Shown here: positions 1 to 64,000 of the stretch, piece after piece
How positions within the stretch are numbered: position 1 is the stretch's first letter
Layout: every line of letters begins with the position of its first letter
NCBI GenBank assembly: GCA_013285505.1
Contig: CP053450.1
Location: 1,162,796-1,226,795, forward strand
Length of the DNA stretch: 64,000 nt
Direction: 5' to 3'
Origin: Planctomycetota bacterium
GTDB taxonomy: Bacteria; Planctomycetota; Phycisphaerae; Phycisphaerales; UBA1924
Position numbers and translations under genes: made by a program
The notes under the pieces: generated by a model
Database searches by the model: none
What the model was told of the DNA's origin: nothing
The model's input: only the letters and a program-made list of their open reading frames with translations

Positions 1-1554
1 GCGCTCGCTTGGGCGAGGGTCGCGTGCAGGGCCCACCCGCCGCGACCGTCGAGGGCGAGGACGCTGGTGGCGAGCCGCTCGAGCATGGCCCGGTCGTGGG
101 TGACGAGGATGACGGCTCCGGGGAAGCTCTCGATGGCCTCCTCCAGCGTTTCGAGCGTCGGGATGTCGAGGTCGTTGGTCGGCTCGTCGAGCACGAGCAC
201 ATCGGCCGGGACGAGCATGAGGCGGGCGATGTGGACGCGGGCGAGTTCGCCGCCGCTGAGAGACTGGATGGGCTGGTCGAGCTGCTCGTCGCGGAACAGG
301 AACCGGCGAGACCACGCGGTGATGTGCATGGGCTGGCCGCGGTAGCGGACCAGGTCGCTGACCGGGCAGAGCGCCTCGCGGAGCAGCGTCGTGGGGGCGA
401 AGTCCTCGCGGTGCTGGCTGAAGACCGCGACGCGGGGCATCGGCTCTGCGAAGTCGACGAGGCCCTCATCCGGCTCGACCTCGCCGGTGAGGACGCGGAT
501 CAGCGTGGTCTTGCCGCTGCCGTTGGCACCGAGCAGGCCGAGGCAGTCGCCCGCGCCCAGCACCAGATCGAGTTCGCGGAACAGCGTGTGATCGGCGTAG
601 GACTTGGCGACCCCCTTGGCGACGACGAGCTTGCGGGTGCGCCGGTCGGTGGCGTCGAAGCCGACGCGCGCCCCGGTCGAACTGGCCGCGGCGTTGCGCG
701 CCTTGAGCTCGGCCAGCTCGTCCATCCGGGCGTGGCTCTCCTGGATACGCCCCTTGGCCTTGGTCTGCCGCCCCTGGGGCCCGCGGGAGAGCCACGCGAT
801 GTCCTGGCGCACCAGGCCCGCGATGGCCCGCTGCGCCTCGGCCTGCGCGGTGAGGAACTCCTCCTTGCGGCGGAGGAACTCGGTGTAGTTGCCGTCGACC
901 ACGAAAATGCCCTGCGGGTAGGCGGGGCTCAGCTCGGCCACGCGGGTGGCGACGCCCTCGAGGAACATGCGGTCGTGGGTGACAAAGACCGAGGCGCTGG
1001 CCGCGGGCATGCCCGGGGCGCGACGCACGAACTCCTCCAGCCACGCCACGCCGTCCAGGTCCAGGTGGTTGGTGGGCTCGTCGAGGAGGATCAGGTCCGG
1101 CTCGCCCCCCGGCGCTGGCGAGCGCGCAGGCGACGGAGAGCCGCTTCCGCCAGCCGCCCGAGAGCGTGCCAGCGGGCTTGTCGGCCAGCGCGTCGTCGAA
1201 GCCGACGCGCGAGAGCATCATGTCGGCGAGGGTCTCGGCCTCGTGGTGGTCGTGGGTGGTGCCGACGCCGCCGAGGCAGGTGAAGGCCTGCGCGATGACC
1301 GCGTCCTTGGCCGTGGTGCGGCCGTCGAACTGGTCCTGCTGGGGGACATACACCGCGTGCATGCCCTTGGGGCGTTTGACCTCACCGGAGTCGGCCTCGG
1401 TCAGCCCGGCGAGGAGGCGGAGCAGTGTGCTCTTGCCCGCGCCGTTGGGGCCGATGATGCCGAGGCGGTCGCCTTCGTTGATCGACAGGGACACGCCCTC
1501 GAAGAGGGTCCGGAGGCCGAGAGATTTGGAGATGTCGCGGACGGTGAGGAGCAT
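1..1554 (-). CDS. ABC-F family ATPase, 3' end beyond window, one frameshift
   Basis: A soluble tandem ATP-binding protein of the ABC-F class, a family that acts on ribosomes in translation control or antibiotic protection; it has no membrane segment. The first domain shows Walker A GPNGAGKST near residue 36 and the signature LSGGW. The second shows Walker A GANGSGKTT (about 510-530), signature LSGGELAR, and Walker B VLVLDEPTNDLD (about 170-205). The reading frame breaks at the six-C run 1105-1110; dropping one base restores the first Walker B (LILLDEPTNHLD). The ATG at 1552-1554 precedes the first domain directly. The gene follows the FAD oxidoreductase by 60 bases and may be the last gene of the 6224-to-1 operon. 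Which ABC-F subfamily (Uup, EttA, other) cannot be told without the C-terminus. The fold assignment is sure; the role is family inference. Confidence 0.9.
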
Positions 1555-1614
1555 GGGATCCCGTTCGGGCGTGTGCGGAGCGTCGCCGAGAGGGTATGCC
1601 CGGATCGGATGCGA

Positions 1615-3331
1615 TCAGCGGCGGTGCGTGACACCGGCGACGGCCCGGTCGCGGGTCCAGCGTGCGAGGCGACCCGGGGGGCTCTCCAGCTCGGAGGCGA
1701 GCCGCGCGCTGCGTGCGGCGACGAGCCCCTCGTCGAACGGCTGGGCGGGTGACTGCCCGTCGGTGAGCGTGCAGAAGAGGCCGCGAAGCTCCATCTCGAG
1801 GTAGACCTGGTGCGCGACCGAGGGAAACAGTGAGAACTTGCCGGGCACGACGCAGAGCTCGGCGGGCGGAGGCCGGGTGCGGTCCCGCTCGATCGCGGCG
1901 TGGAGCGTGGAGCGGACACGGCCGAGCGGCTCGCCGTGCTTGGCGGCCGCGCCGGGCAGTCTCAGCAGGGCCGCGAAGTGCAGCGCCTGCGCATCGCCCA
2001 CCAGTCCGACTCGATGGGCGCGGGCAGCGGCGTCTGGGGATCGAGCACCCAGGCGAGGATGGTTCGCTCTATCTCGGCCTTGTTGTCGTTCCGCGGCGTC
2101 TGCCACGCGTCGTGCGCGAGCTGCGTCAGCGCCGGGCCCCACCAGTAGCAGTAGTTGCGGTCGTACCCGTTCTCCACCAGACACTCGGTCTTGGTGCGGG
2201 CGTACCACGCGAGCCTGTGCCCGGTGTCGCGCAGCGGGCCAAGAGTCTGCTCGGCCTTCTCGACGAGGCGCTGGGCGGCGTGCTCCAGATCGGCCTCCGC
2301 GGCATTGACCGGGAGCGCGTTGGAGTCGGCGAGGATGGAGAAGGGTGTCGTGCCATCGTGCGGGGTCCGGTGGGCAACGTGGTTGAGGTCGTGGGTCGGG
2401 TCGGGGCTGAACCGCGTGAAGTTGCCGCTCTCGATCGGCGGCGTCACCACGACCATCACGCTCTGCCGACTCTCCAGATGCACCCGCTGCTCGGGCTCGA
2501 AGAACGCGGTGTCGGTCGGGGAGATCGTCCCGCCGGCGGCGAAGATCGTCTGGGTTGCCTCGACTTCAAAGGTGTCGTCGGGGTCATCGACGGACCGGAA
2601 CCGCACCGGCACCCTCGGCCGGGCGTCGGCCGAATCGCACGCCTCGGCATGGTCGATGCACGCCTCGTAGCCGGTGACGATCTCCACGCCGCACACCGCG
2701 GCCGAGGAGGCAAGGTCGCACAGCAGGTCGCGGGTGGCCATCACCAGGTCGGTCGAGAGCGGCGGGGGCACCTCGCTCGCGGTCTCGGGATGGAGATGGG
2801 CGGGAGCGACGGGCGGGTTGAAGGGGTGGGGGGCCTGGCAGAGCCCGAGTGTCGGGTGCGACCACGCCGGATCGTGAAACGCCACGGCCGAGCGGGTGTG
2901 GATGGCGCGCACGACGCTGTCCACTCCGGGTCTTTGAGGTCGGGCTCGACGATGAACTCGATGGTGCTCTCGAACCACCCGTCGTCTCGCGGCACCAGCC
3001 GCGGCTTGCCCGGCCCGCCGGCGGGGGTCGCGAGGTTGCACCGCTCGCGGTGGGGGAAGAGCGGGTCGTGGGCGTACCAGTTGACCAGATCTTCGAACGA
3101 GTTGAGGCAGTTGATCAGTGTGCGTGGGTTCTCGAGCTTGGTGTAGAGCATGCCCGTGTGGAGCCACCCTTCCAGGCCGCCCGATGCGCCGGTCGCGAGT
3201 TGGTTTTCGCGCTCGACGAGCATGATGCGCAGCAGTTTGCCCTGGCGTTTCGCCTCGCGCGCAAGGCGTTCGGCGATCGCGATCCCGGCGATCCCGCCGC
3301 CCACCACCAACACATTTCGGGTTCGTCGCAT
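1615..3331 (-). CDS. FAD-dependent oxidoreductase (DAO-like), two frameshifts
   Basis: The N-terminus has a Rossmann dinucleotide fold, VLVVGGGIAGIAIAERLA, followed by GASGGLEGWLHTGMLY, which resembles the second FAD contact of D-amino-acid/glycine-oxidase-like flavoproteins. The chain would be about 572 residues after two corrections, one near 2905-2935 and one near 2000-2010; each needs one extra base. The C-terminal half (ending VAGVTHRR) has no feature I recognise. Start 3331 is preferred over the in-frame ATG at 3376 because it has a GGAG ribosome site 5-8 bases upstream; 3376 lies inside the NUDIX gene. The substrate is unknown. It sits downstream of an aminotransferase, a flavin monooxygenase and a NUDIX hydrolase with overlapping ends, so a joint pathway acting on an amino or amino-sugar compound is a reasonable inference, not shown. 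Confidence 0.8.
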
Positions 3332-3365
3332 CTCTCCGCCTCGGGGCGCCTCTCTCAGGGCGTGG

Positions 3366-3953
3366 TCAGTCGGCATGGTCTCTCAGCCAGTCGAGGGCCA
3401 GCATGACCGCGAACGCCGACTCGCCGTCGTTGATCTCACCGGCGCGGACCATCTGCCGGGCCTTCTCCTGCGGCACCGTGAGCGGCTCGGCGAACAGCTC
3501 GGTGGACTCGGGGCTCGGGGGTGCGGTGACGACCGCGTCGCGCGCGAGAAAGAACGCCGAGCGGTTTCGGGCAAACCCGTTGGCCATCCAGTGCGTGCTG
3601 AGGTGTTCCAGCGAGGAGAACTCGCACCCGAGCTCCTCGCGGAGTTCGGTCGCCACGACCCGCTCGGCGCTGGCCTCGCCCTGATCGCCCATGCCCCCGG
3701 CGGGCACCTCGATGCACCACTCGTCGCAGGTGTAGCGGAAGGACTTGAGCAGGATGATCGAGCCGTCGGGCGTCACGGGCACGACGAAGACCGCGCCGGG
3801 GTGGTCGACGAACGTGTAGACGCACTCCTCGCCGCCGGGCAGGTCGATCCGGTCCTGATGGACGTCGAACCACCGGCTCCGGTGGAGCGTGGTCCGCGAG
3901 CGGGTGACCCAGCCGAGCGAGCGGGCCAGCGGTTTGTCACCAGTCTCGCTCAC
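3366..3953 (-). CDS. NUDIX hydrolase, ADP-ribose pyrophosphatase-like
   Basis: A 195-residue intact protein. The NUDIX box is visible around residues 86-112 with GGMGDQGEAS followed by ATELREELGCE; the two adjacent glutamates are the usual metal ligands, while the arginine of the canonical REUXEE motif is replaced by threonine. The preceding VPAGG and the layout resemble ADP-ribose/nucleoside-diphosphate-sugar pyrophosphatases. These enzymes split a nucleoside diphosphate linked to another group. The start is GTG at 3951-3953, overlapping the stop of the monooxygenase gene by four bases (GTGA), so translation is probably coupled. Substrate not predictable; a nucleotide-sugar or flavin/nicotinamide dinucleotide would fit the neighbours. 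Confidence 0.88.
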   Translation of the reverse strand: MSETGDKPLARSLGWVTRSRTTLHRSRWFDVHQDRIDLPGGEECVYTFVDHPGAVFVVPVTPDGSIILLKSFRYTCDEWCIEVPAGGMGDQGEASAERVVATELREELGCEFSSLEHLSTHWMANGFARNRSAFFLARDAVVTAPPSPESTELFAEPLTVPQEKARQMVRAGEINDGESAFAVMLALDWLRDHAD

Positions 3954-5066
3954 GCGCCGGCACCCCCGCCGAACGCCCCGCGGACGCCGGTGTTGAACCA
4001 GCGCATGCTGTTGAGCACCGCGTCGTTGGGCATATTGCCGACCTGCATGTGCATGCTGATCACGCCGAGGCCGACGCGTTCACGGGCGGCGTGGATCTGG
4101 TCGATCACGGTTCTGGGCGAGCCGCAGAGGACCATGCCCCGCTCGATGCGTTCTTCGAGCGTCGGCGGGTGCTCCTCGACCGGCGAGAAGCCGTAGCCGG
4201 GCTCCTGGGCGGCGATGCGGCGTTTCTCGGCGTTGTAGGTGCCGGAGAGGACGTTGTACTGGTAGTCGAGCGCGGGCCCGAGTGTGTCCTGCGCTTCGGC
4301 GTCGGTCTCGGCGATGCAGGTCGAGAAGCCGACGAGCAGGTGCTCGGGGGCGGGCGTGTTGCCGAGTTCGGCGGGCGCGCGCGGTAGGCCCTGTGCGCTG
4401 CGGCCGACGGCGTCCATGGCGTCGCGGCTGTAGAGATGGATCGCGCCGATCAGCGCCTGCCGCTCGGCGGCAAAGACCGCGGAGGTCTCGCTGTTGGCCG
4501 AGTAGAGCACGGTCGGGTGCGGCTGCTGCACGGGGCGGGGCCAGATTGAGACCGTCGGGAAGTCGTAGAACTCGCCCTTCCACGCGAAGATGTCCGGCTC
4601 GGTCCAGGCCTTGCGGATCAGCCGCGTCGGCCTCGGCGAAACGCCCGCGGGACTCGGCGGGCGGGACGTGGTAGGCCGCGTAGTTCTGCGGCACGCCCCG
4701 GATGAAACCCGCGACCACGCGCCCGCCGCTGAGGACATCCACCATCGCCAGTTCTTCGGCAACGCGGATCGGGTTGAGCAGCGGCAGGGGCGCGCCCAGC
4801 ACCGCGAGCTGCACCCTCTTGGTGCGCTGCGCGACGACCGAGAGGATCAGCAGCGGGTTGGGCACCACGCCGTAGGCGGTCATGTGGTCCTCGCCGACAC
4901 CGATCCAGTCGAAGCCGCAGTCCTCGGCGAAGACGAGCTGATCGATGCACTCCTGATAGAGCCTCTCGCACCGCTTGGGATCGAACTCGTCGCTCGGGAA
5001 TGGCCAGCGGTCGGGGCGCTTGGACAGCGCGGGCCACGGGATGGGATTGAAGAAACAGAACTTCAT
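3950..5066 (-). CDS. Luciferase-like (LLM class) flavin-dependent oxidoreductase, one frameshift
   Basis: A bacterial-luciferase-like TIM-barrel monooxygenase of about 371 residues. Family marks are the start MKFCFFNPIPWPALSK, the stretch FAEDCGFDWIGVGEDHM, the motif ILSVVAQRTKRVQLAVLG, and LNPIRVAEELAMVDVLSGGR, all typical of FMN/F420-binding LLM proteins. Later segments such as LLVGFSTCIAETDAEA also fit. The frame breaks at 4617-4627, where GACGCGGCTGATC should read GACGCGCTGATC to continue as DALIRKAW. The ATG at 5064-5066 overlaps the aminotransferase stop (ATGA) and the 3' end overlaps the NUDIX start. Family members oxidise aldehydes, amines, sulfonates or other small molecules with reduced flavin; the substrate here is unknown. 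Confidence 0.88.
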
Positions 5067-6224
5067 GCGTGGCTCGATGCGCGTGAGGCGTCGTTTGCGG
5101 TGCAGGAACGGAATGCGTCGCAGACGCGCTGGATCTGGTCGTCGGTCAGGCCCGAGGTCAGGGGCGGGCAGATGTGCTTGGGACACCAGCGCTCGGCTGC
5201 AGGCAGGCCGCCGGGGGGCATCGGGATGTCGGCGAAGACGGGCTGGAGATGGCAGGGCGATTCGTACACGCCGCCGCCGAGGATGACGCCCTGCTCCTTG
5301 AAGCGGGCCTTCATGTCGCCGACGGGGATGTCTTCCTCGTAGCGGACGATGAGCTTGTACTGGCTGGCCTGGTCCATGTGCTCGAAGTCGCAGTAGCCGA
5401 GGCCGAGTCCCTTGAGCACCTTGACGAACTCGCGGGCGGCCCGGTTGCGGTGGGCGACCATGGCGTCGAGCTTGGCGAGCTGGACGAGGCCGATCGCGGC
5501 CCCGAGCTCGTTGATGCGCCAGCTGTTGCCGAGCTCGGTGTGGTGGTTGCCAAACTTCGCGCCCCCCTTGCCCTGGTTGCGGTAGGAGCGGGCCAGGTCG
5601 GCGGTGCGCTGGTCGTTGGTGGTGATCATGCCCCCCTCCATGGTGGTCATGACCTTGGTCGGGAAGAAGGAGAACGCGCCGCCCTGGGCGAACGCGCCGG
5701 CGCGGGTGCCCCCGAGGGGCGCTGCCGTGGGCGTGCGCGGCGTCCTCGATGAGGAACAGCCCGTTGTCCTGGCAGTACTTGACCTGCTCGGGGAAGTCCG
5801 GCGGGATGAGCCCGCCGATGTGGACGGCCATGAACCCGGCGATGCCGTCCCGCTTGTGGGCCTCTTCGAGCATCGCCACGGTGGGCATGTAGGTCTCTGG
5901 TGACATGTCGAGCCAGACGGGCTGGCCGCCGGCTTGGATGATCGAGGCGGCGCTGGCGAAGTTGGTGTTGGTCGGGACGGCGACCTTCTTGCCCTCGACG
6001 CCCTGCACGCGCAGGAGGATCTCCAGCGCCGAGGTGCCGGTGTTGACCGAGACGGCGTGGGCGGTGCCCATGGCCTTGGCGAATTCGGTCTCGAACGCCT
6101 CGGTGTTTTTACCGAGGATGAGGCTCCCTGAGTGGAGGATCTCGCCGAGGCGGTCCTTGAGGCCCTCGATCTCGGCGTCGGTGAGGTCGAGGTAGAACGG
6201 CGGCACTGGGCTGGTTTCGGACAT
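5063..6224 (-). CDS. DegT/DnrJ/EryC1/StrS aminotransferase, one frameshift
   Basis: A PLP-dependent sugar-type aminotransferase of about 386 residues. It starts PFYLDLTDAEIEGLKDRL, has the cofactor-site region VNTGTSALEILL, the aspartate-containing LIEDAAHAHGS, and the Schiff-base lysine in FSFFPTKVMTTMEGG. RNQGKGGAKFG and SWRINELGAAIGL complete the family pattern. The frame breaks near 5713-5722; removing one C from AGCGCCCCTC gives HGSALGGTRAGAF. The ATG at 6222-6224 follows a strong AGGGAG ribosome site. The family transfers an amino group to keto-sugars or similar ketones in nucleotide-sugar and natural-product pathways. It leads the operon that continues with LLM oxidoreductase, NUDIX and FAD oxidoreductase. 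No glycosyltransferase or sugar dehydratase is near, so the exact amino product is open. Confidence 0.9.
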
Positions 6225-6506
6225 GGATCTCCCTCTCTACCGTTGGGGGATTGGATAATTCCACCCACCAAACGGTCGGCAATGGTACCAGCGGGAGACC
6301 CGATCACAAGGGGAATGTTTGGAACTCTGGCGAGTTCTGGCCAATTCCGAGGCTGCGCGCGCACGGAGGGCTCGGCCGCCGGGTTCGGGCCGATTACCGG
6401 CTGTGGGCGGGGCGTTTCCGGCTCGAAACAGCTGCGGACGGCCTTCCCCGGCGGGCAGCTCCGGGGCGGTAGACCTCCGCGGCCGGCGGCTGGCGGCGTC
6501 GCCGGG
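6225..6506. other. Intergenic region upstream of the aminotransferase operon
   Basis: A 282-base gap between the end of the beta-glucosidase gene and the start of the DegT gene, both on the minus strand, so the operon promoter for 6224-to-1 should lie here. The only clear structure is a perfect 6-base inverted repeat GAACTC-TGGC-GAGTTC at 6322-6337. Minus-strand sequence near 6240-6290 is AT-richer than its surroundings, but I see no convincing -35/-10 pair. No gene or terminator with a T-run was found. Confidence 0.35.
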
Positions 6507-7950
6507 CTATTTGCCGCTGACTGGGACCGGAGGTGGGAGCTTCTGCTGCGGGGCTGCGCCGAGGCTTTCGCCGTTGGTCCTGACGACCTCGGCGTACCAC
6601 TCGGCGGACTGCTTGGGGATGCGCTCCTGGGTCTCAAAGTCCACGTAGACCAGGCCGAAGCTGCTGGTCGTAGCCCTCGGCCCACTCGAAGTTGTCCAGC
6701 AGCGACCAGTGGAAATAGCCGAGGACGGGCACGCCGTCGTCGATGGCGCGGCGGAGTTCGAGGAGGTGGCGTGCGGTGTAGTCGATCCGCTGCGGGTCCT
6801 GCACGCGTCCGTCGAGCCCGACCCAGTCGAGGTTGGCCAGGCCGTTCTCGGTGATCGCGATCGGGAGCTTGTAGCGTTCGTGGAAGAATCGGGGGCCCCA
6901 GTAGAGGACCTCGGGCGTGATGTTCCATCCGAAGGCGGTGCGCGCGCGCCCGATCTCCTGCGGCACGGGTTGGGCGGTCTGGCCCTTGCCCAGGGTGACG
7001 CGGGCCCCCTGGTAGAGATTGAGGCCGAGGAAATCGAGCGGCTGCTTGATGATCTCGAGATCGCGTTCCCATCCGTCGGGCAGGTGGGGCGCGGTCAGTT
7101 CGAGGAGGTCCTCGGGGTATTCGCCGAAGACGACGGGGTCGTTGAACCAGGAGTTGTTCCAGACATCCGAGCGCTCGATCTCGAAGGTCTTGGCGCGTGC
7201 GGCGTCGATCTCCTCGGGGTCGCCCTTGGTCGGTGAGCTGACGATGCCGACCGGCGCCCAGCCCACGACGGGCTTGGTCTGCGCGCACTCGCGGATGCAC
7301 CGGGCCGCGAGGCCGTGGGCGCGGAGCACGTTGTGCACGATGCGCGTGATCTCCGGGAAGGGTAGCGAGAGGCCGGGCGCGTGCTCGCCTGTCATATGGC
7401 CGTGGCCGACGAAGACCTGGGGCTCGTTGATGGTGATCCAGTTGCTGACCCGGTCGGAGAGCCTGTCAACGACGGCGCGCGTGTACTCGGCGAACCAGGA
7501 CGCGCTGGACGGGTTGAGCCACCCGCCCCTGCGGTAGAGCGGGAGCGGATAGTCCCAGTGGAACAGGGTCACCCACGGCGTTACGCCGGACGCCAGCAAC
7601 TCATCGACGAGCCTGTCGTAGAACGCGAGCCCGGCCTCGCTCACCGCGCCGGCACCCTCGGGCATCACGCGGGACCACGAGATCGAGAACCGGTAGGCGT
7701 CGAGCCCCATATTCTTGATGAGTTGGACGTCCTCTTTGTAGTGCTTGACGTGGTCGCAGGCGGTGCGGCCGGTGTGGCCGTGCTTGATCTTGCCGGGGGT
7801 CTCGCAGAACTTGTCCCAGACCGAGGGCCCGCGGCCGTGCTTCTCGACACCGCCCTCGATCTGATACGACGACGTTCCTGCGCCCCACACAAAGTCCTGT
7901 GGAAATCCCATCACAAATCCTTCCGTCTGGTTCAGGTCGAACGAACTCAT
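6507..7950 (-). CDS. GH1 family beta-glucosidase, one frameshift near C-terminus
   Basis: A retaining glycoside hydrolase family 1 enzyme of about 480 residues. The acid/base glutamate is in ITINEPQVF (about 7420-7440) and the nucleophile in AITENGLANL (about 6840-6862). The N-terminal signature FVWGAGTSSYQIEGG and the HWDYPLPL segment are typical. No signal peptide is seen, so it is probably cytoplasmic. Reading continues to a false stop at 6634 because of an extra base near 6655-6662; with one base removed the protein continues as DQSFGLVYVDFETQ and stops at 6507-6509. The ATG at 7950 overlaps the permease stop (ATGA); an internal ATG at 7911 (MGFPQDFVWG) is the alternative. It would cleave imported beta-glucosides delivered by the adjacent ABC transporter. 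Confidence 0.93.
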
Positions 7951-8807
7951 TTCACGGCCCCCAGCGTCAGCCCCGACACGAAGTCGCGCTGCAGCAGGAG
8001 GAACAGCACCGCGACCGGTGCGACCGACACCAGCGTGCCGGCCATCATCAGACCGTAGTCCTCGTAATACACACCCTTGAGCTGGGCGATCGCCACCGAG
8101 AGCGGCTGCTTGTCCGGACTCTGCAGCACGATCTGCGGCCCGATGAAATTGTTCCACATCGCCAGGAAGGTGATCATCAGGAATGCGCCGGTCATCGGCC
8201 GCAGGAGCGGGAGCACCACGCGGGCGAAGATGCCCATCTCGCCGCACCCGTCGAGACGGCCGGCCTCGAGCAGTTCCGGTGGAACCGACTGCAGCACCGA
8301 CTGGCGGAACAGGAAGACGCCGAACGCCGGGGCGATGCCCGGCAGGATGAGCCCCGTGTAGGTATCCAGCAGGCCCAGCTTGAAGAGCACCTGATACCCC
8401 GGGGCGATCAGCAGCGGCGCGGGCACAATCAGGGCCGCGAGGACGATCCCCAGGCAGATCCCGCGGCCTTTGAACTTATACATCGCGAGGGCGTAGCCGC
8501 CGGCGGCGCAGCAGAGCGTGGCGAGCAGGGCGGTGACGCTGGACAGGAAGAGCGAGTTGAGCAGGGCCCGGCCGATCGCGATCTCGCTGAACAGGCGGGT
8601 GAAGTTCTCGAGCGTGAGCGCGGCCCAGTCCACGCCCAGCACGCCCTCGCCCCGCGGCAGGAACATCGAGCCGAAGAACTGCTCCCGCGACTTGAAGGCC
8701 GAGGTGACCAGCCAGACGAACGGCACCAGCGTGACCACCGCCAACGGCAGCAGCACCGCGTAGGCGCCGAGTGTGGAGAGGACGGACTTGTGTCTCGCGG
8801 TCGGCAT
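7947..8807 (-). CDS. Carbohydrate ABC transporter permease (MalG/LacG type)
   Basis: An intact 286-residue inner-membrane permease of the CUT1 class with six predicted helices, beginning with VLLPLAVVTLVPFVWLVTSAF. The EAA loop that contacts the ATPase is recognisable as ELLEAGRLDGCGEMGIFARVVLP near residue 195 (only part quoted here: EAGRLDGCGEMG). The ATG at 8805-8807 overlaps the stop of the preceding permease by one base, and its own stop overlaps the glucosidase start. With the MalF-type partner it forms the translocation pore. No ATP-binding subunit lies in the operon; in this class a shared MsiK-like ATPase encoded elsewhere usually serves. Confidence 0.92.
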   Translation of the reverse strand: MPTARHKSVLSTLGAYAVLLPLAVVTLVPFVWLVTSAFKSREQFFGSMFLPRGEGVLGVDWAALTLENFTRLFSEIAIGRALLNSLFLSSVTALLATLCCAAGGYALAMYKFKGRGICLGIVLAALIVPAPLLIAPGYQVLFKLGLLDTYTGLILPGIAPAFGVFLFRQSVLQSVPPELLEAGRLDGCGEMGIFARVVLPLLRPMTGAFLMITFLAMWNNFIGPQIVLQSPDKQPLSVAIAQLKGVYYEDYGLMMAGTLVSVAPVAVLFLLLQRDFVSGLTLGAVK

Positions 8808-9715
8808 CAGGCGTTCCTCTCCCGCAGGACGAAGCGTTGGAGCAGCGTGAACACCGCGAGCATGACCGCGAGCACCCAGCCGATCGCGCTGGCGTAGCCG
8901 AGATCGCCGGTCTCGAAGCCCGATTGATAGAGATAGGTCACGATCGTGAGCCCCTGATTGTCCGGCCCGCCGCCGGCGTTGAGCAGGATGTAGGGCAGCT
9001 CGAAAAGCTGCAGACTCCCGACGACCGAGAGCAGCACCACGAAGCCGGCCACGGGGGTGATCGCCGGGAGCGTGACGGCGAAGAACCGCCTGACGACGCC
9101 GGCGCCGTCGATCGACGCGGCCTCCCTGAGCGAGCGGTCCACATTCTGCAGGGCCGCGAGGAAGTAGACCATGTTGAGCCCGGCGTACATCCAGAGCGCC
9201 GAGAGGATCAGCGCCCACATGACCTGCGACTCAAGCCACGGGTAATCGAGCCACGGCCCGCTCTGGAGCACCCATCCGAGGCGGTTGCCGAGCACCTCCT
9301 CGAGGATCTGGTTGAGCACGCCGGTGCGCTTCTGGAAGATCACGCTGGCCATGACCGCCAGGAACACGAGCCCGACGAGCTGCGGGGCGAAGAAGACAAG
9401 GCGCAGCGCGTTGCGGCCCCGCAGGCCGGGCCGGTCGAGCAGCAACGCCAGCCCCAGCGCCACCGGCAGCTGGATGAAGATCGATCCGGCGGTGAAGACA
9501 AGCGTGTTGCGGACCGCCTTGTGGAACAGCGGGTCCTGCAGGAGGAACCGGAAGTTGTCCATCCCGACATACACCGAGGCGGTGGGGCCGAACATCTGGC
9601 GGGTCGAGAGCACCACCGATTGGGCCAGCGGGTAGGCCACGAAGACGGCGAACACGCCAAGGAAAGGCGCGAGAAACAGGTAGGGCGCAAACCGGCCGTG
9701 GCGGGTATCGCTCAT
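8807..9715 (-). CDS. Sugar ABC transporter permease (MalF/LacF type)
   Basis: An intact 302-residue membrane protein, starting MSDTRHGRFAPYLFLAPFLG, a typical CUT1 permease N-terminus followed by six hydrophobic segments. The EAA loop reads REAASIDGAGVVRRFFAVTLP in part (EAASIDGAG at about residue 205). GGGPDNQGLTIVTYLYQ before the last helices is a family mark. The ATG at 9713-9715 overlaps the solute-binding protein stop (ATGA) and its stop overlaps the next permease start, so the three transporter genes are probably translated as a unit. It is the partner of the 7947-8807 permease in the membrane. Confidence 0.92.
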   Translation of the reverse strand: MSDTRHGRFAPYLFLAPFLGVFAVFVAYPLAQSVVLSTRQMFGPTASVYVGMDNFRFLLQDPLFHKAVRNTLVFTAGSIFIQLPVALGLALLLDRPGLRGRNALRLVFFAPQLVGLVFLAVMASVIFQKRTGVLNQILEEVLGNRLGWVLQSGPWLDYPWLESQVMWALILSALWMYAGLNMVYFLAALQNVDRSLREAASIDGAGVVRRFFAVTLPAITPVAGFVVLLSVVGSLQLFELPYILLNAGGGPDNQGLTIVTYLYQSGFETGDLGYASAIGWVLAVMLAVFTLLQRFVLRERNA

Positions 9716-11164
9716 GGCTGGTCCCCCTCGGGCTTCTCGGTCGCGATGACGTTGCGCATCATGCGCGCGCGGACCTCGTCCTCGGCCGCCCGCAGCAGTT
9801 CGAGGGCGCGAGCCTCGAGTGCCGCATCGGTGAGGGCCGGGTCGGCCTCCACCTCGCGGCTGAGCCGGATGAGCCGCGTCCTGCACCCGCTCGAGGGCCA
9901 TCTTGTTGAAGGGCGACGAGGTCCGGCGGGGGACGTCCGGCGCGAGATCGATGTACATCCGTCCCTTGGGCTGGCCGCCGTAGAACTCGTCGGGCGCGTC
10001 GTAGATCGGGTCGTCCCAGTGTGCGCGCACGGGAGAGATGATGTCGCCCTCGGTGTAGAGCGAGCGGGACAGCTCCGGCGAGAGGTACAGGCGTTTGGCG
10101 TACTGCCAGAGCTCGTCGGGGTTCTCGGCGCTCTTGGGGATGCCCAGCATGGTGCCGCCCCAGACGCTGGTGCGCCGGCCGCCGGGCTCCCAGGCGGGCA
10201 GCGGCATGAGCTTGAGCTTTCCGGACAGCTCCGGCAGTTGCTGTCGCCAGATGTTGCTGAGCCAGTCGGGCATGAGGGCCGCGACGACGTAGCCGTCGAG
10301 CTTGAGCTTGTTGCCCGCGGCGCTGAACTCGGGCACATCGGCCGCGATGCGGTCGGGCCCGGCGACCCAGGTCGCCATGGTCGCGATGACGCGGGCGTTG
10401 GTCTCGGTGGCGAAGCTGACCATATCGTCGTCGTCGAAGAGGCCGTCGCCGGCCTGCAAGATGAGCGGCTCGATGTTGTCGATATAGGTCGGCCAGAAGC
10501 TGATGAGGTAGCGGTCGGGCGCGCCGTCTCCGTCGTTGTCGGCCATCAGCGGCCGCATGATCCGGGCGAAGTCGTCCCATGTCTCGATCTCGGCGACATC
10601 GATCCCCGCGGCCTCGACCAGATCGGCCCGGTAGCAGAGCATGACCGGGTGGACATCGTGCGGCAGGCCGAAGACGCGGCTGCGGTAGGTCCAGGGGCCG
10701 AAGGAGCTCTCGTTGATCGCGTCGAGCAGACCGTCCTCGCGCAGGCGGTCGGTCAGGTCGAGAAACCCGACCGACTCGACCGGCCCGCCGAAGGCCCGCG
10801 AGGCGACGCGGCGTTCGGCCTCGATCAGGTCGGCGACGGGGACGCCCGACATGAACCCGCCGAGCATGCGCCGTTCGAGCGCGGGGAGGCTGAGCGTCTC
10901 GATCCCCACCGAGCCCTGCGAGCCGTCCCGCTCCCACCCCTCGAGGATCGGCTCGTACATGCGCGCGTGCGGCGGGGCGAAGGTCCAGAGCGTGACGTCG
11001 GACTCCGCGCGGTCCTCGGGGAGGACGACGAGCACGGTCGAGACGATCGCCACGACCACGACCGCCCACCCGCCGAGTGAGAAGTATGAAAGCCACCCGG
11101 GCCTCGCGGCGAAGCGCGGGGCCCGGGTGGTGGTAGAGGTGGTGTGTGAGGCCTGCTGCTTCAT
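9712..11164 (-). CDS. Extracellular solute-binding protein of sugar ABC transporter, one frameshift
   Basis: About 483 residues, an SBP_bac_1-like periplasmic binding protein. After a basic Thr/Arg-rich start it has one hydrophobic helix (VVVVAIVSTVLVVL, about residues 34-47) and no lipobox cysteine, so it is either membrane-anchored by that helix or cleaved after it. DVTLWTFAPPHARMYEPIL begins the mature domain; DLIEAERRVA, WDDFARIMRP and SVWGGTMLGIPKS are family-like. The frame breaks at 9876-9883, where GACGCGGCTCATC should be GACGCGCTCATC, giving QDALIRLSREVEADP and a stop at 9712. The ATG at 11164 lies 29 bases after the PEP-CTERM gene. It should bind the sugar taken up by the two permeases. 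Confidence 0.88.
11093..11130 (-). promoter_or_regulatory. Long hairpin in the first codons of the solute-binding protein gene
   Basis: A 16-position stem with a 6-base loop (GCGAAG on the plus strand): arms 11093-11108 and 11115-11130 pair at 15 of 16 positions. In the minus-strand mRNA it starts about 35 bases after the ATG and is followed by CUUUC. It could slow translation or act as a processing/attenuation site separating the upstream PEP-CTERM gene from the transporter genes. It also codes protein (RAPRFAARPGW), so chance from GC-rich coding cannot be excluded. Confidence 0.4.
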
Positions 11165-11193
11165 GCGCAGATATTCACGCTCCGTTGCGGGGA

Positions 11194-11814
11194 TCAGGCG
11201 CGGCGGCGGCGGGTCGCGACGAGGCCACCGAGGCCGAGCAGCGCGGCGGACGCGGGTGCCGGGATCAGCGAGACGTTGTCGATGTGCGCCGCGCCGCCGT
11301 CGTTGAACGGCTGCAGGTAGAGGATGAACGCCTCGACCTGCACGGTGCCGGCCGGTGCGACGCCCGAGACCGGGGCGTTGTCGAACCAGGTGTCGGTGGC
11401 GAAGGTGCCGTCGAGGATGGTGCTCTCGGCGAAGCCGATCTCCGCGTCGGCGGCGTCCTTGAACACGATTTTCATGACCACCCAGTTGGCATCGGGCGCG
11501 CCGTTGCCGACCATCGCGTCGCCGCTCCAGTGGCGGGAGTAGGCGTCCATCTCCCAGGTCTGGCCGGGGGCGGCGACGAACTCCTGGAAGATGCCGGTGA
11601 CATCAAAGCCGCCGCTGAAGTTGCCGAACATCTTGGCGACGCCGTTGCCCTCGAAGGGGACGATCTCCGGCGGGTTGGCCGCCTCGGGGTAGGCGTTGCC
11701 GAAGACGTTCCATCCGTTGAGGCCGTCTTCGAAGCCGGGGTTGGTCAGCAGGTTCTGCCCGAAAGCGGACGTGGCGCCGCAGATGAGTGCGGCAACGGCA
11801 ATCTTGGTCTTCAT
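11194..11814 (-). CDS. Secreted PEP-CTERM-like protein with carbohydrate-binding-like jelly roll
   Basis: 206 residues, intact. A signal peptide MKTKIAVAALICGATSAFG leads to NLLTNPGFEDGLNGW, the usual start of CBM4/9-like or related jelly-roll modules. The C-terminus is a sorting signal: IPAPASAALLGLGGLVATRRRRA, that is a proline motif, one hydrophobic helix and a basic tail, as in PEP-CTERM proteins. The middle part (MFGNFSGG, GIFQEFVAAPGQTW, VAPAGTVQVEAFILYLQ) matches the dockerin protein at 14015-14764 almost along its whole length, so the two are paralogs with different anchors. It lies between lacI and the solute-binding protein in the sugar operon, which suggests surface capture of a polysaccharide; the ligand is not known. 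Confidence 0.85.
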   Translation of the reverse strand: MKTKIAVAALICGATSAFGQNLLTNPGFEDGLNGWNVFGNAYPEAANPPEIVPFEGNGVAKMFGNFSGGFDVTGIFQEFVAAPGQTWEMDAYSRHWSGDAMVGNGAPDANWVVMKIVFKDAADAEIGFAESTILDGTFATDTWFDNAPVSGVAPAGTVQVEAFILYLQPFNDGGAAHIDNVSLIPAPASAALLGLGGLVATRRRRA

Positions 11815-11891
11815 GGTCTTCTCTCCATCTCTCTTCTGGACATTGACGCTCGACGGGACACGCGCCCGTTCGGCGTGGACTGGACGTGGTG

Positions 11892-12959
11892 TTACTCTGC
11901 GCCGACGCTCGGTGCGCGGGACGCGGGCATGGCCGTCGATTCACTCACCGACCACGTGGTGTACCGGTGCTCCCGGTAGCTCGGGATCTCGCCGCCCGCG
12001 GCGAGCACCCGTGTGAGCCACCGCGAGGCCTCGAGCCCCATCTGGCGGGCGTCCTGACACACGGCGGTGTAGCGGGGGAACGTCTGCGCCCGGGCGTCGC
12101 CGTCGTCGAACCCGACGATCGACAGCTCACGCGGCACGGAGATCCCCCGGACCAGACAGCGGTGCATGGCACCGACCGTCGTCTGCGGGTCGGTGAAGTA
12201 GACCGCGGTGGGGGGGTTGGGCAGCGAGAGCAGGCGGTCGATGCTCGAGGCCCCGCCCGCCATGCTCGCCGGCGACTGGATCAGCAGCGCCGGGTCGAGC
12301 TCGATGCCGGCCTCTTCGAGGGCCTTGACGTAGCCGTTCCGGCGGTCACGGTGGTCGGAGTCGATCACGTTATGGACACCCAACGCGATCCGCCGGTGCC
12401 CGAGGTGGATGAGGTGCTCGACCGCCCGTTTGGAGTCCTCGAGCGAATCGGTGTAGATGTAGTTGAGCTTGGGGTGATCGCTGCGGTCGGCGATGAGCAT
12501 GCAGGGGAAGCCCTCGTCGGCGATCTCCTCGGCCATGCGCGACGACGGGTGGATGCGGCGCACGATCACGCCGCCCACGCCCTTGGCGCGGAAGAACTGC
12601 GAGTAGCTGTCGGCGGGGTCCTTGTCGCGTTGCACGTTGATGATGGTCACGTCGTAGCGCTGTTCGTTGACCCCGTCGAGGATGCCCGCGAGCATCGCCG
12701 ACTCGAAGTTGCCGTAGTCGGCCCGGACCGGGTCGGTCGGGTAGACCAGGCCGATCACGTTGGTGCGGCGTCGCCCGACGCGGGGCATGTAGCCGAGGTT
12801 GTCGGCCATCTGCACCACCCGTGACCGGGTCTCGGGGGAGACGTCCGGGTGGCTGTTGAGCGCACGCGAGACGGTGGCGACGGAGATGCCCAGCTCGCTG
12901 GCGAGCTTGCGGGCGGTTGTTGCTTTGGTGGTTCGGTTCTTGGCCACGGTGCGTCTCAC
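11892..12959 (-). CDS. LacI-family transcriptional regulator
   Basis: About 355 residues. The DNA-binding helix-turn-helix is TTARKLASELGISVATVSRA, with the hinge helix region DNLGYMPRVGRRRTN, then a periplasmic-binding-protein-like ligand domain (VIGLVYPTDPVRADYGNF, VGFDDGDARAQTFP). Start GTG 12957-12959 is chosen because an AAGGAAG site lies 7 bases upstream and the longer open frame to 13055 overlaps the pseudopilin; GTG 12947 is also possible. It lies inside the operon it probably controls (dockerin and pseudopilin upstream; PEP-CTERM protein, transporter and GH1 downstream). The likely effector is a glucoside or oligosaccharide. I did not find an obvious palindromic operator. Confidence 0.9.
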   Translation of the reverse strand: MRRTVAKNRTTKATTARKLASELGISVATVSRALNSHPDVSPETRSRVVQMADNLGYMPRVGRRRTNVIGLVYPTDPVRADYGNFESAMLAGILDGVNEQRYDVTIINVQRDKDPADSYSQFFRAKGVGGVIVRRIHPSSRMAEEIADEGFPCMLIADRSDHPKLNYIYTDSLEDSKRAVEHLIHLGHRRIALGVHNVIDSDHRDRRNGYVKALEEAGIELDPALLIQSPASMAGGASSIDRLLSLPNPPTAVYFTDPQTTVGAMHRCLVRGISVPRELSIVGFDDGDARAQTFPRYTAVCQDARQMGLEASRWLTRVLAAGGEIPSYREHRYTTWSVSESTAMPASRAPSVGAE

Positions 12960-12981
12960 GCTTCCTTGCGATTGGGGGTGC

Positions 12982-13920
12982 TCAGTCTTTTTCGACCCGT
13001 TCGTCGATGATCGACCACAGGACCTCGTACGTGCTCTTGACGGCGCTGTCGTCAACGAGCGTTGAACGTGCCTTGCGCTCGACGTGTCCGTCCACGAAGC
13101 CCATGTTGGCCCCGCCCTCCTGGCCGATCAGGTCCGAGTTGCGGCGGGGGTGACGGTACCACGGCATGTAGCTGCCGGGGCTGGGGATGTCTGCGTATTC
13201 CATCTCGGGGGCGTTGCGCCGCCAGGGGCCGGGGAACGCGCCGCTGCCGATGCCGTCGCCGGCACCGAAGCGTTCGGCGGGCGTGCCCTGCGAGCCCATC
13301 TCGCCGACGGTGAACCAGGTCGCGTCCGTCGGGGTGGAGCCCTCGGAGGGGAACAGGCCCCAGGCCTCGCCGAGCAGGAGCGTGCGGCTGCTGAAGTCGG
13401 TGCCGGAGTCGAACCCTCGCCCGCGGTCGGCCTCGTCGGGGTCGTTGGCGTTCTGGCCCGGCTTGTACGTGATCGGCCCGCTGGGGCCGTTCCGCCACGC
13501 ACCGGCCGAGGTGGCCCAGTAGTTCATGGTGTACGACCTCCCGCCCTGCGGGTGGGAGGGGCAGAGCAGGACGCCGCCGCCGACGGTGATGTTCTCGATG
13601 TTGTTGTAGCCGATGTTGCTGTAGTCCACGTTGGGGAGGTAGGCACCGATCCGGGCCTCGTCGTACCAGTGCATGCTCAGCTTCCCCGTGTCGGGGTCGG
13701 GGATGCGGAAGAGCGAGGGGGGGAACTTGTCGCGGAAGTCGGCCGAGTAGTTGATGAGCGCCAGCGTGACCTGCCGCATGCTCGATGCGCACTTGATGGT
13801 TCGGGCCGAGTCGCGGGCCTTGCCCAGGGCCGGCAGCAGGATGCCGATCAGCAGCGCGATGATCGCGATGACAACCAAGAGCTCGATCAGAGTGAAGCCG
13901 CGTCGCGGGGTGCCGGGCAT
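12982..13920 (-). CDS. Prepilin-type N-terminal cleavage protein (pseudopilin-like, DUF1559-like)
   Basis: 312 residues. The type IV pilin-like leader [20 protein letters not shown] is cut by prepilin peptidase between G and F, with the fifth-residue glutamate present; the hydrophobic helix follows. The C-terminal region shows [16 protein letters not shown], the GFVDGHV motif characteristic of the large planctomycete pseudopilin family. The ATG at 13918-13920 starts 8 residues before the cleavage motif. The gene is 22 bases upstream of lacI and probably co-transcribed with it. Such proteins are numerous in planctomycetes and their function is unknown; linkage to a sugar-uptake operon suggests a role in surface binding or secretion. 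Confidence 0.88.
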
Positions 13921-13964
13921 GGTCGATCTCCGTGAGTGACTCGGGCAAGGTTCCAGAGCGGAAG

Positions 13965-13994
13965 GCCGCCGCCGGGCTTTCACGCGGCGGCGGC
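13965..13994 (-). terminator. GC-rich hairpin after the dockerin gene
   Basis: Perfect 10-base arms (13965-13974 and 13985-13994, GCC repeats against GGC repeats) with a 10-base loop, 20 bases downstream of the dockerin stop. On the minus strand it is followed by CTTCC rather than a full T-run, so it is a weak terminator or a transcript-end stabiliser. Confidence 0.45.
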
Positions 13995-14014
13995 TGGGAG
14001 GCTGGGTTTCGGGC

Positions 14015-14764
14015 TTAGCAGCCGGCGTTCCAGAGGTTCAGGAAGCAGATCACGTCCTGCGTGTTGATGCTGGAATCGTCGTTGCAGTCCGCGGTCGAGT
14101 CCCTTGCGTTCCAGGCGTTCAGGAACGCGATCACGTCCTGCGTGTTCACGCTGGAGTCGCCGTTGAAGTCGGCGTAGCAGGAGGGCTCGTCGAGGTCCAG
14201 GCTGGCCTTGTCGAAGAACATGGCGCCGGGCGCGCCGAAGGGGAACTCGTCGGTGGCGAACTGGATGAAGAGCACGAAGAAGTCGACGCTGACGGTGCCG
14301 GCCGGTGCCGTGGCGGTGATCGAGTCCTCGATCCACTGATCGAGCGGGGAGTTCGCGTCGAGCACGGTCTTGGCGTCGGCCAGGATCTCGGCGCCGTTGG
14401 CGTCGCGCCAGCTGAGGATGAGCAGCGCGATGTTGTCGCCGGCCATGGCGTCGTCGCTGCGGTGCAGCACGTTGATGGTGGCGGTGTAGGTGTCGCCCTC
14501 GCTGGCCGCCACACTCTGGAAGACACCAGAGTCGCTCTGCTGCTGACCGTCGAAGTTGCCGAAGATCTTGCCGCACCCGGTGCCGTCGAGCGGCGGCTGG
14601 TAGTTGGGGTCTTCGACCAGGAAGATGTTGCCGCCGAACTGGTCCCAGTTCTCGAAGGTGGTCTGGAAGCCGGGATCGTCGAAGCTCGGGTTGAGCAATT
14701 GTGCGGAACTCATGCTGGCGAGCGTGCAGACAAGAGCGGCGGGCGCGGCTGCGGTGCGGAACAT
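14015..14764 (-). CDS. Secreted protein with GC-type dockerin domain
   Basis: 249 residues, intact. After a signal peptide ending in SMSSA, the mature protein starts [12 protein letters not shown] and carries a jelly-roll-like domain paralogous to the PEP-CTERM protein at 11194-11814 (shared: [40 protein letters not shown]). The C-terminus (about residues 195-249) holds two dockerin/EF-hand-like repeats, [20 protein letters not shown] and [17 protein letters not shown], and ends NLWNAGC; the framing Cys and the final GC are the mark of the GC-type dockerin found in Phycisphaerae and other planctomycetes. In this class the module is thought to attach proteins to a surface or scaffold; no cohesin is visible in the window. 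It is upstream of and co-directional with the sugar operon. Confidence 0.88.
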
Positions 14765-15358
14765 GTGGGTCTCCTCGGTCGGTGGTTATCGGGTCTGATT
14801 CGCTGCGCCTCATGGCACTAGCATTACTGGAATTGTTTCGGTAGCGTAACGGAATCTGGTGTCTCTGCAAACCGGGTTGGGCATTTTCTCGCGTTTTTTC
14901 CCTGAAACGACCCTGCTCCGCTCGGTCTGTCCCATGCGGTGAATGCTGCAATCGTTCCAGAAAGCCCGCTTGCGGCGATCTTTGGGGCGGGTGGAGACCG
15001 CCTGCCGCGGCATCGGCCTCGCAAAACCAGTGATAATCCGAGCATACTCCGAGATACAAGCGGTTCCATTGGCACAGGTGGCTCAGCCCCCGGAACAGGT
15101 GATGAGGACAGATCGCGCAGGCGGAGGGTGCCCCATCGCCCGCAGCCTCCCGCCGAGCGTTCGCCGACATCCCCGGTTGCGATGCAGTGCCGGGAAACTT
15201 CACGATCACCGGCTCCGCCCGTGGCGGGCCTCGGGATCCAGACGGGCCGGCCCCAGTCCGGCCCCGTCGGCTACGCGTGCTCGGCGGCCGGTCCCGTCCA
15301 CGGGCGTCGTGCCGGGTATTCAGCCACGTAGAATTGTCCGGGGACATGGAGCAAGACA
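14765..15358. other. 594-base intergenic region between dockerin and rhodanese genes
   Basis: A divergent intergenic gap with mixed base composition; the 14815-15090 part is lower in GC than the surroundings. Open frames on both strands here have no start-site support and no recognisable protein features. I see no tRNA, riboswitch or repeat that I can support. The promoters of both flanking genes should be here. Confidence 0.4.
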
Positions 15359-15928
15359 ATGGCAGAAACGCAGCAGAAGAGTCCGGTCACGAACCTCGCG
15401 CCGGAGGAAGTCTCTCGATGGCTCGATGACGGCGGTGCCGTGCTGGTCGATGTCCGTGAGCCATTCGAGCACGCCGAGGAGCGCATCGCCGACGCCAAGC
15501 ACGCGCCGCTCTCGAAGTTCGATCCCGATGCGGTGCGGGCGGCCCACCCAGACTCGAAAGTGGTGTTCCACTGCCGCTCGGGCAAGCGTTCGGCCGACGC
15601 GGCGAGCCGCTTTGCTCGCGATGGTGAGACCACGTATCACCTCGCGGGCGGCATCGAGGCGTGGAAGGCCGCGGGCCATCCCACGGTGCGTCCGGCCAAG
15701 GCCGCCCGGATCCCGGTCATGCGCCAGGTGCAGATCGCCGCCGGATCGCTCGTGACCCTCGGCGTGGTGCTCGGGCTTCTGGTCTCCCCCTGGTTCCTTG
15801 CGTTGTCCGCGTTTGTCGGCTGCGGGCTGATGTTCGCGGGGGCGACGGGCTGGTGCGGGATGGCGCTCTTTCTGGGCAAGATGCCGTGGAACCGCGTGAG
15901 TGCCTCAGGAGCGTCCTGCGCCGCGTAG
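15359..15928 (+). CDS. Rhodanese-domain protein with C-terminal two-helix membrane domain (YgaP-like)
   Basis: 189 residues. Residues about 10-105 form a single rhodanese domain with the active-site cysteine loop HCRSGKRS and the motif VLVDVREPFEHAEERI. After a linker, residues about 120-175 form two hydrophobic helices and a CGLMFAGATGWCGMAL segment like the DUF2892 domain of E. coli YgaP. YgaP-type proteins are inner-membrane sulfurtransferases. The ATG at 15359 has a weak GGAG about 10 bases upstream. It stands alone on the plus strand between surface-protein genes. Confidence 0.9.
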   Translation: MAETQQKSPVTNLAPEEVSRWLDDGGAVLVDVREPFEHAEERIADAKHAPLSKFDPDAVRAAHPDSKVVFHCRSGKRSADAASRFARDGETTYHLAGGIEAWKAAGHPTVRPAKAARIPVMRQVQIAAGSLVTLGVVLGLLVSPWFLALSAFVGCGLMFAGATGWCGMALFLGKMPWNRVSASGASCAA

Positions 15929-16090
15929 CGGTTCGCGTTCGCGCCGTGTCCGTCCTGCTCGTGAGGCGCCCGCAAAGGCACCGGCCGCGCCCGAACTCTG
16001 AGAGTCCGGCGCAGCCGGAGGGGTGGGGTTGGACTACAGGTCCGCGGCGTTGTTTCGGCCGCGATGGTGACCGCGGCCGTGCGGCCGGGC

Positions 16091-16768
16091 TTAGCGGCGG
16101 CGACGCACGGTGACGAGCGCACCGAGGCTGAGCAGGGCCATCGAGCCCGGCGCGGGGACGATGTTGAAGCGGACGTCGGCGATGAACGCGCCGTCATTGT
16201 CGGCGTACGCCCCGGGCTCACCGGTGAAGAAGCCCGCGTCGGCGAAGCCGAGGAAGAACCGTGTTGCGCCCGCGGGCACCATGAATTCCTGCAGCGTCGA
16301 GCCGTCGGCCCAGCCGTCACCGATGAAGAACGACTGGCCGATCTCCGGCGCCAGCGACGCGAACTCAGAGCCCAGGTCGTAGAAGTCCAGACGGGAGGGA
16401 GTGCCGCTCTCTTCGGGCAGGTCGTCGGTCAGGAAGACGCCCACCAGGGGCAGCGTCGCGGGGTGGACCAGGCCCGAGATGCCCTGGAACGAGCTGATGT
16501 CGGTGTCGTTGAGGGTGGAGGTGTTGCCGTCGGGGCCCGCCCATTCCAGGGTGTGGTGCGCACGCACCAGGCCGGTCACTTCGGGAAGCGTGACGAAGTT
16601 GGCACCGTCCGGCACCGCGAGCATGGGCGGCAGCTGGCCGTCCAGCGTCGGGACGTCACGCCCGGCGTCGAAGATCGCGGCCTTTCCGTCCACGGGCACG
16701 ATGTCGGCCGCGGCGATCTGGGCAATCCCTGCGAGCGCGACGATTCCAATGAGTTTGTTGTTGAGCAT
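16091..16768 (-). CDS. Secreted PEP-CTERM-like protein of unknown function
   Basis: 225 residues from the ATG at 16766-16768 (MLNNKLIGIVALAGIAQIAAA, a signal peptide) preceded by GGGAGGAG. The C-terminus VPAPGSMALLSLGALVTVRRRR is a PEP-CTERM-type sorting signal: PAP motif, hydrophobic helix, arginine tail. The exported part has no domain I recognise; LVGVFLTDDLPEE and ATRFFLGFADAGFFTGEPGAYADNDG resemble secreted proteins with a PA14- or lectin-like beta fold often found with this anchor, where the AYADNDGAF element precedes the signal. Not related by eye to the jelly-roll pair at 11194-14764. Confidence 0.8.
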   Translation of the reverse strand: MLNNKLIGIVALAGIAQIAAADIVPVDGKAAIFDAGRDVPTLDGQLPPMLAVPDGANFVTLPEVTGLVRAHHTLEWAGPDGNTSTLNDTDISSFQGISGLVHPATLPLVGVFLTDDLPEESGTPSRLDFYDLGSEFASLAPEIGQSFFIGDGWADGSTLQEFMVPAGATRFFLGFADAGFFTGEPGAYADNDGAFIADVRFNIVPAPGSMALLSLGALVTVRRRR

Positions 16769-16943
16769 GGCTTCTCTCCTCCCCACCGATTTGCAATTGT
16801 CGTACGAAGCCCAATGCAAACACTGGGCATGCCGTCAACTCAAACATGCCACGGAAGTGGAGCTCTGCCAGAGACTTAGAGCGTTTTTGGAGAGAAGCGA
16901 ATCTGGGGAATTTGTCAGCGGATCGCGATCTGCACAAGAAAGC

Positions 16944-16969
16944 AGCCGCCCGGGTGCTTCCGGGCGGCT
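16944..16969 (-). terminator. Rho-independent terminator of gdhA
   Basis: A perfect 10-base-pair stem (AGCCGCCCGG / CCGGGCGGCT) with a 6-base loop, about 70 bases downstream of the gdhA stop. On the minus strand it is followed by GCTTTCTTG, a short T-rich tract. Confidence 0.75.
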
Positions 16970-17037
16970 GTGGTAATTTGGGCAAATTGGATCTGGTCAG
17001 GCCCGAGATTCTCGGACCTTGTGCCTGCGGGCCGGGA

Positions 17038-18372
17038 TCAGGGGAAGATGCCGCGGACCGAGTAGGCCTTGCCGATGTGATCGAGTGCCGCGATGTAGGC
17101 CGCGGTCCGCAGATCGACGCCGTACTTCTGGCGGGCGACGACGGTGCGTCGTGCGGCCATGACCATGTGGCGGTTGAGCTCGCGGTCGACCTGCTCGATG
17201 TCCCAGTAGCTGCTGGTCTTGTTCTGGACCCACTCGAAGTAGGACACGGCCACGCCGCCGGCGTTGGCCAGGATGGCGGGGATGACCTCGATGCCGCGTT
17301 CGCTGAGCACGCGGTCGCCCTCGGGCGTGCAGGGGGCGTTGGCGCCCTCGGCGATGATCTTGGCGTTGATCATCGCGGCCTCGCGGTCGGTGATCATCTG
17401 CTCAAGCGCGGCGGGGATGAGCACATCCACCTGCGTCTGGTAGAACTCGTCGGTGGTGATCGCGTCGCCCGCGAACCCGGCGACGCCGCCGTGCTTCTCG
17501 CAGTGCTCGGCGAGACGGTGGGCGTCCAGACCCTTGTCGTCGCGGATCGCGCCGGTGTGGTCGGCGACGGCGACGATCTTGGCGTCCATGTCGTGCAGGA
17601 TGCGTCCGGCCCACGAGCCCACGTTGCCGTAACCAAGAAGACTCACCCGCATGCCCTTGGTCTCCAGCCCGACCTCGGGGAGGAGCTCGACGAGGGTGTC
17701 TACGACGCCCTGGCCGGTGGCCTTGGTGCGGCCGAGCGATCCGCCGAACTCGACGGGTTTACCGGTGACTACGCGGAGCCCGTCGTTGGCGGCCTTGCCC
17801 TCGTTGGACATCATGTACGTGTCGGCGAACCACGCCATGTTCTGCGCGCTGGTGCCGACATCGGGCGCGGGGATGTCGTACTCGGGCCCGATGATGTTCA
17901 TGATCGCCGAGCAGAAGCGGCGGGTGATGCGTTCCATCTCGCGGGCGGAGTGCTCGCGGGGGTTGACCTTGACGCCGCCCTTGCCGCCGCCGAAGGGCAC
18001 GCGGACCAGCGAGCACTTCATGGTCATCAGCAGCGCGAGGCTCTTGACGTCGTCGAGGTGGACGTCGTGGTGGAACCGGATGCCGCCCTTGTAGGGGCCG
18101 AGCGCGTTGTTGTGCTGGACGCGGTAGCCCTTGAACAGCCTGTGGTGCCCGTCGTCCATCCGCACCGGGAAGTGGACCATGACCTCGTTCTTGGGCTGCG
18201 CGAGGATGATCTTGACGCGGTGCTTCAGGTCGATGATGTCCGCCGCGTGGAGCATCGTCTCCACCGTCTGGTGGTAGAGGTTGTTGGGGTCCTGCGGGAA
18301 GTCGAGTTCCTTGAAGATGGGGTTGGAGTATTCCGCGGCGGACTCATTGGCGGACACGGCTGTGGTGCTCAT
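17038..18372 (-). CDS. gdhA: Glutamate dehydrogenase (Glu/Leu/Phe/Val dehydrogenase family)
   Basis: 444 residues, intact, a normal length for the hexameric enzyme that interconverts glutamate with 2-oxoglutarate and ammonia. The catalytic-lysine loop is VPFGGGKGGVKVNP (about residue 125), preceded by NALGPYKGGIRFH. The nucleotide-binding Rossmann fold contains LLGYGNVGSWAG (about residue 240). EGANAPCTPEG and ILANAGGVAVSYFEW are conserved family segments. Coenzyme preference cannot be fixed by eye. It is transcribed divergently from the 18447 gene with a 74-base gap and has its own terminator. Confidence 0.95.
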   Translation of the reverse strand: MSTTAVSANESAAEYSNPIFKELDFPQDPNNLYHQTVETMLHAADIIDLKHRVKIILAQPKNEVMVHFPVRMDDGHHRLFKGYRVQHNNALGPYKGGIRFHHDVHLDDVKSLALLMTMKCSLVRVPFGGGKGGVKVNPREHSAREMERITRRFCSAIMNIIGPEYDIPAPDVGTSAQNMAWFADTYMMSNEGKAANDGLRVVTGKPVEFGGSLGRTKATGQGVVDTLVELLPEVGLETKGMRVSLLGYGNVGSWAGRILHDMDAKIVAVADHTGAIRDDKGLDAHRLAEHCEKHGGVAGFAGDAITTDEFYQTQVDVLIPAALEQMITDREAAMINAKIIAEGANAPCTPEGDRVLSERGIEVIPAILANAGGVAVSYFEWVQNKTSSYWDIEQVDRELNRHMVMAARRTVVARQKYGVDLRTAAYIAALDHIGKAYSVRGIFP

Positions 18373-18446
18373 GGCTATCCTCCGGTAACGACGTTGACGA
18401 CCCCGCTGATCCCTCCGCGAACCAACGGGGTGGTCGAGGAATCCAG

Positions 18447-18821
18447 ATGATACTCTTCATATGTGCCGATCTTCTATGGGCGACGCGAATCAAGTCGACC
18501 GCGGAGTCGGTCGGCGTGGCCGCCAGGCCGGCCCGAACGCTCGAAATGCTCGAGGCCAGGCTCGCCGATTCGCCCGTCCACGCGCTGGTGGTCGATCTGG
18601 AAGCCGGCGATACGGGGCTGGGCCTGATCGAGCGGCTCCGGGGCCCGGAGGCCAGCGAGGCCGAGCGGGCCATCACGGTGCTCGCGTTCGGCCCCCACGT
18701 GATGACCGACTTGTTCGCACAGGCCAGAGCCGCGGGAGCCGACCGTGTGGTCGCCAGAGGGGGCTTTGCCGCCCAATTGCCGCAGATCCTCCGAACACTC
18801 GACGACGTCGCCGCACCCTGA
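18447..18821 (+). CDS. Small receiver-like protein, degenerate response regulator
   Basis: 124 residues without an output domain. The pattern resembles a CheY-like fold: VHALVVDLEAGDTGLGLIERL aligns with the usual beta3-aspartate-helix region, ITVLAFGPHV with beta4, and AGADRVVARGGFAAQLPQIL with the AGAxDYLxKPF region. The conserved lysine before the last helix is replaced by arginine and the acidic pair in beta1 is not clear, so it may not be phosphorylated. No kinase is adjacent. It is divergent from gdhA. The assignment is by pattern only. Confidence 0.6.
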   Translation: MILFICADLLWATRIKSTAESVGVAARPARTLEMLEARLADSPVHALVVDLEAGDTGLGLIERLRGPEASEAERAITVLAFGPHVMTDLFAQARAAGADRVVARGGFAAQLPQILRTLDDVAAP

Positions 18822-19007
18822 GCCCCATTCTGCATTCTCGCGGCGGGGGCTGGCGGGGCCTCGGGCATCCGGCTCTCATCGGCCGAATCGCGGCCGCGCT
18901 GCAGTGCCAGACTGGGCCCACGGCGTGCTCGCAGGGGCCGATGGCGACGCCGTCGGCGGCGGGGGCAGTTTGCCAGTGGTTTACTTGGGATTGAACCGTT
19001 CGCCCGA

Positions 19008-19668
19008 TCAGTCGCGCCCGGCGACGGGTGGCGATGCCGACCAGGCCCAGGGCCGCCATCGCGGCGCCGCTCGGCAGGGGCACGACGTTCATCGGCAGGT
19101 TCGCGCCGTTGACGCTGCTGTCCTCAAACTCGCGCAGCGCGTGGTCCCCGCCGACGCCCGGGCCGCGGCGGTCCCGGTTGCTCACGTCAAATCTCCGCAG
19201 CGAGTGCAGCCAGAAGCCAAACGAATCTGACGAGCCGGCGTCGGCCCCGTCGGGGTTGTAGCCGAGGATGTTCGCGGCCTCGACGCTGAGGGTGAGTCCG
19301 CCGAGGAGATCAGAGTTGGCCGCGGTGCCAACTCCGCTTCCATCACTCTCACCGCTGTGCGCAGGCTCCAACCTGACCGGTGTTGCGAATCGGCCCCCGA
19401 CTTGGCCCGTCCCACCTGTCGCAGCGGTCGAGAACCGCGCCATCTCGAAGCGGTAGCCACCAAACTGGAACCCCGGGTTGCCCGCGAGCGCGGCCTCGAA
19501 GAAGAGGCGATTCGTGACCGGATCGAACGCCGACCGGGCCGGCTCGTGCGTCCCGGACCAACCGGTGGCGGCGGTGTTGTTGCGGAATGAATACGTCGGT
19601 TCGGCGGAGGCAGAGCTTGCCGCCACACCCGCCGCGAGCGCAGCGATAGCCATCGTTCTCATGAACAT
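19008..19668 (-). CDS. PEP-CTERM-like secreted protein; stop codon displaced by a frameshift
   Basis: The ATG at 19666-19668 (MFMRTMAIAALAAGVAASSA, signal peptide) follows GGAGGAG. The mature part begins EPTYSFRNN and contains HSLRRFDVSNRDRRGPG; the sorting signal is VVPLPSGAAMAALGLVGIATRRR. The raw frame then runs on for about 110 residues to 18673, antisense to the plus-strand gene at 18447-18821, which is unlike any protein of this class. Removing one G from CCGGGCGCGAC at about 19014-19020 puts a TGA at 19008-19010 directly after RRRRD, giving a 219-residue protein. I therefore place the end at 19008. Function unknown. Confidence 0.78.
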
Positions 19669-19909
19669 CTCTCCTCCATAGCGGTCCGGGGCGAGGTGCC
19701 GAAAGCCGCACCACACCACAGTGAACCTAAAGCGCCGCGGGCCTGCCGCAAGGCATCGCGAGGGAGAAAGGCGACTTCTTCCCGATTGCGTGTGTTCTTG
19801 GACCATCCCGAGCGGACGGTCGGCCGCGGTCACAGCTTGGTTATCCAGCTCGGTTGCCCAGCGTGCCCACTCTCACACACCCGCCCGGCCGACGCCGTGT
19901 CGGTCGGGA

Positions 19910-21042
19910 CTACTCGTCCGCGTCGAGCGACTCCCGCCACTGGGCGTTGAGGTCCTCAAACCCCACGCCGAAACTGCTCTTGGTCGCCTCCTCCAGCGGC
20001 ACCCCCGAGGCGAGCGCACGCACCCACGCGTTGCGCGCTCCGGCCGAACCGCTCGGACACGTACCCGACGAAGTGGTGCCCCTGCAGATAGACGTGCCCG
20101 TGCAGGCTCGCCGGTGTCTCGCGGAAGTCGGCCATGTCGTCCCACGCGGCCAGCGAGTCGGTTTGGGCCCAGGCCCGGACCGCGGCGGTCATGCCCTGAC
20201 GGGCGCGGCTGCCCGAGTACTTCTCCGCCGCCAGCTCGGCCACGCCCTCGGCCACCCACCACGGGATGTGCAGCGCCGCCTCCTCGTGGTAGGTGAAGGT
20301 CGCGACGTGCCCGTACTCGTGGGAGAGCAGGACCCGGAGCTGCCGCTCGCCGCTGCCGCGGCTGGCCATGATCTTGATCGCCTCGCCCGGCTCGTTCCAG
20401 CCCCCGAGCGGGTCGGTGTAGCTGAGGTAGATCGACTGCTGCAGGTGCCGCATGTCGGTGTAGAGCTTCACGACCTGCGGGTGGTCGAGGTGCGTCTCAA
20501 ATCCCGCGTCCACGTGCTCGCGGATCTCCGGCATCATCTCGGTGATGCTCTCGGCGACCTCGCGCAGATCATCGGAGAGGAACAGCACGATGGTCTGGCC
20601 GTCGTCGGAGGCCAGGCTCGTCCACGCTTCGCCCGCGTAGCGCCACTCCCCCCCCGTCCGCTCGTGTGAAGCGTGCGGGAATCTCGATGGAGCGTTCCCG
20701 GGCATCGGGCAGCTTCCATGCAAAGCGGAGGTCGGCCTCGACAGCGGACGGATCGGCGGCGTCGGCGGATTCACGCGTTGCTACCGGTTCGCTCTGCAGC
20801 GTCAGCTCGAACATTTCGGGCGTGTGGTCGGCGAGGTCGGCCGCCCAGTTGGTCTGCTCGGTCGCCCACTCGGCGACGGTTGTGTCGATGCACGCGAGAT
20901 ACGCCTCGGTATCGCTCGCGAGGACGGCCGCCTCCATGCGGTCCAGCAGACCGTTCACACCGTCGTCATCGGGTGTCACCTGCGCCGCGAGGGTGGCGCT
21001 CGAGGCGAGGAGAAGTGCCAGCGAACAAAGAGATCTGTGCAT
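19910..21042 (-). CDS. Peptidase MA-like (HExxH) zinc metallohydrolase, exported, two frameshifts
   Basis: About 376 residues after correcting two shifts, one at the eight-C run 20649-20656 and one near 20036-20044. The signal peptide is MHRSLCSLALLLASSATLAA. The N-terminal half (to about residue 130) is a helical domain of unknown role. The second half carries the zinc motif LLSHEYGHVATF (HEYGH) followed by IPWWVAEGVAELAAEKY, where the glutamate of EGVAE is the expected third ligand; this arrangement is that of the peptidase MA/gluzincin-like family. After the second shift it ends FGVGFEDLNAQWRESLDADE. Start 21040-21042 is chosen for the signal peptide. Substrate unknown. Confidence 0.85.
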
Positions 21043-21091
21043 GCCCGGAGTGTATCGAGGTGCAGGATCCGCCCGGGTCCCCGCTTCAGTC

Positions 21092-21129
21092 CAAAAGAAA
21101 AGCGGGCACACGTTGCACGTGCGCCCGCT
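21092..21129 (-). terminator. Rho-independent terminator of the DEAD-box helicase gene
   Basis: A 13-base stem (21101-21113 with 21117-21129, one G-U pair) and a 3-base loop, followed on the minus strand by TTTCTTTTG (21092-21100). It starts 31 bases after the helicase stop codon. Confidence 0.85.
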
Positions 21130-21159
21130 CGAACGGTCAGATTGTCGCCGTGAGATCGG

Positions 21160-22664
21160 TTACGGCCGGCGCGAGCCGTAGCTGCTCGACCGGGTCTTGC
21201 GGCTGCGGGGCTTGGCTCCGCCCTGGCCGCCGCCACCGCCGCCGCCGTACCCGCCGCGGTCGTTCCCGCCGCCGGAGCGGCGCTTGGGCGGGCGGGGTGC
21301 CGCATTGCCGTGGTTGCTCTGCTGGCCACCGCGGGGTGTGCGGGGCTTCGACTCGACCTGGCGCTCGGGCTTGGGCAGCACGGGCAGGTCGGGCAGTTCC
21401 GTGGTCGCCGCGATCTTGGTCCCGGTCAGACGCTCGATCTGGCGGAGCAGGCTCCGCTCGTCCTTGTCGCAGAAGGCGATCGCCAGGCCGGTCGCCCCGG
21501 CGCGGCCGGTGCGGCCGATGCGGTGGACGTAGGCCTCGGGCTCGTTGGGCAGGTCGAAGTTGAAGACGTGGGAGACCGCGTCGATGTCGAGGCCGCGGGC
21601 GGCGACGTCGGTCGCGACCAGCACGCGGCACTTGCCGGCCCGGAAGCCGTCGAGGGCGCGCTGCCGCTGGTTCTGCGACTTGTTGCCGTGGATCGCGTCG
21701 GCGGCGATGCCGGCGCGGTTCAGGCGGTTGGCGACCTTGTCGGCCCCGTGCTTGGTGCGGGTGAAGACGAGGGTCTTCTCGATCGAGTGCTCGTCGATGA
21801 GGTGGTGGAGAAGCGCCTGCTTCTCCTGGCGACCGACCATGAAGACCGACTGCTCGATCTTGGGGGCGGCCGAGGCGACCGGCGTCACGGTCACGCGGAC
21901 GGGGTCCTTCAGCAGCGAGTCGGCCAGCGACTTGATCTCGCGGGGCATGGTCGCGCTGAAGAGCAGCGTCTGCCGCTCTTCGTGGATCTCCGACGCGATG
22001 CGGCGGATCGGGGCGATGAAGCCCATGTCCAGCATGCGGTCGGCCTCGTCGAGGATGAACACCTCGACCTCGCTCAGATCGACCACGCCCTGGTCGAGCA
22101 GATCGATCAGGCGGCCGGGGGTGGCGACGAGGATGTTGACGCCGCGACGCAGCGCGCCTTCTCCTGGTGGAACTGGCTCACGCCGCCGTAGATCGCCGTG
22201 TGGCGGAGGCGGGCGTGGCGGCCGTAGGTCGCGAAGCTGGCGGTGATCTGCCCGGCCAGTTCGCGCGTCGGGCAGAGCACCAGGGCGCGGGGGACATGGT
22301 GGCAACGGTCGTTGGCCACGCCCTCCTTGATGAGCTTGTCGAGCACGGGCAGGGCGAAGGCCGCGGTCTTGCCGGTGCCGGTCTGGGCACACCCGAGCAC
22401 ATCGCGCCCGGCCAGAGCCGGCGGGATCGCCTGGGCCTGGATCGGGGAGGGCGTCTCATAGCCCTCGTCCTGGATCGCCCGCAGCAGCTGCGGGGCCAGA
22501 TCGAGCGAGACGAAGTCGGTCGCGGGCTCACCCATCTCGAAAGGAGTGGAGGGGGTGTCGGGCGAGTGGTTGGCGTCCGGCGCGCGCTCGGGGCGGCTGG
22601 GCCGGTTGTTTTTGGGGGAGGACTTGCGGAAGGTACGTCGGAGGTTGTTCGGGTTACGGGACAA
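21160..22664 (-). CDS. DEAD-box ATP-dependent RNA helicase, one frameshift
   Basis: About 501 residues. The helicase core is complete: Q-motif region [12 protein letters not shown], Walker [25 protein letters not shown], Walker B DEAD ([13 protein letters not shown]), SAT, and C-terminal [10 protein letters not shown]. The tail is basic and glycine-rich ([13 protein letters not shown] then arginine/serine), an RNA-binding extension typical of RhlE-like proteins. The frame breaks near 22150-22160, where one G is missing before GGCGC ([12 protein letters not shown]). The first ATG before the core is 22533-22535, but in-frame codons upstream keep high GC in third position back to a TTG at 22662-22664 with GGAG 10 bases before it, so I use that. 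The same region also holds an out-of-frame 5-codon ORF (ATG to TAA) just upstream. Confidence 0.92.
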
Positions 22665-23181
22665 AGTGCATGGACTCCAATGACCGTCGCTGCGGAGGTG
22701 CAGCGAAGGCGCGTGTGTTGATTCGGGCGATTCCTGTGCCCTGCCTGTAGTTTGGCGAATGGGGCAAGAGCGGCCGAACTGGGTGGAGCGTCTTCGCGTG
22801 GGTCGGTGATTCGTCACCGGACGGAGAGGACGCTGCCGACAGATTCCCAGATGGTCCTCTCGGCACATTGAGGCGTGCGGGGTGAGAGGGCTGAGGCCAC
22901 CGGCTTGTGGGGGATACTAGGCGTGGTTTTCATCGGGCGAGCGGGGGGGCGGCGTGACCGGGAGTCGACAGGTGCCGGGAGATGGGCTTGACGGCATGCA
23001 GCACGCGAGTTGAGATAGGTATTTACTCGGGTATTCCGTAGTCGGCGGTGGTTGAGTCCAAAAGCAGAATCGAGCGCCCAGAATCTACCGAGCCTCAGGC
23101 GAGTGCCCCCGCATCGCTGGCGGCCAAGTCCATCGGGATTCCGGACGGTCCAGGTCCGGGACCAGTATCGTGCGGTGCGAT
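22665..23181. other. 517-base intergenic region, divergent
   Basis: The gap between the helicase start and the hypothetical gene at 23182. Its composition is more even than in the flanking genes. The open frames in it lack ribosome sites and have implausible, Arg/Ser/Pro-rich translations. A weak promoter-like pair TTGAGA then TATTCC, 16 bases apart, lies around 23010-23040 on the plus strand. Nothing else is supported. Confidence 0.3.
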
Positions 23182-23805
23182 ATGCCATTCAAGCTCTTCG
23201 AATTGTGCCGCACGAAAGCGCCGTGGGGCGACTACGGCAACATGCTCGTCCACGGCATGACGGGGTACCTCGGTCGCGACTCTCGTCGACGGCTCCAATT
23301 GCAGCGAACCGGTCCATTCGTGCCGCCTATCACCATGCCCGGCGTCGGGGTGGTTGTGGTATGCGATCGCGTGCGCGAGCGCCTGGGGTCCTCGGGGCTC
23401 ACCGGGCTCCAGTTTCGCGCGGACATCCTCAAGCAGGTCGTGGAGTTGGATTGGGAAGGGTGGGACCGTACCGCGTGCCTCCCGCGCCGCCTTCCGCCCG
23501 GAGGTGAACCAGAGAACTACTTCCTTCGTGGACGACACCGTCCCGAGTTGGCCAAGGGGATCGGCCCACTCTGGGAGGTCTACTCCGACAAGACCGTCGA
23601 ACTCGTCGAAGACGGGACCGAAACTTTGTGCGGGATGGAGTTTCCGCGGATGCTGCCGGACCGTGACACATGGCCGGTCCAGGACTTCTGCAGCGCTGGG
23701 CGGGGATCCCAACTGCTGGTGACCGGGAAAGCTCGGCGTGTTGTGGAACGCCTGAGTGGGGGAACGGTCACGGGCGTCGAGAGACCGTGGGCCAGCCGAT
23801 CATGA
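23182..23805 (+). CDS. Hypothetical protein, accessory region
   Basis: 207 residues from ATG 23182 (MPFKLFELCRTKAPWGDYGN); a GTG at 23170 is the alternative. There is no signal peptide or membrane segment, so it is cytoplasmic. It has a mixed alpha/beta look, with VGVVVVCDRVRERLGSSGL and ADILKQVVELDWEGWD in the middle and WEVYSDKTVELVEDG later. I do not recognise the family. The size, lone position and lower-GC setting resemble accessory genes such as immunity proteins, but nothing in the sequence proves that. The frame is intact, in contrast to many neighbours. Confidence 0.6.
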   Translation: MPFKLFELCRTKAPWGDYGNMLVHGMTGYLGRDSRRRLQLQRTGPFVPPITMPGVGVVVVCDRVRERLGSSGLTGLQFRADILKQVVELDWEGWDRTACLPRRLPPGGEPENYFLRGRHRPELAKGIGPLWEVYSDKTVELVEDGTETLCGMEFPRMLPDRDTWPVQDFCSAGRGSQLLVTGKARRVVERLSGGTVTGVERPWASRS

Positions 23806-23870
23806 GTTCCAGTCGTTTGCGACGGCGGGTGGCCCGAATGCCTGACTCTCGCATGTAAGCTGCACCACGC

Positions 23871-23933
23871 GTGCCATCACTCGCGGCCTCTTTGCTCTCC
23901 TTTTTCCTCCCTTGTTCTCCCCGCGCAGTGATG
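23871..23933 (+). repeat. Palindromic 63-base repeat, copy 1 (inverted relative to copy 2)
   Basis: The reverse complement of this 63-base unit matches 24175-24236 with 17 identical bases at one end (CATCACTGCGCGGGGAG) and 19 at the other (AGGCCGCGAGTGATGGCAC); the pyrimidine-rich middle differs. Each unit is itself an imperfect inverted repeat: CATCACTCGCGG at one end pairs with CCGCGCAGTGATG at the other, so each can fold into a stem of about 12 base pairs with a loop of about 35. Confidence 0.8.
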
Positions 23934-24174
23934 CTCTTCCACTCCCCGCGCGGTTGTCTCGCACCATGCCTCCCGAGCGAGACGAGCCGGACGCCTTTTT
24001 CCGACACTATTGCATGCGCCTGATTGAGCGGCCCGACAATCCTCGACAACTCGGTACACCGCAGACCGGTGAAAACACCCGAAGGCTGTGCGTGGACGTG
24101 TGTGCGGGCCTACCGGGGCGACCTCGAAGGGTTGGTGCCTCTTGATCGGGTGCTGTGAGCAATGGGGCAAACGG
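23934..24174. other. Spacer between the two inverted repeat copies
   Basis: 241 bases between the repeat copies. Short open frames exist on both strands, for example one reading MPPERDEPDAFFRHYC on the plus strand, but none has a ribosome site or a known feature. It may be a remnant of a lost gene. Confidence 0.3.
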
Positions 24175-24236
24175 CATCACTGCGCGGGGAGGGTTCGGAG
24201 GAGGAGAAGGAGGGCAAAGGCCGCGAGTGATGGCAC
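24175..24236 (-). repeat. Palindromic 62-base repeat, copy 2
   Basis: The second unit of the repeat described at 23871-23933, in the opposite orientation. It lies 58 bases beyond the stop of the minus-strand hypothetical gene at 24295, so it could also act as a 3' hairpin for that transcript. Confidence 0.8.
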
Positions 24237-24294
24237 CCACGGAGACGCGATTGCGGCTACTTGGGGATTCGGGCCACCCGCCGGAGTCGGCAGG

Positions 24295-24741
24295 TCATCC
24301 ACCCAGCAACCGCCGCCACCAGGGCCGGGGCTTCGGCGCCGGCTCGGCGAGTGCCGTGTCGCGGTAGCCCTTCCAGGTTGCAAAGGACCGGGCCGCGGCG
24401 GTCTCGTCGAAAAGACCCGTCTCGGAGCTTGGGTCCAGTGCGCGGCCGCCGAACGCGCCGACGATCGCACTCACCACAGGAACAACATCGGATCCGCCGC
24501 GAGCGCTGAGCATGACCGACTGGACGTGGTCGGCTGCGCCGATATCGATCTCGATCGATCCATGCTCGGTCTCGACGAGTGCGAATCCGTCGGCGTCGGG
24601 CGCGAACTCCCGACGATGCGAGCGGATTCTGGCGATCACCTCCGCCCGGGTACCGAGCGGATCGGGCTCGAAGTCGTCGGGGATGTCTCGGACCGACGAG
24701 ATCGCCGCGGGGAGTTGCTGGATGAAGATGTCCCACGACAT
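24295..24741 (-). CDS. Hypothetical protein (MSWDIF-type), accessory region
   Basis: 148 residues from ATG 24739-24741: MSWDIFIQQLPAAISSVRDI, followed by DDFEPDPLGTRAEVIARIR, an acidic GSIEIDIG stretch, and a proline/tryptophan tail ending KPRPWWRRLLGG. No signal peptide or membrane helix is present. Small proteins that begin MSWD-F-Q-LP occur widely as uncharacterised cytoplasmic proteins; I know no function for them. A longer frame up to 24861 has no ribosome site. Together with the 23182 gene and the repeats it forms a small accessory patch between the helicase and asnS. Confidence 0.65.
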   Translation of the reverse strand: MSWDIFIQQLPAAISSVRDIPDDFEPDPLGTRAEVIARIRSHRREFAPDADGFALVETEHGSIEIDIGAADHVQSVMLSARGGSDVVPVVSAIVGAFGGRALDPSSETGLFDETAAARSFATWKGYRDTALAEPAPKPRPWWRRLLGG

Positions 24742-24956
24742 GTGCAGAAGGGTACCCGGAACGCGAATCCCGCTCCCCTGAGCCACCCATAGCACACAAG
24801 GCGTCACCTGGACGAAGGTGCGACCCCGCGCTTGTTGCATTCCCCCGACCGCTTCAAGCAACTCCCGCAGCGGCAGTTCCGGTGGACCGTTTGGCCGGGA
24901 TGGATTCCCGCCCGGCCGCGTCTGTCACGAGGGTGATTCTGAGCGGGTGAGTCGGT

Positions 24957-26381
24957 TCAGAACTCCGCCTGCTTCGGCGCCCGCGGGAAGGGGATCACAT
25001 CCCGGATGTTCTGCATCCCCGTGCAGAACTGGATGAGACGCTCGAAGCCCAGGCCGAAGCCCGCGTGCGGGCAGGTGCCGTACTTTCGGAGGTCGCGGTA
25101 CCACCAGTAGTCGGGCTTGTGCAGCCCCATCTCGTCGATGCGGGCGTCGAGGACGTCGAGGCGTTCTTCGCGCTGGCTGCCGCCGATGAGTTCGCCCACG
25201 CCCGGCACCAGCACGTCCATCGCCGCGACGGTGTCTGCCGGGGCGTTGTCGGTGCCGGCGTCGTTGAGGCGCATGTAGAACGCCTTGATCTGCTTGGGGT
25301 AGTTGATCAGCACGACCGGCTGCTCGAAGTGCTTCTCGGTGAGGTAGCGCTCGTGCTCGCTCTGCAGGTCGCTGCCCCACTCGACGGGGTATTCGAACTT
25401 GGCCTTCTTGCTCGCCTCCTGCAGGATCTGCACCGCCTCGGTGTAGGGCAGGCGGCGGAAGGGCGAGTCCACCACGTGCCGCAGCCGGTCGAGCAGGCCC
25501 TTCTCGATCCGCTGGTCGAAGAAGTCCATGTCGTCCGGCCGCCGCTCGAGCAGGTCGGTGATGACATACTTGATGTACGCCTCGGCCAGGTCCGCATCAT
25601 CGGCCAGATCCGCAAACGCGATCTCCGGCTCGAGCATCCAGAACTCGGCCAGGTGGCGGCTGGTGTTCGAGTTCTCGGCGCGGAAGGTCGGGCCGAAGGT
25701 GTACACCCGGCTGAGCGCCTGGCAGTAGGTCTCGACGTTGAGCTGGCCCGACACGGTCAGGTGCGCCTCCTTGCCGAAGAAGTCCTCGGCAAAGTCCGGC
25801 CGGCCCTGGTCGTCACGCGGGCAGTTGGCCATGTCCAGCGTGCTGACGCGGAACATCTGCCCCGCCCCCTCGCAGTCGCTGGCGGTGATGATCGGCGTGT
25901 GGACGTAGTAGAAGTCTCGCTCGTCGAAGAAGCGGTGGGTGGCGCACGCCAGCGTGTGCCGCACGCGGGCGACGGCCCCGAAGGTGTTGGTCCGCACCCG
26001 CAGGTGGGCCTGCTCGCGGAGGTACTCAAACGTGTGCCGCTTCTGCGGCACCGGGTACGTGTCCGGGTCGTCCACCCAGCCGAGCACGCGGACGGCGGTC
26101 GCTTGGATCTCCAGCGACTGGCCCTTGCCCTTGCTCTCGACCAGCGTGCCGTCCACCTCGACCGCGCACCCCGTGGTGAGCCGGGTGATCTCCGACTCGT
26201 AGTTGGGCAGGTCGTTCTTGGCGACCGCCTGGATCGCGTCGTGGCAGGTGCCGTCGGCGACGGCCAGGAACGAGAGCCCCCCGTCGGCCTTGGAGTCACG
26301 CCGGGTGCGGATCCACCCCTTGATGGTGACAGAGGGGCCGGGGTCGGCGGCGAGGGCGTGCTTGACGGTGATCCAGGACAT
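24957..26381 (-). CDS. asnS: Asparagine--tRNA ligase
   Basis: 474 residues, intact, normal length. It charges tRNA-Asn. The N-terminal OB-fold anticodon domain covers about 1-110 ([20 protein letters not shown]). Class II motif 2 is visible as [20 protein letters not shown], and motif 3 as [12 protein letters not shown] near the C-terminus, ending [17 protein letters not shown]. The R[10 protein letters not shown] form of motif 2 is the AsnRS rather than AspRS type. ATG 26379-26381 begins [10 protein letters not shown]. Divergent from rlmN. Confidence 0.97.
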
Positions 26382-26484
26382 ATCGCGTGCTCCGTGGTCT
26401 GGTGTCCCGATCCGGCGGACGATCGGGGGTGGATGGTAGGGATGCCTCGTCGAGGCGGTGCGCGGGCCCGACCTACCCTCGTGC

Positions 26485-27735
26485 GTGAGAGAACAGTCCC
26501 CACCCAACCACGCCGCCGGCCAGCCCGAGCCAGTCACGCTCGACCCGCTGGCGATGACCAGCGCCGAGTTTGTGCGCGCAGCCGGCGACCTCGGCGTCGC
26601 GGCCGACCCGGCCCGCCGGGCCTACCGGGCCTTCTTCCGCGAGGGCGACCGCCAGGCCCCGTTCCCCGGCAGGCTCGACGCCCTCTGCCGCGTGAGGTCG
26701 GAGGTCGCCCCGATCGTCAAAGAGCTGGAGGAGCAGACCCCCGAGGGCACGATCCGCAAGTTCGTTCAGCGGCTGCCCGGTTCGGTCGAGCCCTCGTCGG
26801 CCGCCAAGGCCAGCCTGCCCTACTTTGACATCGAGGCCGTGCAGATCCCCATGATCGGCCGTCGCGGCGTCAAGAGCCACACGCTCTGCGTCTCCAGCCA
26901 AGTCGGCTGCGCGATGGGGTGCGACTTCTGCGAGACCGCCCAGATGGGCCTCGTGCGTTCGCTGACCGCCGCCGAGATCGTCGGCCAGTGGTGGGCCTCG
27001 ACGCACGAACGCGGGGCGAGCGTCAAGAACATCGTCTTCATGGGCATGGGCGAGCCGCTCGACAACGTCGAGGCGGTGATCGAGGCGATCGGCATCCTGA
27101 CCGACCACAACGGCCCGTGCGTGCCCATGACCAACATCACCGTGAGCACCGTGGGCAAGGCCGCGGGGATGCGACGGCTGTGTGAGCAGATGGAGAAGCC
27201 CGGCTGGCGCAAGCTGGGCATCGCGATCAGCATCAACGCGCCCAACGACGAGGTGCGGTCCTCGATCATGCCGATCAACCGCGCGACGCCGATGGCCGAG
27301 CTGCGCGACCTGATCGCCTCGGTCCCCTACGTCGGCACGCACCGCAAGATCTGCTTCGGCTACGTCCTCATCCCCGGCGTCAACGATGCCAAGGAACACG
27401 CCGCCGAGCTGGCCGACTATCTCCGCCCCTTCACCGCCTCCGGCAGCGAGGACGGCAAGCATCGCGGCATGCTGAATCTGATCCCCTACAACCCCCGCCG
27501 CGACTCGCCCTGGCCGGCCCCCTACGAAGACGCCGTCGAGGAGTTTCTCGGCTGGGTGCGCGACGAGGGCGTGTTCGCCAAGCGCCGCCGGACCAAGGGC
27601 CGCGACTCGATGGCCGCGTGCGGCCAGTTGGGCACCGAGGAAGTCCGCAAACGCAAGTTCGTCGGCCTGCGGATCGACGGCGGGGACCCACCCCCAACGC
27701 AGACCGCCGGACACGCCTGCCACAAAGAGCCCTAA
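26485..27735 (+). CDS. rlmN: 23S rRNA (A2503-C2) methyltransferase, RlmN/Cfr family
   Basis: A radical-SAM methyltransferase of about 416 residues. The cluster-binding motif [14 protein letters not shown] gives the three cysteines spaced C-x3-C-x2-C. GMGEPLDN (SAM contact) and [10 protein letters not shown] follow. Near the C-terminus [11 protein letters not shown] carries the cysteine that forms the methyl-transfer thioester intermediate. The KRRRTKGRD segment is also conserved. The start is uncertain: GTG 26485 or ATG 26554 ([11 protein letters not shown]); the family core begins after both. RlmN also methylates A37 of some tRNAs in other bacteria. RlmN is more likely than Cfr because of its chromosomal housekeeping context. 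Confidence 0.93.
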
Positions 27736-27791
27736 GCGTCAGCGCCGGGCCCGCAGGCCTCTCCGGCTCTACACCCCGTTCGCCCCTGCCG

Positions 27792-30317
27792 CTACCCGCC
27801 GGACCGCATCTCCCTGAGCCGCTCGAGACGCTCCACCGCCTTCACCGTCCGCGGGTGCTCCTCGCCCAGCGACGCCCGCAGGATCCGCTCGGAGTCCCGC
27901 AGCAGCGCCTCGGCCGCGTCGAACTCCCCCGCCAGCATGCGGCACTCGCCCGCGTTGCCCCGGAAGATGCCAAGGAAGTAGTGATCCTCCGGCAGCACGG
28001 CCGCGGCACTGGCGAGCAGTTCATCAAACAGCACCGTCGCCTCGCCGTACTTCTCGTTGCTCTTGAGCAGCATCGCGAGGTTGTTGAGCGGGCCGAACGC
28101 TTCCGGGTGATTGCGCCCGACGCTCTGCGCGGTCAGGTCCACGACGCGCCGGTACAAAGCCTCGGCCTCGTCCAGCTCGCCCCGCTCTTCGAGCAGATAC
28201 GCCAGCCCGTTCATCGCGACCAGCGTGCGGTTGTTGGTCTCACCGAGATCGCGTTCCCACGCGACCAGCGCGGCCCGCATCAGCGGCTCGGCCTCGTCGA
28301 GGCGGCCCGACTGCACGTACAGACCCGCGAGGTTCTGCCCCGCGGTCAGCGTGCTGAGATGGTCCGGCCCGAGCACCTCGCTCCTCAGCGTGTGGCACTC
28401 TCTGAGCAACGCCTCGGCCTCGTCGGTCTCCCCCGTCCGCGCCAGCAGCGTCGCGAGGTTGTTCATGGAATAGAGCGTCTCGGGGTGCCGCTCGCCGAAG
28501 ACCCGCCGGCGCGTCGCGAGGCTCTCCCGCGCCATCGGCTCGGCCTCGTCGAAGCGCCCCTGCGTCTTGAGATTGGTCGAGAGGTTGTGCAGGATCGCGA
28601 GCGTGAGCTGGTCCTCGGCCGGCAGATACCGGCGGGCGGCGTCCAGCGCCTCCCGCAGCGTGCGCTCCGACTCCTCCACATCACCCCGCTCTTCGAAGAT
28701 GCGGGCCAGGTCGCCTAGCGTGCCGATGCTCTCCGGCTGGTCGGGCCCGAGCGCATCTGTCGCCCGCCGAAGCGTCTCCCGAACGATCGCCTCCGCCTCG
28801 TCGAGCCGGCCCGTATCGATCAGCACCGCGCCGAGATTGCGGCACACCGACAGCGTCGTGCGCGCAGTGGGGCCGTCGGAATCCTCAAACAGCACGATCG
28901 ACTCCCGCAGCATCGCCTCGGCCGAGTCGTACTCACCCAGGCTCTGGTAGACCGTGCCCAGCGTGTTGCGGACCGTCGCCTCGACGACCGTGTTGCCCTG
29001 CGACAGGTCCCCGATCGTCGCGGCCGCGGCGTCCAGCGCCTCCCGCACCGTCGGCTCGCGCCCGAGCGCCTCACCCGGGCTCACCGCCTCGAGCATGCCG
29101 ACGAGAATCTGCATCGACGCCGTCGCGTTGGCCGCCTCCCGCTGGGCCAGGTTCCGGTCGCGCTTGGCGTCGGTCTCGGCCTGCTGCGCGCGCACACTCT
29201 CGTTCGTCGCGGCCACCGCCTGCCAACTCGTGGCCGCCACGCCGAGCATCAGCGTGAGCACCACCGACGCAACCCCGGCCACAATCGGCTTGTTCCTCTG
29301 AGCGAATTTCTTGAGCTGGTAGGTCGTGCTCGGCGGCCGCGCCGCGATCGGCTCGTTCCGCAGGAACCGGCGGATGTCCTCGGCCAGATCGGCCGCGGAC
29401 TGGTACCGGCGTTCGCGGTCCTTCTCCAGCGCTTTTCCAACAATGGTTTCAACATCACCCCGGTAGATCCGGTCAACGCTCGACAGCCGCGCCGGCTCCT
29501 GCTCACCGATCATGCGGGCGGCTTGCGCGATCGAAGTGTGCCGCACATCGTGCGGCAGCTTCGCCGTCAGCAGCTCGTACAGCACCACCCCCAGCGAGTA
29601 GACATCCGAGCGTGTGTCCAGCTCGGCCGCGTCGCCGGCGATCTGCTCGGGGCTCATATAAGGCACCGTGCCCACCAGTTCGCCCTGCACTGTGCAGAGC
29701 GTCGCGGACTGGATGTCTGCGTCGGTCACGCGGGCCACGCCGAAGTCAAGCACCCGCGGCCTGCCGTCCTCGGGCACCACGATGTTCCCCGGCTTCAGGT
29801 CGCGGTGGATCACCCCCTTGGCGTGCGCGTGCTGCACCGCGTCGCAGACCCGGGCGAAGAGCTCGAGCCTTTCGGCGGTATCGAGCCCCGTGGACTCGGC
29901 GTACCGCGTGAGCGAAAGCCCACGGACACACTCCATCGCAAAGAACGGCACTCGCTCGCCGTGGTCCTCGTGGACCCCGGCCTCGTAGATCTGCGCGATG
30001 CCCGGGTGCTGCAGGCGGGCGAGCACCTCGGTCTCGTGCTCGAACCGGCGGAGCAGCGACGGCGTCGCCCACCCCGGGCGGATCACCTTGAGTGCCACGG
30101 TGCGTTTAGGGTGCGACTGTTCGGCGAGGTACACCTTGCCCATCCCGCCCTCGCCGAGCACGTCGAGGATCCTGTACTCACCCAGACGCTCGGGGCTGCC
30201 GGCCCGTCCGTTGGTCGTGGTATCGCCGCCGTGGGCCTGCTGGCCACGCCCGACGGGGAGGATCGTCGGGTCCTCGCTCCCGGCGCCGGCGGTGGATGGG
30301 TGGTCGTGTCTTTGCAT
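27792..30317 (-). CDS. Membrane Ser/Thr protein kinase with C-terminal TPR repeats
   Basis: 841 residues from ATG 30315-30317 ([13 protein letters not shown]). An Hanks-type kinase domain covers about 47-335: [12 protein letters not shown], catalytic lysine in [23 protein letters not shown] and SPEQIAGD are all present, so it should be active. A single membrane helix follows ([20 protein letters not shown], about residue 355). The rest is a run of about ten tetratricopeptide repeats of 42-residue spacing in the kinesin-light-chain style (for example LRNLGAVL-like, [27 protein letters not shown]), expected outside the membrane or in periplasm. This kinase-TPR form is common in planctomycetes. 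Target unknown. It is divergent from ychF. Confidence 0.93.
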
Positions 30318-30412
30318 GGCGGGTGATCGCGGGCGTCCCAATCGGCGCGGAGTCCGGCACAAAGATGCACCGCGGGCCAGAGAGTGCCAGCGGGCGGGTG
30401 CTCTTCGGGCAG

Positions 30413-30429
30413 AGATGGTCATACCATCT
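30413..30429. promoter_or_regulatory. Perfect palindrome between kinase and ychF genes
   Basis: AGATGGT-CAT-ACCATCT, seven perfect base pairs with a 3-base centre, in the 193-base divergent intergenic region. It is AT-richer than its surroundings and has the size of a dimeric repressor site. No partner regulator can be named. Confidence 0.4.
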
Positions 30430-30510
30430 GCCCCCCGTGCCTCAGGGCTTACGCGGGTTGACCCCGATAAGGCCCGCCGCGGCCGAGTCTCACCAGCAAG
30501 GAACGAAGCC

Positions 30511-31614
30511 ATGGATGCCGGAATCGTCGGGCTGCCGAACGTCGGAAAGTCGACCCTCTTCAACGCCCTCACCGCGGCCGGGGCCCTCGCCGCGAACTAC
30601 CCCTTCGCCACGATCGAGCCCAATGTCGGCGTCGTGCCCATACCGGACCCTCGCCTGGAACGCATCCGCGGGCACATCGAGAGCCAGAAGATCCTCCCCG
30701 CCGCCCTCCGGCTGGTGGATATTGCCGGCATCGTCCGAGGCGCGAGCCAGGGCGAGGGCCTCGGCAACAAGTTCCTCTCCCACATCCGCGAGGTGGACGC
30801 CATCCTCCACGTCGTTCGCTGCTTCGAGAAAGCACCCGGCGGCGAGGACGTCACCCATGTGGACGGCTCGGTCGACCCCATCCGCGACATCGAGACCATC
30901 GAGACCGAACTCATCCTCGCCGACCTGCAGACCGTGGACAACGGAATCCCCAAGGCCGAGCGGGCCGCCCGCGGCAAGGACCGCGAGGCCATCGCCCGGC
31001 TGGAGGTCCTCAAGCAACTCGCCCCGATGCTCAACGAGGGCAAGCCCGCCCGCCTGCTCGAGCTGACCAACCCCGAACTGCAGCGGGCGATGAAGTCACT
31101 CGGCCTCATCACCGCCAAGCCGGTCCTCTACGTGATGAACGTGGACGAGGACGACCTGGAGGGCACCGGCCCGCTCGCCAGCCGGGTGCGCGAGCACGCC
31201 GCCAGCGAGGGCATGGAGTCGGTCGCCGTCTGCGCCAAGATCGAGAGCGAGCTTTCCGATCTCGAAGGCGAGGAGAAGTCCGAGATGCTCGAAGCGATGG
31301 GGCTCGACGAGCCGGCGCTCGCCAAGCTCGCCCGCGCGGCCTACACGCTTCTGGGCCTGCAGTCCTACTACACCGCGGGGCCCAAGGAGATCCGCGCATG
31401 GCCGGTGCCCATTGGCAGCAAGGCCCCTCAGGCCGCGGGCGTCATCCACACCGACTTCGAGCGGGGATTCATCCGCGTCGAGGTCTACTCGGTGGACGAT
31501 CTCGACAAGCACGGCTCCGAGAAGGCCATCCGCGACGCCGGGAAGATGCGGACCGAGGGCAAGGAGTACGTCATGCGCGACGCCGACGTGTGCCACTTCC
31601 TGTTCAACGTCTGA
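30511..31614 (+). CDS. ychF: Redox-regulated ATPase YchF (Obg-like GTPase superfamily)
   Basis: 367 residues, complete. P-loop [15 protein letters not shown] at the start, switch-like [10 protein letters not shown], then NVDEDD in place of the usual NKxD, the change that makes YchF prefer ATP. The C-terminal TGS-like domain contains [20 protein letters not shown] and [12 protein letters not shown], and the end [17 protein letters not shown] matches the family. YchF associates with ribosomes and is linked to the oxidative stress response in other bacteria. The ATG at 30511 has AAGGAACG 7-14 bases before it. The N-terminus is short ([10 protein letters not shown]), so only the first few residues of the usual start are missing. 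Confidence 0.97.
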
Positions 31615-31671
31615 CGCCCTGGGGCCGTTCTGCGCGCACAGTTTCCGCCCGCTCCGGGTAGATTGTGCGTT

Positions 31672-32313
31672 ATGGAAAGCAAGGCACCCTTCCCGAAGGC
31701 CGTCGCCACGTTCGCAGCCGCGTACCTGCTCGCCTTCGGAGGCGTGGCGATCGTCAAGGGCAACGGCGAGTTCATCTTCTATCTGGTGATCATGCTCGTG
31801 CTCGTTGCGGCGGTGTACGCGATCCACCGACGGGTCGGCTTCTCACCGCTCGTCCTCTGGCTGCTGGCCGTGTGGGGCTTCGGCCACATGGGCGGCGGCA
31901 CGATCCCCATCCCCGCCGGGTTTGCCGACGGCGGCAGCGGCGACCCCGTGCTCTACTCCTTCCGGCTGGCCCCGTGGGCGCCGCGCTACGACCAGTTGAT
32001 ACACGTCTACGGCTTCTGCTGCGCGACCCTCGCCAGCGGTGAGGCGCTGTGGGCCGCGACCAGGCCCGCGCGGATCGGCGTCGGATTCGCAGCCGCGGCC
32101 GCGCTGATGGGCGCGGGGTTCGGTGCGGTCAACGAGGTCGTCGAGTTCGTCGCCACGCGGACGCTGCCGGAAACCAACGTCGGCGGCTACGTCAACACCG
32201 GCTGGGATTTGGTCTCCAACACCGTCGGGGCGTTGCTCGGCGCGGCCGCGGTATGGGCGCGTGGGGCCAAGCCGGGAAACGCCGCCCCGCCGGCCGCCCC
32301 GCCGACCAACTGA
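31672..32313 (+). CDS. DUF2238-like integral membrane protein
   Basis: 213 residues from ATG 31672 with six or seven hydrophobic segments. WGFGHMGGGTIPIP, YDQLIHVYGFCCATL and FGAVNEVVEFVATRTLPETN, followed by NTGWDLVSNTVGALLGA, resemble the DUF2238/YjdF-type membrane family; conserved charged residues in the helices (His, Asp, Glu, Asn) suggest a polar site in the membrane. Function is not known. It follows ychF by 57 bases. Confidence 0.75.
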   Translation: MESKAPFPKAVATFAAAYLLAFGGVAIVKGNGEFIFYLVIMLVLVAAVYAIHRRVGFSPLVLWLLAVWGFGHMGGGTIPIPAGFADGGSGDPVLYSFRLAPWAPRYDQLIHVYGFCCATLASGEALWAATRPARIGVGFAAAAALMGAGFGAVNEVVEFVATRTLPETNVGGYVNTGWDLVSNTVGALLGAAAVWARGAKPGNAAPPAAPPTN

Positions 32314-32336
32314 TCAGAGGCGGATACAGCGCGCGC

Positions 32337-32364
32337 AAAAAAGGCCCGGGCACGCGCCCGGACC
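32337..32364 (-). terminator. Strong rho-independent terminator of the EF-hand protein gene
   Basis: On the minus strand a 9-base stem (one G-U pair) with loop GCGT is followed by six T. It lies 30 bases beyond the stop of the 32394 gene and 24 bases beyond the convergent plus-strand gene, which it may also help to end. Confidence 0.9.
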
Positions 32365-32393
32365 CCTGGATGATCCACCTGCGTCAGAGGGTG

Positions 32394-33239
32394 TCAGAGA
32401 TCGCCGGCCGGGCGACGGGGTGTCGCGGGGCGGACCCGCGTCGGCGCGGGGGTGTCGGCTTCGTCTTCCTCTTCCTCGGGCTGGAACAGGTCGTGCCCTT
32501 CCTTCTGGATCTGCACGAGGTGGGCCACGCTGTTCTTCGCCGCCTCTGCATCGCCCTCGATCACCGCCATCTCCAGCGCCAACGACTCCATCAGAGTCTG
32601 CACCAGCGTCATGCGGAACTCGGCCAGGTACTTGTCCGTGTCTTCGCCGAACCGCTCCTTGGAGGCCTCGGCCATCTCCACGCTCGCCATGTCCAGCTTG
32701 GCGGCCATGAGGCCCTGCTGCAGCAGGCCGATGTTCTCCAGGTCCGCGGCACGCGTGGCCGCGGTGAAGGATGAACGGCGGAGCGGACGCATCGTCTGTC
32801 CGGCCTGCTCCATGCCGTGATGGAAGTCCAGCGTGTCGGATTCGCCGCCCTCGTCCGCGCGGGGAGCACCGCGGCGATCAATCGCGTCACCGGGCCTGTT
32901 CTGGCCGGGGGCCCCGGCACGGTCGGGCCGGCCCTGGCCGGCGCCGCGCTGGGCGATGAAGCTCTCCGCCGAAGTCTTGAGTTCCGCCGAGTCGAGGAAT
33001 CCGTCGCCGTTGGCATCGCCCGATTCAAACAGCCGGTCGGCGAGGGGGCCCTCGAGTTCGCTCCGCGACAGCTTGCCGTCGCCGTTGGCGTCCCGCTCCA
33101 TCATCCGCGCGATGAACTGCTCGGCGGTGGGGGCGCCGCCCTGGCGACCGCCCTGGCGGCCCTGCTGCTGGGCGAGAGCGGTGGTGGCGAGTGCGGAGAG
33201 AGCGGCGGCAGCGAGAACGCGGCTGGCGAGGGTGTGCAT
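32394..33239 (-). CDS. Exported EF-hand calcium-binding-like protein
   Basis: 281 residues. Signal peptide MHTLASRVLAAAALSALATTALA. Two EF-hand loops, DANGDGKLSRSEL (about residue 50) and DANGDGFLDSAEL (about residue 75), separated by 13 residues of helix, have the normal ligand spacing DxNxDGxxxxxE. A Gly/Arg/Pro-rich linker follows (about 95-135), then a helical C-terminal domain (QQGLMAAKLDMASVEMAEAS) and an acidic EEEEDEADTP tail. Proteins of this type are frequent in planctomycetes; function unknown. A strong terminator follows. Confidence 0.85.
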   Translation of the reverse strand: MHTLASRVLAAAALSALATTALAQQQGRQGGRQGGAPTAEQFIARMMERDANGDGKLSRSELEGPLADRLFESGDANGDGFLDSAELKTSAESFIAQRGAGQGRPDRAGAPGQNRPGDAIDRRGAPRADEGGESDTLDFHHGMEQAGQTMRPLRRSSFTAATRAADLENIGLLQQGLMAAKLDMASVEMAEASKERFGEDTDKYLAEFRMTLVQTLMESLALEMAVIEGDAEAAKNSVAHLVQIQKEGHDLFQPEEEEDEADTPAPTRVRPATPRRPAGDL

Positions 33240-33419
33240 GGTGTCTTCCTTGTGTGGTGAAGTTCGAGTCTGGCAGAGTCAATCAGACTCACCAGGCGGA
33301 GATAAGGCATGTGCAGCGCGAGGACTACAGGCCCTCGTTGCCACGCAGAGGATAACGCCGCCCCCCGCAGGGGTATTGCACGCGGCTCCCCGCCGGCTCA
33401 GAGGTGGGCTCGCCAATGT

Positions 33420-34246
33420 TCAGGGCCGTACTTCCGACCGCAGCGCCCGAGCCAGCACGCGGTCGGTGATCCCCGGGAACGCCGTGGCCAGTGCGAACGT
33501 CAGCCGCACCGTGTGGCTTGTCCAGACCTCCCCACGGGGTTTGCCGAGGCACCTGACCACCGCCCGGGCGACCCGTTCCGGCGGCTGGGTGAACATCTTC
33601 GGCGGGGCGAGGCTCTGTCCGACGCTGTCGTCCCGGCTCGCAGCCGCGTCTAAAAACTCGGTCCGGGTCCCGATCGGATGCACCGTGGACACATGGACCC
33701 GACAGCCCGACAGCTCGTGCCGCATCCCCCGGCCGATGTGGTCCTGCATCGCCTTGCTCGCCGAATAGGGCGAGGTGAACGGCGTGCCGATCTTGGAAAG
33801 GCAGCTGGAGCAGGCCAGCAGATGCCCCCGGTCCTGCTCGCTGTCGCGGTGCTCGAGCATGTGGTCCAGGGCCGGGCGGAACAGGTTGAGCGTTCCCCAG
33901 AAGTTCGTCTCGAAGATGTCCCGGATCGCCCGGTCGGTCAGCTCGTGCACCGGGCCCCGCAGCCCGTAGCCCGCGTTGGCAAAGACCGCGTAGAGCGTGC
34001 CGAAGTGGTCAACCGTCGCCTCGACGAAGCGGGTGCAGGCCTCGGCATCGGCGACATCCACCGACATCACCATCGCCCGGCCGCCGGCGTCGGTGATCTG
34101 ACGCTCGACCTCTCGCAGCGGCCCCTGGCGCCCGACCAGCCAGGGCGACCGGCATCCCGGCGCGCGCACGCGATCGCCGTGGCTCGGCCGATGCCCGAGC
34201 CGGCGCCGGATATCGCGATGGGGAGGCCGCTCAGGTCGCGTGGCAC
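33420..34246 (-). CDS. Short-chain dehydrogenase/reductase, two frameshifts near N-terminus
   Basis: About 274 residues. NAD(P)-binding motif SGAGSGIGRATAIA near the start, FANAGYG, catalytic serine region HLLACSSCLSKIG and the YSASKAM motif with tyrosine and lysine. Two one-base shifts near 34150-34165 and 34125-34130 disrupt the first 45 residues; removing one base at each gives RATAIACAAGMPVALAGRRQ. The second is CGGGCGCC read for CGGCGCC. The start appears to be GTG 34244-34246 (PRDLSGLPIAISG). Substrate unknown. It follows the entericidin-like gene by 21 bases. Confidence 0.85.
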
Positions 34247-34267
34247 GTGGTGCAGTCGGGAAGGGGG

Positions 34268-34408
34268 CTACTCGCCCTGGATGGCCTTGCCCGCGCCCTC
34301 GACGTCCTTGCCAACACCCTTCACGGTGTTGCAGCCGGTGATGGCGAGCGACGCGACGGCGATCGCGCAGACGGCGGTCTTGACGATGTTGCGGCGGAGT
34401 GTGCTCAT
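34268..34408 (-). CDS. Entericidin-like small lipoprotein
   Basis: 46 residues from ATG 34406-34408: MSTLRRNIVKTAVCAIAVAS, then lipobox ITGC (cysteine at about 26), then NTVKGVGKDVEGAGKAIQGE. The GCNTVKGVGKDVE segment is the signature of the entericidin EcnA/EcnB family, small membrane lipoproteins; the usual toxin/antidote pair is not both present, as in many genomes with single copies. The gene is too short to be convincing except for this motif. It lies between murJ and the SDR gene on the same strand. Confidence 0.88.
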   Translation of the reverse strand: MSTLRRNIVKTAVCAIAVASLAITGCNTVKGVGKDVEGAGKAIQGE

Positions 34409-34487
34409 GTCCGAATCTCCATGAAGAGGGTTGGGCACGAGTGTATGGCGCACGGGGTCGGATGGCCGCTCAGCCCCAATCTCAGAC

Positions 34488-36148
34488 TCACCGGCGGCGG
34501 GTCAGCCAGCGGAGCTCGTGCTGCCGGCTCACCTCAGCCGTTGCGAAGAACACGCAGCCGCCGACGCCGACCGCGACACCCAGCCGGCCGAGCGATCCGA
34601 GCCACGTCGGCGGGAGGGGGACCGCCGAGCGGACCAGCACCACCGCGACCGCCATGACCAACGTCGAGCCGAGGGTGAGGGCGAGCGCGCCCAGCGTCTC
34701 GCGATCGAGCGAGGGGCTCTGTGTCAGCCGTCTCGACGCCCGGGTGAGCAGCACCAACTGCAAGACCGCCGAGATGCTGGTCGACCAGGCGAGCCCCGCC
34801 TCGCCCAACTCCCAGATGAACAGGCAGTTACACGCCAAGTTGACCGCGACCATCCACAGCGCGATCCGCATCGGCGTCCGCGTGTCGCCCGCCGCGTAGA
34901 ACGCCCGTGTCGCGACGTGGTTCAGCGAGTACGCCCAGACCGCCGGGGCGTACCCCAGCAGCACCGCCGCCGCCCGCGCCGTGCCGCTCTCCGAGAACGC
35001 GCTGCCGCCCCCGCCGTACATCACCGTCGTCAGGTCGTGCCGCACCAGCAGCAGTCCCACACTTGCCGGCAGGCCGATGAAGAACGACAGCCGGAGCCCC
35101 CGCCGCAACGTCGCCAGAAAGTGGTGCGGCTCGCCGGCGTGGCGTGAGAGCAGCGGGAAGATCGCCGTCGCGACCGCGATGCCGAAGACCCCCAGCGGGA
35201 ACTGGTACAGCCGCTGCGTGAACGCCAGGATCGCGTTCGAGCTGCTGTCGAGCGGGTAGACGACGCCGAAGATCGTCGGCCCCACCCACACCGGCCACAT
35301 CGCGATGAGCGTGTCGAAGAAGGCGTTGAGTTGGATCGTCCCCATCCCGATGACCACCGGCAGAAACCGCCGCATCAGGCGCCGCATCGGCGCCGCCGCA
35401 TCGGACACTCCACGCCTCCACCGCACCAGCGGGCGCAGCGCCAGAAGCGACCACCCCACCTGCAGCACACCCGCCACCACGGCCGCCGCGCCGATCCAGT
35501 ACGCCGCGGTCACCCGATCCGGCGAATCGGACAGCAAGAACGGCAACGCCGCCGCGATCACCAAAACGTTCAGGATGATCGGCGCCGCCGCCGTCGGACC
35601 AAACCGCTGGTGCGTCTGCAGCACACCGCCCAGGATCGCCGCGACGCACACCAGCGGCATGAACGGCAGCATCACCATGATCAGCCGGAACGAGAGGTCC
35701 CGGTTGGCATCGGCCCCGTCCGAGAGCAGCAGCAACCCCAGCAGCAACAGCTCGCCGACAATCAGCAGCCCCCCGGTCACCAGCGTGAGGACCGAGATCG
35801 TGAGCGTCGCGAACTGCTCGGCCGCCGCGCCGTCTCCGCCCTCGCGGCTCGGCGGCTCGCCCGCAGCTGGGCATACTCCGGGATAAAGGCCGCCGCGAGC
35901 GCCCCCTCGCCGAACAGCCTTCGGAACAGGTTCGGGATCGCCCACGCCGCCATAAACGCCGACCCGATCGCCGAATCGCCGAACAACCGGGCATGCACCA
36001 GATCCCGCCCGAGCCCCGCGAACCGGGAGATCAGCGTCAGCCCGCTCACCGTCCGGATCGCGGCCGCGAGCGGCTGCGCACCGGCGTCCGCCTCAACATC
36101 GCTGGGCTGATCGGGGGTGGGGGGTTGCTCGTCCGTGAGCTTCGGCAC
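34488..36148 (-). CDS. murJ: Lipid II flippase MurJ (MviN), one frameshift
   Basis: About 553 residues with about 14 membrane helices, the MOP-superfamily flippase that moves lipid II across the membrane for peptidoglycan. Start region AAAIRTVSGLTLISRFAGLGRD, then SAFMAAWAIPNLFRRLFGEGALAAAFIPEY, the classic MurJ signature (in two parts here: IPNLFRRLFGEG and AAAFIPEY). Later NAFFDTLIAMW and RAFYAAGDTRTPMRIA are also conserved. The frame breaks near 35830-35845; adding one G in GGCGCGGCGGCC gives ARAAEQFATLTI. Start GTG 36146-36148 is the best choice. Its presence with murE and murF supports peptidoglycan synthesis in this organism. Divergent from the 36197 gene. Confidence 0.93.
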
Positions 36149-36196
36149 AGCCGAGAGCCTATCCGGGGTGCGCGCGCGCGCATAGCCTTGCCACAG

Positions 36197-36813
36197 ATGA
36201 CAGTCTCCCGCCTCCGGCACAGGGTCTTCATGATGGCGTTCATCGCCTCGCCGCTGGTGGTGATGGTCGTGCTGGTCTACGCGATCCTCATCGCCTTCGA
36301 GCGGGGCCCCTCGATGGTCGCCGAGCCGGTCGGCGCCCGGCGCCGGACAGACCGGCGGGGCCAACGCCATCGGCCAGTCACTCTTCGGCACCGGAGACTC
36401 CGGCGACCTCGGCATCCCCGCCGAACGCACCGCCCGCGGCGTCGAACTCCTCGTGCGTGATGAGTCCGGCCTCGCCTCATCCGACCGACCCGTCGTGCTC
36501 CTGACCAACCGCGACGGGTTTGCCGCCGCCAACGCGCTGCCCTTCTCGCAACAGCAGGACGGCACCTGGATCCTCCGCCTCCCGACCCCCGCGGCCGGGG
36601 CGGGGGGCCGAGCAGAGCGAGCCCCTGGCCTTCCGCCTCGGCCTGGCCGGCGACGGCGGCACCGTCCGCCTCGCGATCGATGATGAGGGATCGGTCACCG
36701 GGGCCCGCCGCCTGCCCCGCGTGCCCGAGGACGAGGCGATCGGGCAGACCCCGCTCCGCTACGAGTTCCGCGTCTCCGGCTTCGCCGCGTCCGAGACCCC
36801 GGACCCGGGCTGA
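36197..36813 (+). CDS. Hypothetical protein with N-terminal membrane helix, two frameshifts
   Basis: About 204 residues from ATG 36197 (MTVSRLRHRVFMMAFIASPL) with one membrane helix at about 14-33 and the rest probably outside the membrane. Two shifts are needed: near 36333-36345 (GGCGCCCGGCGCC for GGCGCCGGCGCC) and at the six-G run 36602-36607. The joined protein reads GQTGGANAIGQSLFGTG, VELLVRDESGLASSDRP, then LAFRLGLAGDGGTVRLAIDD and YEFRVSGFAASETPDPG. No known domain. It is followed 25 bases on by the zinc-ribbon gene. Confidence 0.6.
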
Positions 36814-36838
36814 GCCCCGGGCCGAATAGACTCCCGGC

Positions 36839-37392
36839 ATGCTCGGGACGCTCTTCAAACCGTGGCGCGCACCCGGAGCTCGACGGGCTGAGCGACACCG
36901 AGTGCCGCGAGATGATCGAACGCCGCTGGCGGCGCGACCCGCCACCCCTCCGCACCATCGACGCGGCCGCCGCGGGCGTTGGTCTGGTCTGGATTCCCGC
37001 CCTCTTCTTCGCCGTCGTCCGGTTCACCCCGCTGACCAAAGACCCGCAGCTCGAGACCGACGCGGTGTACCTGGTCGTCGGCACGGTCTCGTTGATCACG
37101 GGCATCGCCCTCGGCGCCCGGCCTCCGCTGGCTCGCCAACGCCATCGTTGTCGGCCGCACACTCCGCCGCATCGTCGCCGGGGCCGTCTGCCCCAAGTGC
37201 AGACAACCCCTCCGCGGCCTGCCCATCATCGACGACGCCCACCGCCCCGACGACCGCTCCCGCATGCGCGTCCGCTGCCCCGAGTGCGGCAAGCTCGTCC
37301 GCCTCCTCAAATACGGCTACGGCCCAGAAGACCTCGCCCCGTGGGAGGAACGCGTGCTGCCGAAGGGGTTTGAGGTGAAGATCAAGCGGTAG
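36839..37392 (+). CDS. Two-helix membrane protein with C-terminal zinc ribbon, two frameshifts
   Basis: About 183 residues from ATG 36839 (MLGTLFKPWRAPE). Two membrane helices (GVGLVWIPALFFAVV and YLVVGTVSLITGIAL) are followed by VCPKCRQPLRGLPI and RCPECGKLVRLL, a CxxC...CxxC zinc ribbon. Shifts near 36872-36876 and 37118-37126 (GGCGCCCGG for GGCGCCGG) must be removed; the joined text is ALGAGLRWLANAIVVGRTL. The end is KGFEVKIKR, stop 37390-37392, directly abutting the opposite-strand stop of the next gene. Function unknown; such zinc-ribbon membrane proteins are common in planctomycetes. Confidence 0.65.
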
Positions 37393-38193
37393 CTATTGGA
37401 TGTCGCGGCCGGCGATGCCCCATTCTGTAGAGCCAAATGGCGATGGCCCCCATATTGGATAACGATTGAGATACGGGAGTGCCTCGCTGCCATGAATCTG
37501 CGCGACATGGCCGTCAAGGAACCACAGCGAGCCGGGCCGCTCAGAACTGTCGTGCCAGAGCCCTGCCGTCGGGCAGCCCTCACAGTGCGTCCCGCTCCAC
37601 CCGTGCCAGACTCGGTACTCCAGCAGTCCGACCTTGCGGTCGGGAAACACAGCTGCGCTGTGTCGTTGCACTTTGGCACCGAGCCGGGACTTCCAGACGC
37701 TCTCCGGCAATTCCGGGTCCCAGTATTTCACTTCCGTGAACGCGGGGGCGGTGAGGACGTAATCAGGATCGGATTCCCGGTCCGGTCCTTCCGGCCAGGG
37801 CTGGTAGTCCGGGCAGTTGAGAATCTCGCTGAAGGGTCCGAGCCCGGACCACTGCAGCCACGGGTCGCGAGGAAAGGTCGAGTACAACTGGAAGCTGTAG
37901 TGCGGCCACATGTCCCTGTTCTGCGTGATCTCCGGGCCGTCGCCGAGCGTAGAAGGAAATCTATCGTCATACTCAGCGGCGTAAGAAGCAACAAGGTTGC
38001 CCAACTCTCGAATCCGGGCCGTGCACGAAAGTTCTGTTGCCGTCAGCCGCACCCGGCCAAGAGAAGGAAGGAGGAGTGCGATCAGGATCATGATGACCCC
38101 AAGAGAAATGACGGTTTCAACTAGCGTGAAACCATTCCTAGAGTCTTTCTGCAGTGGGACTTGAGTGTGGATGGACGGCGAGTTGAGGGACAT
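37393..38193 (-). CDS. Pseudopilin-like protein (prepilin N-terminal motif)
   Basis: 266 residues from ATG 38191-38193 (MSLNSPSIHTQVPLQ). Prepilin leader NGFTLVETVISLGVIMILIA, cleaved between G and F, with glutamate five. The C-terminal SLWFLDGHVAQIHG has the FxDGHV motif of the planctomycete pseudopilin family, as in the 12982 gene, but the rest is divergent. GC is clearly lower (around the mid 50s by eye) than in most of the window and there is no frameshift. A longer start at 38265 lies within the divergent promoter region and is less likely. Function unknown. Confidence 0.85.
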   Translation of the reverse strand: MSLNSPSIHTQVPLQKDSRNGFTLVETVISLGVIMILIALLLPSLGRVRLTATELSCTARIRELGNLVASYAAEYDDRFPSTLGDGPEITQNRDMWPHYSFQLYSTFPRDPWLQWSGLGPFSEILNCPDYQPWPEGPDRESDPDYVLTAPAFTEVKYWDPELPESVWKSRLGAKVQRHSAAVFPDRKVGLLEYRVWHGWSGTHCEGCPTAGLWHDSSERPGSLWFLDGHVAQIHGSEALPYLNRYPIWGPSPFGSTEWGIAGRDIQ

Positions 38194-38208
38194 AGGGTGT
38201 GCATCCTG

Positions 38209-38238
38209 TTGACACCGGACGGGGGGGGGCGATATCTT
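38209..38238 (+). promoter_or_regulatory. Sigma-70-type promoter with a nine-G run in the spacer
   Basis: -35 TTGACA at 38209-38214 (perfect), -10 TATCTT at 38233-38238 with an 18-base spacer (or ATATCT at 38232-38237 with 17). The spacer contains G x9 at 38221-38229. The AAGGGAG ribosome site and ATG of the 38277 gene follow about 25-40 bases downstream. Change in G-run length would change promoter spacing. Confidence 0.7.
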
Positions 38239-38276
38239 GCGCCAGGCAGTGTACCTAAACACCAAGGGAGAACGTC

Positions 38277-38681
38277 ATGAGTACGGGCAAACCGGGATTG
38301 ATGTGCGAACTGGCTATGAAAACAACCGTTGTAGTCGGCGTAGCATTCGTCGCCGCCGCGGCGGCAATGCAGACCGGTCCGGGGGGCGGAGGGCCGGTGT
38401 GCATCAAGAAAATCGACATGCCGACCTCGCAGAGTCACATCCAGAGCGGATGCACATCTTGGACGGAGTGTGACGAGGCGTGGCAGTGCCCGACCGAGAA
38501 TCCCGGAGTGTTCACCACATGCGGCACGCCGAGCACGAGCATCAGGTATTGCCTTACCTGTGTCGGCGGCGAGTGGAACAGCACGACTCAGCGATGTGAA
38601 CTCGGTGTATCTGGCATCTGCGATAATCCCGTAGAAGACGATACGTATACCGTGTTTCTGTCGCCTGTGGTATGTCCGTGA
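38277..38681 (+). CDS. Small cysteine-rich exported protein, lower-GC island
   Basis: 134 residues from ATG 38277 with AAGGGAG 6 bases upstream. After MSTGKPGLMCELAMKT a hydrophobic signal helix (TTVVVGVAFVAAAAA, about 16-30) leads to a mature part with ten cysteines, for example SGCTSWTECDEAWQC, TTCGTPSTSIRYCLTC and CELGVSGICDN, which suggests disulfide bonding outside the cytoplasm. An internal ATG before KTTVVV may be the real signal start. No family recognised. It overlaps the next gene by 10 bases. Confidence 0.7.
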   Translation: MSTGKPGLMCELAMKTTVVVGVAFVAAAAAMQTGPGGGGPVCIKKIDMPTSQSHIQSGCTSWTECDEAWQCPTENPGVFTTCGTPSTSIRYCLTCVGGEWNSTTQRCELGVSGICDNPVEDDTYTVFLSPVVCP

Positions 38682-39679
38682 ATGCGCCAAGAGTCATCGC
38701 TGTCTGCCTCATACTGATCTCGGCAAGGGAGGCGATCGGCCAGTCGGCGGCCAGCGATGATGACGCGATCGGTGCCGTTTACGAGTGGGCGAGTGATTGG
38801 GCCGACGCAGAGGCGATGGCGGTGACGTGGAACGTGCTGCGCAACCGCTACGCGCAGGATGGATCTATCTTGGAGGCGGCGTGGCTTGTAGAAGATACCT
38901 TGTATCGCTGGCCGGATAGCTTTCGGCGCACCGTTGTGTTCGACGCTCGCAGAAACGAGGCGTCTGGGTTCAGTGTGAACCAGTACGACAAGGCCTTGGT
39001 GACGGAAGGGATTGCTCCGACGGGCGAGCACGTACGCCGGTTCACCGCGTTTGGTCAAGCTGACATAATGCACGGTCCCGAGATGACCCGTGCGATTCAG
39101 CGAGAGGCGGTGAGGGCACCCTTTGTGCTCGCGCGATGGGTCCTCGAATTCGGCTTGCTGGAGAGCGATTTCTCGGCTGTGTTTGTCCAAACGGATCTGA
39201 TTGAGGCGGTGTCTCCCTCAAGAGGGCTGGGCTTTGAGCTTGTACCGTTTGCAGACGGCTGGGTGTTGTCGCGCGTGACCAACCGCGGCGCAGACGGCAC
39301 TGAGTATGCCAGACTGGTTTTGTCGGACTTCTGCTGGCCGGAACACCTCCCCGCACCGCTCGGGCGCAGGGTCTCGGTATCTGTCCGAAAGCCGAACGGA
39401 GAGTACAGCCCGGCGAGCCCGATGGAACTCATCGCAGCCCGCATCGTGGACAGGCCGTCAGATGCGGCCCTCGTGATCGACACGAGTGCAGACAGCGTCA
39501 ACGACAGGCGGTCTGTTGCGCAACAGAGAGCAGCGGGCGTCGCAGAACCCCGGGAGCCACGTTCCGCGGCCACCCCCCCGGGTCGCACATCGCTCCGCGA
39601 CATGCTCCTCGGAGGCGGAATTGCCATGGTGCTCGCCGGGGTTGGATGGTGGTTGTGGCAACGCCGCCGCACCGTCTGA
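38672..39679 (+). CDS. Exported protein with C-terminal membrane anchor, lower-GC island
   Basis: 335 residues. Signal peptide VNAPRVIAVCLILISAREAIG, a large exported domain with no recognised motif, a disordered low-complexity linker (about 285-310: AEPREPRSAATPPGRTS), then a single C-terminal helix GGGIAMVLAGVGWWLW and the basic tail QRRRTV. The helix plus arginine tail is sorting-signal-like but lacks a PEP or LPXTG motif. The ATG at 38672 lies inside the end of the cysteine-rich gene, so the two are co-translated. Its stop abuts the stop of the DUF1501 gene with no spacer. Confidence 0.7.
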   Translation: MSVNAPRVIAVCLILISAREAIGQSAASDDDAIGAVYEWASDWADAEAMAVTWNVLRNRYAQDGSILEAAWLVEDTLYRWPDSFRRTVVFDARRNEASGFSVNQYDKALVTEGIAPTGEHVRRFTAFGQADIMHGPEMTRAIQREAVRAPFVLARWVLEFGLLESDFSAVFVQTDLIEAVSPSRGLGFELVPFADGWVLSRVTNRGADGTEYARLVLSDFCWPEHLPAPLGRRVSVSVRKPNGEYSPASPMELIAARIVDRPSDAALVIDTSADSVNDRRSVAQQRAAGVAEPREPRSAATPPGRTSLRDMLLGGGIAMVLAGVGWWLWQRRRTV

Positions 39680-41014
39680 TCACGCCAATATGGGCAGCTT
39701 CCGGTAGCTCTTTTCCAAGATCGTCTTGCTGTCCGCGCTCAGCCAGTCTTCCAGAATTCCCGCGTACACGCTCCGGAAGTCGATCTTGTACTTCAGGTCG
39801 CCGTCGTCAAGGTCAGAGAGCGACGGGTGGTCGCCGATCACGCCGGCCCTGACCATCGGCCCGACCAGGAACATCGGGGCCGCGGTGCCGTGGTCGGTGC
39901 CGCCAGAGGCGTTCTGCGAGACCCGCCGGCCGAACTCGCTGAACACCATGGTCATCACGCGGCTGTCGTTCTCGCTGGCCTTGAGGTCCTGATAGAACGC
40001 CCGCACCGCCGTCGCGTAGGTCTGCAGCAGCTGTGCGTGCCGCCCGTTCGACCCGCCCTGCCCCGCGTGGGTGTCAAACCCGCCGAGCGAGACGTAGTAG
40101 ACCCGCGTCTTGAGGCCGGCGCGGATCATGCTCGCGACCATCGCAAGGTCGCGCCCCAGCGCGTTGCCGGGATACTGCGCCTGCGGGGCCTGCCGCACGG
40201 CCTTGCGGATGAGGTCGCTCGAGACCTGCGCGTCCAGCGCGGTCCGCATCAGGAAGCCGGCCGCGGAGTCGGCATCGACGCCGTCGCGCACGCCGTGCAT
40301 GGTGAGAGATTCATACGGGGCCGAGAGCGATTCGTGGACATCCTCGCCCGTCCAGCGGAAGAGGTCGGGCGTCTCAAACGAGACCGGCTTGGCCTTGCGC
40401 CCCTGCATCGCCAGCGGGGCCTCGCGCCCGATCGAGATTGTCGGCTGGCCGCTGACCTCTCCGTCGGTCCCGCCGCCTGTCCCGTCGGCCGTGCCCGACT
40501 CGCCCTTGCCGTACCCGCAGCACTCGGCGTCCACATACCGCCCGATCCAGCCGTCGCCCGTGCCCGAGGTGTCGGCCGTCTGCCAGATGTCCATGCTCTT
40601 AAAGTGCGACCGGTTGGGGTTCGGGTAGCCCACGCCCTGGATGATCGAGAGCATCCCGTCGTCGTGCAGCTCCTTGAACGCCCGCAGCCCCGGGTGCAGT
40701 CCGACGTCGTCGTTGCGCCCCAGCCGCAGGGCGTTGTCCGCGGGGATGCCGATCCCCGGGCGACGCCGGTAGTAGTTGTCGTCGCGGAAGGGGATGACGT
40801 TGTTGAGCCCGTCGTTGCCGCCACCGAGCTGCAGCACGACCAGGATGCGGTCCTCATCCACCCCGGGGATCGAACTCATCCCCTCGGCCGCCGCTGGCAG
40901 GCCGAACGCCGAGCGTTGCAGAAACGCCGGCAGCGCGACCGAGGCCGAGGCGAGCGTCAGCCCAGTGCCGAGGAAGTGACGTCGGGTGTAGGCGTTGGCG
41001 TTGTGCAGGTCCAT
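39680..41014 (-). CDS. DUF1501 domain protein (Tat-exported)
   Basis: 444 residues. The N-terminus NAYTRRHFLGTGLTLASA is a twin-arginine signal. VLVVLQLGGGNDGLNNVIPF is the DUF1501 entry signature; YYVSLGGFDTHAGQGG and TMVFSEFGRRVSQNASGGTDHG are the conserved active-site-like segments, related to the alkaline-phosphatase/sulfatase fold. The DUF1501 partner of DUF1800 is almost always adjacent, as here. Function unknown; the pair is highly expanded in planctomycetes and some other bacteria. Intact frame. Confidence 0.93.
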   Translation of the reverse strand: MDLHNANAYTRRHFLGTGLTLASASVALPAFLQRSAFGLPAAAEGMSSIPGVDEDRILVVLQLGGGNDGLNNVIPFRDDNYYRRRPGIGIPADNALRLGRNDDVGLHPGLRAFKELHDDGMLSIIQGVGYPNPNRSHFKSMDIWQTADTSGTGDGWIGRYVDAECCGYGKGESGTADGTGGGTDGEVSGQPTISIGREAPLAMQGRKAKPVSFETPDLFRWTGEDVHESLSAPYESLTMHGVRDGVDADSAAGFLMRTALDAQVSSDLIRKAVRQAPQAQYPGNALGRDLAMVASMIRAGLKTRVYYVSLGGFDTHAGQGGSNGRHAQLLQTYATAVRAFYQDLKASENDSRVMTMVFSEFGRRVSQNASGGTDHGTAAPMFLVGPMVRAGVIGDHPSLSDLDDGDLKYKIDFRSVYAGILEDWLSADSKTILEKSYRKLPILA

Positions 41015-41088
41015 GGTGTTGCCTCGGGTCGTGTGTTCGCGGTCGGTGGTTCGGGGCCAGTGTTTCGGGGTCGAGGTCGGATCGGGGT

Positions 41089-42609
41089 TCAGGTGAGCTG
41101 GTACTCGGGCATCGCGGTGATCAGCAGCAGCAGCCCGGTGATCATGTCGTCGGACACCCCGCCCCCGTTGCCTTTGACAAACGCGGTCAGTTCATCCCGG
41201 GCGTTGGTCGGCGATTGCCCCAGTGTGAAGCGGAGGAGGTAGTCGATCACCCGCGCCGGGTCCTTCGCGGCCGCGGGGTCGGCCGCCCGCAGCTGTGCCA
41301 TGACGGCACTCGCGTCGAACCGCTGCTCGTCGGCCAGGGCGTCGTAGCCCCGCGGCGTCTTGCCGGTCAGCAGGTACGCCATGATGTTCTGCCGCACAAA
41401 CAGCGTCGAAGTGTTGATCCAACTCCGCTCGCCCTCCCACCCGGCCACGCTCGGCGGGAAGAACAGGTTCTGTCCCATCAGCGACAGGGCGTCGAGCAGG
41501 ATGTTCAAATCCCGTACCGGCGTCCGCAGCGAGCGCACCGTCCCGACGAGCAGCTCCGCCGGGCTCTTGATCCGCTGGTTCACGACCGACTCGGAGTAGA
41601 AATGCTCGCTCAGGAAGAGCTTTTTGAGCACCGGGCCGAGCTGGTACTTGGTCCGCCGCAGCAGGTTGGCCATCTCCCGCAGCGCTTCGGCCTGCTCGCG
41701 CCCGATATCGCCCCCCGCCGGCACGTCGGCCGCGAAGAACCGGTAGAGCTTGCGGGTGATGAACTGCGCGCACGCGGGCTGTGCCAGGATCATGTCCACG
41801 AAGTCGTCGCCGTCCATATTGCCCGCGCGGCCGAGGATGCGCTTCGCGCCCCCGTCGTGGTTCTGCCGCTCGAACGTGAAGGCGTCGTCTTGGAACGTGT
41901 AGCCGGTCAGCGCGCGCGCGCCCTCCTTGATGTCCTGCTCGGAGTAGTTGCCCACGCCCAGGCCGAACAGCTCCATCAGCTCGCGGGCGAGGTTCTCATT
42001 CGGCCTGTTCTTGCGGCTGTCGTTGTTGTCGAGATACGCCAGCATCGCCGGGTCGCGGATCACCTGGTGCATGAGCGTGCCGAACCCGCCCACCGCGTGC
42101 GTGCGGTAGAGCCTGTTCTGCGCGAACATGTGGTAGCTGTCCTCGATCGTCCGGTAGCTGGTCGCGAAGTGCCCGTGCCAGAACAGCGTCATCTTTTCTT
42201 CCAGCGGGCGGGGCGTCTCGATCAGGCGCGTCAGCCACCACTGCTGGATCTTCCGCATCTGGGCGCGGTCTTCCGACTGGCGGCGCTGGCGCTCGAGCTG
42301 CAGCCGCGCCAGGGCCTCCTCGTCGCTCGTCTGCCGCGCACGCCGATACCGCTCGCGCGTCTCGGCGTCGGGCGGGCCCATGATTGAGCTGGTGATGCTC
42401 GAGCTGTCCACGTCATATTGCGGTGCCTTGTCGACGTCCACCAGATAGTCGACCGACTTCTCCGGGCCCCACTCAACCAGCGTTTGGATCTGCTCCGGCG
42501 TCCCGCCAAACCCCGCCCGCAGCAGCAGGTGCCGGGCCTCGGTGTAGCCGAACGATTCCTTGCGGATGGGCGTCAGGGCCGGACGGGCTGTGCTCGGGGA
42601 CTCGGGCAT
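41089..42609 (-). CDS. DUF1800 domain protein
   Basis: 506 residues from ATG 42607-42609 (MPESPSTARPALTP), preceded by AGGAGG, so the longer frame to 42675 is rejected. FGYTEARHLLLRAGFGGTPE is the usual DUF1800 opening, followed by EKMTLFWHGHFATS, ENLARELMELFGLGVGNYSE, ITRKLYRFFAAD and FPPSVAGWEGERSWINTSTL, all family marks. No typical signal peptide, which is normal for DUF1800; it pairs with the Tat-exported DUF1501 gene 75 bases downstream. Function unknown. Confidence 0.93.
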   Translation of the reverse strand: MPESPSTARPALTPIRKESFGYTEARHLLLRAGFGGTPEQIQTLVEWGPEKSVDYLVDVDKAPQYDVDSSSITSSIMGPPDAETRERYRRARQTSDEEALARLQLERQRRQSEDRAQMRKIQQWWLTRLIETPRPLEEKMTLFWHGHFATSYRTIEDSYHMFAQNRLYRTHAVGGFGTLMHQVIRDPAMLAYLDNNDSRKNRPNENLARELMELFGLGVGNYSEQDIKEGARALTGYTFQDDAFTFERQNHDGGAKRILGRAGNMDGDDFVDMILAQPACAQFITRKLYRFFAADVPAGGDIGREQAEALREMANLLRRTKYQLGPVLKKLFLSEHFYSESVVNQRIKSPAELLVGTVRSLRTPVRDLNILLDALSLMGQNLFFPPSVAGWEGERSWINTSTLFVRQNIMAYLLTGKTPRGYDALADEQRFDASAVMAQLRAADPAAAKDPARVIDYLLRFTLGQSPTNARDELTAFVKGNGGGVSDDMITGLLLLITAMPEYQLT

Positions 42610-42872
42610 CGGTTCGCCTCCTCGGTCAACGTCGCGGCAGGTGCCGGCCCCGGCCTCGCGTCGGCCCGGGGGCACCCCGTCCCAAACGCAGCAGCGGCCG
42701 CGGGATTGCTCGCCCGCGACGGTTCGGTCTCAACTACCTATCCGTCCAGTATGCATCGGTCCGCCGCCCGATGCGAGCGCAATCGTGTCCACAGAACGAT
42801 TCGTGATCGCCGCCGGCGGGTTTCGTGACCACTTCGGGCAGCGCCGTCGCGACAACACGGCAGACCGCCGGA

Positions 42873-44303
42873 TCAGCCCGCAGAGGGCCGCGAGGCCCGG
42901 TGCAGGCGTCTGGCCCATGCCCAGCCGAGCATCAGCAGCGTCAGATAGATGGCGCCGTTGAACTGGTGGATCGAGGCGGTCACGGCCTCGGCCAGCGGCA
43001 CGGGTGCCGCGTCGGCCAGCTGATCGGCCGTCGGGACCGGCCCGCGGGCGTCGGCGGTCATGATCGGCATCAGCGCGATCCAGCCCAGGACGAACTGCAG
43101 TCCGATAACCACAATGATCCCGATCCCGATCGCCCTGATCCGCCCGGCGACCGGCAGCAGACGCTCTCGATGCTCGCGGGCAAACTTCGACAGCGCCGCC
43201 CCGGCGAGGATCGCCATCGTCACGACGACGAACGCCAGCCCGATATGGGTGAACAGCACATGCGTCGCCCCGTCGTTGCCGTCACGCCGCAGGTGACGGA
43301 AGAGCGAACCAAGCACCAACTGCAGGATCGAGGTGTGAAACGCGGCCGTCGCGATGACCCGGAGCGGGCGCGTCCGGATGCTCGGAAGGGCCGCCAGGCC
43401 GCGATAGCGGGGGGACATCCACAGCGCCAGTGTCGCGGCGAACGCCATGACCACCTGCCCGAACGCTCCGTGGAGCGAGCCCAGATAGGGGTTGTTCTCC
43501 ACCACCCGGAAGCCCCCGACGAGGCCCTGCACGACGACCGCCAGTAGGAGCCCGGTGGCCCAGAGTCCGAATCGACGCCGCAGGCCAGGGGAAACCACGA
43601 CCACGAGCCACAGCATCACGGTCGCGAGGCCCGCGAGGCTGCCGAACAGCCGGTGGGAGTGTTCGAGGAAGATCCGCGGCTGGGACATCAGCGAGATGGG
43701 GTACAGGAACATGTTGGCACCGAACGTGTCGGGCCAGCCGTGAACGGCCATGCCGCTCTCGGTGCTTGTCACGATTCCACCCAGCAAAATCAATGGCAAG
43801 AAGGAGGCTGCGACGACGATCGCCAGCCGGCAGGGCCAGGGGTCGGCGATGGGATCGGGGAGCGACGGGGACGGGGCCGACCGGCCCGCGAGCACGCCTC
43901 CGAGGGCACCGATGGCGGCTCCGGTCGCTAGAAAGCCCAGCCCGAGCAGGCCCGCAGCCGGCCTCAGCGGGGCCACGCCGTCCGCGAATCGGGAGGGGTC
44001 CGGTTGTTCCACCAGGGCCGAGCCGAGTGCCATGAGACTGATGAGTGCGGTGAGCAGTCCTGCGAGTGCTGCCCCCGGGATGCCCGGGCGCGTCAGGCGT
44101 GCGCCGATGAACGAGAGCACGAGCCAGCCGACCAGCACGATCGGGCCGACGGCCTTTGGGGACAGGGAGAGCCCGGGCAGATGGAGGCCGAACCAGAGTG
44201 TCCAGAGCCCCACGGTCACGCCGAGGCTCAGGGCCAGGAGTCTGGGCGGGGCGAGGTCGAAGCCGGGCTTCACGGTTCCGGAAACGGCAGGGATTTCGGG
44301 CAT
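42873..44303 (-). CDS. ctaA: Heme A synthase (CtaA/COX15) with an N-terminal multi-helix extension
   Basis: About 476 residues from ATG 44301-44303; ATG 44339 is possible. The second part is COX15: GGIVTSTESGMAVHGWPD, EHSHRLFGSLAGLATVML, SLHGAFGQVVMAF, THIGLAFVV and SIHQFNGAIYL show the conserved histidines that bind heme b and heme o/a. The first ~130 residues (about 43870-44303) add four hydrophobic segments not seen in the usual 300-360 residue enzyme. It makes heme A from heme O for the caa3 oxidase. It is divergent from the act-cox operon with a 256-base gap. Confidence 0.92.
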   Translation of the reverse strand: MPEIPAVSGTVKPGFDLAPPRLLALSLGVTVGLWTLWFGLHLPGLSLSPKAVGPIVLVGWLVLSFIGARLTRPGIPGAALAGLLTALISLMALGSALVEQPDPSRFADGVAPLRPAAGLLGLGFLATGAAIGALGGVLAGRSAPSPSLPDPIADPWPCRLAIVVAASFLPLILLGGIVTSTESGMAVHGWPDTFGANMFLYPISLMSQPRIFLEHSHRLFGSLAGLATVMLWLVVVVSPGLRRRFGLWATGLLLAVVVQGLVGGFRVVENNPYLGSLHGAFGQVVMAFAATLALWMSPRYRGLAALPSIRTRPLRVIATAAFHTSILQLVLGSLFRHLRRDGNDGATHVLFTHIGLAFVVVTMAILAGAALSKFAREHRERLLPVAGRIRAIGIGIIVVIGLQFVLGWIALMPIMTADARGPVPTADQLADAAPVPLAEAVTASIHQFNGAIYLTLLMLGWAWARRLHRASRPSAG

Positions 44304-44559
44304 CAACCCGATGGTATGCGGGACGAGAATCGAAGTCATGAACGACGCCGGATCTACGATGCGACGTGGTCTCAATTTGTTCGATGTTTTCACAGACGGC
44401 TTGACACTATGGTGGGAGCGCGCGGACGGTTGACTCCGCGTCGTTTGGGCCGTTCAGCGTCTGCGAGAAATATTCCGCAGATATCACCCCCTTGATGTCG
44501 CGAATTGATTCCGACCGGCCTATCACACCCCGTTCGGAGGCTCTGGGAAGGAGCGCATC

Positions 44560-45255
44560 GTGTCGTTGATGTTCCCGAAATGGATGAACGCGCTCCCGAC
44601 GTTGGGCGCGATCGCGTCGATGGGTGGCGTGGTGACCGTGATCGCCGGCACGTGGTACTGGGCAACGCCCAGTTTCTTCGAGGTCGGCTACCAGCCGACG
44701 CAGCCCGGAACCGGTTTCAACCACAAGATCCACGCTGGCAAACTCGGCATGGACTGCCGGTATTGCCATTCCAACGTGGAGAAGTCGCCGGAAGCGAACA
44801 TCCCGGCGGTCTCGACCTGCTATGGGTGCCACGGCCCCAACAAGGTGAGCCCCGCGCGGTCAACCGCGACCGACGAGAAGACGCAGTTCATCCGGGACGC
44901 GTTCGACGCCGACGAGTCGATCGAGTGGCGGCGGGTGCACAAGCTCCCCGACTATGTCCGGAACTTCCCGCACGATGTCCATCTCAGCGCCGGCGTGAGC
45001 TGCCTGAGCTGCCACGGCCAGATCATGTCGATGCCGGTCGTTCATCAGGCCGAGAGCCTGAGCATGAGCTTCTGTCTGGACTGCCACCGGCATCCCGAGC
45101 AGGCGCTGGTGCCCAAGGACAAGGTGACCGACCTCCGCTGGGTGGCCGGCGAACTCGAGGCCCGCGCCGCGGGCCAGGGCACCACGAACACCGACGAGCT
45201 GACCGGCATGCTGTGGAACGCACCGCCGCAGGCTTGCGGGGCGTGCCACCAGTGA
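44560..45255 (+). CDS. actA: Alternative complex III subunit ActA, pentaheme cytochrome c
   Basis: 231 residues. Start GTG 44560 with AAGGAG 5-10 bases before. One membrane helix near the N-terminus (LGAIASMGGVVTVIAG) anchors it. Five CxxCH heme sites: CRYCH, CYGCH, CLSCH, CLDCH and CGACH, the last four residues from the end. This is the heme subunit of the alternative complex III quinol oxidoreductase. It opens the long respiratory operon. Confidence 0.93.
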   Translation: MSLMFPKWMNALPTLGAIASMGGVVTVIAGTWYWATPSFFEVGYQPTQPGTGFNHKIHAGKLGMDCRYCHSNVEKSPEANIPAVSTCYGCHGPNKVSPARSTATDEKTQFIRDAFDADESIEWRRVHKLPDYVRNFPHDVHLSAGVSCLSCHGQIMSMPVVHQAESLSMSFCLDCHRHPEQALVPKDKVTDLRWVAGELEARAAGQGTTNTDELTGMLWNAPPQACGACHQ

Positions 45256-45334
45256 CGGTTGTCTGAGTTCTCCTCATCCCTTCCCGTTGGTCTTCAGGTT
45301 CTCAGCCACACGTTGAGCAGAAGCGAGAGCAAGC

Positions 45335-48300
45335 ATGACGCAGGATCAGTGCCCATCAACCCGCAAGGATCGCCCGGTGGACGTGACCGCCAGGGTCGGG
45401 ACGCCTTCAGGCAAGGGGTATTGGCGCAGTGTTGACGAGTTCTCGCAGACCGGCGCGTTCCGCGAGTTCGTCGAGAGGGAGTTCCCGGGCGGCGCTTCGG
45501 AGTTGCTCGACACCTCGCGCCGCGATTTCGTCAAGCTCATGGGCGCCAGTGTCGCCCTCGCCGGTGCCGCGACCATCCCCGGTTGCCGCCGACCCGACCA
45601 CAAGATCATGACCTACTCGGCGGATGTCCCCGAGCACGTCGTTCCCGGCAAGCCGCTGTTCTACGCCACCAGCATGCCTCTGCCCGGCGGCGGCGCTGAG
45701 GGCCTGCTCGTCGAGACCCACGAGGGACGGCCGACCAAGGTCGAGGGCAACCCGCTCCACCCGAACAACCGCGGCCGGTGCAGCCCGCACGCGATGGCCG
45801 CCACTCTGACCATCTACGACCCCGACCGCCTCATGTACCCCATCTACGACAACCCGGCCCGCGGCCGGGTCGACGCGACGTGGGACGACTTCAAGACGTG
45901 GGGGCGTGAGCACTTCGCGGCATACGAGGGCGGCGGCGCGGGCCTCGCCTTCCTGACCGAGCCCAAGAGCTCGCCCGCGTGGGACGCTGCCAAGGCCGAC
46001 CTCATGGCCAAGTTTCCCAACGCTCGCTGGGTGAGCTACATGCCCGCCGGCAGCGACGCCGCGACCGAGGGCTCGCGACTCGCCTTCGGCACGCCCATGC
46101 GTGAGGTCTTCGACTTCGCGCAGGCCAGGGTCATCGTCTCGCTCGACCGTGACTTCACGGACAACGAGGCCGGCGCGATCAGCAACGCTCGCGGCTTCGG
46201 CGCCGCCCGCCGGGTCTGGAAGTCCACCGACCAGATGTGCCGCCTCTACGCCGTTGAGCCCATGCACTCCGGCGTCGGCATGCTGTCGGACCACCACGTG
46301 CGCCTCGCCCCCTCGCAGATTCCTGCCTTCGCCGTCGCGATGGCCAAGGCCGTCCTCGCCCGGCGCGGCAACGCGGCGCTGCAGGCGGCGGCTCGCGGGC
46401 GTGGGCGAACCGGACACTGCCGCGTTCGACGCGATCCCCACCGCCACGCAGGGCAAGACGTTCATCGAACTGCTCGCCGACGATCTCGTTGCCGCCGATC
46501 ACCTCGGCCACTCGCTCATCGTGGCGGGCGAGTCGCAGCCGGCCGCGGTGCACGCCCTCGTGCACGCACTCAACGCCGCGGCTCGGCAACGCCGGCACGA
46601 CCGTGCGGTACACCGAGCTCACGGGCGACCTCGCCGCGCCGCGTCTTGCCGGGCTGCGATCACTGGCTCGCGACATGGCTGCCGGGAGCGTCAAGACGCT
46701 CGTCTGCCTGAACGTCAACCCCGTGTTCGACGCGCCGGCCGACCTCGGCTTCGCTGCGGCGTTCGGCAAGGTACCGAACACGGTCTGTCTCTCGGTCGGT
46801 GCCTGCGAGACCGCCGCGGCCTCGACGTGGTCGCTCAACGGCGCGCACTGGCTCGAGTCCTGGGGCGACACCGCCAGCCACGACGGCACCATCGCGCCGA
46901 TCCAGCCGATGATCGCGCCGCTCTACGACCCGGCCATGAGCGACATCGAGTTGCTCGCGTTCCTCGCCGGCGACGACGCGCCCGACGGCCACGATCTCGT
47001 CCAGAAGACTTGGGCCCGCGTGCACTCGATGCGTCCAACCGACGCCGAGTTTCAGAGGATCTGGCGCACCGCGCTCCGCGACGGGCTCGTGGCGGGCTCC
47101 GGCGGTGATCTGGCCACGCCGGCGGTCCGCGGCACGGAGGTCGCGAGCGCACTGGCGTCGGTCGCGATGAGTGCTGCGCCGACCTCCACGGGCGCTCGAC
47201 GTCAAGTTTGTCACCGGCAGCATCGGCGACGGGCGCTACGCCAACAACGGCTGGCTGCAGGAGATGCCCCAGCCGATCACCAAGGTCGTGTGGGACAACC
47301 CCGTCGTCGTGAGCCCGGCCACCGCCAAGGCGCTCAAGGTCACGCCCGACGACTACACCGAACGTCAGGAGCCGCTGGCCCGCATGGCGACGCTCAGCGT
47401 CGGCGGCCGCTCGATGCAGCTTCCGGTCTGGATCTGCCCGGGCATGGCCGACAACGTCGCGATCGTCACGCTCGGGTATGGGCGCGAGACCGCGGGGCTG
47501 GTGGGCAACGGTGTCGGCTTCAACACCTACGGCCTCCGCAACGCCGCGGACGGCGCGGTGCTCCGCGGTGCGACGCTCGAGAAGACCGGCGAGAACTACC
47601 CGATCTCCAGCACCCAGAACCACTGGTCGCTTGAGAGCCGCGACTCGCTGGTCCGCTGGCTCGACAAGCCCGCGTGGGAGACCCACGCCGGCGCTGCCGA
47701 GCACGGCCCCGGGCACGGTGTCGTCGCCGATCCCTACGCGACCTCGGGCGACGACAGCGAGCTTTCGGTCGCCGAGCAGCTGGGCGAGCTGACCCACACC
47801 CCGGCCAACCTGTCGCTCTACGAGAACCCGTTCAACGAGAGCCGCGGCAACGCCGAGCCCGGTTCGGCCTACGCCCAGGGCCCGCAGTGGGGCATGACGA
47901 TCGACCTGGCCTCGTGCACCGGCTGCAACGCCTGTGTGATCGCGTGCCAGAGCGAGAACAACATCCCGGTCGTCGGCAAGAAGGAAGTCGCCAAGGGGCG
48001 CGAGATGCACTGGATCCGCGTCGACCGCTACTTCGTCGGCGACTCGCTCGACGAGCCCGAGCGGGTGATGAATCAGCCCGTCGCCTGCGTGCACTGCGAG
48101 AACGCGCCCTGCGAGACCGTGTGCCCGGTGACGGCGACTGTGCACGACCGCGAGGGTCTGAACGTCATGGCCTACAACCGCTGCATCGGCACGCGGTACT
48201 GCATGAACAACTGCCCCTACAAGGCTCGGCGGTTCAACTTCTTTGACTTTGCCCAGGCCAAGCTCAACGGCGGGCTCGATCCCAAGTACGTGCCCGAGGG

Positions 48301-48922
48301 TGTCCGCAAGGCGACCAACAACGCCGGCGAGGGGACGACGTTCAACCAGAACCTCATCCCGCCCCGCCTCCGCGAGAAGCTCGACGAGATCCAGCACATG
48401 GGGCAGAACCCCAACGTCACCGTCCGCGGCCGCGGCGTGATGGAGAAGTGCACCTACTGCCTCCAGCGGATCAACAGCGCCCGCGCCTCGGCCAAGGTCC
48501 AGGGCCTCGGCACCGTCCCCGAGGGCTACTTCCAGGTCGCGTGTCAGCAGGCCTGCCCGACCGAGTCGATCGTGTTCGGCGACATCCGCAACCCCGAGAG
48601 CCGGGTCAGCCAGACGCGGCAGAACCAGCGGTCGTACCTCCTGCTCGGCTACATTAACACGCGGCCCCGCACCAGCCATCTCATGCGGGTGAACAACCCG
48701 AACCCCGCCATCACCGAGCCGGTGGACGCCATCGCGGCTCATGGTCACGGTGGGGGTCACGGTGGGGGTCACGACGACGGGCACGGAGACTCCCAGGGCG
48801 ACCAGCACGGTGGTGAGTCCCACGACGCGCACAGCTTCCGGGTCGATCCGACCCGACAGATCGAGGACGACGGGTACGCCCTGAGCCTCAGAGTCCTTGG
48901 TGGCAATGGAGTGCATGCATGA
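45335..48922 (+). CDS. actB: Alternative complex III subunit ActB, molybdopterin-like plus Fe-S domains, three frameshifts
   Basis: About 1194 residues after three one-base corrections near 46385 (GCGGCGGCTC for GCGGCGCTC), 46578 (GCGGCTC for GCGCTC) and 47192 (GGGCGCTC for GGCGCTC). A Tat-like segment [18 protein letters not shown] lies at about 62-80. The large domain is homologous to molybdopterin oxidoreductases but in the complex is thought to lack the cofactor. The C-terminal ferredoxin-like domain has four clusters' motifs: [42 protein letters not shown] with CQQACP. It ends in a histidine-rich tail ([16 protein letters not shown]), unusual for ActB. Overlaps actC by ATGA. Confidence 0.92.
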
Positions 48923-50529
48923 CCACGCTTCACCCCGACAAGGTGACAGCCGATCGGCTGACCGGCAAGCCGACCTCCGGCGGTCCGCAGGGCCCGCACG
49001 GTGACGGCACGCTGTTCGAGGACCCCGCGGTCCGCACACCGCTGGTCCTCAACAACCGCTCGCTGCACGACGTCACCGAGATCGTCTGCGGCTACGCGGA
49101 GAACTCGCCCGGCAAGTGGTGGCTGCCCACGTTCATGTTCACCGCGACCGTCGCGGGCGTCGGCACGCTGATGATCCTCTACCTGCTCGTGACGGGCGTG
49201 GGTGTGTGGGGTCTGAACAACCAGGTCGGCTGGGCGTGGGACATCACCAACTTCGTGTTCTGGATCGGTATCGGCCACGCCGGCACGCTGATCTCCGCCA
49301 TTCTCTGCCTGTTCAAGCAGAAGTGGCGCACCGCCGTGAACCGCTCCGCCGAGGCGATGACGATCTTCGCCGTCATGTGTGCGGGCATCTTCCCGGGCAT
49401 CCACGTCGGGCGTATCTGGTTCATCTGGTTCGTCTTCCCGATCCCCAACTCCAACGCGATCTGGCCCAACTTCCGGTCGCCGCTGCTGTGGGACGTTTTC
49501 GCGGTCAGCACCTACGCGACCGTCTCGGCGCTCTTCTGGTTCATGGGCATGATCCCCGACTTCGCCACGCTGCGTGACCGGGCCGACAAGCGGCTCCGCG
49601 CCGGCAGCGGCACGTCCAAGCTCTGCGTGCAGTGCCCGGTCACCGGGATCAAGTTCTTCCACCTGCCCGTCAGCGCCGACGGGATCCGGGCGTTCGTCTA
49701 CGGTCTGCTCTCGCTCGGCTGGCGCGGCTCGGGACGCCACTGGCACCGCTACGAGGCGGCGTACCTCATCCTGGCCGGGATCTCCACGCCGCTCGTGCTC
49801 AGTGTGCACTCGATCGTGTCGTTCGACTTTGCGACCTCGGTCATCCCCGGCTGGCACACCACGATCTTCCCACCCTACTTCGTCGCGGGTGCCATCTTCG
49901 GCGGCTTCGCGATGGTGCTGTTCCTGCTGATCCCCGCCCGCGAGCTGTTCCCCAACTTCAAGGACCTGCTCACCCTCCGCCACCTCGAGAACATGGCCAA
50001 GATCATCCTGGTGACAGGCATGATGGTGGGCTTCGCCTACGCCATGGAGTTCTTCATCGCCTGGTACGGCGGCAACAAGTTTGAGGTCGAGGTCTTCATC
50101 CAGCGAGCCACCGGCCCCTATTGGTGGGCCTACTGGACGATGATTTCCTGCAACGTGCTCTCGCCGCAGGTCTTCTGGAAGCGCAGCATGCGGACCAACC
50201 CCAAGGTGATCTGGACCGTTGCGCTCCTGGTGACCATCGGCATGTGGTTCGAGCGGTTCGTCATCATCGTGTCCAGCCTCAACCGGGCCTTCCTGCCCGC
50301 CGAGTGGCACATGTTCTTTCCGACGGCGGTCGACATCCTCACCTTCGTCGGTTCCTGCGGCATCTTCATGACGCTGTTCCTGCTGTTCCTGCGGTTCCTG
50401 CCCGTGTTCCCGCTCGCCGAGATCAAGGCGGTCATGCCCCAGGGCGACCCGCACGGCCACGGTGACGGCGGCGACCACGGCCACGGCGACGAAAGCCATC
50501 TCGCGGCCAACCAGGGGGGAGGACACTAA
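48919..50529 (+). CDS. actC: Alternative complex III subunit ActC (NrfD-like, quinol-binding membrane subunit)
   Basis: 536 residues, intact. About ten membrane helices of the NrfD/PsrC family; [17 protein letters not shown] at the start and WNLF-free [24 protein letters not shown] (shown in part as [17 protein letters not shown]) are typical. [18 protein letters not shown] and [16 protein letters not shown] follow. It holds the quinol site together with ActF. The C-terminus is histidine-rich ([16 protein letters not shown]). Start ATG 48919 overlaps the actB stop. Confidence 0.94.
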
Positions 50530-50532
50530 GCC

Positions 50533-51144
50533 ATGTCCATGATCACCGACATGCTCTCCGACTACGTGCCCTTCATGACGAGGAAGGCCAAGTTCGCCAC
50601 CGAGACCGGTGAGCCGATCTGGGGCGTGATGGCCCAGTTCGATGACGTCGTCAACGCCTACCACGCCGCCGAGAAGATGCGCGACGCGGGCTTCAAGCAC
50701 TGGGACCTGCACACGCCCTTCCCGATCCACGGCCTCGAAGAGGCGATGGGCATCAAGCGCACCATCCTGCCCTTCGTCGTGCTCGGCGGCACCTTCACCG
50801 GCGCCGGCGGTGCCGCGGCGCTGCAGTGGTGGGTGACCGCCTACGCCTACACCGACATCGCCGTGCAGGGCAAGCCGTACGGCGCGTGGGAGCCGTTCAC
50901 GATGATCATCTTCGAGCTCGGTGTCCTGCTCAGCGCGTTCGCCGCGTTGTTCGGGATGCTCATGCTCAACGGGCTGCCCCGCTGGCACCACCCCCTGTTC
51001 CGCAAGGACCGGTTCCTCGACTCCTCCGACGACAAGTTCTTCGTCGTGGTCGAGGCCCGCGACCCGAGTTTCAATCCCGAGCAGACGAGCCGGTTCCTCC
51101 GTGAGATCGGGGCGACCGCCGTGGATCTGGTGGAGGACGCATGA
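50533..51144 (+). CDS. actD: Alternative complex III subunit ActD (DUF3341)
   Basis: 203 residues, intact. ETGEPIWGVMAQFDDVVNAY and DLHTPFPIHGLEEAMGIKRT are the DUF3341 core, then two membrane helices (about 75-100 and 115-145) with PRWHHPLFRKDRFLDSSDDKF after them, typical of ActD. It ends FLREIGATAVDLVEDA. It is the membrane-associated subunit of the complex. Starts four bases after the actC stop and overlaps actE by ATGA. Confidence 0.93.
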   Translation: MSMITDMLSDYVPFMTRKAKFATETGEPIWGVMAQFDDVVNAYHAAEKMRDAGFKHWDLHTPFPIHGLEEAMGIKRTILPFVVLGGTFTGAGGAAALQWWVTAYAYTDIAVQGKPYGAWEPFTMIIFELGVLLSAFAALFGMLMLNGLPRWHHPLFRKDRFLDSSDDKFFVVVEARDPSFNPEQTSRFLREIGATAVDLVEDA

Positions 51145-51956
51145 GCCCCCGAGTGATACAGACAATCCGGGTGTTGGCCCTCGGCGGCGTCGCACTGGCC
51201 GCCGCGCTGCCCCTCGGCGGCTGCCGCGGCGACCGCTCCGACAAGCCGCCGCGCCAGTTCTTCCCCGACATGGACAACCAGCCCCGCTGGAACCCGCAGG
51301 CCGATTCCGAGTTCTTCGCCGACGGCCGGACCATGCGCAAGCCCGTGGAGGGCACCATCCCGTTCGGGACCACCGCGATGGTGTCGAACGCCGACTGGGC
51401 CGCGCCATTCAACGCGAAACGTGCCGAGTTCCTCGCCGCGGACGCGGCGCTCTACGAGGGCGTGGACGAGTGGGGCGATTTCCTGGAAGAGATCCCCGTG
51501 CCGGTCACCGCCGAGATGCTCCGCGTCGGGCAGGGCAAGTTCAACATCTACTGCGCCGTCTGCCACGGCTACAACGGCGAGGGGTCCAACCCCGCGATCG
51601 ATCCGGAGCTCGGCAGCATGGTCGGCCGCCGCTGGTCGATCCCCGTGGCCAACTTCCACGACCCGCGTTTCCGCGCTGGCGGCGAGTTCGGTCGCGCCGG
51701 GTACATCTACATGATCGCCCGCAACGGCAAGGGTGTCCTGCCCAACCAGACCATGCCCGGCTACGCCCACGCGCTCGATTCGGCCGAGACCTGGGCGGTC
51801 GTCGCCTACATCCGCGCGTTACAGCGTTCGCACCAGGGCTCGCTGATCGACGTGCCGGAGACCGAGCGTTCTACGCTCGGGACCCCGCCGCCGCCCCAGA
51901 CCGAGACCCCGCCGCCACCCAAGACTGAGACCGCGCCGACAGGGGGTGAGTCGTGA
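51141..51956 (+). CDS. actE: Alternative complex III subunit ActE, monoheme cytochrome c lipoprotein
   Basis: 271 residues. A signal peptide with lipobox LGGC (cysteine about 29) anchors it to the membrane. The mature part holds one class-I-like heme site, FNIYCAVCHGYNGEGSN (CAVCH), with methionine ligand expected in MPGYAHAL. The C-terminus is proline/threonine-rich (PPPPQTETPPPPKTET), a flexible tail. It is expected to pass electrons from the complex to the oxidase. Overlaps actF by four bases. Confidence 0.92.
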   Translation: MSPRVIQTIRVLALGGVALAAALPLGGCRGDRSDKPPRQFFPDMDNQPRWNPQADSEFFADGRTMRKPVEGTIPFGTTAMVSNADWAAPFNAKRAEFLAADAALYEGVDEWGDFLEEIPVPVTAEMLRVGQGKFNIYCAVCHGYNGEGSNPAIDPELGSMVGRRWSIPVANFHDPRFRAGGEFGRAGYIYMIARNGKGVLPNQTMPGYAHALDSAETWAVVAYIRALQRSHQGSLIDVPETERSTLGTPPPPQTETPPPPKTETAPTGGES

Positions 51957-53234
51957 GCCAGATGACCGCTGACACCTACGACCAGATGATGGACGGGATC
52001 GCCGCCGACCCCCGCATGGCCGGCGACAACGTCTCGGCACCCGTCGGGCGCCGCCTCCGTCTCCCGCGTGCTGCTCGGCGCCGGTGCCGCCGGGCTGGCC
52101 ATCACGCTCGTGGGCGGCTTCGTTCTCGGTGCCCAGCACGCCCTCGCGGCCTACACCGTCGCGGTCGGCGCTGTGCTCTCGGCGTCGCTCTCGGCGCTCG
52201 TGCTCACGATGTGCTTCCATCTGGTCAACGCCGGCTGGATCGCCACCACCCGCCGGCAGTTCGAGAATCTCGCGAGCCTCGCCCCCGTGGCCCTGCTGCT
52301 GCTCCTCCCGGCGCTCCTGATCGACCTCGTCGTCACCAAGGGCGCCCTCTGGGAGTGGATGAACCCCGAACTGGCCAAGACCGACGCGCTGATCATCGCC
52401 AAGGCGCCCTACCTCAACCCCGTCCGCCTGCTCATCTTCTTCGTCTTCTATCTCCTGCTCTGGGGCGGCGTGTCCTACCGGCTCCGCGCCCTCAGCCTCG
52501 AGCAGGACCGCACCGGCGACCGCTTCCTCAGCCTCAAGGCCCGCTTCTTGAGCGCCTGGGCGCTCCCGCTCACGGCGCTGACGATCGCGTTCGCCGGCTT
52601 CGACTACTTCATGAGCATCCAGCCGCACTTCTTCAGCACGATGTGGGGCGTCTACATCTTCGCCGGGGGCGCGGGCGCGGCGATGGCCATTGTGGTCCTC
52701 ACCTTCTGCGTGCTCCAACTCTTCGGCCGCATGCAGGGTCTGGTCACCTCCGAGCACTACCACGACCTCGGCAAGCTGCTGTTCGCCTTCGCCAGCTGCT
52801 TCTGGGCCTACATCGCCTTCAGCCAGTACTTCCTCATCTGGTACTCCAACATCCCCGAAGAGACCTTCTGGATGCTCGAGCGCACCACCGGCGAGTGGAA
52901 GGGCACCGGCATCTTCCTGGCGGTGGGGCACTTCGCGATCCCGTTCTTCTTCCTGATGCCCCGCACGATCAAGCGCAAGCCGCTGTTCATCGGGATCGGT
53001 GCCAGCTGGGTGCTCTTCATGCACATCATCGACTACGTCTGGATCGTCCGGCCGGTGCTTCACCACGGCGGACACGCGCCGACCCCGGCCTCCTGGTGGC
53101 TCGATATCGCGGCACTGGTCGGCGTCTGCGGCATCTTCTTCGGCCTCTACGTCCTCCGCGTCGGCTCCTCCGCACTCACCCCCCTCCGCGACCCCAAGCT
53201 CCCCGAGGCCATGGCCCACAAGAACTACGTCTGA
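51953..53234 (+). CDS. actF: Alternative complex III subunit ActF (NrfD-like membrane subunit), one frameshift
   Basis: About 426 residues, starting MSQMTADTYDQMMDGIAADP. The frame breaks near 52046-52052 (GTCGGGCGCCGCC for GTCGGCGCCGCC), restoring VGAASVSRVLLGAGAAG. Ten hydrophobic segments follow, including YLNPVRLLIFFVFYLLLWGG, SAWALPLTALTIAFAGFDY and FSQYFLIWYSNIPEETFW; these are ActF marks. It is the paralog of ActC. The raw frame runs on beyond 53234 into the SCO gene only because of the shift. End AMAHKNYV. Confidence 0.9.
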
Positions 53235-53288
53235 CCCGTTGGGAGAATCCCCAACCGACCAGCCCACGAATCGCAAGCAGAGACCGGC

Positions 53289-53681
53289 ATGAGCACACAC
53301 CACGACGCACACACCGAATCGACGCACTCCGAGTTGGACGCGTGGCACCAGCACCCCGCCGCCGAGGGCATGCCGCAGGCCGAGCACGGCGCTCACGCCA
53401 AGTTCAGCGTCCTGCTGGTCACCTTCGTCGTCATCACCGTCGCCACCGTCGCCTTCAGCGTGGGCATCGGTGTCTACTCCCTCGGGCAGATGGACAAGCT
53501 CGTCGCCGAGCGCGAGGCCGAGGGCCTCGAGGCCGTCGCCCCCGAGGCCGCGGCCTACAAGCACGCCGCCCTGGCCGAACAGTCCGGCTACGGCTGGACC
53601 AACGAGGGCAACGTCAAACTCCCGATCGAACAGGCCATGAAACTCGTCATCAGCGAACAAGGGGAGACCTCCACGCCGTGA
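53289..53681 (+). CDS. Small histidine-rich single-helix membrane protein in the oxidase operon
   Basis: 130 residues. The N-terminal 37 residues contain nine histidines (MSTHHDAHTESTHSE...WHQHP...EHGAHAKF). One helix follows (VLLVTFVVITVATVAFSVGI, about 42-61), then a helical/acidic outer part ending VISEQGETSTP. It matches no family I know. It lies between actF and the SCO copper chaperone gene and its stop overlaps the SCO start (GTGA), so it is probably a subunit or metal-handling partner of the oxidase or complex III; this is inference. Confidence 0.75.
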   Translation: MSTHHDAHTESTHSELDAWHQHPAAEGMPQAEHGAHAKFSVLLVTFVVITVATVAFSVGIGVYSLGQMDKLVAEREAEGLEAVAPEAAAYKHAALAEQSGYGWTNEGNVKLPIEQAMKLVISEQGETSTP

Positions 53682-54625
53682 CCAGCCGCCGCGCCATCCA
53701 GCTCGCCCGCAGTGCCGCGATCCTCGCGGCCGCGCTGTGCGCGCAGGTGGCCACTGCCCAGCCCGGCGGTGCGGTCCAGCCCCTCGGCTCTCGCGGCAGC
53801 GTCAATGAGACCCCGGCCCAGCAGGAGAACGTCGGCGTCACCGAGCACCTCGGCGAGCCGGTGCCGCTCGACCTGCCGTTCATCAACTCCGACGGCGACC
53901 TGGTCACCCTCGGCGACTCGTTTGTTGACGGCCGGCCCGTCATCCTCGCCCTGGTCTACTACGACTGCCCCGTTGTCTGCGCCGTCGTCATGGGCAAGCT
54001 CACCGAGGCCTTCAGCGGCATCGATTTCAACATCGGCGAGGACTACAACGTCGTCTTCGCCAGCATCGACCCCTCCGAGACGCCCGCGCTCGCCTCGCCG
54101 ATCAAGGACCGCTACCTCTCGACCTACGACCGCACCAACGGCGGCAAGACCGCTGCGGGCTGGTCGTTCCTGACCTCCCCCGCCGACAGCACCCGCGCCC
54201 TGGCCGAGGCCGTCGGGTGGGACTACAAGCCCGTCGCCGGCGGCGAGTACAGCCACCCCGTCTGCATCTTCGTGCTCACGCCCGACGGGCGGATCGCCCG
54301 CTACGTCTACGGCGTCGGCTACGAGTCCGAGACCATGCGGATGGCCCTGCTCGAGGCCTCCGACGGCAAGGTCTCTGAATCGATCGGGGACAAGATTCGA
54401 ATGTTCTGTTACAGGTACGACCCCGCAACCGGCAAGTACGCCCTCGTGGCCTTCCGCGTGGTGCAGCTCGGCGGGGTGCTCTCCATGCTCGCCGTCGGGA
54501 GCCTGGTCGGAGTGTTGCTGATCAAGGAACGCATGCGCGGCCGTCGCCTCGGTGCCGCCGGCTCGCGGCCGGACGCCGGTGACCACCCCACGCACGCTCA
54601 GCCAGTTTCGGAATCGAAGATATGA
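53678..54625 (+). CDS. SCO1/SenC-family copper chaperone, membrane-anchored
   Basis: 315 residues. Signal peptide AAILAAALCAQVATA, then a thioredoxin-like SCO domain with the copper site CPVVC (YYDCPVVCAVVMGKL) and the distal histidine in EYSHPVCIF. Near the C-terminus one helix (GGVLSMLAVGSLVGVLLI) ties it to the membrane. SCO proteins deliver copper to the CuA site of cytochrome oxidase subunit II, which is the next gene. Start GTG 53678 overlaps the previous stop. The stop overlaps coxB (ATGA). Frame intact. Confidence 0.9.
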   Translation: MTSRRAIQLARSAAILAAALCAQVATAQPGGAVQPLGSRGSVNETPAQQENVGVTEHLGEPVPLDLPFINSDGDLVTLGDSFVDGRPVILALVYYDCPVVCAVVMGKLTEAFSGIDFNIGEDYNVVFASIDPSETPALASPIKDRYLSTYDRTNGGKTAAGWSFLTSPADSTRALAEAVGWDYKPVAGGEYSHPVCIFVLTPDGRIARYVYGVGYESETMRMALLEASDGKVSESIGDKIRMFCYRYDPATGKYALVAFRVVQLGGVLSMLAVGSLVGVLLIKERMRGRRLGAAGSRPDAGDHPTHAQPVSESKI

Positions 54626-55704
54626 ACATGTGTGCACTCTCCATCGCCCAGCAGTCTGACTGGCTCACCACGAAGGTCTTCGGTGCCGCCGGAGCGAGCC
54701 CTCTCGCCCGCGAGTCCGACGCGATCTTTATGTGGATCTTCTGGTTCAGCACCTTCTGGTTCGTGCTGCTCATGGGGCTCATGGCCTACTGGGTCATCAA
54801 GTACCGCCGCCGCCCCGGCGTCGCCCCGCAGCGCTCGGCCCACCACAACACACCGCTCGAGCTGGCGTGGACCATCATCCCCTCGCTGTTCCTCGGCTAC
54901 ATGTTCTACGTCGGCTTCCAGGGCTACATCTCCAACCTCGTCGCCCCGACCAACGCCGAGGTGATCGACGTGCAGGGCCGCAAGTGGGTGTGGACCATCA
55001 CCTACCCCAACGGCGCCAACCCGCTCACCTCGATCACCATGGGCAACAACCAGGCCGCCCCCGAGATCTACATCCCCGTTGGCCGCCCCGTGCAGTTCCG
55101 CATGACCAGCGCCGATGTCATGCACAGCTTCTGGATCCCCGACTTCCGCTTCAAGCAGGACGTGCTTCCCAACCGCTACTCCAGCTTCTGGATCGAGGCC
55201 GAAGAGCCCGGCGAGCACGTCGTCTACTGCGCCGAGTACTGCGGCGACCTCCACTCCGAGATGTCCGCCATCATCCGCGCCATCCCCGCAGACGAGTACG
55301 ACGCCTACCTCAAGTCGATCGAAGACCCGGGCGGCCCGCCCGAGGTCCGCGGCAAGCGCCTCGTTGACACCCGTGGCGGCTGCGCCGCGTGCCACTCCAT
55401 CGACGGCACCAAGGGCATCGGCCCCACCTGGAAGGACGCCTGGGGCAACCCCGTCCAGTTCGCCGACGGCACCTCGCTGGCCGGCGACGATCCCGACGCG
55501 TGGGACAACTACATCCGCGAGTCGATCATCAACCCCAACGCCAAGATCCACACCGGCTACGCCCCCGCGATGGCCTCCTACGCGGGCGCGTTCACGGAAG
55601 AGGAGCTCGGCTTCATCGCCGCGTACATCAAGTCACTGAGCAGCAAGGCGCCCGCCGGCGAAATCCCCACAGAGCAGGCCCCCGCCGACGCCCCGTCGAA
55701 CTAG
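54622..55704 (+). CDS. coxB: Cytochrome c oxidase subunit II with fused cytochrome c (caa3 type)
   Basis: 360 residues. Two membrane helices ([20 protein letters not shown] and [19 protein letters not shown]), then the cupredoxin domain with CuA ligands: histidine in [11 protein letters not shown] and [13 protein letters not shown] (two cysteines, histidine, methionine). Residues about 240-345 are a fused cytochrome c domain, heme site CAACH and methionine in [10 protein letters not shown], which defines the caa3 type. It should accept electrons from ActE or directly from the complex. Overlaps SCO by ATGA. Confidence 0.95.
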
Positions 55705-55747
55705 GACCACCACCTCCCCACAGACGTGCCGCGGGAGCGAGAACACC

Positions 55748-57523
<1,776 letters not shown>

Positions 57524-57582
57524 TCCACCGACCCGTTTAGACCCCGCTCGACTCCGCTCGACCCCGAGCCACGGACAACACC

Positions 57583-58272
57583 ATGTCGACCATCGATACA
57601 TCAACCAAAGCCGGTGCACCGGGCGAGCCCGGGTGGAAGCGGTACAAGTTCGCCAACCACTTCCGCAACGCCGAGGACGAGTTCGACGCCTGCAAGCTCG
57701 GCTTCTGGCTCTTCCTCGCCACCGAGGTCCTGCTCTTCTCCGGGCTCTTCTGCGCCTACGCCATGTTCCGCATGAAGTACCCCGAGGCCTTCGCGGCCGG
57801 CTCGCACCACCTCGACGTCAAGTACGGCGGCATCAACACCCTCGTGCTGCTGCTCTCCAGCTTCACCGTCGCGATGTCGATCCGGTGCGCACAACTCAAC
57901 AACCAGAAGTGGCTGCGGATCAACCTGATCATCACCATCCTCTGCGCCTTCCTCTTCTTCTTCATCAAGCTCGCCTTCGAGTACATCCCCAAGTGGAGCC
58001 AGGGCATCCGCCCCGGCATCCTCTACTCCAACCCCTTCGCCGGGCACCCGCAGGAGCCGACCTGGTGGAGCGTCTACTACGGTGCCACCGGCATCCACGC
58101 CCTCCACGTGCTCATCGGCGCCGCCCTGCTCATCTGGTGCCTCGTCCGATCGTTCCGCTCCAACCAGTACGGCCCGACCCACTACACCATGCTCGAGAAC
58201 GCCGGACTCTACTGGCACCTCGTTGACGTGATCTGGATCTTCCTCTTCCCGCTGCTGTACCTCATCCACTGA
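57583..58272 (+). CDS. coxC: Cytochrome c oxidase subunit III
   Basis: 229 residues, about five to six helices. KLGFWLFLATEVLLFSGLFC is the family N-terminal signature; YYGATGIHALHVLIGAALL and LYWHLVDVIWIFLFPLLYL are the C-terminal ones. Complete, intact. Co-transcribed with coxA and coxD. Confidence 0.95.
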   Translation: MSTIDTSTKAGAPGEPGWKRYKFANHFRNAEDEFDACKLGFWLFLATEVLLFSGLFCAYAMFRMKYPEAFAAGSHHLDVKYGGINTLVLLLSSFTVAMSIRCAQLNNQKWLRINLIITILCAFLFFFIKLAFEYIPKWSQGIRPGILYSNPFAGHPQEPTWWSVYYGATGIHALHVLIGAALLIWCLVRSFRSNQYGPTHYTMLENAGLYWHLVDVIWIFLFPLLYLIH

Positions 58273-58340
58273 CGCCGTCGGGGCCCGCCCGCCCCGACGC
58301 GAGAGACCCGCCAAACGACCCAAGGCCGAGGACCGACGCC

Positions 58341-59093
58341 ATGCAGGCCCAACCCGCCCAGACATTCGACCCTAACGACCCGCACGGCTTCGCCGACCTC
58401 GGCGAGCACCACGGGCACCACATCACCAGCACCCGCATGCTCGTGGTGGTCATCCTCACCCTCGTCGTGCTCACCGCGCTGACCGTGGTCACCTCCTCCA
58501 TCGAGACCTATCTCGTCAAGGAAATGGGCTGGATGCTCCCCGAGTGGGTCAACATCGCCGTCGCGATGAGCATCGCGCTGGTCAAGGGCGCCCTCGTCCT
58601 GCTGATCTTCATGGCCCTGCGGTACGAGAATCCGCTCTATTCCATCGTCTTCCTGTTCTGTATGTTCGCCTTCGCGCTGTTCCTTGGCCTCACCGGCATG
58701 GACCTCGACAACCGCGGCCACGTCTACGACTGGAAGGTCGCCTCACAAGAGACCGGCGGCACCGGCGTCAACATGACCCACCCCCCGTCAACCATCCACG
58801 TCCTCGGCGAAACTATCGAGTTCCACGACCTCAACAGCAGCGGTGAGAAGGTCGGCTTCGGCTTCACCGGCTCGCTCGCCGAAGAACTCAAGAAGCGCTA
58901 CATCGCCCAGACCGGCATCACCGAGGCCGAGTACCAGCGACGCTGGGCCGAGGCCAACCACATCCACGATCACCACGACACTCTCCCCAGCGCCGACCGC
59001 TCGCTCGTCCGCACCGGCCTCAGCGGCGCGCTCGACGCAACCGCCCACGACGATCACGACGACCACGCGTCCCACGACACCGGCGGGCACTGA
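58341..59093 (+). CDS. coxD: Cytochrome c oxidase subunit IV-like protein with histidine-rich ends
   Basis: 250 residues. Three helices at about 30-120 (MLVVVILTLVVLTALTVVT, IAVAMSIALVKGALVLLIFM, IVFLFCMFAFALFLGL) fit the COX4-pro subunit IV family, with the conserved VKGALV segment. Usual subunits are about 100 residues; here about 140 extra residues follow, with no known domain and ending in a histidine/aspartate-rich stretch (HDDHDDHASHDTGGH). The N-terminus also has EHHGHHI. Assigned by position and helix pattern. Confidence 0.85.
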   Translation: MQAQPAQTFDPNDPHGFADLGEHHGHHITSTRMLVVVILTLVVLTALTVVTSSIETYLVKEMGWMLPEWVNIAVAMSIALVKGALVLLIFMALRYENPLYSIVFLFCMFAFALFLGLTGMDLDNRGHVYDWKVASQETGGTGVNMTHPPSTIHVLGETIEFHDLNSSGEKVGFGFTGSLAEELKKRYIAQTGITEAEYQRRWAEANHIHDHHDTLPSADRSLVRTGLSGALDATAHDDHDDHASHDTGGH

Positions 59094-59155
59094 TCCACAG
59101 GCCGCAGACCCGCGGCCGCCTCCATGGGGCCCGATCCCCCGAACGGAATGACGCC

Positions 59156-59977
59156 ATGCGTCGCCCTCGAACAATCCCGCTTGCTCTCGCGATCCTCTCG
59201 GTCGCGCTGATGCTCGGCGCGGTCGTCGTCATGGCCCGGCGCATCGTCGACTACAACCAGACCCAGGGCCGCGCGACCTACGTCCAGTACGAGGTCACCG
59301 ACAACCGCTTCTCCTACAACGACCTCCCGGTCTCCATCGAAGACCTCCCCGCCGAGAAGCCCGGCGGCCTCGGCGCCGTCCGCATCACCTTCGGTGACGA
59401 GGTCCTCGACCTGCCGGTCACCATCCCGCCCAACGAGTTCGCCGACAACTTCCCCGGGCTCGAGCGCCACGCCGACTGGATGCGCCTCGTCCGCTTCGCC
59501 GAACTCACCGGCCGCGACTACAACCAGCTGATGCAGGCCATCGGCGAGGGCAAGGAAGACGACCGACTCGTGCTCGTCACCAAGTCGATCCGCCCCGGCG
59601 TCAACCCCGAGACGTGGGGCAAGGTCTGGCGCAAGGACTGGATCTTCGACTTCTACGAGTTCCTGCCCGAGGGCGGGTTCCGCCACGAACGCTTCGCCTA
59701 CCCGCACGCCCGCTCCGCCGAGCAGCAGGAGGCCCTGCGCCAGGCCGAGGGCGACGGCGGCCTCCCCGAGCTCAACACCCGCTCGTGGCAGTTCCAGATG
59801 GCCCACCTGCTCATGCCCGAGGGCAGCTCCCCCCGCATCATCGCCGGCGACTCACCGCTCGTCGCCGTCGGGTGGGTCTTCCCCGTCGGCGTCTTCTCGG
59901 TGCTGGCCGCGACCGTCTTCCTGCTGCTCGCCTTCGCGCCGCAGCGGACCGCCTCGCCCGCCCCAGCCGCCGACTGA
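59156..59977 (+). CDS. Hypothetical two-helix membrane protein at the end of the oxidase operon
   Basis: 273 residues. An N-terminal helix (LALAILSVALMLGAVVVMA) and a C-terminal helix (VAVGWVFPVGVFSVLAATVF) flank a 190-residue outer domain with short conserved-looking parts (NPETWGKVWRKDWIFDFYEF). No family recognised. It follows coxD by 62 bases in the same direction and is intact, so an accessory or assembly role for the oxidase is likely but unproven. Confidence 0.7.
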   Translation: MRRPRTIPLALAILSVALMLGAVVVMARRIVDYNQTQGRATYVQYEVTDNRFSYNDLPVSIEDLPAEKPGGLGAVRITFGDEVLDLPVTIPPNEFADNFPGLERHADWMRLVRFAELTGRDYNQLMQAIGEGKEDDRLVLVTKSIRPGVNPETWGKVWRKDWIFDFYEFLPEGGFRHERFAYPHARSAEQQEALRQAEGDGGLPELNTRSWQFQMAHLLMPEGSSPRIIAGDSPLVAVGWVFPVGVFSVLAATVFLLLAFAPQRTASPAPAAD

Positions 59978-59992
59978 CGCCCGCTCCAGCCC

Positions 59993-60589
59993 CTAGATCA
60001 CCAGATCGATCAGACCCGCCGCCGGCCACATCCGACGCGTCGCCGTGTACGCCGTCACGATCCGCCGATGCTCGGGCGACTCGACCGGTCCCCTTCTCGC
60101 CGGCTCGGTGTCCCCGCACGGCTCCATCGGCGTCTCCGCAGCGAGCCTCCCGTAGTCCGGCGCGCGGCCCGTATCCGGAGCCCCCATCGCATCCCCCGCC
60201 AGCCGCCGCAGCGCATCGCGCACCCCATGATCCACCAGCCTCGACCGCACCCCCTCCAACTCCAGATGGGTCGAATACGGGGCATCACCCGGCAGCAACT
60301 CGAGCAGGTTCACGATGACCGGCGTCTCGGCCAGGCGATACCGGTTCACGTCCGCCGTCGGGCACCGAGGCGGCGCAGGCACCGCACAGCTCCACACGCG
60401 GCAAACATTGAGCGCAGGATGGCCGTCGATCCGGGACACGCAAAAGCACCCGACGAACGGCGTGCCGCACCAACGCGACCGATAAACTCCACTCCCCGGG
60501 CCCGTCCGCCCTCTCGCCGCGGCCGCCGCCCTCCCGCCTGTGCGGCCTGTCGCCGTCAGGCCACGCCCGATGTTGTGCGGAGACGGCAT
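59993..60589 (-). CDS. Hypothetical protein, convergent with the oxidase operon
   Basis: Up to 198 residues if it starts at 60589; the true start is probably downstream. Codons have the high G/C third-position use of the genome and the middle ([39 protein letters not shown]) looks like a soluble alpha/beta protein. The N-terminal part is cysteine-rich ([28 protein letters not shown]). No family, signal peptide or helix. The only other reading of this 600-base stretch is longer plus-strand open frames with implausible sequence. Real-gene status is moderately likely. Confidence 0.45.
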
Positions 60590-61763
60590 GCTGCGGACAG
60601 ACGCACTCGACTACGACCTGCCCCCCCGAGCGCATCGCCACCCACGCCGCCGAGCCCCGCGACGCCGCCCGGCTCATGGTCATCCGCCGCGCCGAGCCCG
60701 ACCGCTTCGAGCACGCCCACATCCGCGACCTGCCCGCGCTACTCGCGCCCGGCGACCGCCTGGTCGTCAACACCACCCAGGTCCTCCCCGCCCGCTTCCG
60801 CGGCACGCGCGAGGACACCGGCGGCAAGGTCGAGGGCCTCTACCTGCAGGACGCCCCCCAACCCGACCCCGCCGCGACCCACTGGCTCGCCATGCTCAAG
60901 TCCCGCCGCCACGCCCGCGGTGCCCCCATCCGCCTGCTCGGCCCCGACGGCCCCTCGCCCTACACACTCCGCATGCTCGAGCCCCAGCCCGACCCGCCCG
61001 GGCGCGTGGACCGTCGAGGTCCACGCTGACAACCCGGACCTGCCCCGCGACGCGCCGACCGTCCTCAACGCCGTCGGCCTCACGCCGCTCCCGCCCTACA
61101 TCCTCAGCGCCCGCCGCCGCGCGGGCGACGCCGGAGACGACGCCGACGACCGCCGCCGCTACCAGACCGTCTACGCCGGCGATGGCGACCACCCGACCCC
61201 CGCCGCCTCCGTCGCCGCGCCCACCGCCGGCCTGCACTTCACGCCCGCGCTGCTCGACTCGCTGCGCGCGCGACGTCGCCCGGACTGACGTCCAACTCCA
61301 CGTCGGCGCCGGCACGTTCAAGTCCGTCGAGACCGAGAATGTCGAAGACCACCCCATCCACGCCGAGTGGTGCTCCATGAGCCCCGCAGCAGTGGGGGAG
61401 ATCCGCCAGACCCGCGCCGCCGGCCACCGCGTCGTCGCCGTCGGCACCACCAGCGTCCGCACCATCGAGTCCTACGCCGCCGCCCTCGCCACGACCGACC
61501 AACCCGTGCCCGATCACCTCTCCACCCGGCTGCTCCTCACGCCCGGCCGATCGCTCCACTGGTCCGACGCTCTCCTGACCAACTTCCATCTGCCCCGCTC
61601 CACGCTCATGGCCCTCGTCGGCGCGATGCTGCAGTCGCCCGACGAAGCCCCCGCGCCCGACGGCACCCCGATCGGCATCGTCAGACTCAAAGCCGCGTAC
61701 CGCGAGGCCATCGGCCGCGGCTACCGTTTCTACAGCTTCGGCGACGCCATGCTCGTGCTCTGA
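60588..61763 (+). CDS. queA: S-adenosylmethionine:tRNA ribosyltransferase-isomerase, three frameshifts
   Basis: About 390 residues after three corrections: the seven-C run 60619-60625, CCCGGGCGCG near 61001-61006, and GCGCGCG near 61266-61272. It makes epoxyqueuosine in tRNA from preQ1-modified guanine. Motifs: [20 protein letters not shown] at the start, [52 protein letters not shown] and [16 protein letters not shown], ending [15 protein letters not shown]. All are QueA marks. Normal length. Starts ATG 60588. Confidence 0.93.
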
Positions 61764-61891
61764 ATCCACGCCCGGACGCCCCCGAGCACACCCTCCGCAA
61801 GCATCCACGGGCACTCCACATCCGCCCCCGGCCCCGCCCCGATAAAGTGCTCGCAGGCCGCCGTTTCGGTCGATACGCCCAGAGAACCACG

Positions 61892-63469
61892 ATGCACCTC
61901 GCCGAACTTCTCCAGCACGCCAACCTCACCCCGCAGGGGCCGCTCGACCCCCGCGCCGAGGTGCTGGGGATCACCGAAGACTCGCGCCTCGTCCGCCCCG
62001 GCTGGGTCTTCATCGCCCGCCCCGGCCTGCGGTCCGACGGCCGCCGCTTCATCCCCGACGCGATCGCCGCCGGAGCCATCGCCATCCTCACCGACGCCCC
62101 GCCCGAACCGACCGACCCGCACGCCGGGCCGCTCCCCCTCATCTGCACGCCGGATCCCGCCCTCGCCGGATCGATCATGGCCGAGGCCCTCGCCGGCGCT
62201 CCCTCCTCCAATCTCAAGCTCGTCGGCGTCACCGGCACCAACGGCAAGAGCACCATCACCTCGCTCCTCAGCCAACTGGCCAACCAGGCCCACCTCCGCT
62301 GCGGCCTCATCGGCACGGTCGAGATCGACGACGGCTCGGGAACTGTCCCCTCCGATTTCACCACCCCGCCCGCCGAACGCCTCAGCACACTCATCGGCCG
62401 CATGGTTGACAACAACTGCGATGCCGCCGCGATCGAGGTTTCCAGCCACGCCCTCGACCAGCACCGCGTCTCCGGCCTCTCCTTCGCCGCCGCCGTCTTC
62501 ACCAACCTCACCGGAGACCACCTCGACTACCACAAGGACATGGCCTCCTACGCCGCCGCCAAGGCCCGCCTCTTCTCCGCCCTCGCACCCGACAGCATCG
62601 CCGTCGTCAACGCCGACGACCCAGCCTCACGCCGCATGCTCGAGGATTGCCCGGCCACCCTCTACCGCTGCACCCTCGCCACCGGCCCCCCAACAGCTCG
62701 ACTCCCGCGCCGCCCGCCACAACCCCAGCGTCGAGGTCCTCCACACCGACACCCGCGGCATGCGCGTCCGCCTCGCCGGCGCGTGGGGCACCATCGAGAC
62801 CCAGACCACGCTCCTCGGCCTCCACAACGCGATGAACCTGCTCCAGGCGGTGGTCGTCGCCGCACACACCCTCGAACTCAGCCCCGAGACCATCGCCGCC
62901 GCCGTCCCCCGCGTGCACCCGCCCGCCGGACGCCTCGAGCGCGTCGACACCGACCGCGACGATGTCACCGTCTTCATCGACTTCGCACACACCGACGACG
63001 CGGCTCACCGCCGCCCTCCGCGCCGCCCGGCTCGCGACACCTACGGACGCCTCGCTCTGGGCCGTCTTCGGCTGCGGCGGAAACAAGGACCGCGCCAAGC
63101 GCCCCCGCATGGGCCTCGCTGCCGCGACGCTCGCCGACCACGCCGTCGTCACCAGCGACAACCCCCGCACCGAAGACCCGGACGCGATCATCGACGAGGT
63201 CATCACCGGCATCCCCGCCGACCGCCAAGACACCGTCCGCCGCGACGCCGACCGCCGTGCCGCGATCCTCGCCACCATCGCCGACGCCGCCCCCGGCGAC
63301 GTCGTCGTCATCGCCGGCAAGGGGCACGAGCGCGAGCAGGTCATCCCCGACGGCGCGGGCGGCACCCGCACCATCCCCTTCCACGACCACGAGATCGCCC
63401 GCGAAGCCCTGCGCGCGCCGCGCGGCCGCCACCGGCAGCCCTCGCCCGGTCAACGGGGGCGTCGCATGA
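61892..63469 (+). CDS. murE: UDP-MurNAc-tripeptide synthetase MurE (meso-DAP type), three frameshifts
   Basis: About 524 residues, starting MHLAELLQHANLTPQGPLD. ATP-binding loop VTGTNGKSTITS, then VEVSSHALDQHRV, LTGDHLDYHKD, and in the C-terminal domain VFGCGGNKDRAKRP and SDNPRTEDPDAI. The DNPR motif is the one seen in MurE enzymes that add meso-diaminopimelate. Shifts near 62690 (six C), 62997 (GCGGCTC for GCGCTC) and 63412 must be removed; the last restores the ending ATGSPRPVNGGVA and a stop at 63467-63469 overlapping the murF start (ATGA). It supports peptidoglycan with DAP. Confidence 0.94.
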   Translation: MHLAELLQHANLTPQGPLDPRAEVLGITEDSRLVRPGWVFIARPGLRSDGRRFIPDAIAAGAIAILTDAPPEPTDPHAGPLPLICTPDPALAGSIMAEALAGAPSSNLKLVGVTGTNGKSTITSLLSQLANQAHLRCGLIGTVEIDDGSGTVPSDFTTPPAERLSTLIGRMVDNNCDAAAIEVSSHALDQHRVSGLSFAAAVFTNLTGDHLDYHKDMASYAAAKARLFSALAPDSIAVVNADDPASRRMLEDCPATLYRCTLATGPPTARLPRRPPQPQRRGPPHRHPRHARPPRRRVGHHRDPDHAPRPPQRDEPAPGGGRRRTHPRTQPRDHRRRRPPRAPARRTPRARRHRPRRCHRLHRLRTHRRRGSPPPSAPPGSRHLRTPRSGPSSAAAETRTAPSAPAWASLPRRSPTTPSSPATTPAPKTRTRSSTRSSPASPPTAKTPSAATPTAVPRSSPPSPTPPPATSSSSPARGTSASRSSPTARAAPAPSPSTTTRSPAKPCARRAAATGSPRPVNGGVA

Positions 63470-64000
63470 CCGCTGCCTCGTTCTGGACGCACGACTCGGT
63501 CCGTGTCGCTATGGGCGCTGTCTGGGCCACCCGCCCCGAACTGCTGCCCCAGATGCGCAGCGGCGCCGCCATCGACACCCGCGAGCTCCAGCCCGGCGAG
63601 GTCTTCTTCGCCCTCCGGGGCGACCACACCGACGGCCACCGTTTCCTCGCCCAGGCCGCCGACGCCGGGCGCTGCCATGGCCGTCATCGACGACCCCGAC
63701 GCCCTCGATTCCGCCCCCGATTCCCTGCCCGTGGTGCGCGTCGGCGACACCCGCGCCGCCCTCGGCAAGCTCGCCTCCTCCTACCGCTCCACCCTCGGCC
63801 CCGTCCGCGTCATCGCCGTCACCGGCTCCAACGGCAAGACCACCACCACCCGCATGATCGACGCCTGCCTCTCGACCACCCTCCGGGGCCACGCCTCGCG
63901 CAAGAGCTTCAACAACGACCTCGGCGTCCCCCTCACCATCCTCGGCGTCCGCTCCGGCGACCAGTACCTGCTCTGCGAGGTCGGCGCCAACGCCCCCGGC
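63466..64000 (+). CDS. murF: UDP-MurNAc-tripeptide--D-Ala-D-Ala ligase MurF, 3' end beyond window, one frameshift
   Basis: The first ~178 residues. N-terminal domain AAIDTRELQPGEVFFALRGD, then the ATP loop VTGSNGKTTTTRMI and SFNNDLGVPLTIL, characteristic of MurF. The frame breaks near 63670-63675 (GGGCGCT for GGCGCT), which restores DAGAAMAVIDDPD. ATG 63466 overlaps the murE stop, so the pair is translated together. The remainder lies to the right of the window, where further cell-wall (dcw) genes would be expected. Confidence 0.93.
   Translation, partial: MTAASFWTHDSVRVAMGAVWATRPELLPQMRSGAAIDTRELQPGEVFFALRGDHTDGHRFLAQAADAGRCHGRHRRPRRPRFRPRFPARGARRRHPRRPRQARLLLPLHPRPRPRHRRHRLQRQDHHHPHDRRLPLDHPPGPRLAQELQQRPRRPPHHPRRPLRRPVPALRGRRQRPR

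Follow-up and report, generated by a model that had tools for sequence, protein, structure and literature searches.

Homopolymer runs in promoter spacers are candidate phase-variable switches of exported-protein cassettes in Planctomycetota

Promoter and genes at the locus

We analysed a 64,000-nucleotide stretch of the genome of a Planctomycetota bacterium, hereafter the window, and number positions from its first letter. A nine-G tract (G9) was identified within an 84-bp gap between divergent genes, bounded by the ATG of a minus-strand prepilin-like gene at 38193 and a plus-strand ATG at 38277. The features of the locus are as follows.

37393-38193, minus strand: P0003, divergent pseudopilin/prepilin-like protein (PIL family), with an N_methyl match (PF07963)
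38209-38214, plus strand: -35-like box TTGACA, from the sequence and a promoter scan, with an aligned box in orthologues G001 and G031
38221-38229, plus strand: G9 tract, the proposed slippage switch, within the 18-base spacer 38215-38232; G12 and G10 in the orthologous promoters
38233-38238, plus strand: -10-like box TATCTT, from the sequence and a promoter scan
38277-38681, plus strand: P0001, predicted exported Cys-rich protein of 134 amino acids with 11 Cys (CYS group), with a signal-peptide-like start; similar proteins lie behind the same kind of promoter
38672-39679, plus strand: P0002, protein of 335 amino acids with a signal peptide, LolA-like domain and C-terminal membrane helix (P2 family), predicted from sequence, profile and fold

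The spacer between the two boxes reads CCGGACGGGGGGGGGCGA. With 10/12 matches, the TTGACA/TATCTT pair is the best promoter-like site of positions 37300-39800, a 2.5-kb interval in which the promoter scan returned two sites against 0.5 expected. The optimal distance between -35 and -10 elements is 16-18 bases, and the 18-base spacer with its G9 lies near this optimum. The tract is the only G or C run of at least nine in the 64-kb window. Runs of G7 as such are rarer than expected (10 against a shuffle mean of 27), indicating that what is unusual is the placement of the G9 and not the run itself. An earlier sequence-only reading of this DNA had placed the boxes 18 bases apart with nine G between them, in a region of lower GC content in which the run stands out. 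The coordinates and letters proved correct, and GC content is indeed reduced (0.61 for 37393-39679 and 0.58-0.59 for 38000-38999, against 0.681 for the whole window); the run stands out as the sole one of its length, but the scarcity of G7 runs shifts the emphasis to its position.

That reading also assigned to the promoter an exported Cys-rich protein and an exported membrane-anchored protein, which agrees with the 11 Cys of P0001 and the predicted C-terminal anchor of P0002. Signal-peptide-like starts were read from sequence and model in both proteins, as was the C-terminus of P0002, a membrane helix followed by a basic tail; the products may lie at the cell surface. P0001 has no match in Pfam or NCBIfam, and all matches of P0002 to these collections are sub-threshold. 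The N-terminal methylation motif of P0003 scores 23.8 bits against PF07963 (cut-off 21.2). The structural model of P0002 (mean pLDDT 74.0, pTM 0.65) has LolA3 (9tp6) as its best Foldseek match (E 6e-8, TM 0.50 by target), and we predict a LolA-like fold of the LolA superfamily.

The locus in related genomes

When 101 genomes were searched for P0001 and P0002, four had a match to the former and three to the latter. Both in G001, from the same genus, and in G031, from another genus, a prepilin gene is divergent from Cys-rich and P2 genes, as in the window. The orthologous promoters are TTGATA-18-TACGCT with G12 in G001 and TTGACG-14-TATGCT with G10 in G031, so that tract length at this locus across the three species is 9/12/10 and the orthologous spacers are 18 and 14 bases long. 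In a further relative, G009, the contig breaks off roughly 20 nt short of the Cys-rich gene. A MauE-like gene lies downstream in G001, G031 and G009, and is absent beside the P0001 and P0002 genes of the window.

Run-containing promoters across the clade

The genome to which the window belongs (G000; 4.12 Mb) has 29 overlapping G9 matches that correspond to 23 runs, of which 17 are G9 and 6 are G10. Three of its promoters fit the form TTGA..G6+..TANNNT, each with exactly G9. The assembly is 86% complete, in one contig and with no G or C run above 10; its run lengths may have been shortened by long-read errors. All lengths reported here are taken from assemblies, which for the sampled relatives are mostly drafts.

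The pattern TTGAN{1,11}G8N{0,8}TANNNT was found in 86 of 200 relatives, comprising 64 of the 120 that belong to the window's own family (f1) and 22 of the 80 that do not. Within f1 there were 163 matches, compared with 11 for the reversed pattern (hand sums). With C8 in place of G8, matches occurred in 56 of the 200 genomes, and the f1 totals were 60 and 6 for the forward and reversed patterns (hand sums). After overlapping second matches were dropped, the matches listed yielded 140 G and 78 C sites; among these, spacers peak at 16-19 bases (85/140 G, 55/78 C) and the longest runs reach at least 17 (G) and at least 20 (C).

Slippery promoters of this appearance are not confined to the clade, since a poly-G12 scan of named genomes has Clostridia, Helicobacter, Alphaproteobacteria and other records among the matches listed. 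Records CANQQH01, CALXTZ01, CALXUB01 and CALWPD01, also among the matches listed, each carry several promoter-like sites with a poly-G12 spacer in a single Clostridia or Alphaproteobacteria MAG. These MAGs are possible further phasomes.

Genes downstream of run-containing promoters

We read 158 site-locus pairs, 154 of them unique and 136 of these in f1, where 33 of the unique sites are C sites. Downstream genes were tagged as CYS (short, Cys-rich, exported), ANC (325-406 amino acids, membrane-anchored), PIL (pseudopilin) or MAU (MauE). One of these cassette genes begins within 100 nt downstream at 97 of the 136 unique f1 sites, leaving 39 with no cassette gene at hand. By the same tagger, only 1 of 26 f1 promoters without a homopolymer run is tagged (Fisher p 5e-11), and this lone control, L213, has a broken G-run. 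Specifically, the tagged f1 sites comprise 42 CYS, a tag that is a rule of thumb and takes in some wrong-frame ORFs (L155), together with 27 ANC, 20 PIL and 6 MAU; P2 genes are present at 7 sites. The tagged share grows with run length, from 8/18 at length 8 to 45/53 at lengths 12-20. Outside f1, 1 of 18 sites is tagged.

Pfam identified MauE (PF07291) in 13 of 13 MAU members and N_methyl in 20 of 21 PIL members, and neither ANC nor CYS had a curated match. A PIL gene is nearby at all 30 ANC loci examined from the profile search described below, two of which are the same locus. The model of an ANC protein (mean pLDDT 86.7) matches the LolA superfamily, and both ANC and P0002 are thus predicted to adopt LolA-like folds. 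P0002 did not detectably belong to the ANC sequence family and was given a profile of its own, P2.

The distance from the -10 box to the start codon is 6-8 nt in 17/27 ANC and 11/20 PIL genes. This arrangement argues that the boxes are a real promoter and suggests that ANC and PIL transcripts are leaderless.

From protein families back to promoters

An ANC profile built from 27 proteins gave 46 matches in 61 genomes, of which 44 were examined once two second fragments had been dropped. A G or C run of at least 8 lies within 160 nt upstream of 25 of these 44 genes, including 14/14 of those used in the profile and 11/30 of the independent ones. The background frequency of such a run is 1.5% of 35,994 random windows, and none occurs in the neighbourhoods of the 25 control promoters other than L213. 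At least 5 of the 19 run-free independent ANC genes have another repeat at the gene start, and 14 have no evident repeat. The ANC gene of L255 has (CT)14.5 in place of the run, those of L257, L258 and L266 have ATGGGC repeats (by eye), and in L253 (2665-2700) an octamer repeated 4.5 times spans the ANC gene start and is a candidate translational switch.

Tracts were seen by eye in 11 of 18 prepilin upstream stretches, including three divergent ones, one of which is the window's own. Within one genus, these tracts are C8 in G000, C10 in G002, (GT)n in G003 and (TG)n in G002 and G001. A search for (TG)n-TANNNT found five sites in 4 of 200 genomes, three of them prepilin promoters of this genus, against three control matches. 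In L300 (about 1505-1630; G116), a very long (TG)n lies between TTGACG and TACAAT.

Of 118 family genomes, 11 have a P2 match, 8 of them strong and 3 weak. Seven of the eight strong P2 genes have an upstream run and the eighth is without upstream sequence. The weak relative in G101 is preceded by TTGACAGAT-G9-TACAGT, and no repeat was found within the upstream stretch examined for the other two. The P2 gene of L077 (G146) shows an apparent frame shift at its start relative to L078 (G118), the remainder being 92% identical.

Tract length at cassettes and alternative explanations

Orthologous cassette promoters differ in tract length. The pair G146/G118 has G9/G11; G158/G059 also has G9/G11, with promoter letters otherwise identical; G009/G146/G118 have runs of 10/12/12; and G001/G003 have C15/C13. 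Related PIL genes have G10 (L120) and C13 (L163) or C14 (L182), that is, a swap of G for C. At a further orthologous cassette promoter, that of L031 in G000 and L154 in G001, the run is G9 and G17, and the gene behind it (161-1552 in L031) encodes an exported repeat protein with W-P-P-x-H repeats and dockerin-like calcium motifs (by eye).

The G-rich spacer could instead be a static promoter element, acting through DNA shape or through contact with a sigma or accessory factor, with no switching. Some promoters behave in this manner. The tRNA-Thr/tuf promoter has G9 and a 16-base spacer in two genera, in G000 (L036, with the G9 at 1538-1546, contig C1 about 3902737, directly after TTGACC) and in G040 (L145), and the rpmF-plsX promoter has G8 and a 17-base spacer in all of three genomes (L080, L097, L148); tuf, rpmF and plsX were named by eye. 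Thus, the presence of a G run is not by itself evidence of phase variation. Also in keeping with a fixed element, the run abuts the -10 box in 62 of the 140 G sites among the matches listed. However, C-runs, (TG)n, (CT)n or an octamer take the place of the G-run in the same gene families, cassette runs differ in length between orthologues, and the association is restricted to a narrow set of genes. Run length and base are conserved between orthologues only at tuf and rpmF and vary at the cassettes, which points to two populations of G-run promoters. We first considered G-runs to be a promoter element that the clade recognises. On account of the C-runs, the other repeats and the variable cassette lengths, we dropped this as the main reading and kept it for tuf and rpmF; as an account of the window's tract, a static spacer is improbable. 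As judged from the sequences, the pattern of conservation and swaps is the trace left by transcriptional phase variation of the porA, fetA and hif type and not by a static G-rich element.

Alternatively, the tract may act on the minus-strand prepilin gene, or on both genes, more than on P0001. Five loci in relatives (L137, L138, L180, L181 and L191) lend this some appeal, as overlapping divergent promoters there share one run, as has been reported for Haemophilus influenzae hif, and at L137 and L138 the divergent genes encode a pseudopilin and a Cys-rich protein. The promoters of this set are symmetric around one G or C run, for example TTGACAGAATA..G13..TATTCTGTCAA. A shared divergent promoter was considered for the window, but no minus-strand TTGAC/TANNNT pair was found at the run, whereas the plus-strand boxes are good, and we regard this possibility as very unlikely. 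Equally hard to credit is neutral intergenic drift or an assembly product with chance box matches: the window has no excess of runs of at least seven G, some relatives' contigs end at or near such runs and draft-genome lengths are uncertain, but the reversed-pattern controls in f1 are more than tenfold lower for G, the gene association is strong, and the run-free control neighbourhoods lack runs of at least 8.

Proposed switch

We propose that the G9 is probably a simple-sequence contingency switch for P0001-P0002 and one of a clade-wide set of such switches. The sequence-only reading had already put the site forward as a candidate phase-variable promoter, and runs in orthologues, length changes, repeat swaps and the cassette association lend support to it. 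Strand slippage during replication would add or remove Gs at the tract, and a changed G count would alter both the distance between the -35 and -10 boxes (now 18 bases) and their relative rotation. Transcription of the P0001-P0002 operon would thereby become high or low in a heritable but reversible manner. Across the clade, each such switch would stand before a cassette for exported proteins (a Cys-rich protein, a membrane-anchored LolA-like protein, a MauE-like membrane protein and a pseudopilin), and cells of one clone would differ in the exported or pilus-like products that they make. We infer that the tract slips within populations, that expression responds and that the products are surface-exposed, with a possible benefit from diversity towards phage, grazers or partners. 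MauE may help the Cys-rich protein to fold, and the products may be exposed or pilus-linked.

More tentatively, and with the balance somewhat against it, this clade of uncultured planctomycetes may possess a combinatorial phasome. Each genome would then carry several repeat-switched cassettes, each combining a different Cys-rich protein with a membrane protein of LolA fold, a disulfide partner of the MauE type and a pseudopilin, with some tracts driving two divergent transcripts, and a clone would be a mosaic of pilus-linked or secreted disulfide-rich products.

Relation to known systems

A literature search, covering mostly titles and abstracts, did not turn up any report of repeat-driven phase variation from Planctomycetota. 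The mechanism itself is established; within the searchable literature, neither this clade, nor such breadth, nor the cassette seems to have been described. Most known cases of such variation come from host-associated pathogens, and if our proposal is correct environmental Planctomycetota would use it widely, with repeats marking exported products under diversifying pressure. Repeat-tagged promoters led to the apparently undescribed cassette of Cys-rich, LolA-like, MauE and pseudopilin genes, and offer a handle, based on sequence only, for finding more.

MauE serves disulfide formation in MauA during methylamine dehydrogenase maturation. The cassettes resemble this pair in that a MauE-family membrane protein is encoded with a Cys-rich exported protein, but the Cys-rich proteins here have no Pfam match and need not be MauA, and the window genes have no MauE beside them. 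Campylobacter and Helicobacter have poly-G/C contingency tracts at several genes per genome; unlike those loci, the tracts examined here lie in promoter spacers and not in reading frames.

The repeat of H. influenzae hif is TA. A study cited in PMC5084427 reports a repeat within a divergent promoter that combines those of the pilus genes, and the five planctomycete loci with overlapping divergent promoters on one run are similar in arrangement. Here, in contrast, the run is G or C, the genes are those of pseudopilins and Cys-rich proteins and not of chaperone-usher fimbriae, and in the window only the plus-strand promoter is clear.

The sequence-only reading had likened the site to the poly-G spacer promoter of Neisseria porA. 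The comparison is apt, and fetA, with its poly-C spacer, and hif, with its divergent promoters, are equally close. In porA and fetA, runs in the promoter spacer change transcription, as described in PMC5320596; as here, a homopolymer lies in a sigma-70-type spacer, tract length sets the spacing of the boxes and an envelope gene follows. The planctomycete promoters differ in their phylum, in the many cassettes per clade and in gene families that are without a Pfam match or encode pseudopilins and MauE. They differ also in having the run on the G or the C strand, dinucleotide repeats in the same place, and start codons that in many cases follow the -10 box by 6-8 nt.
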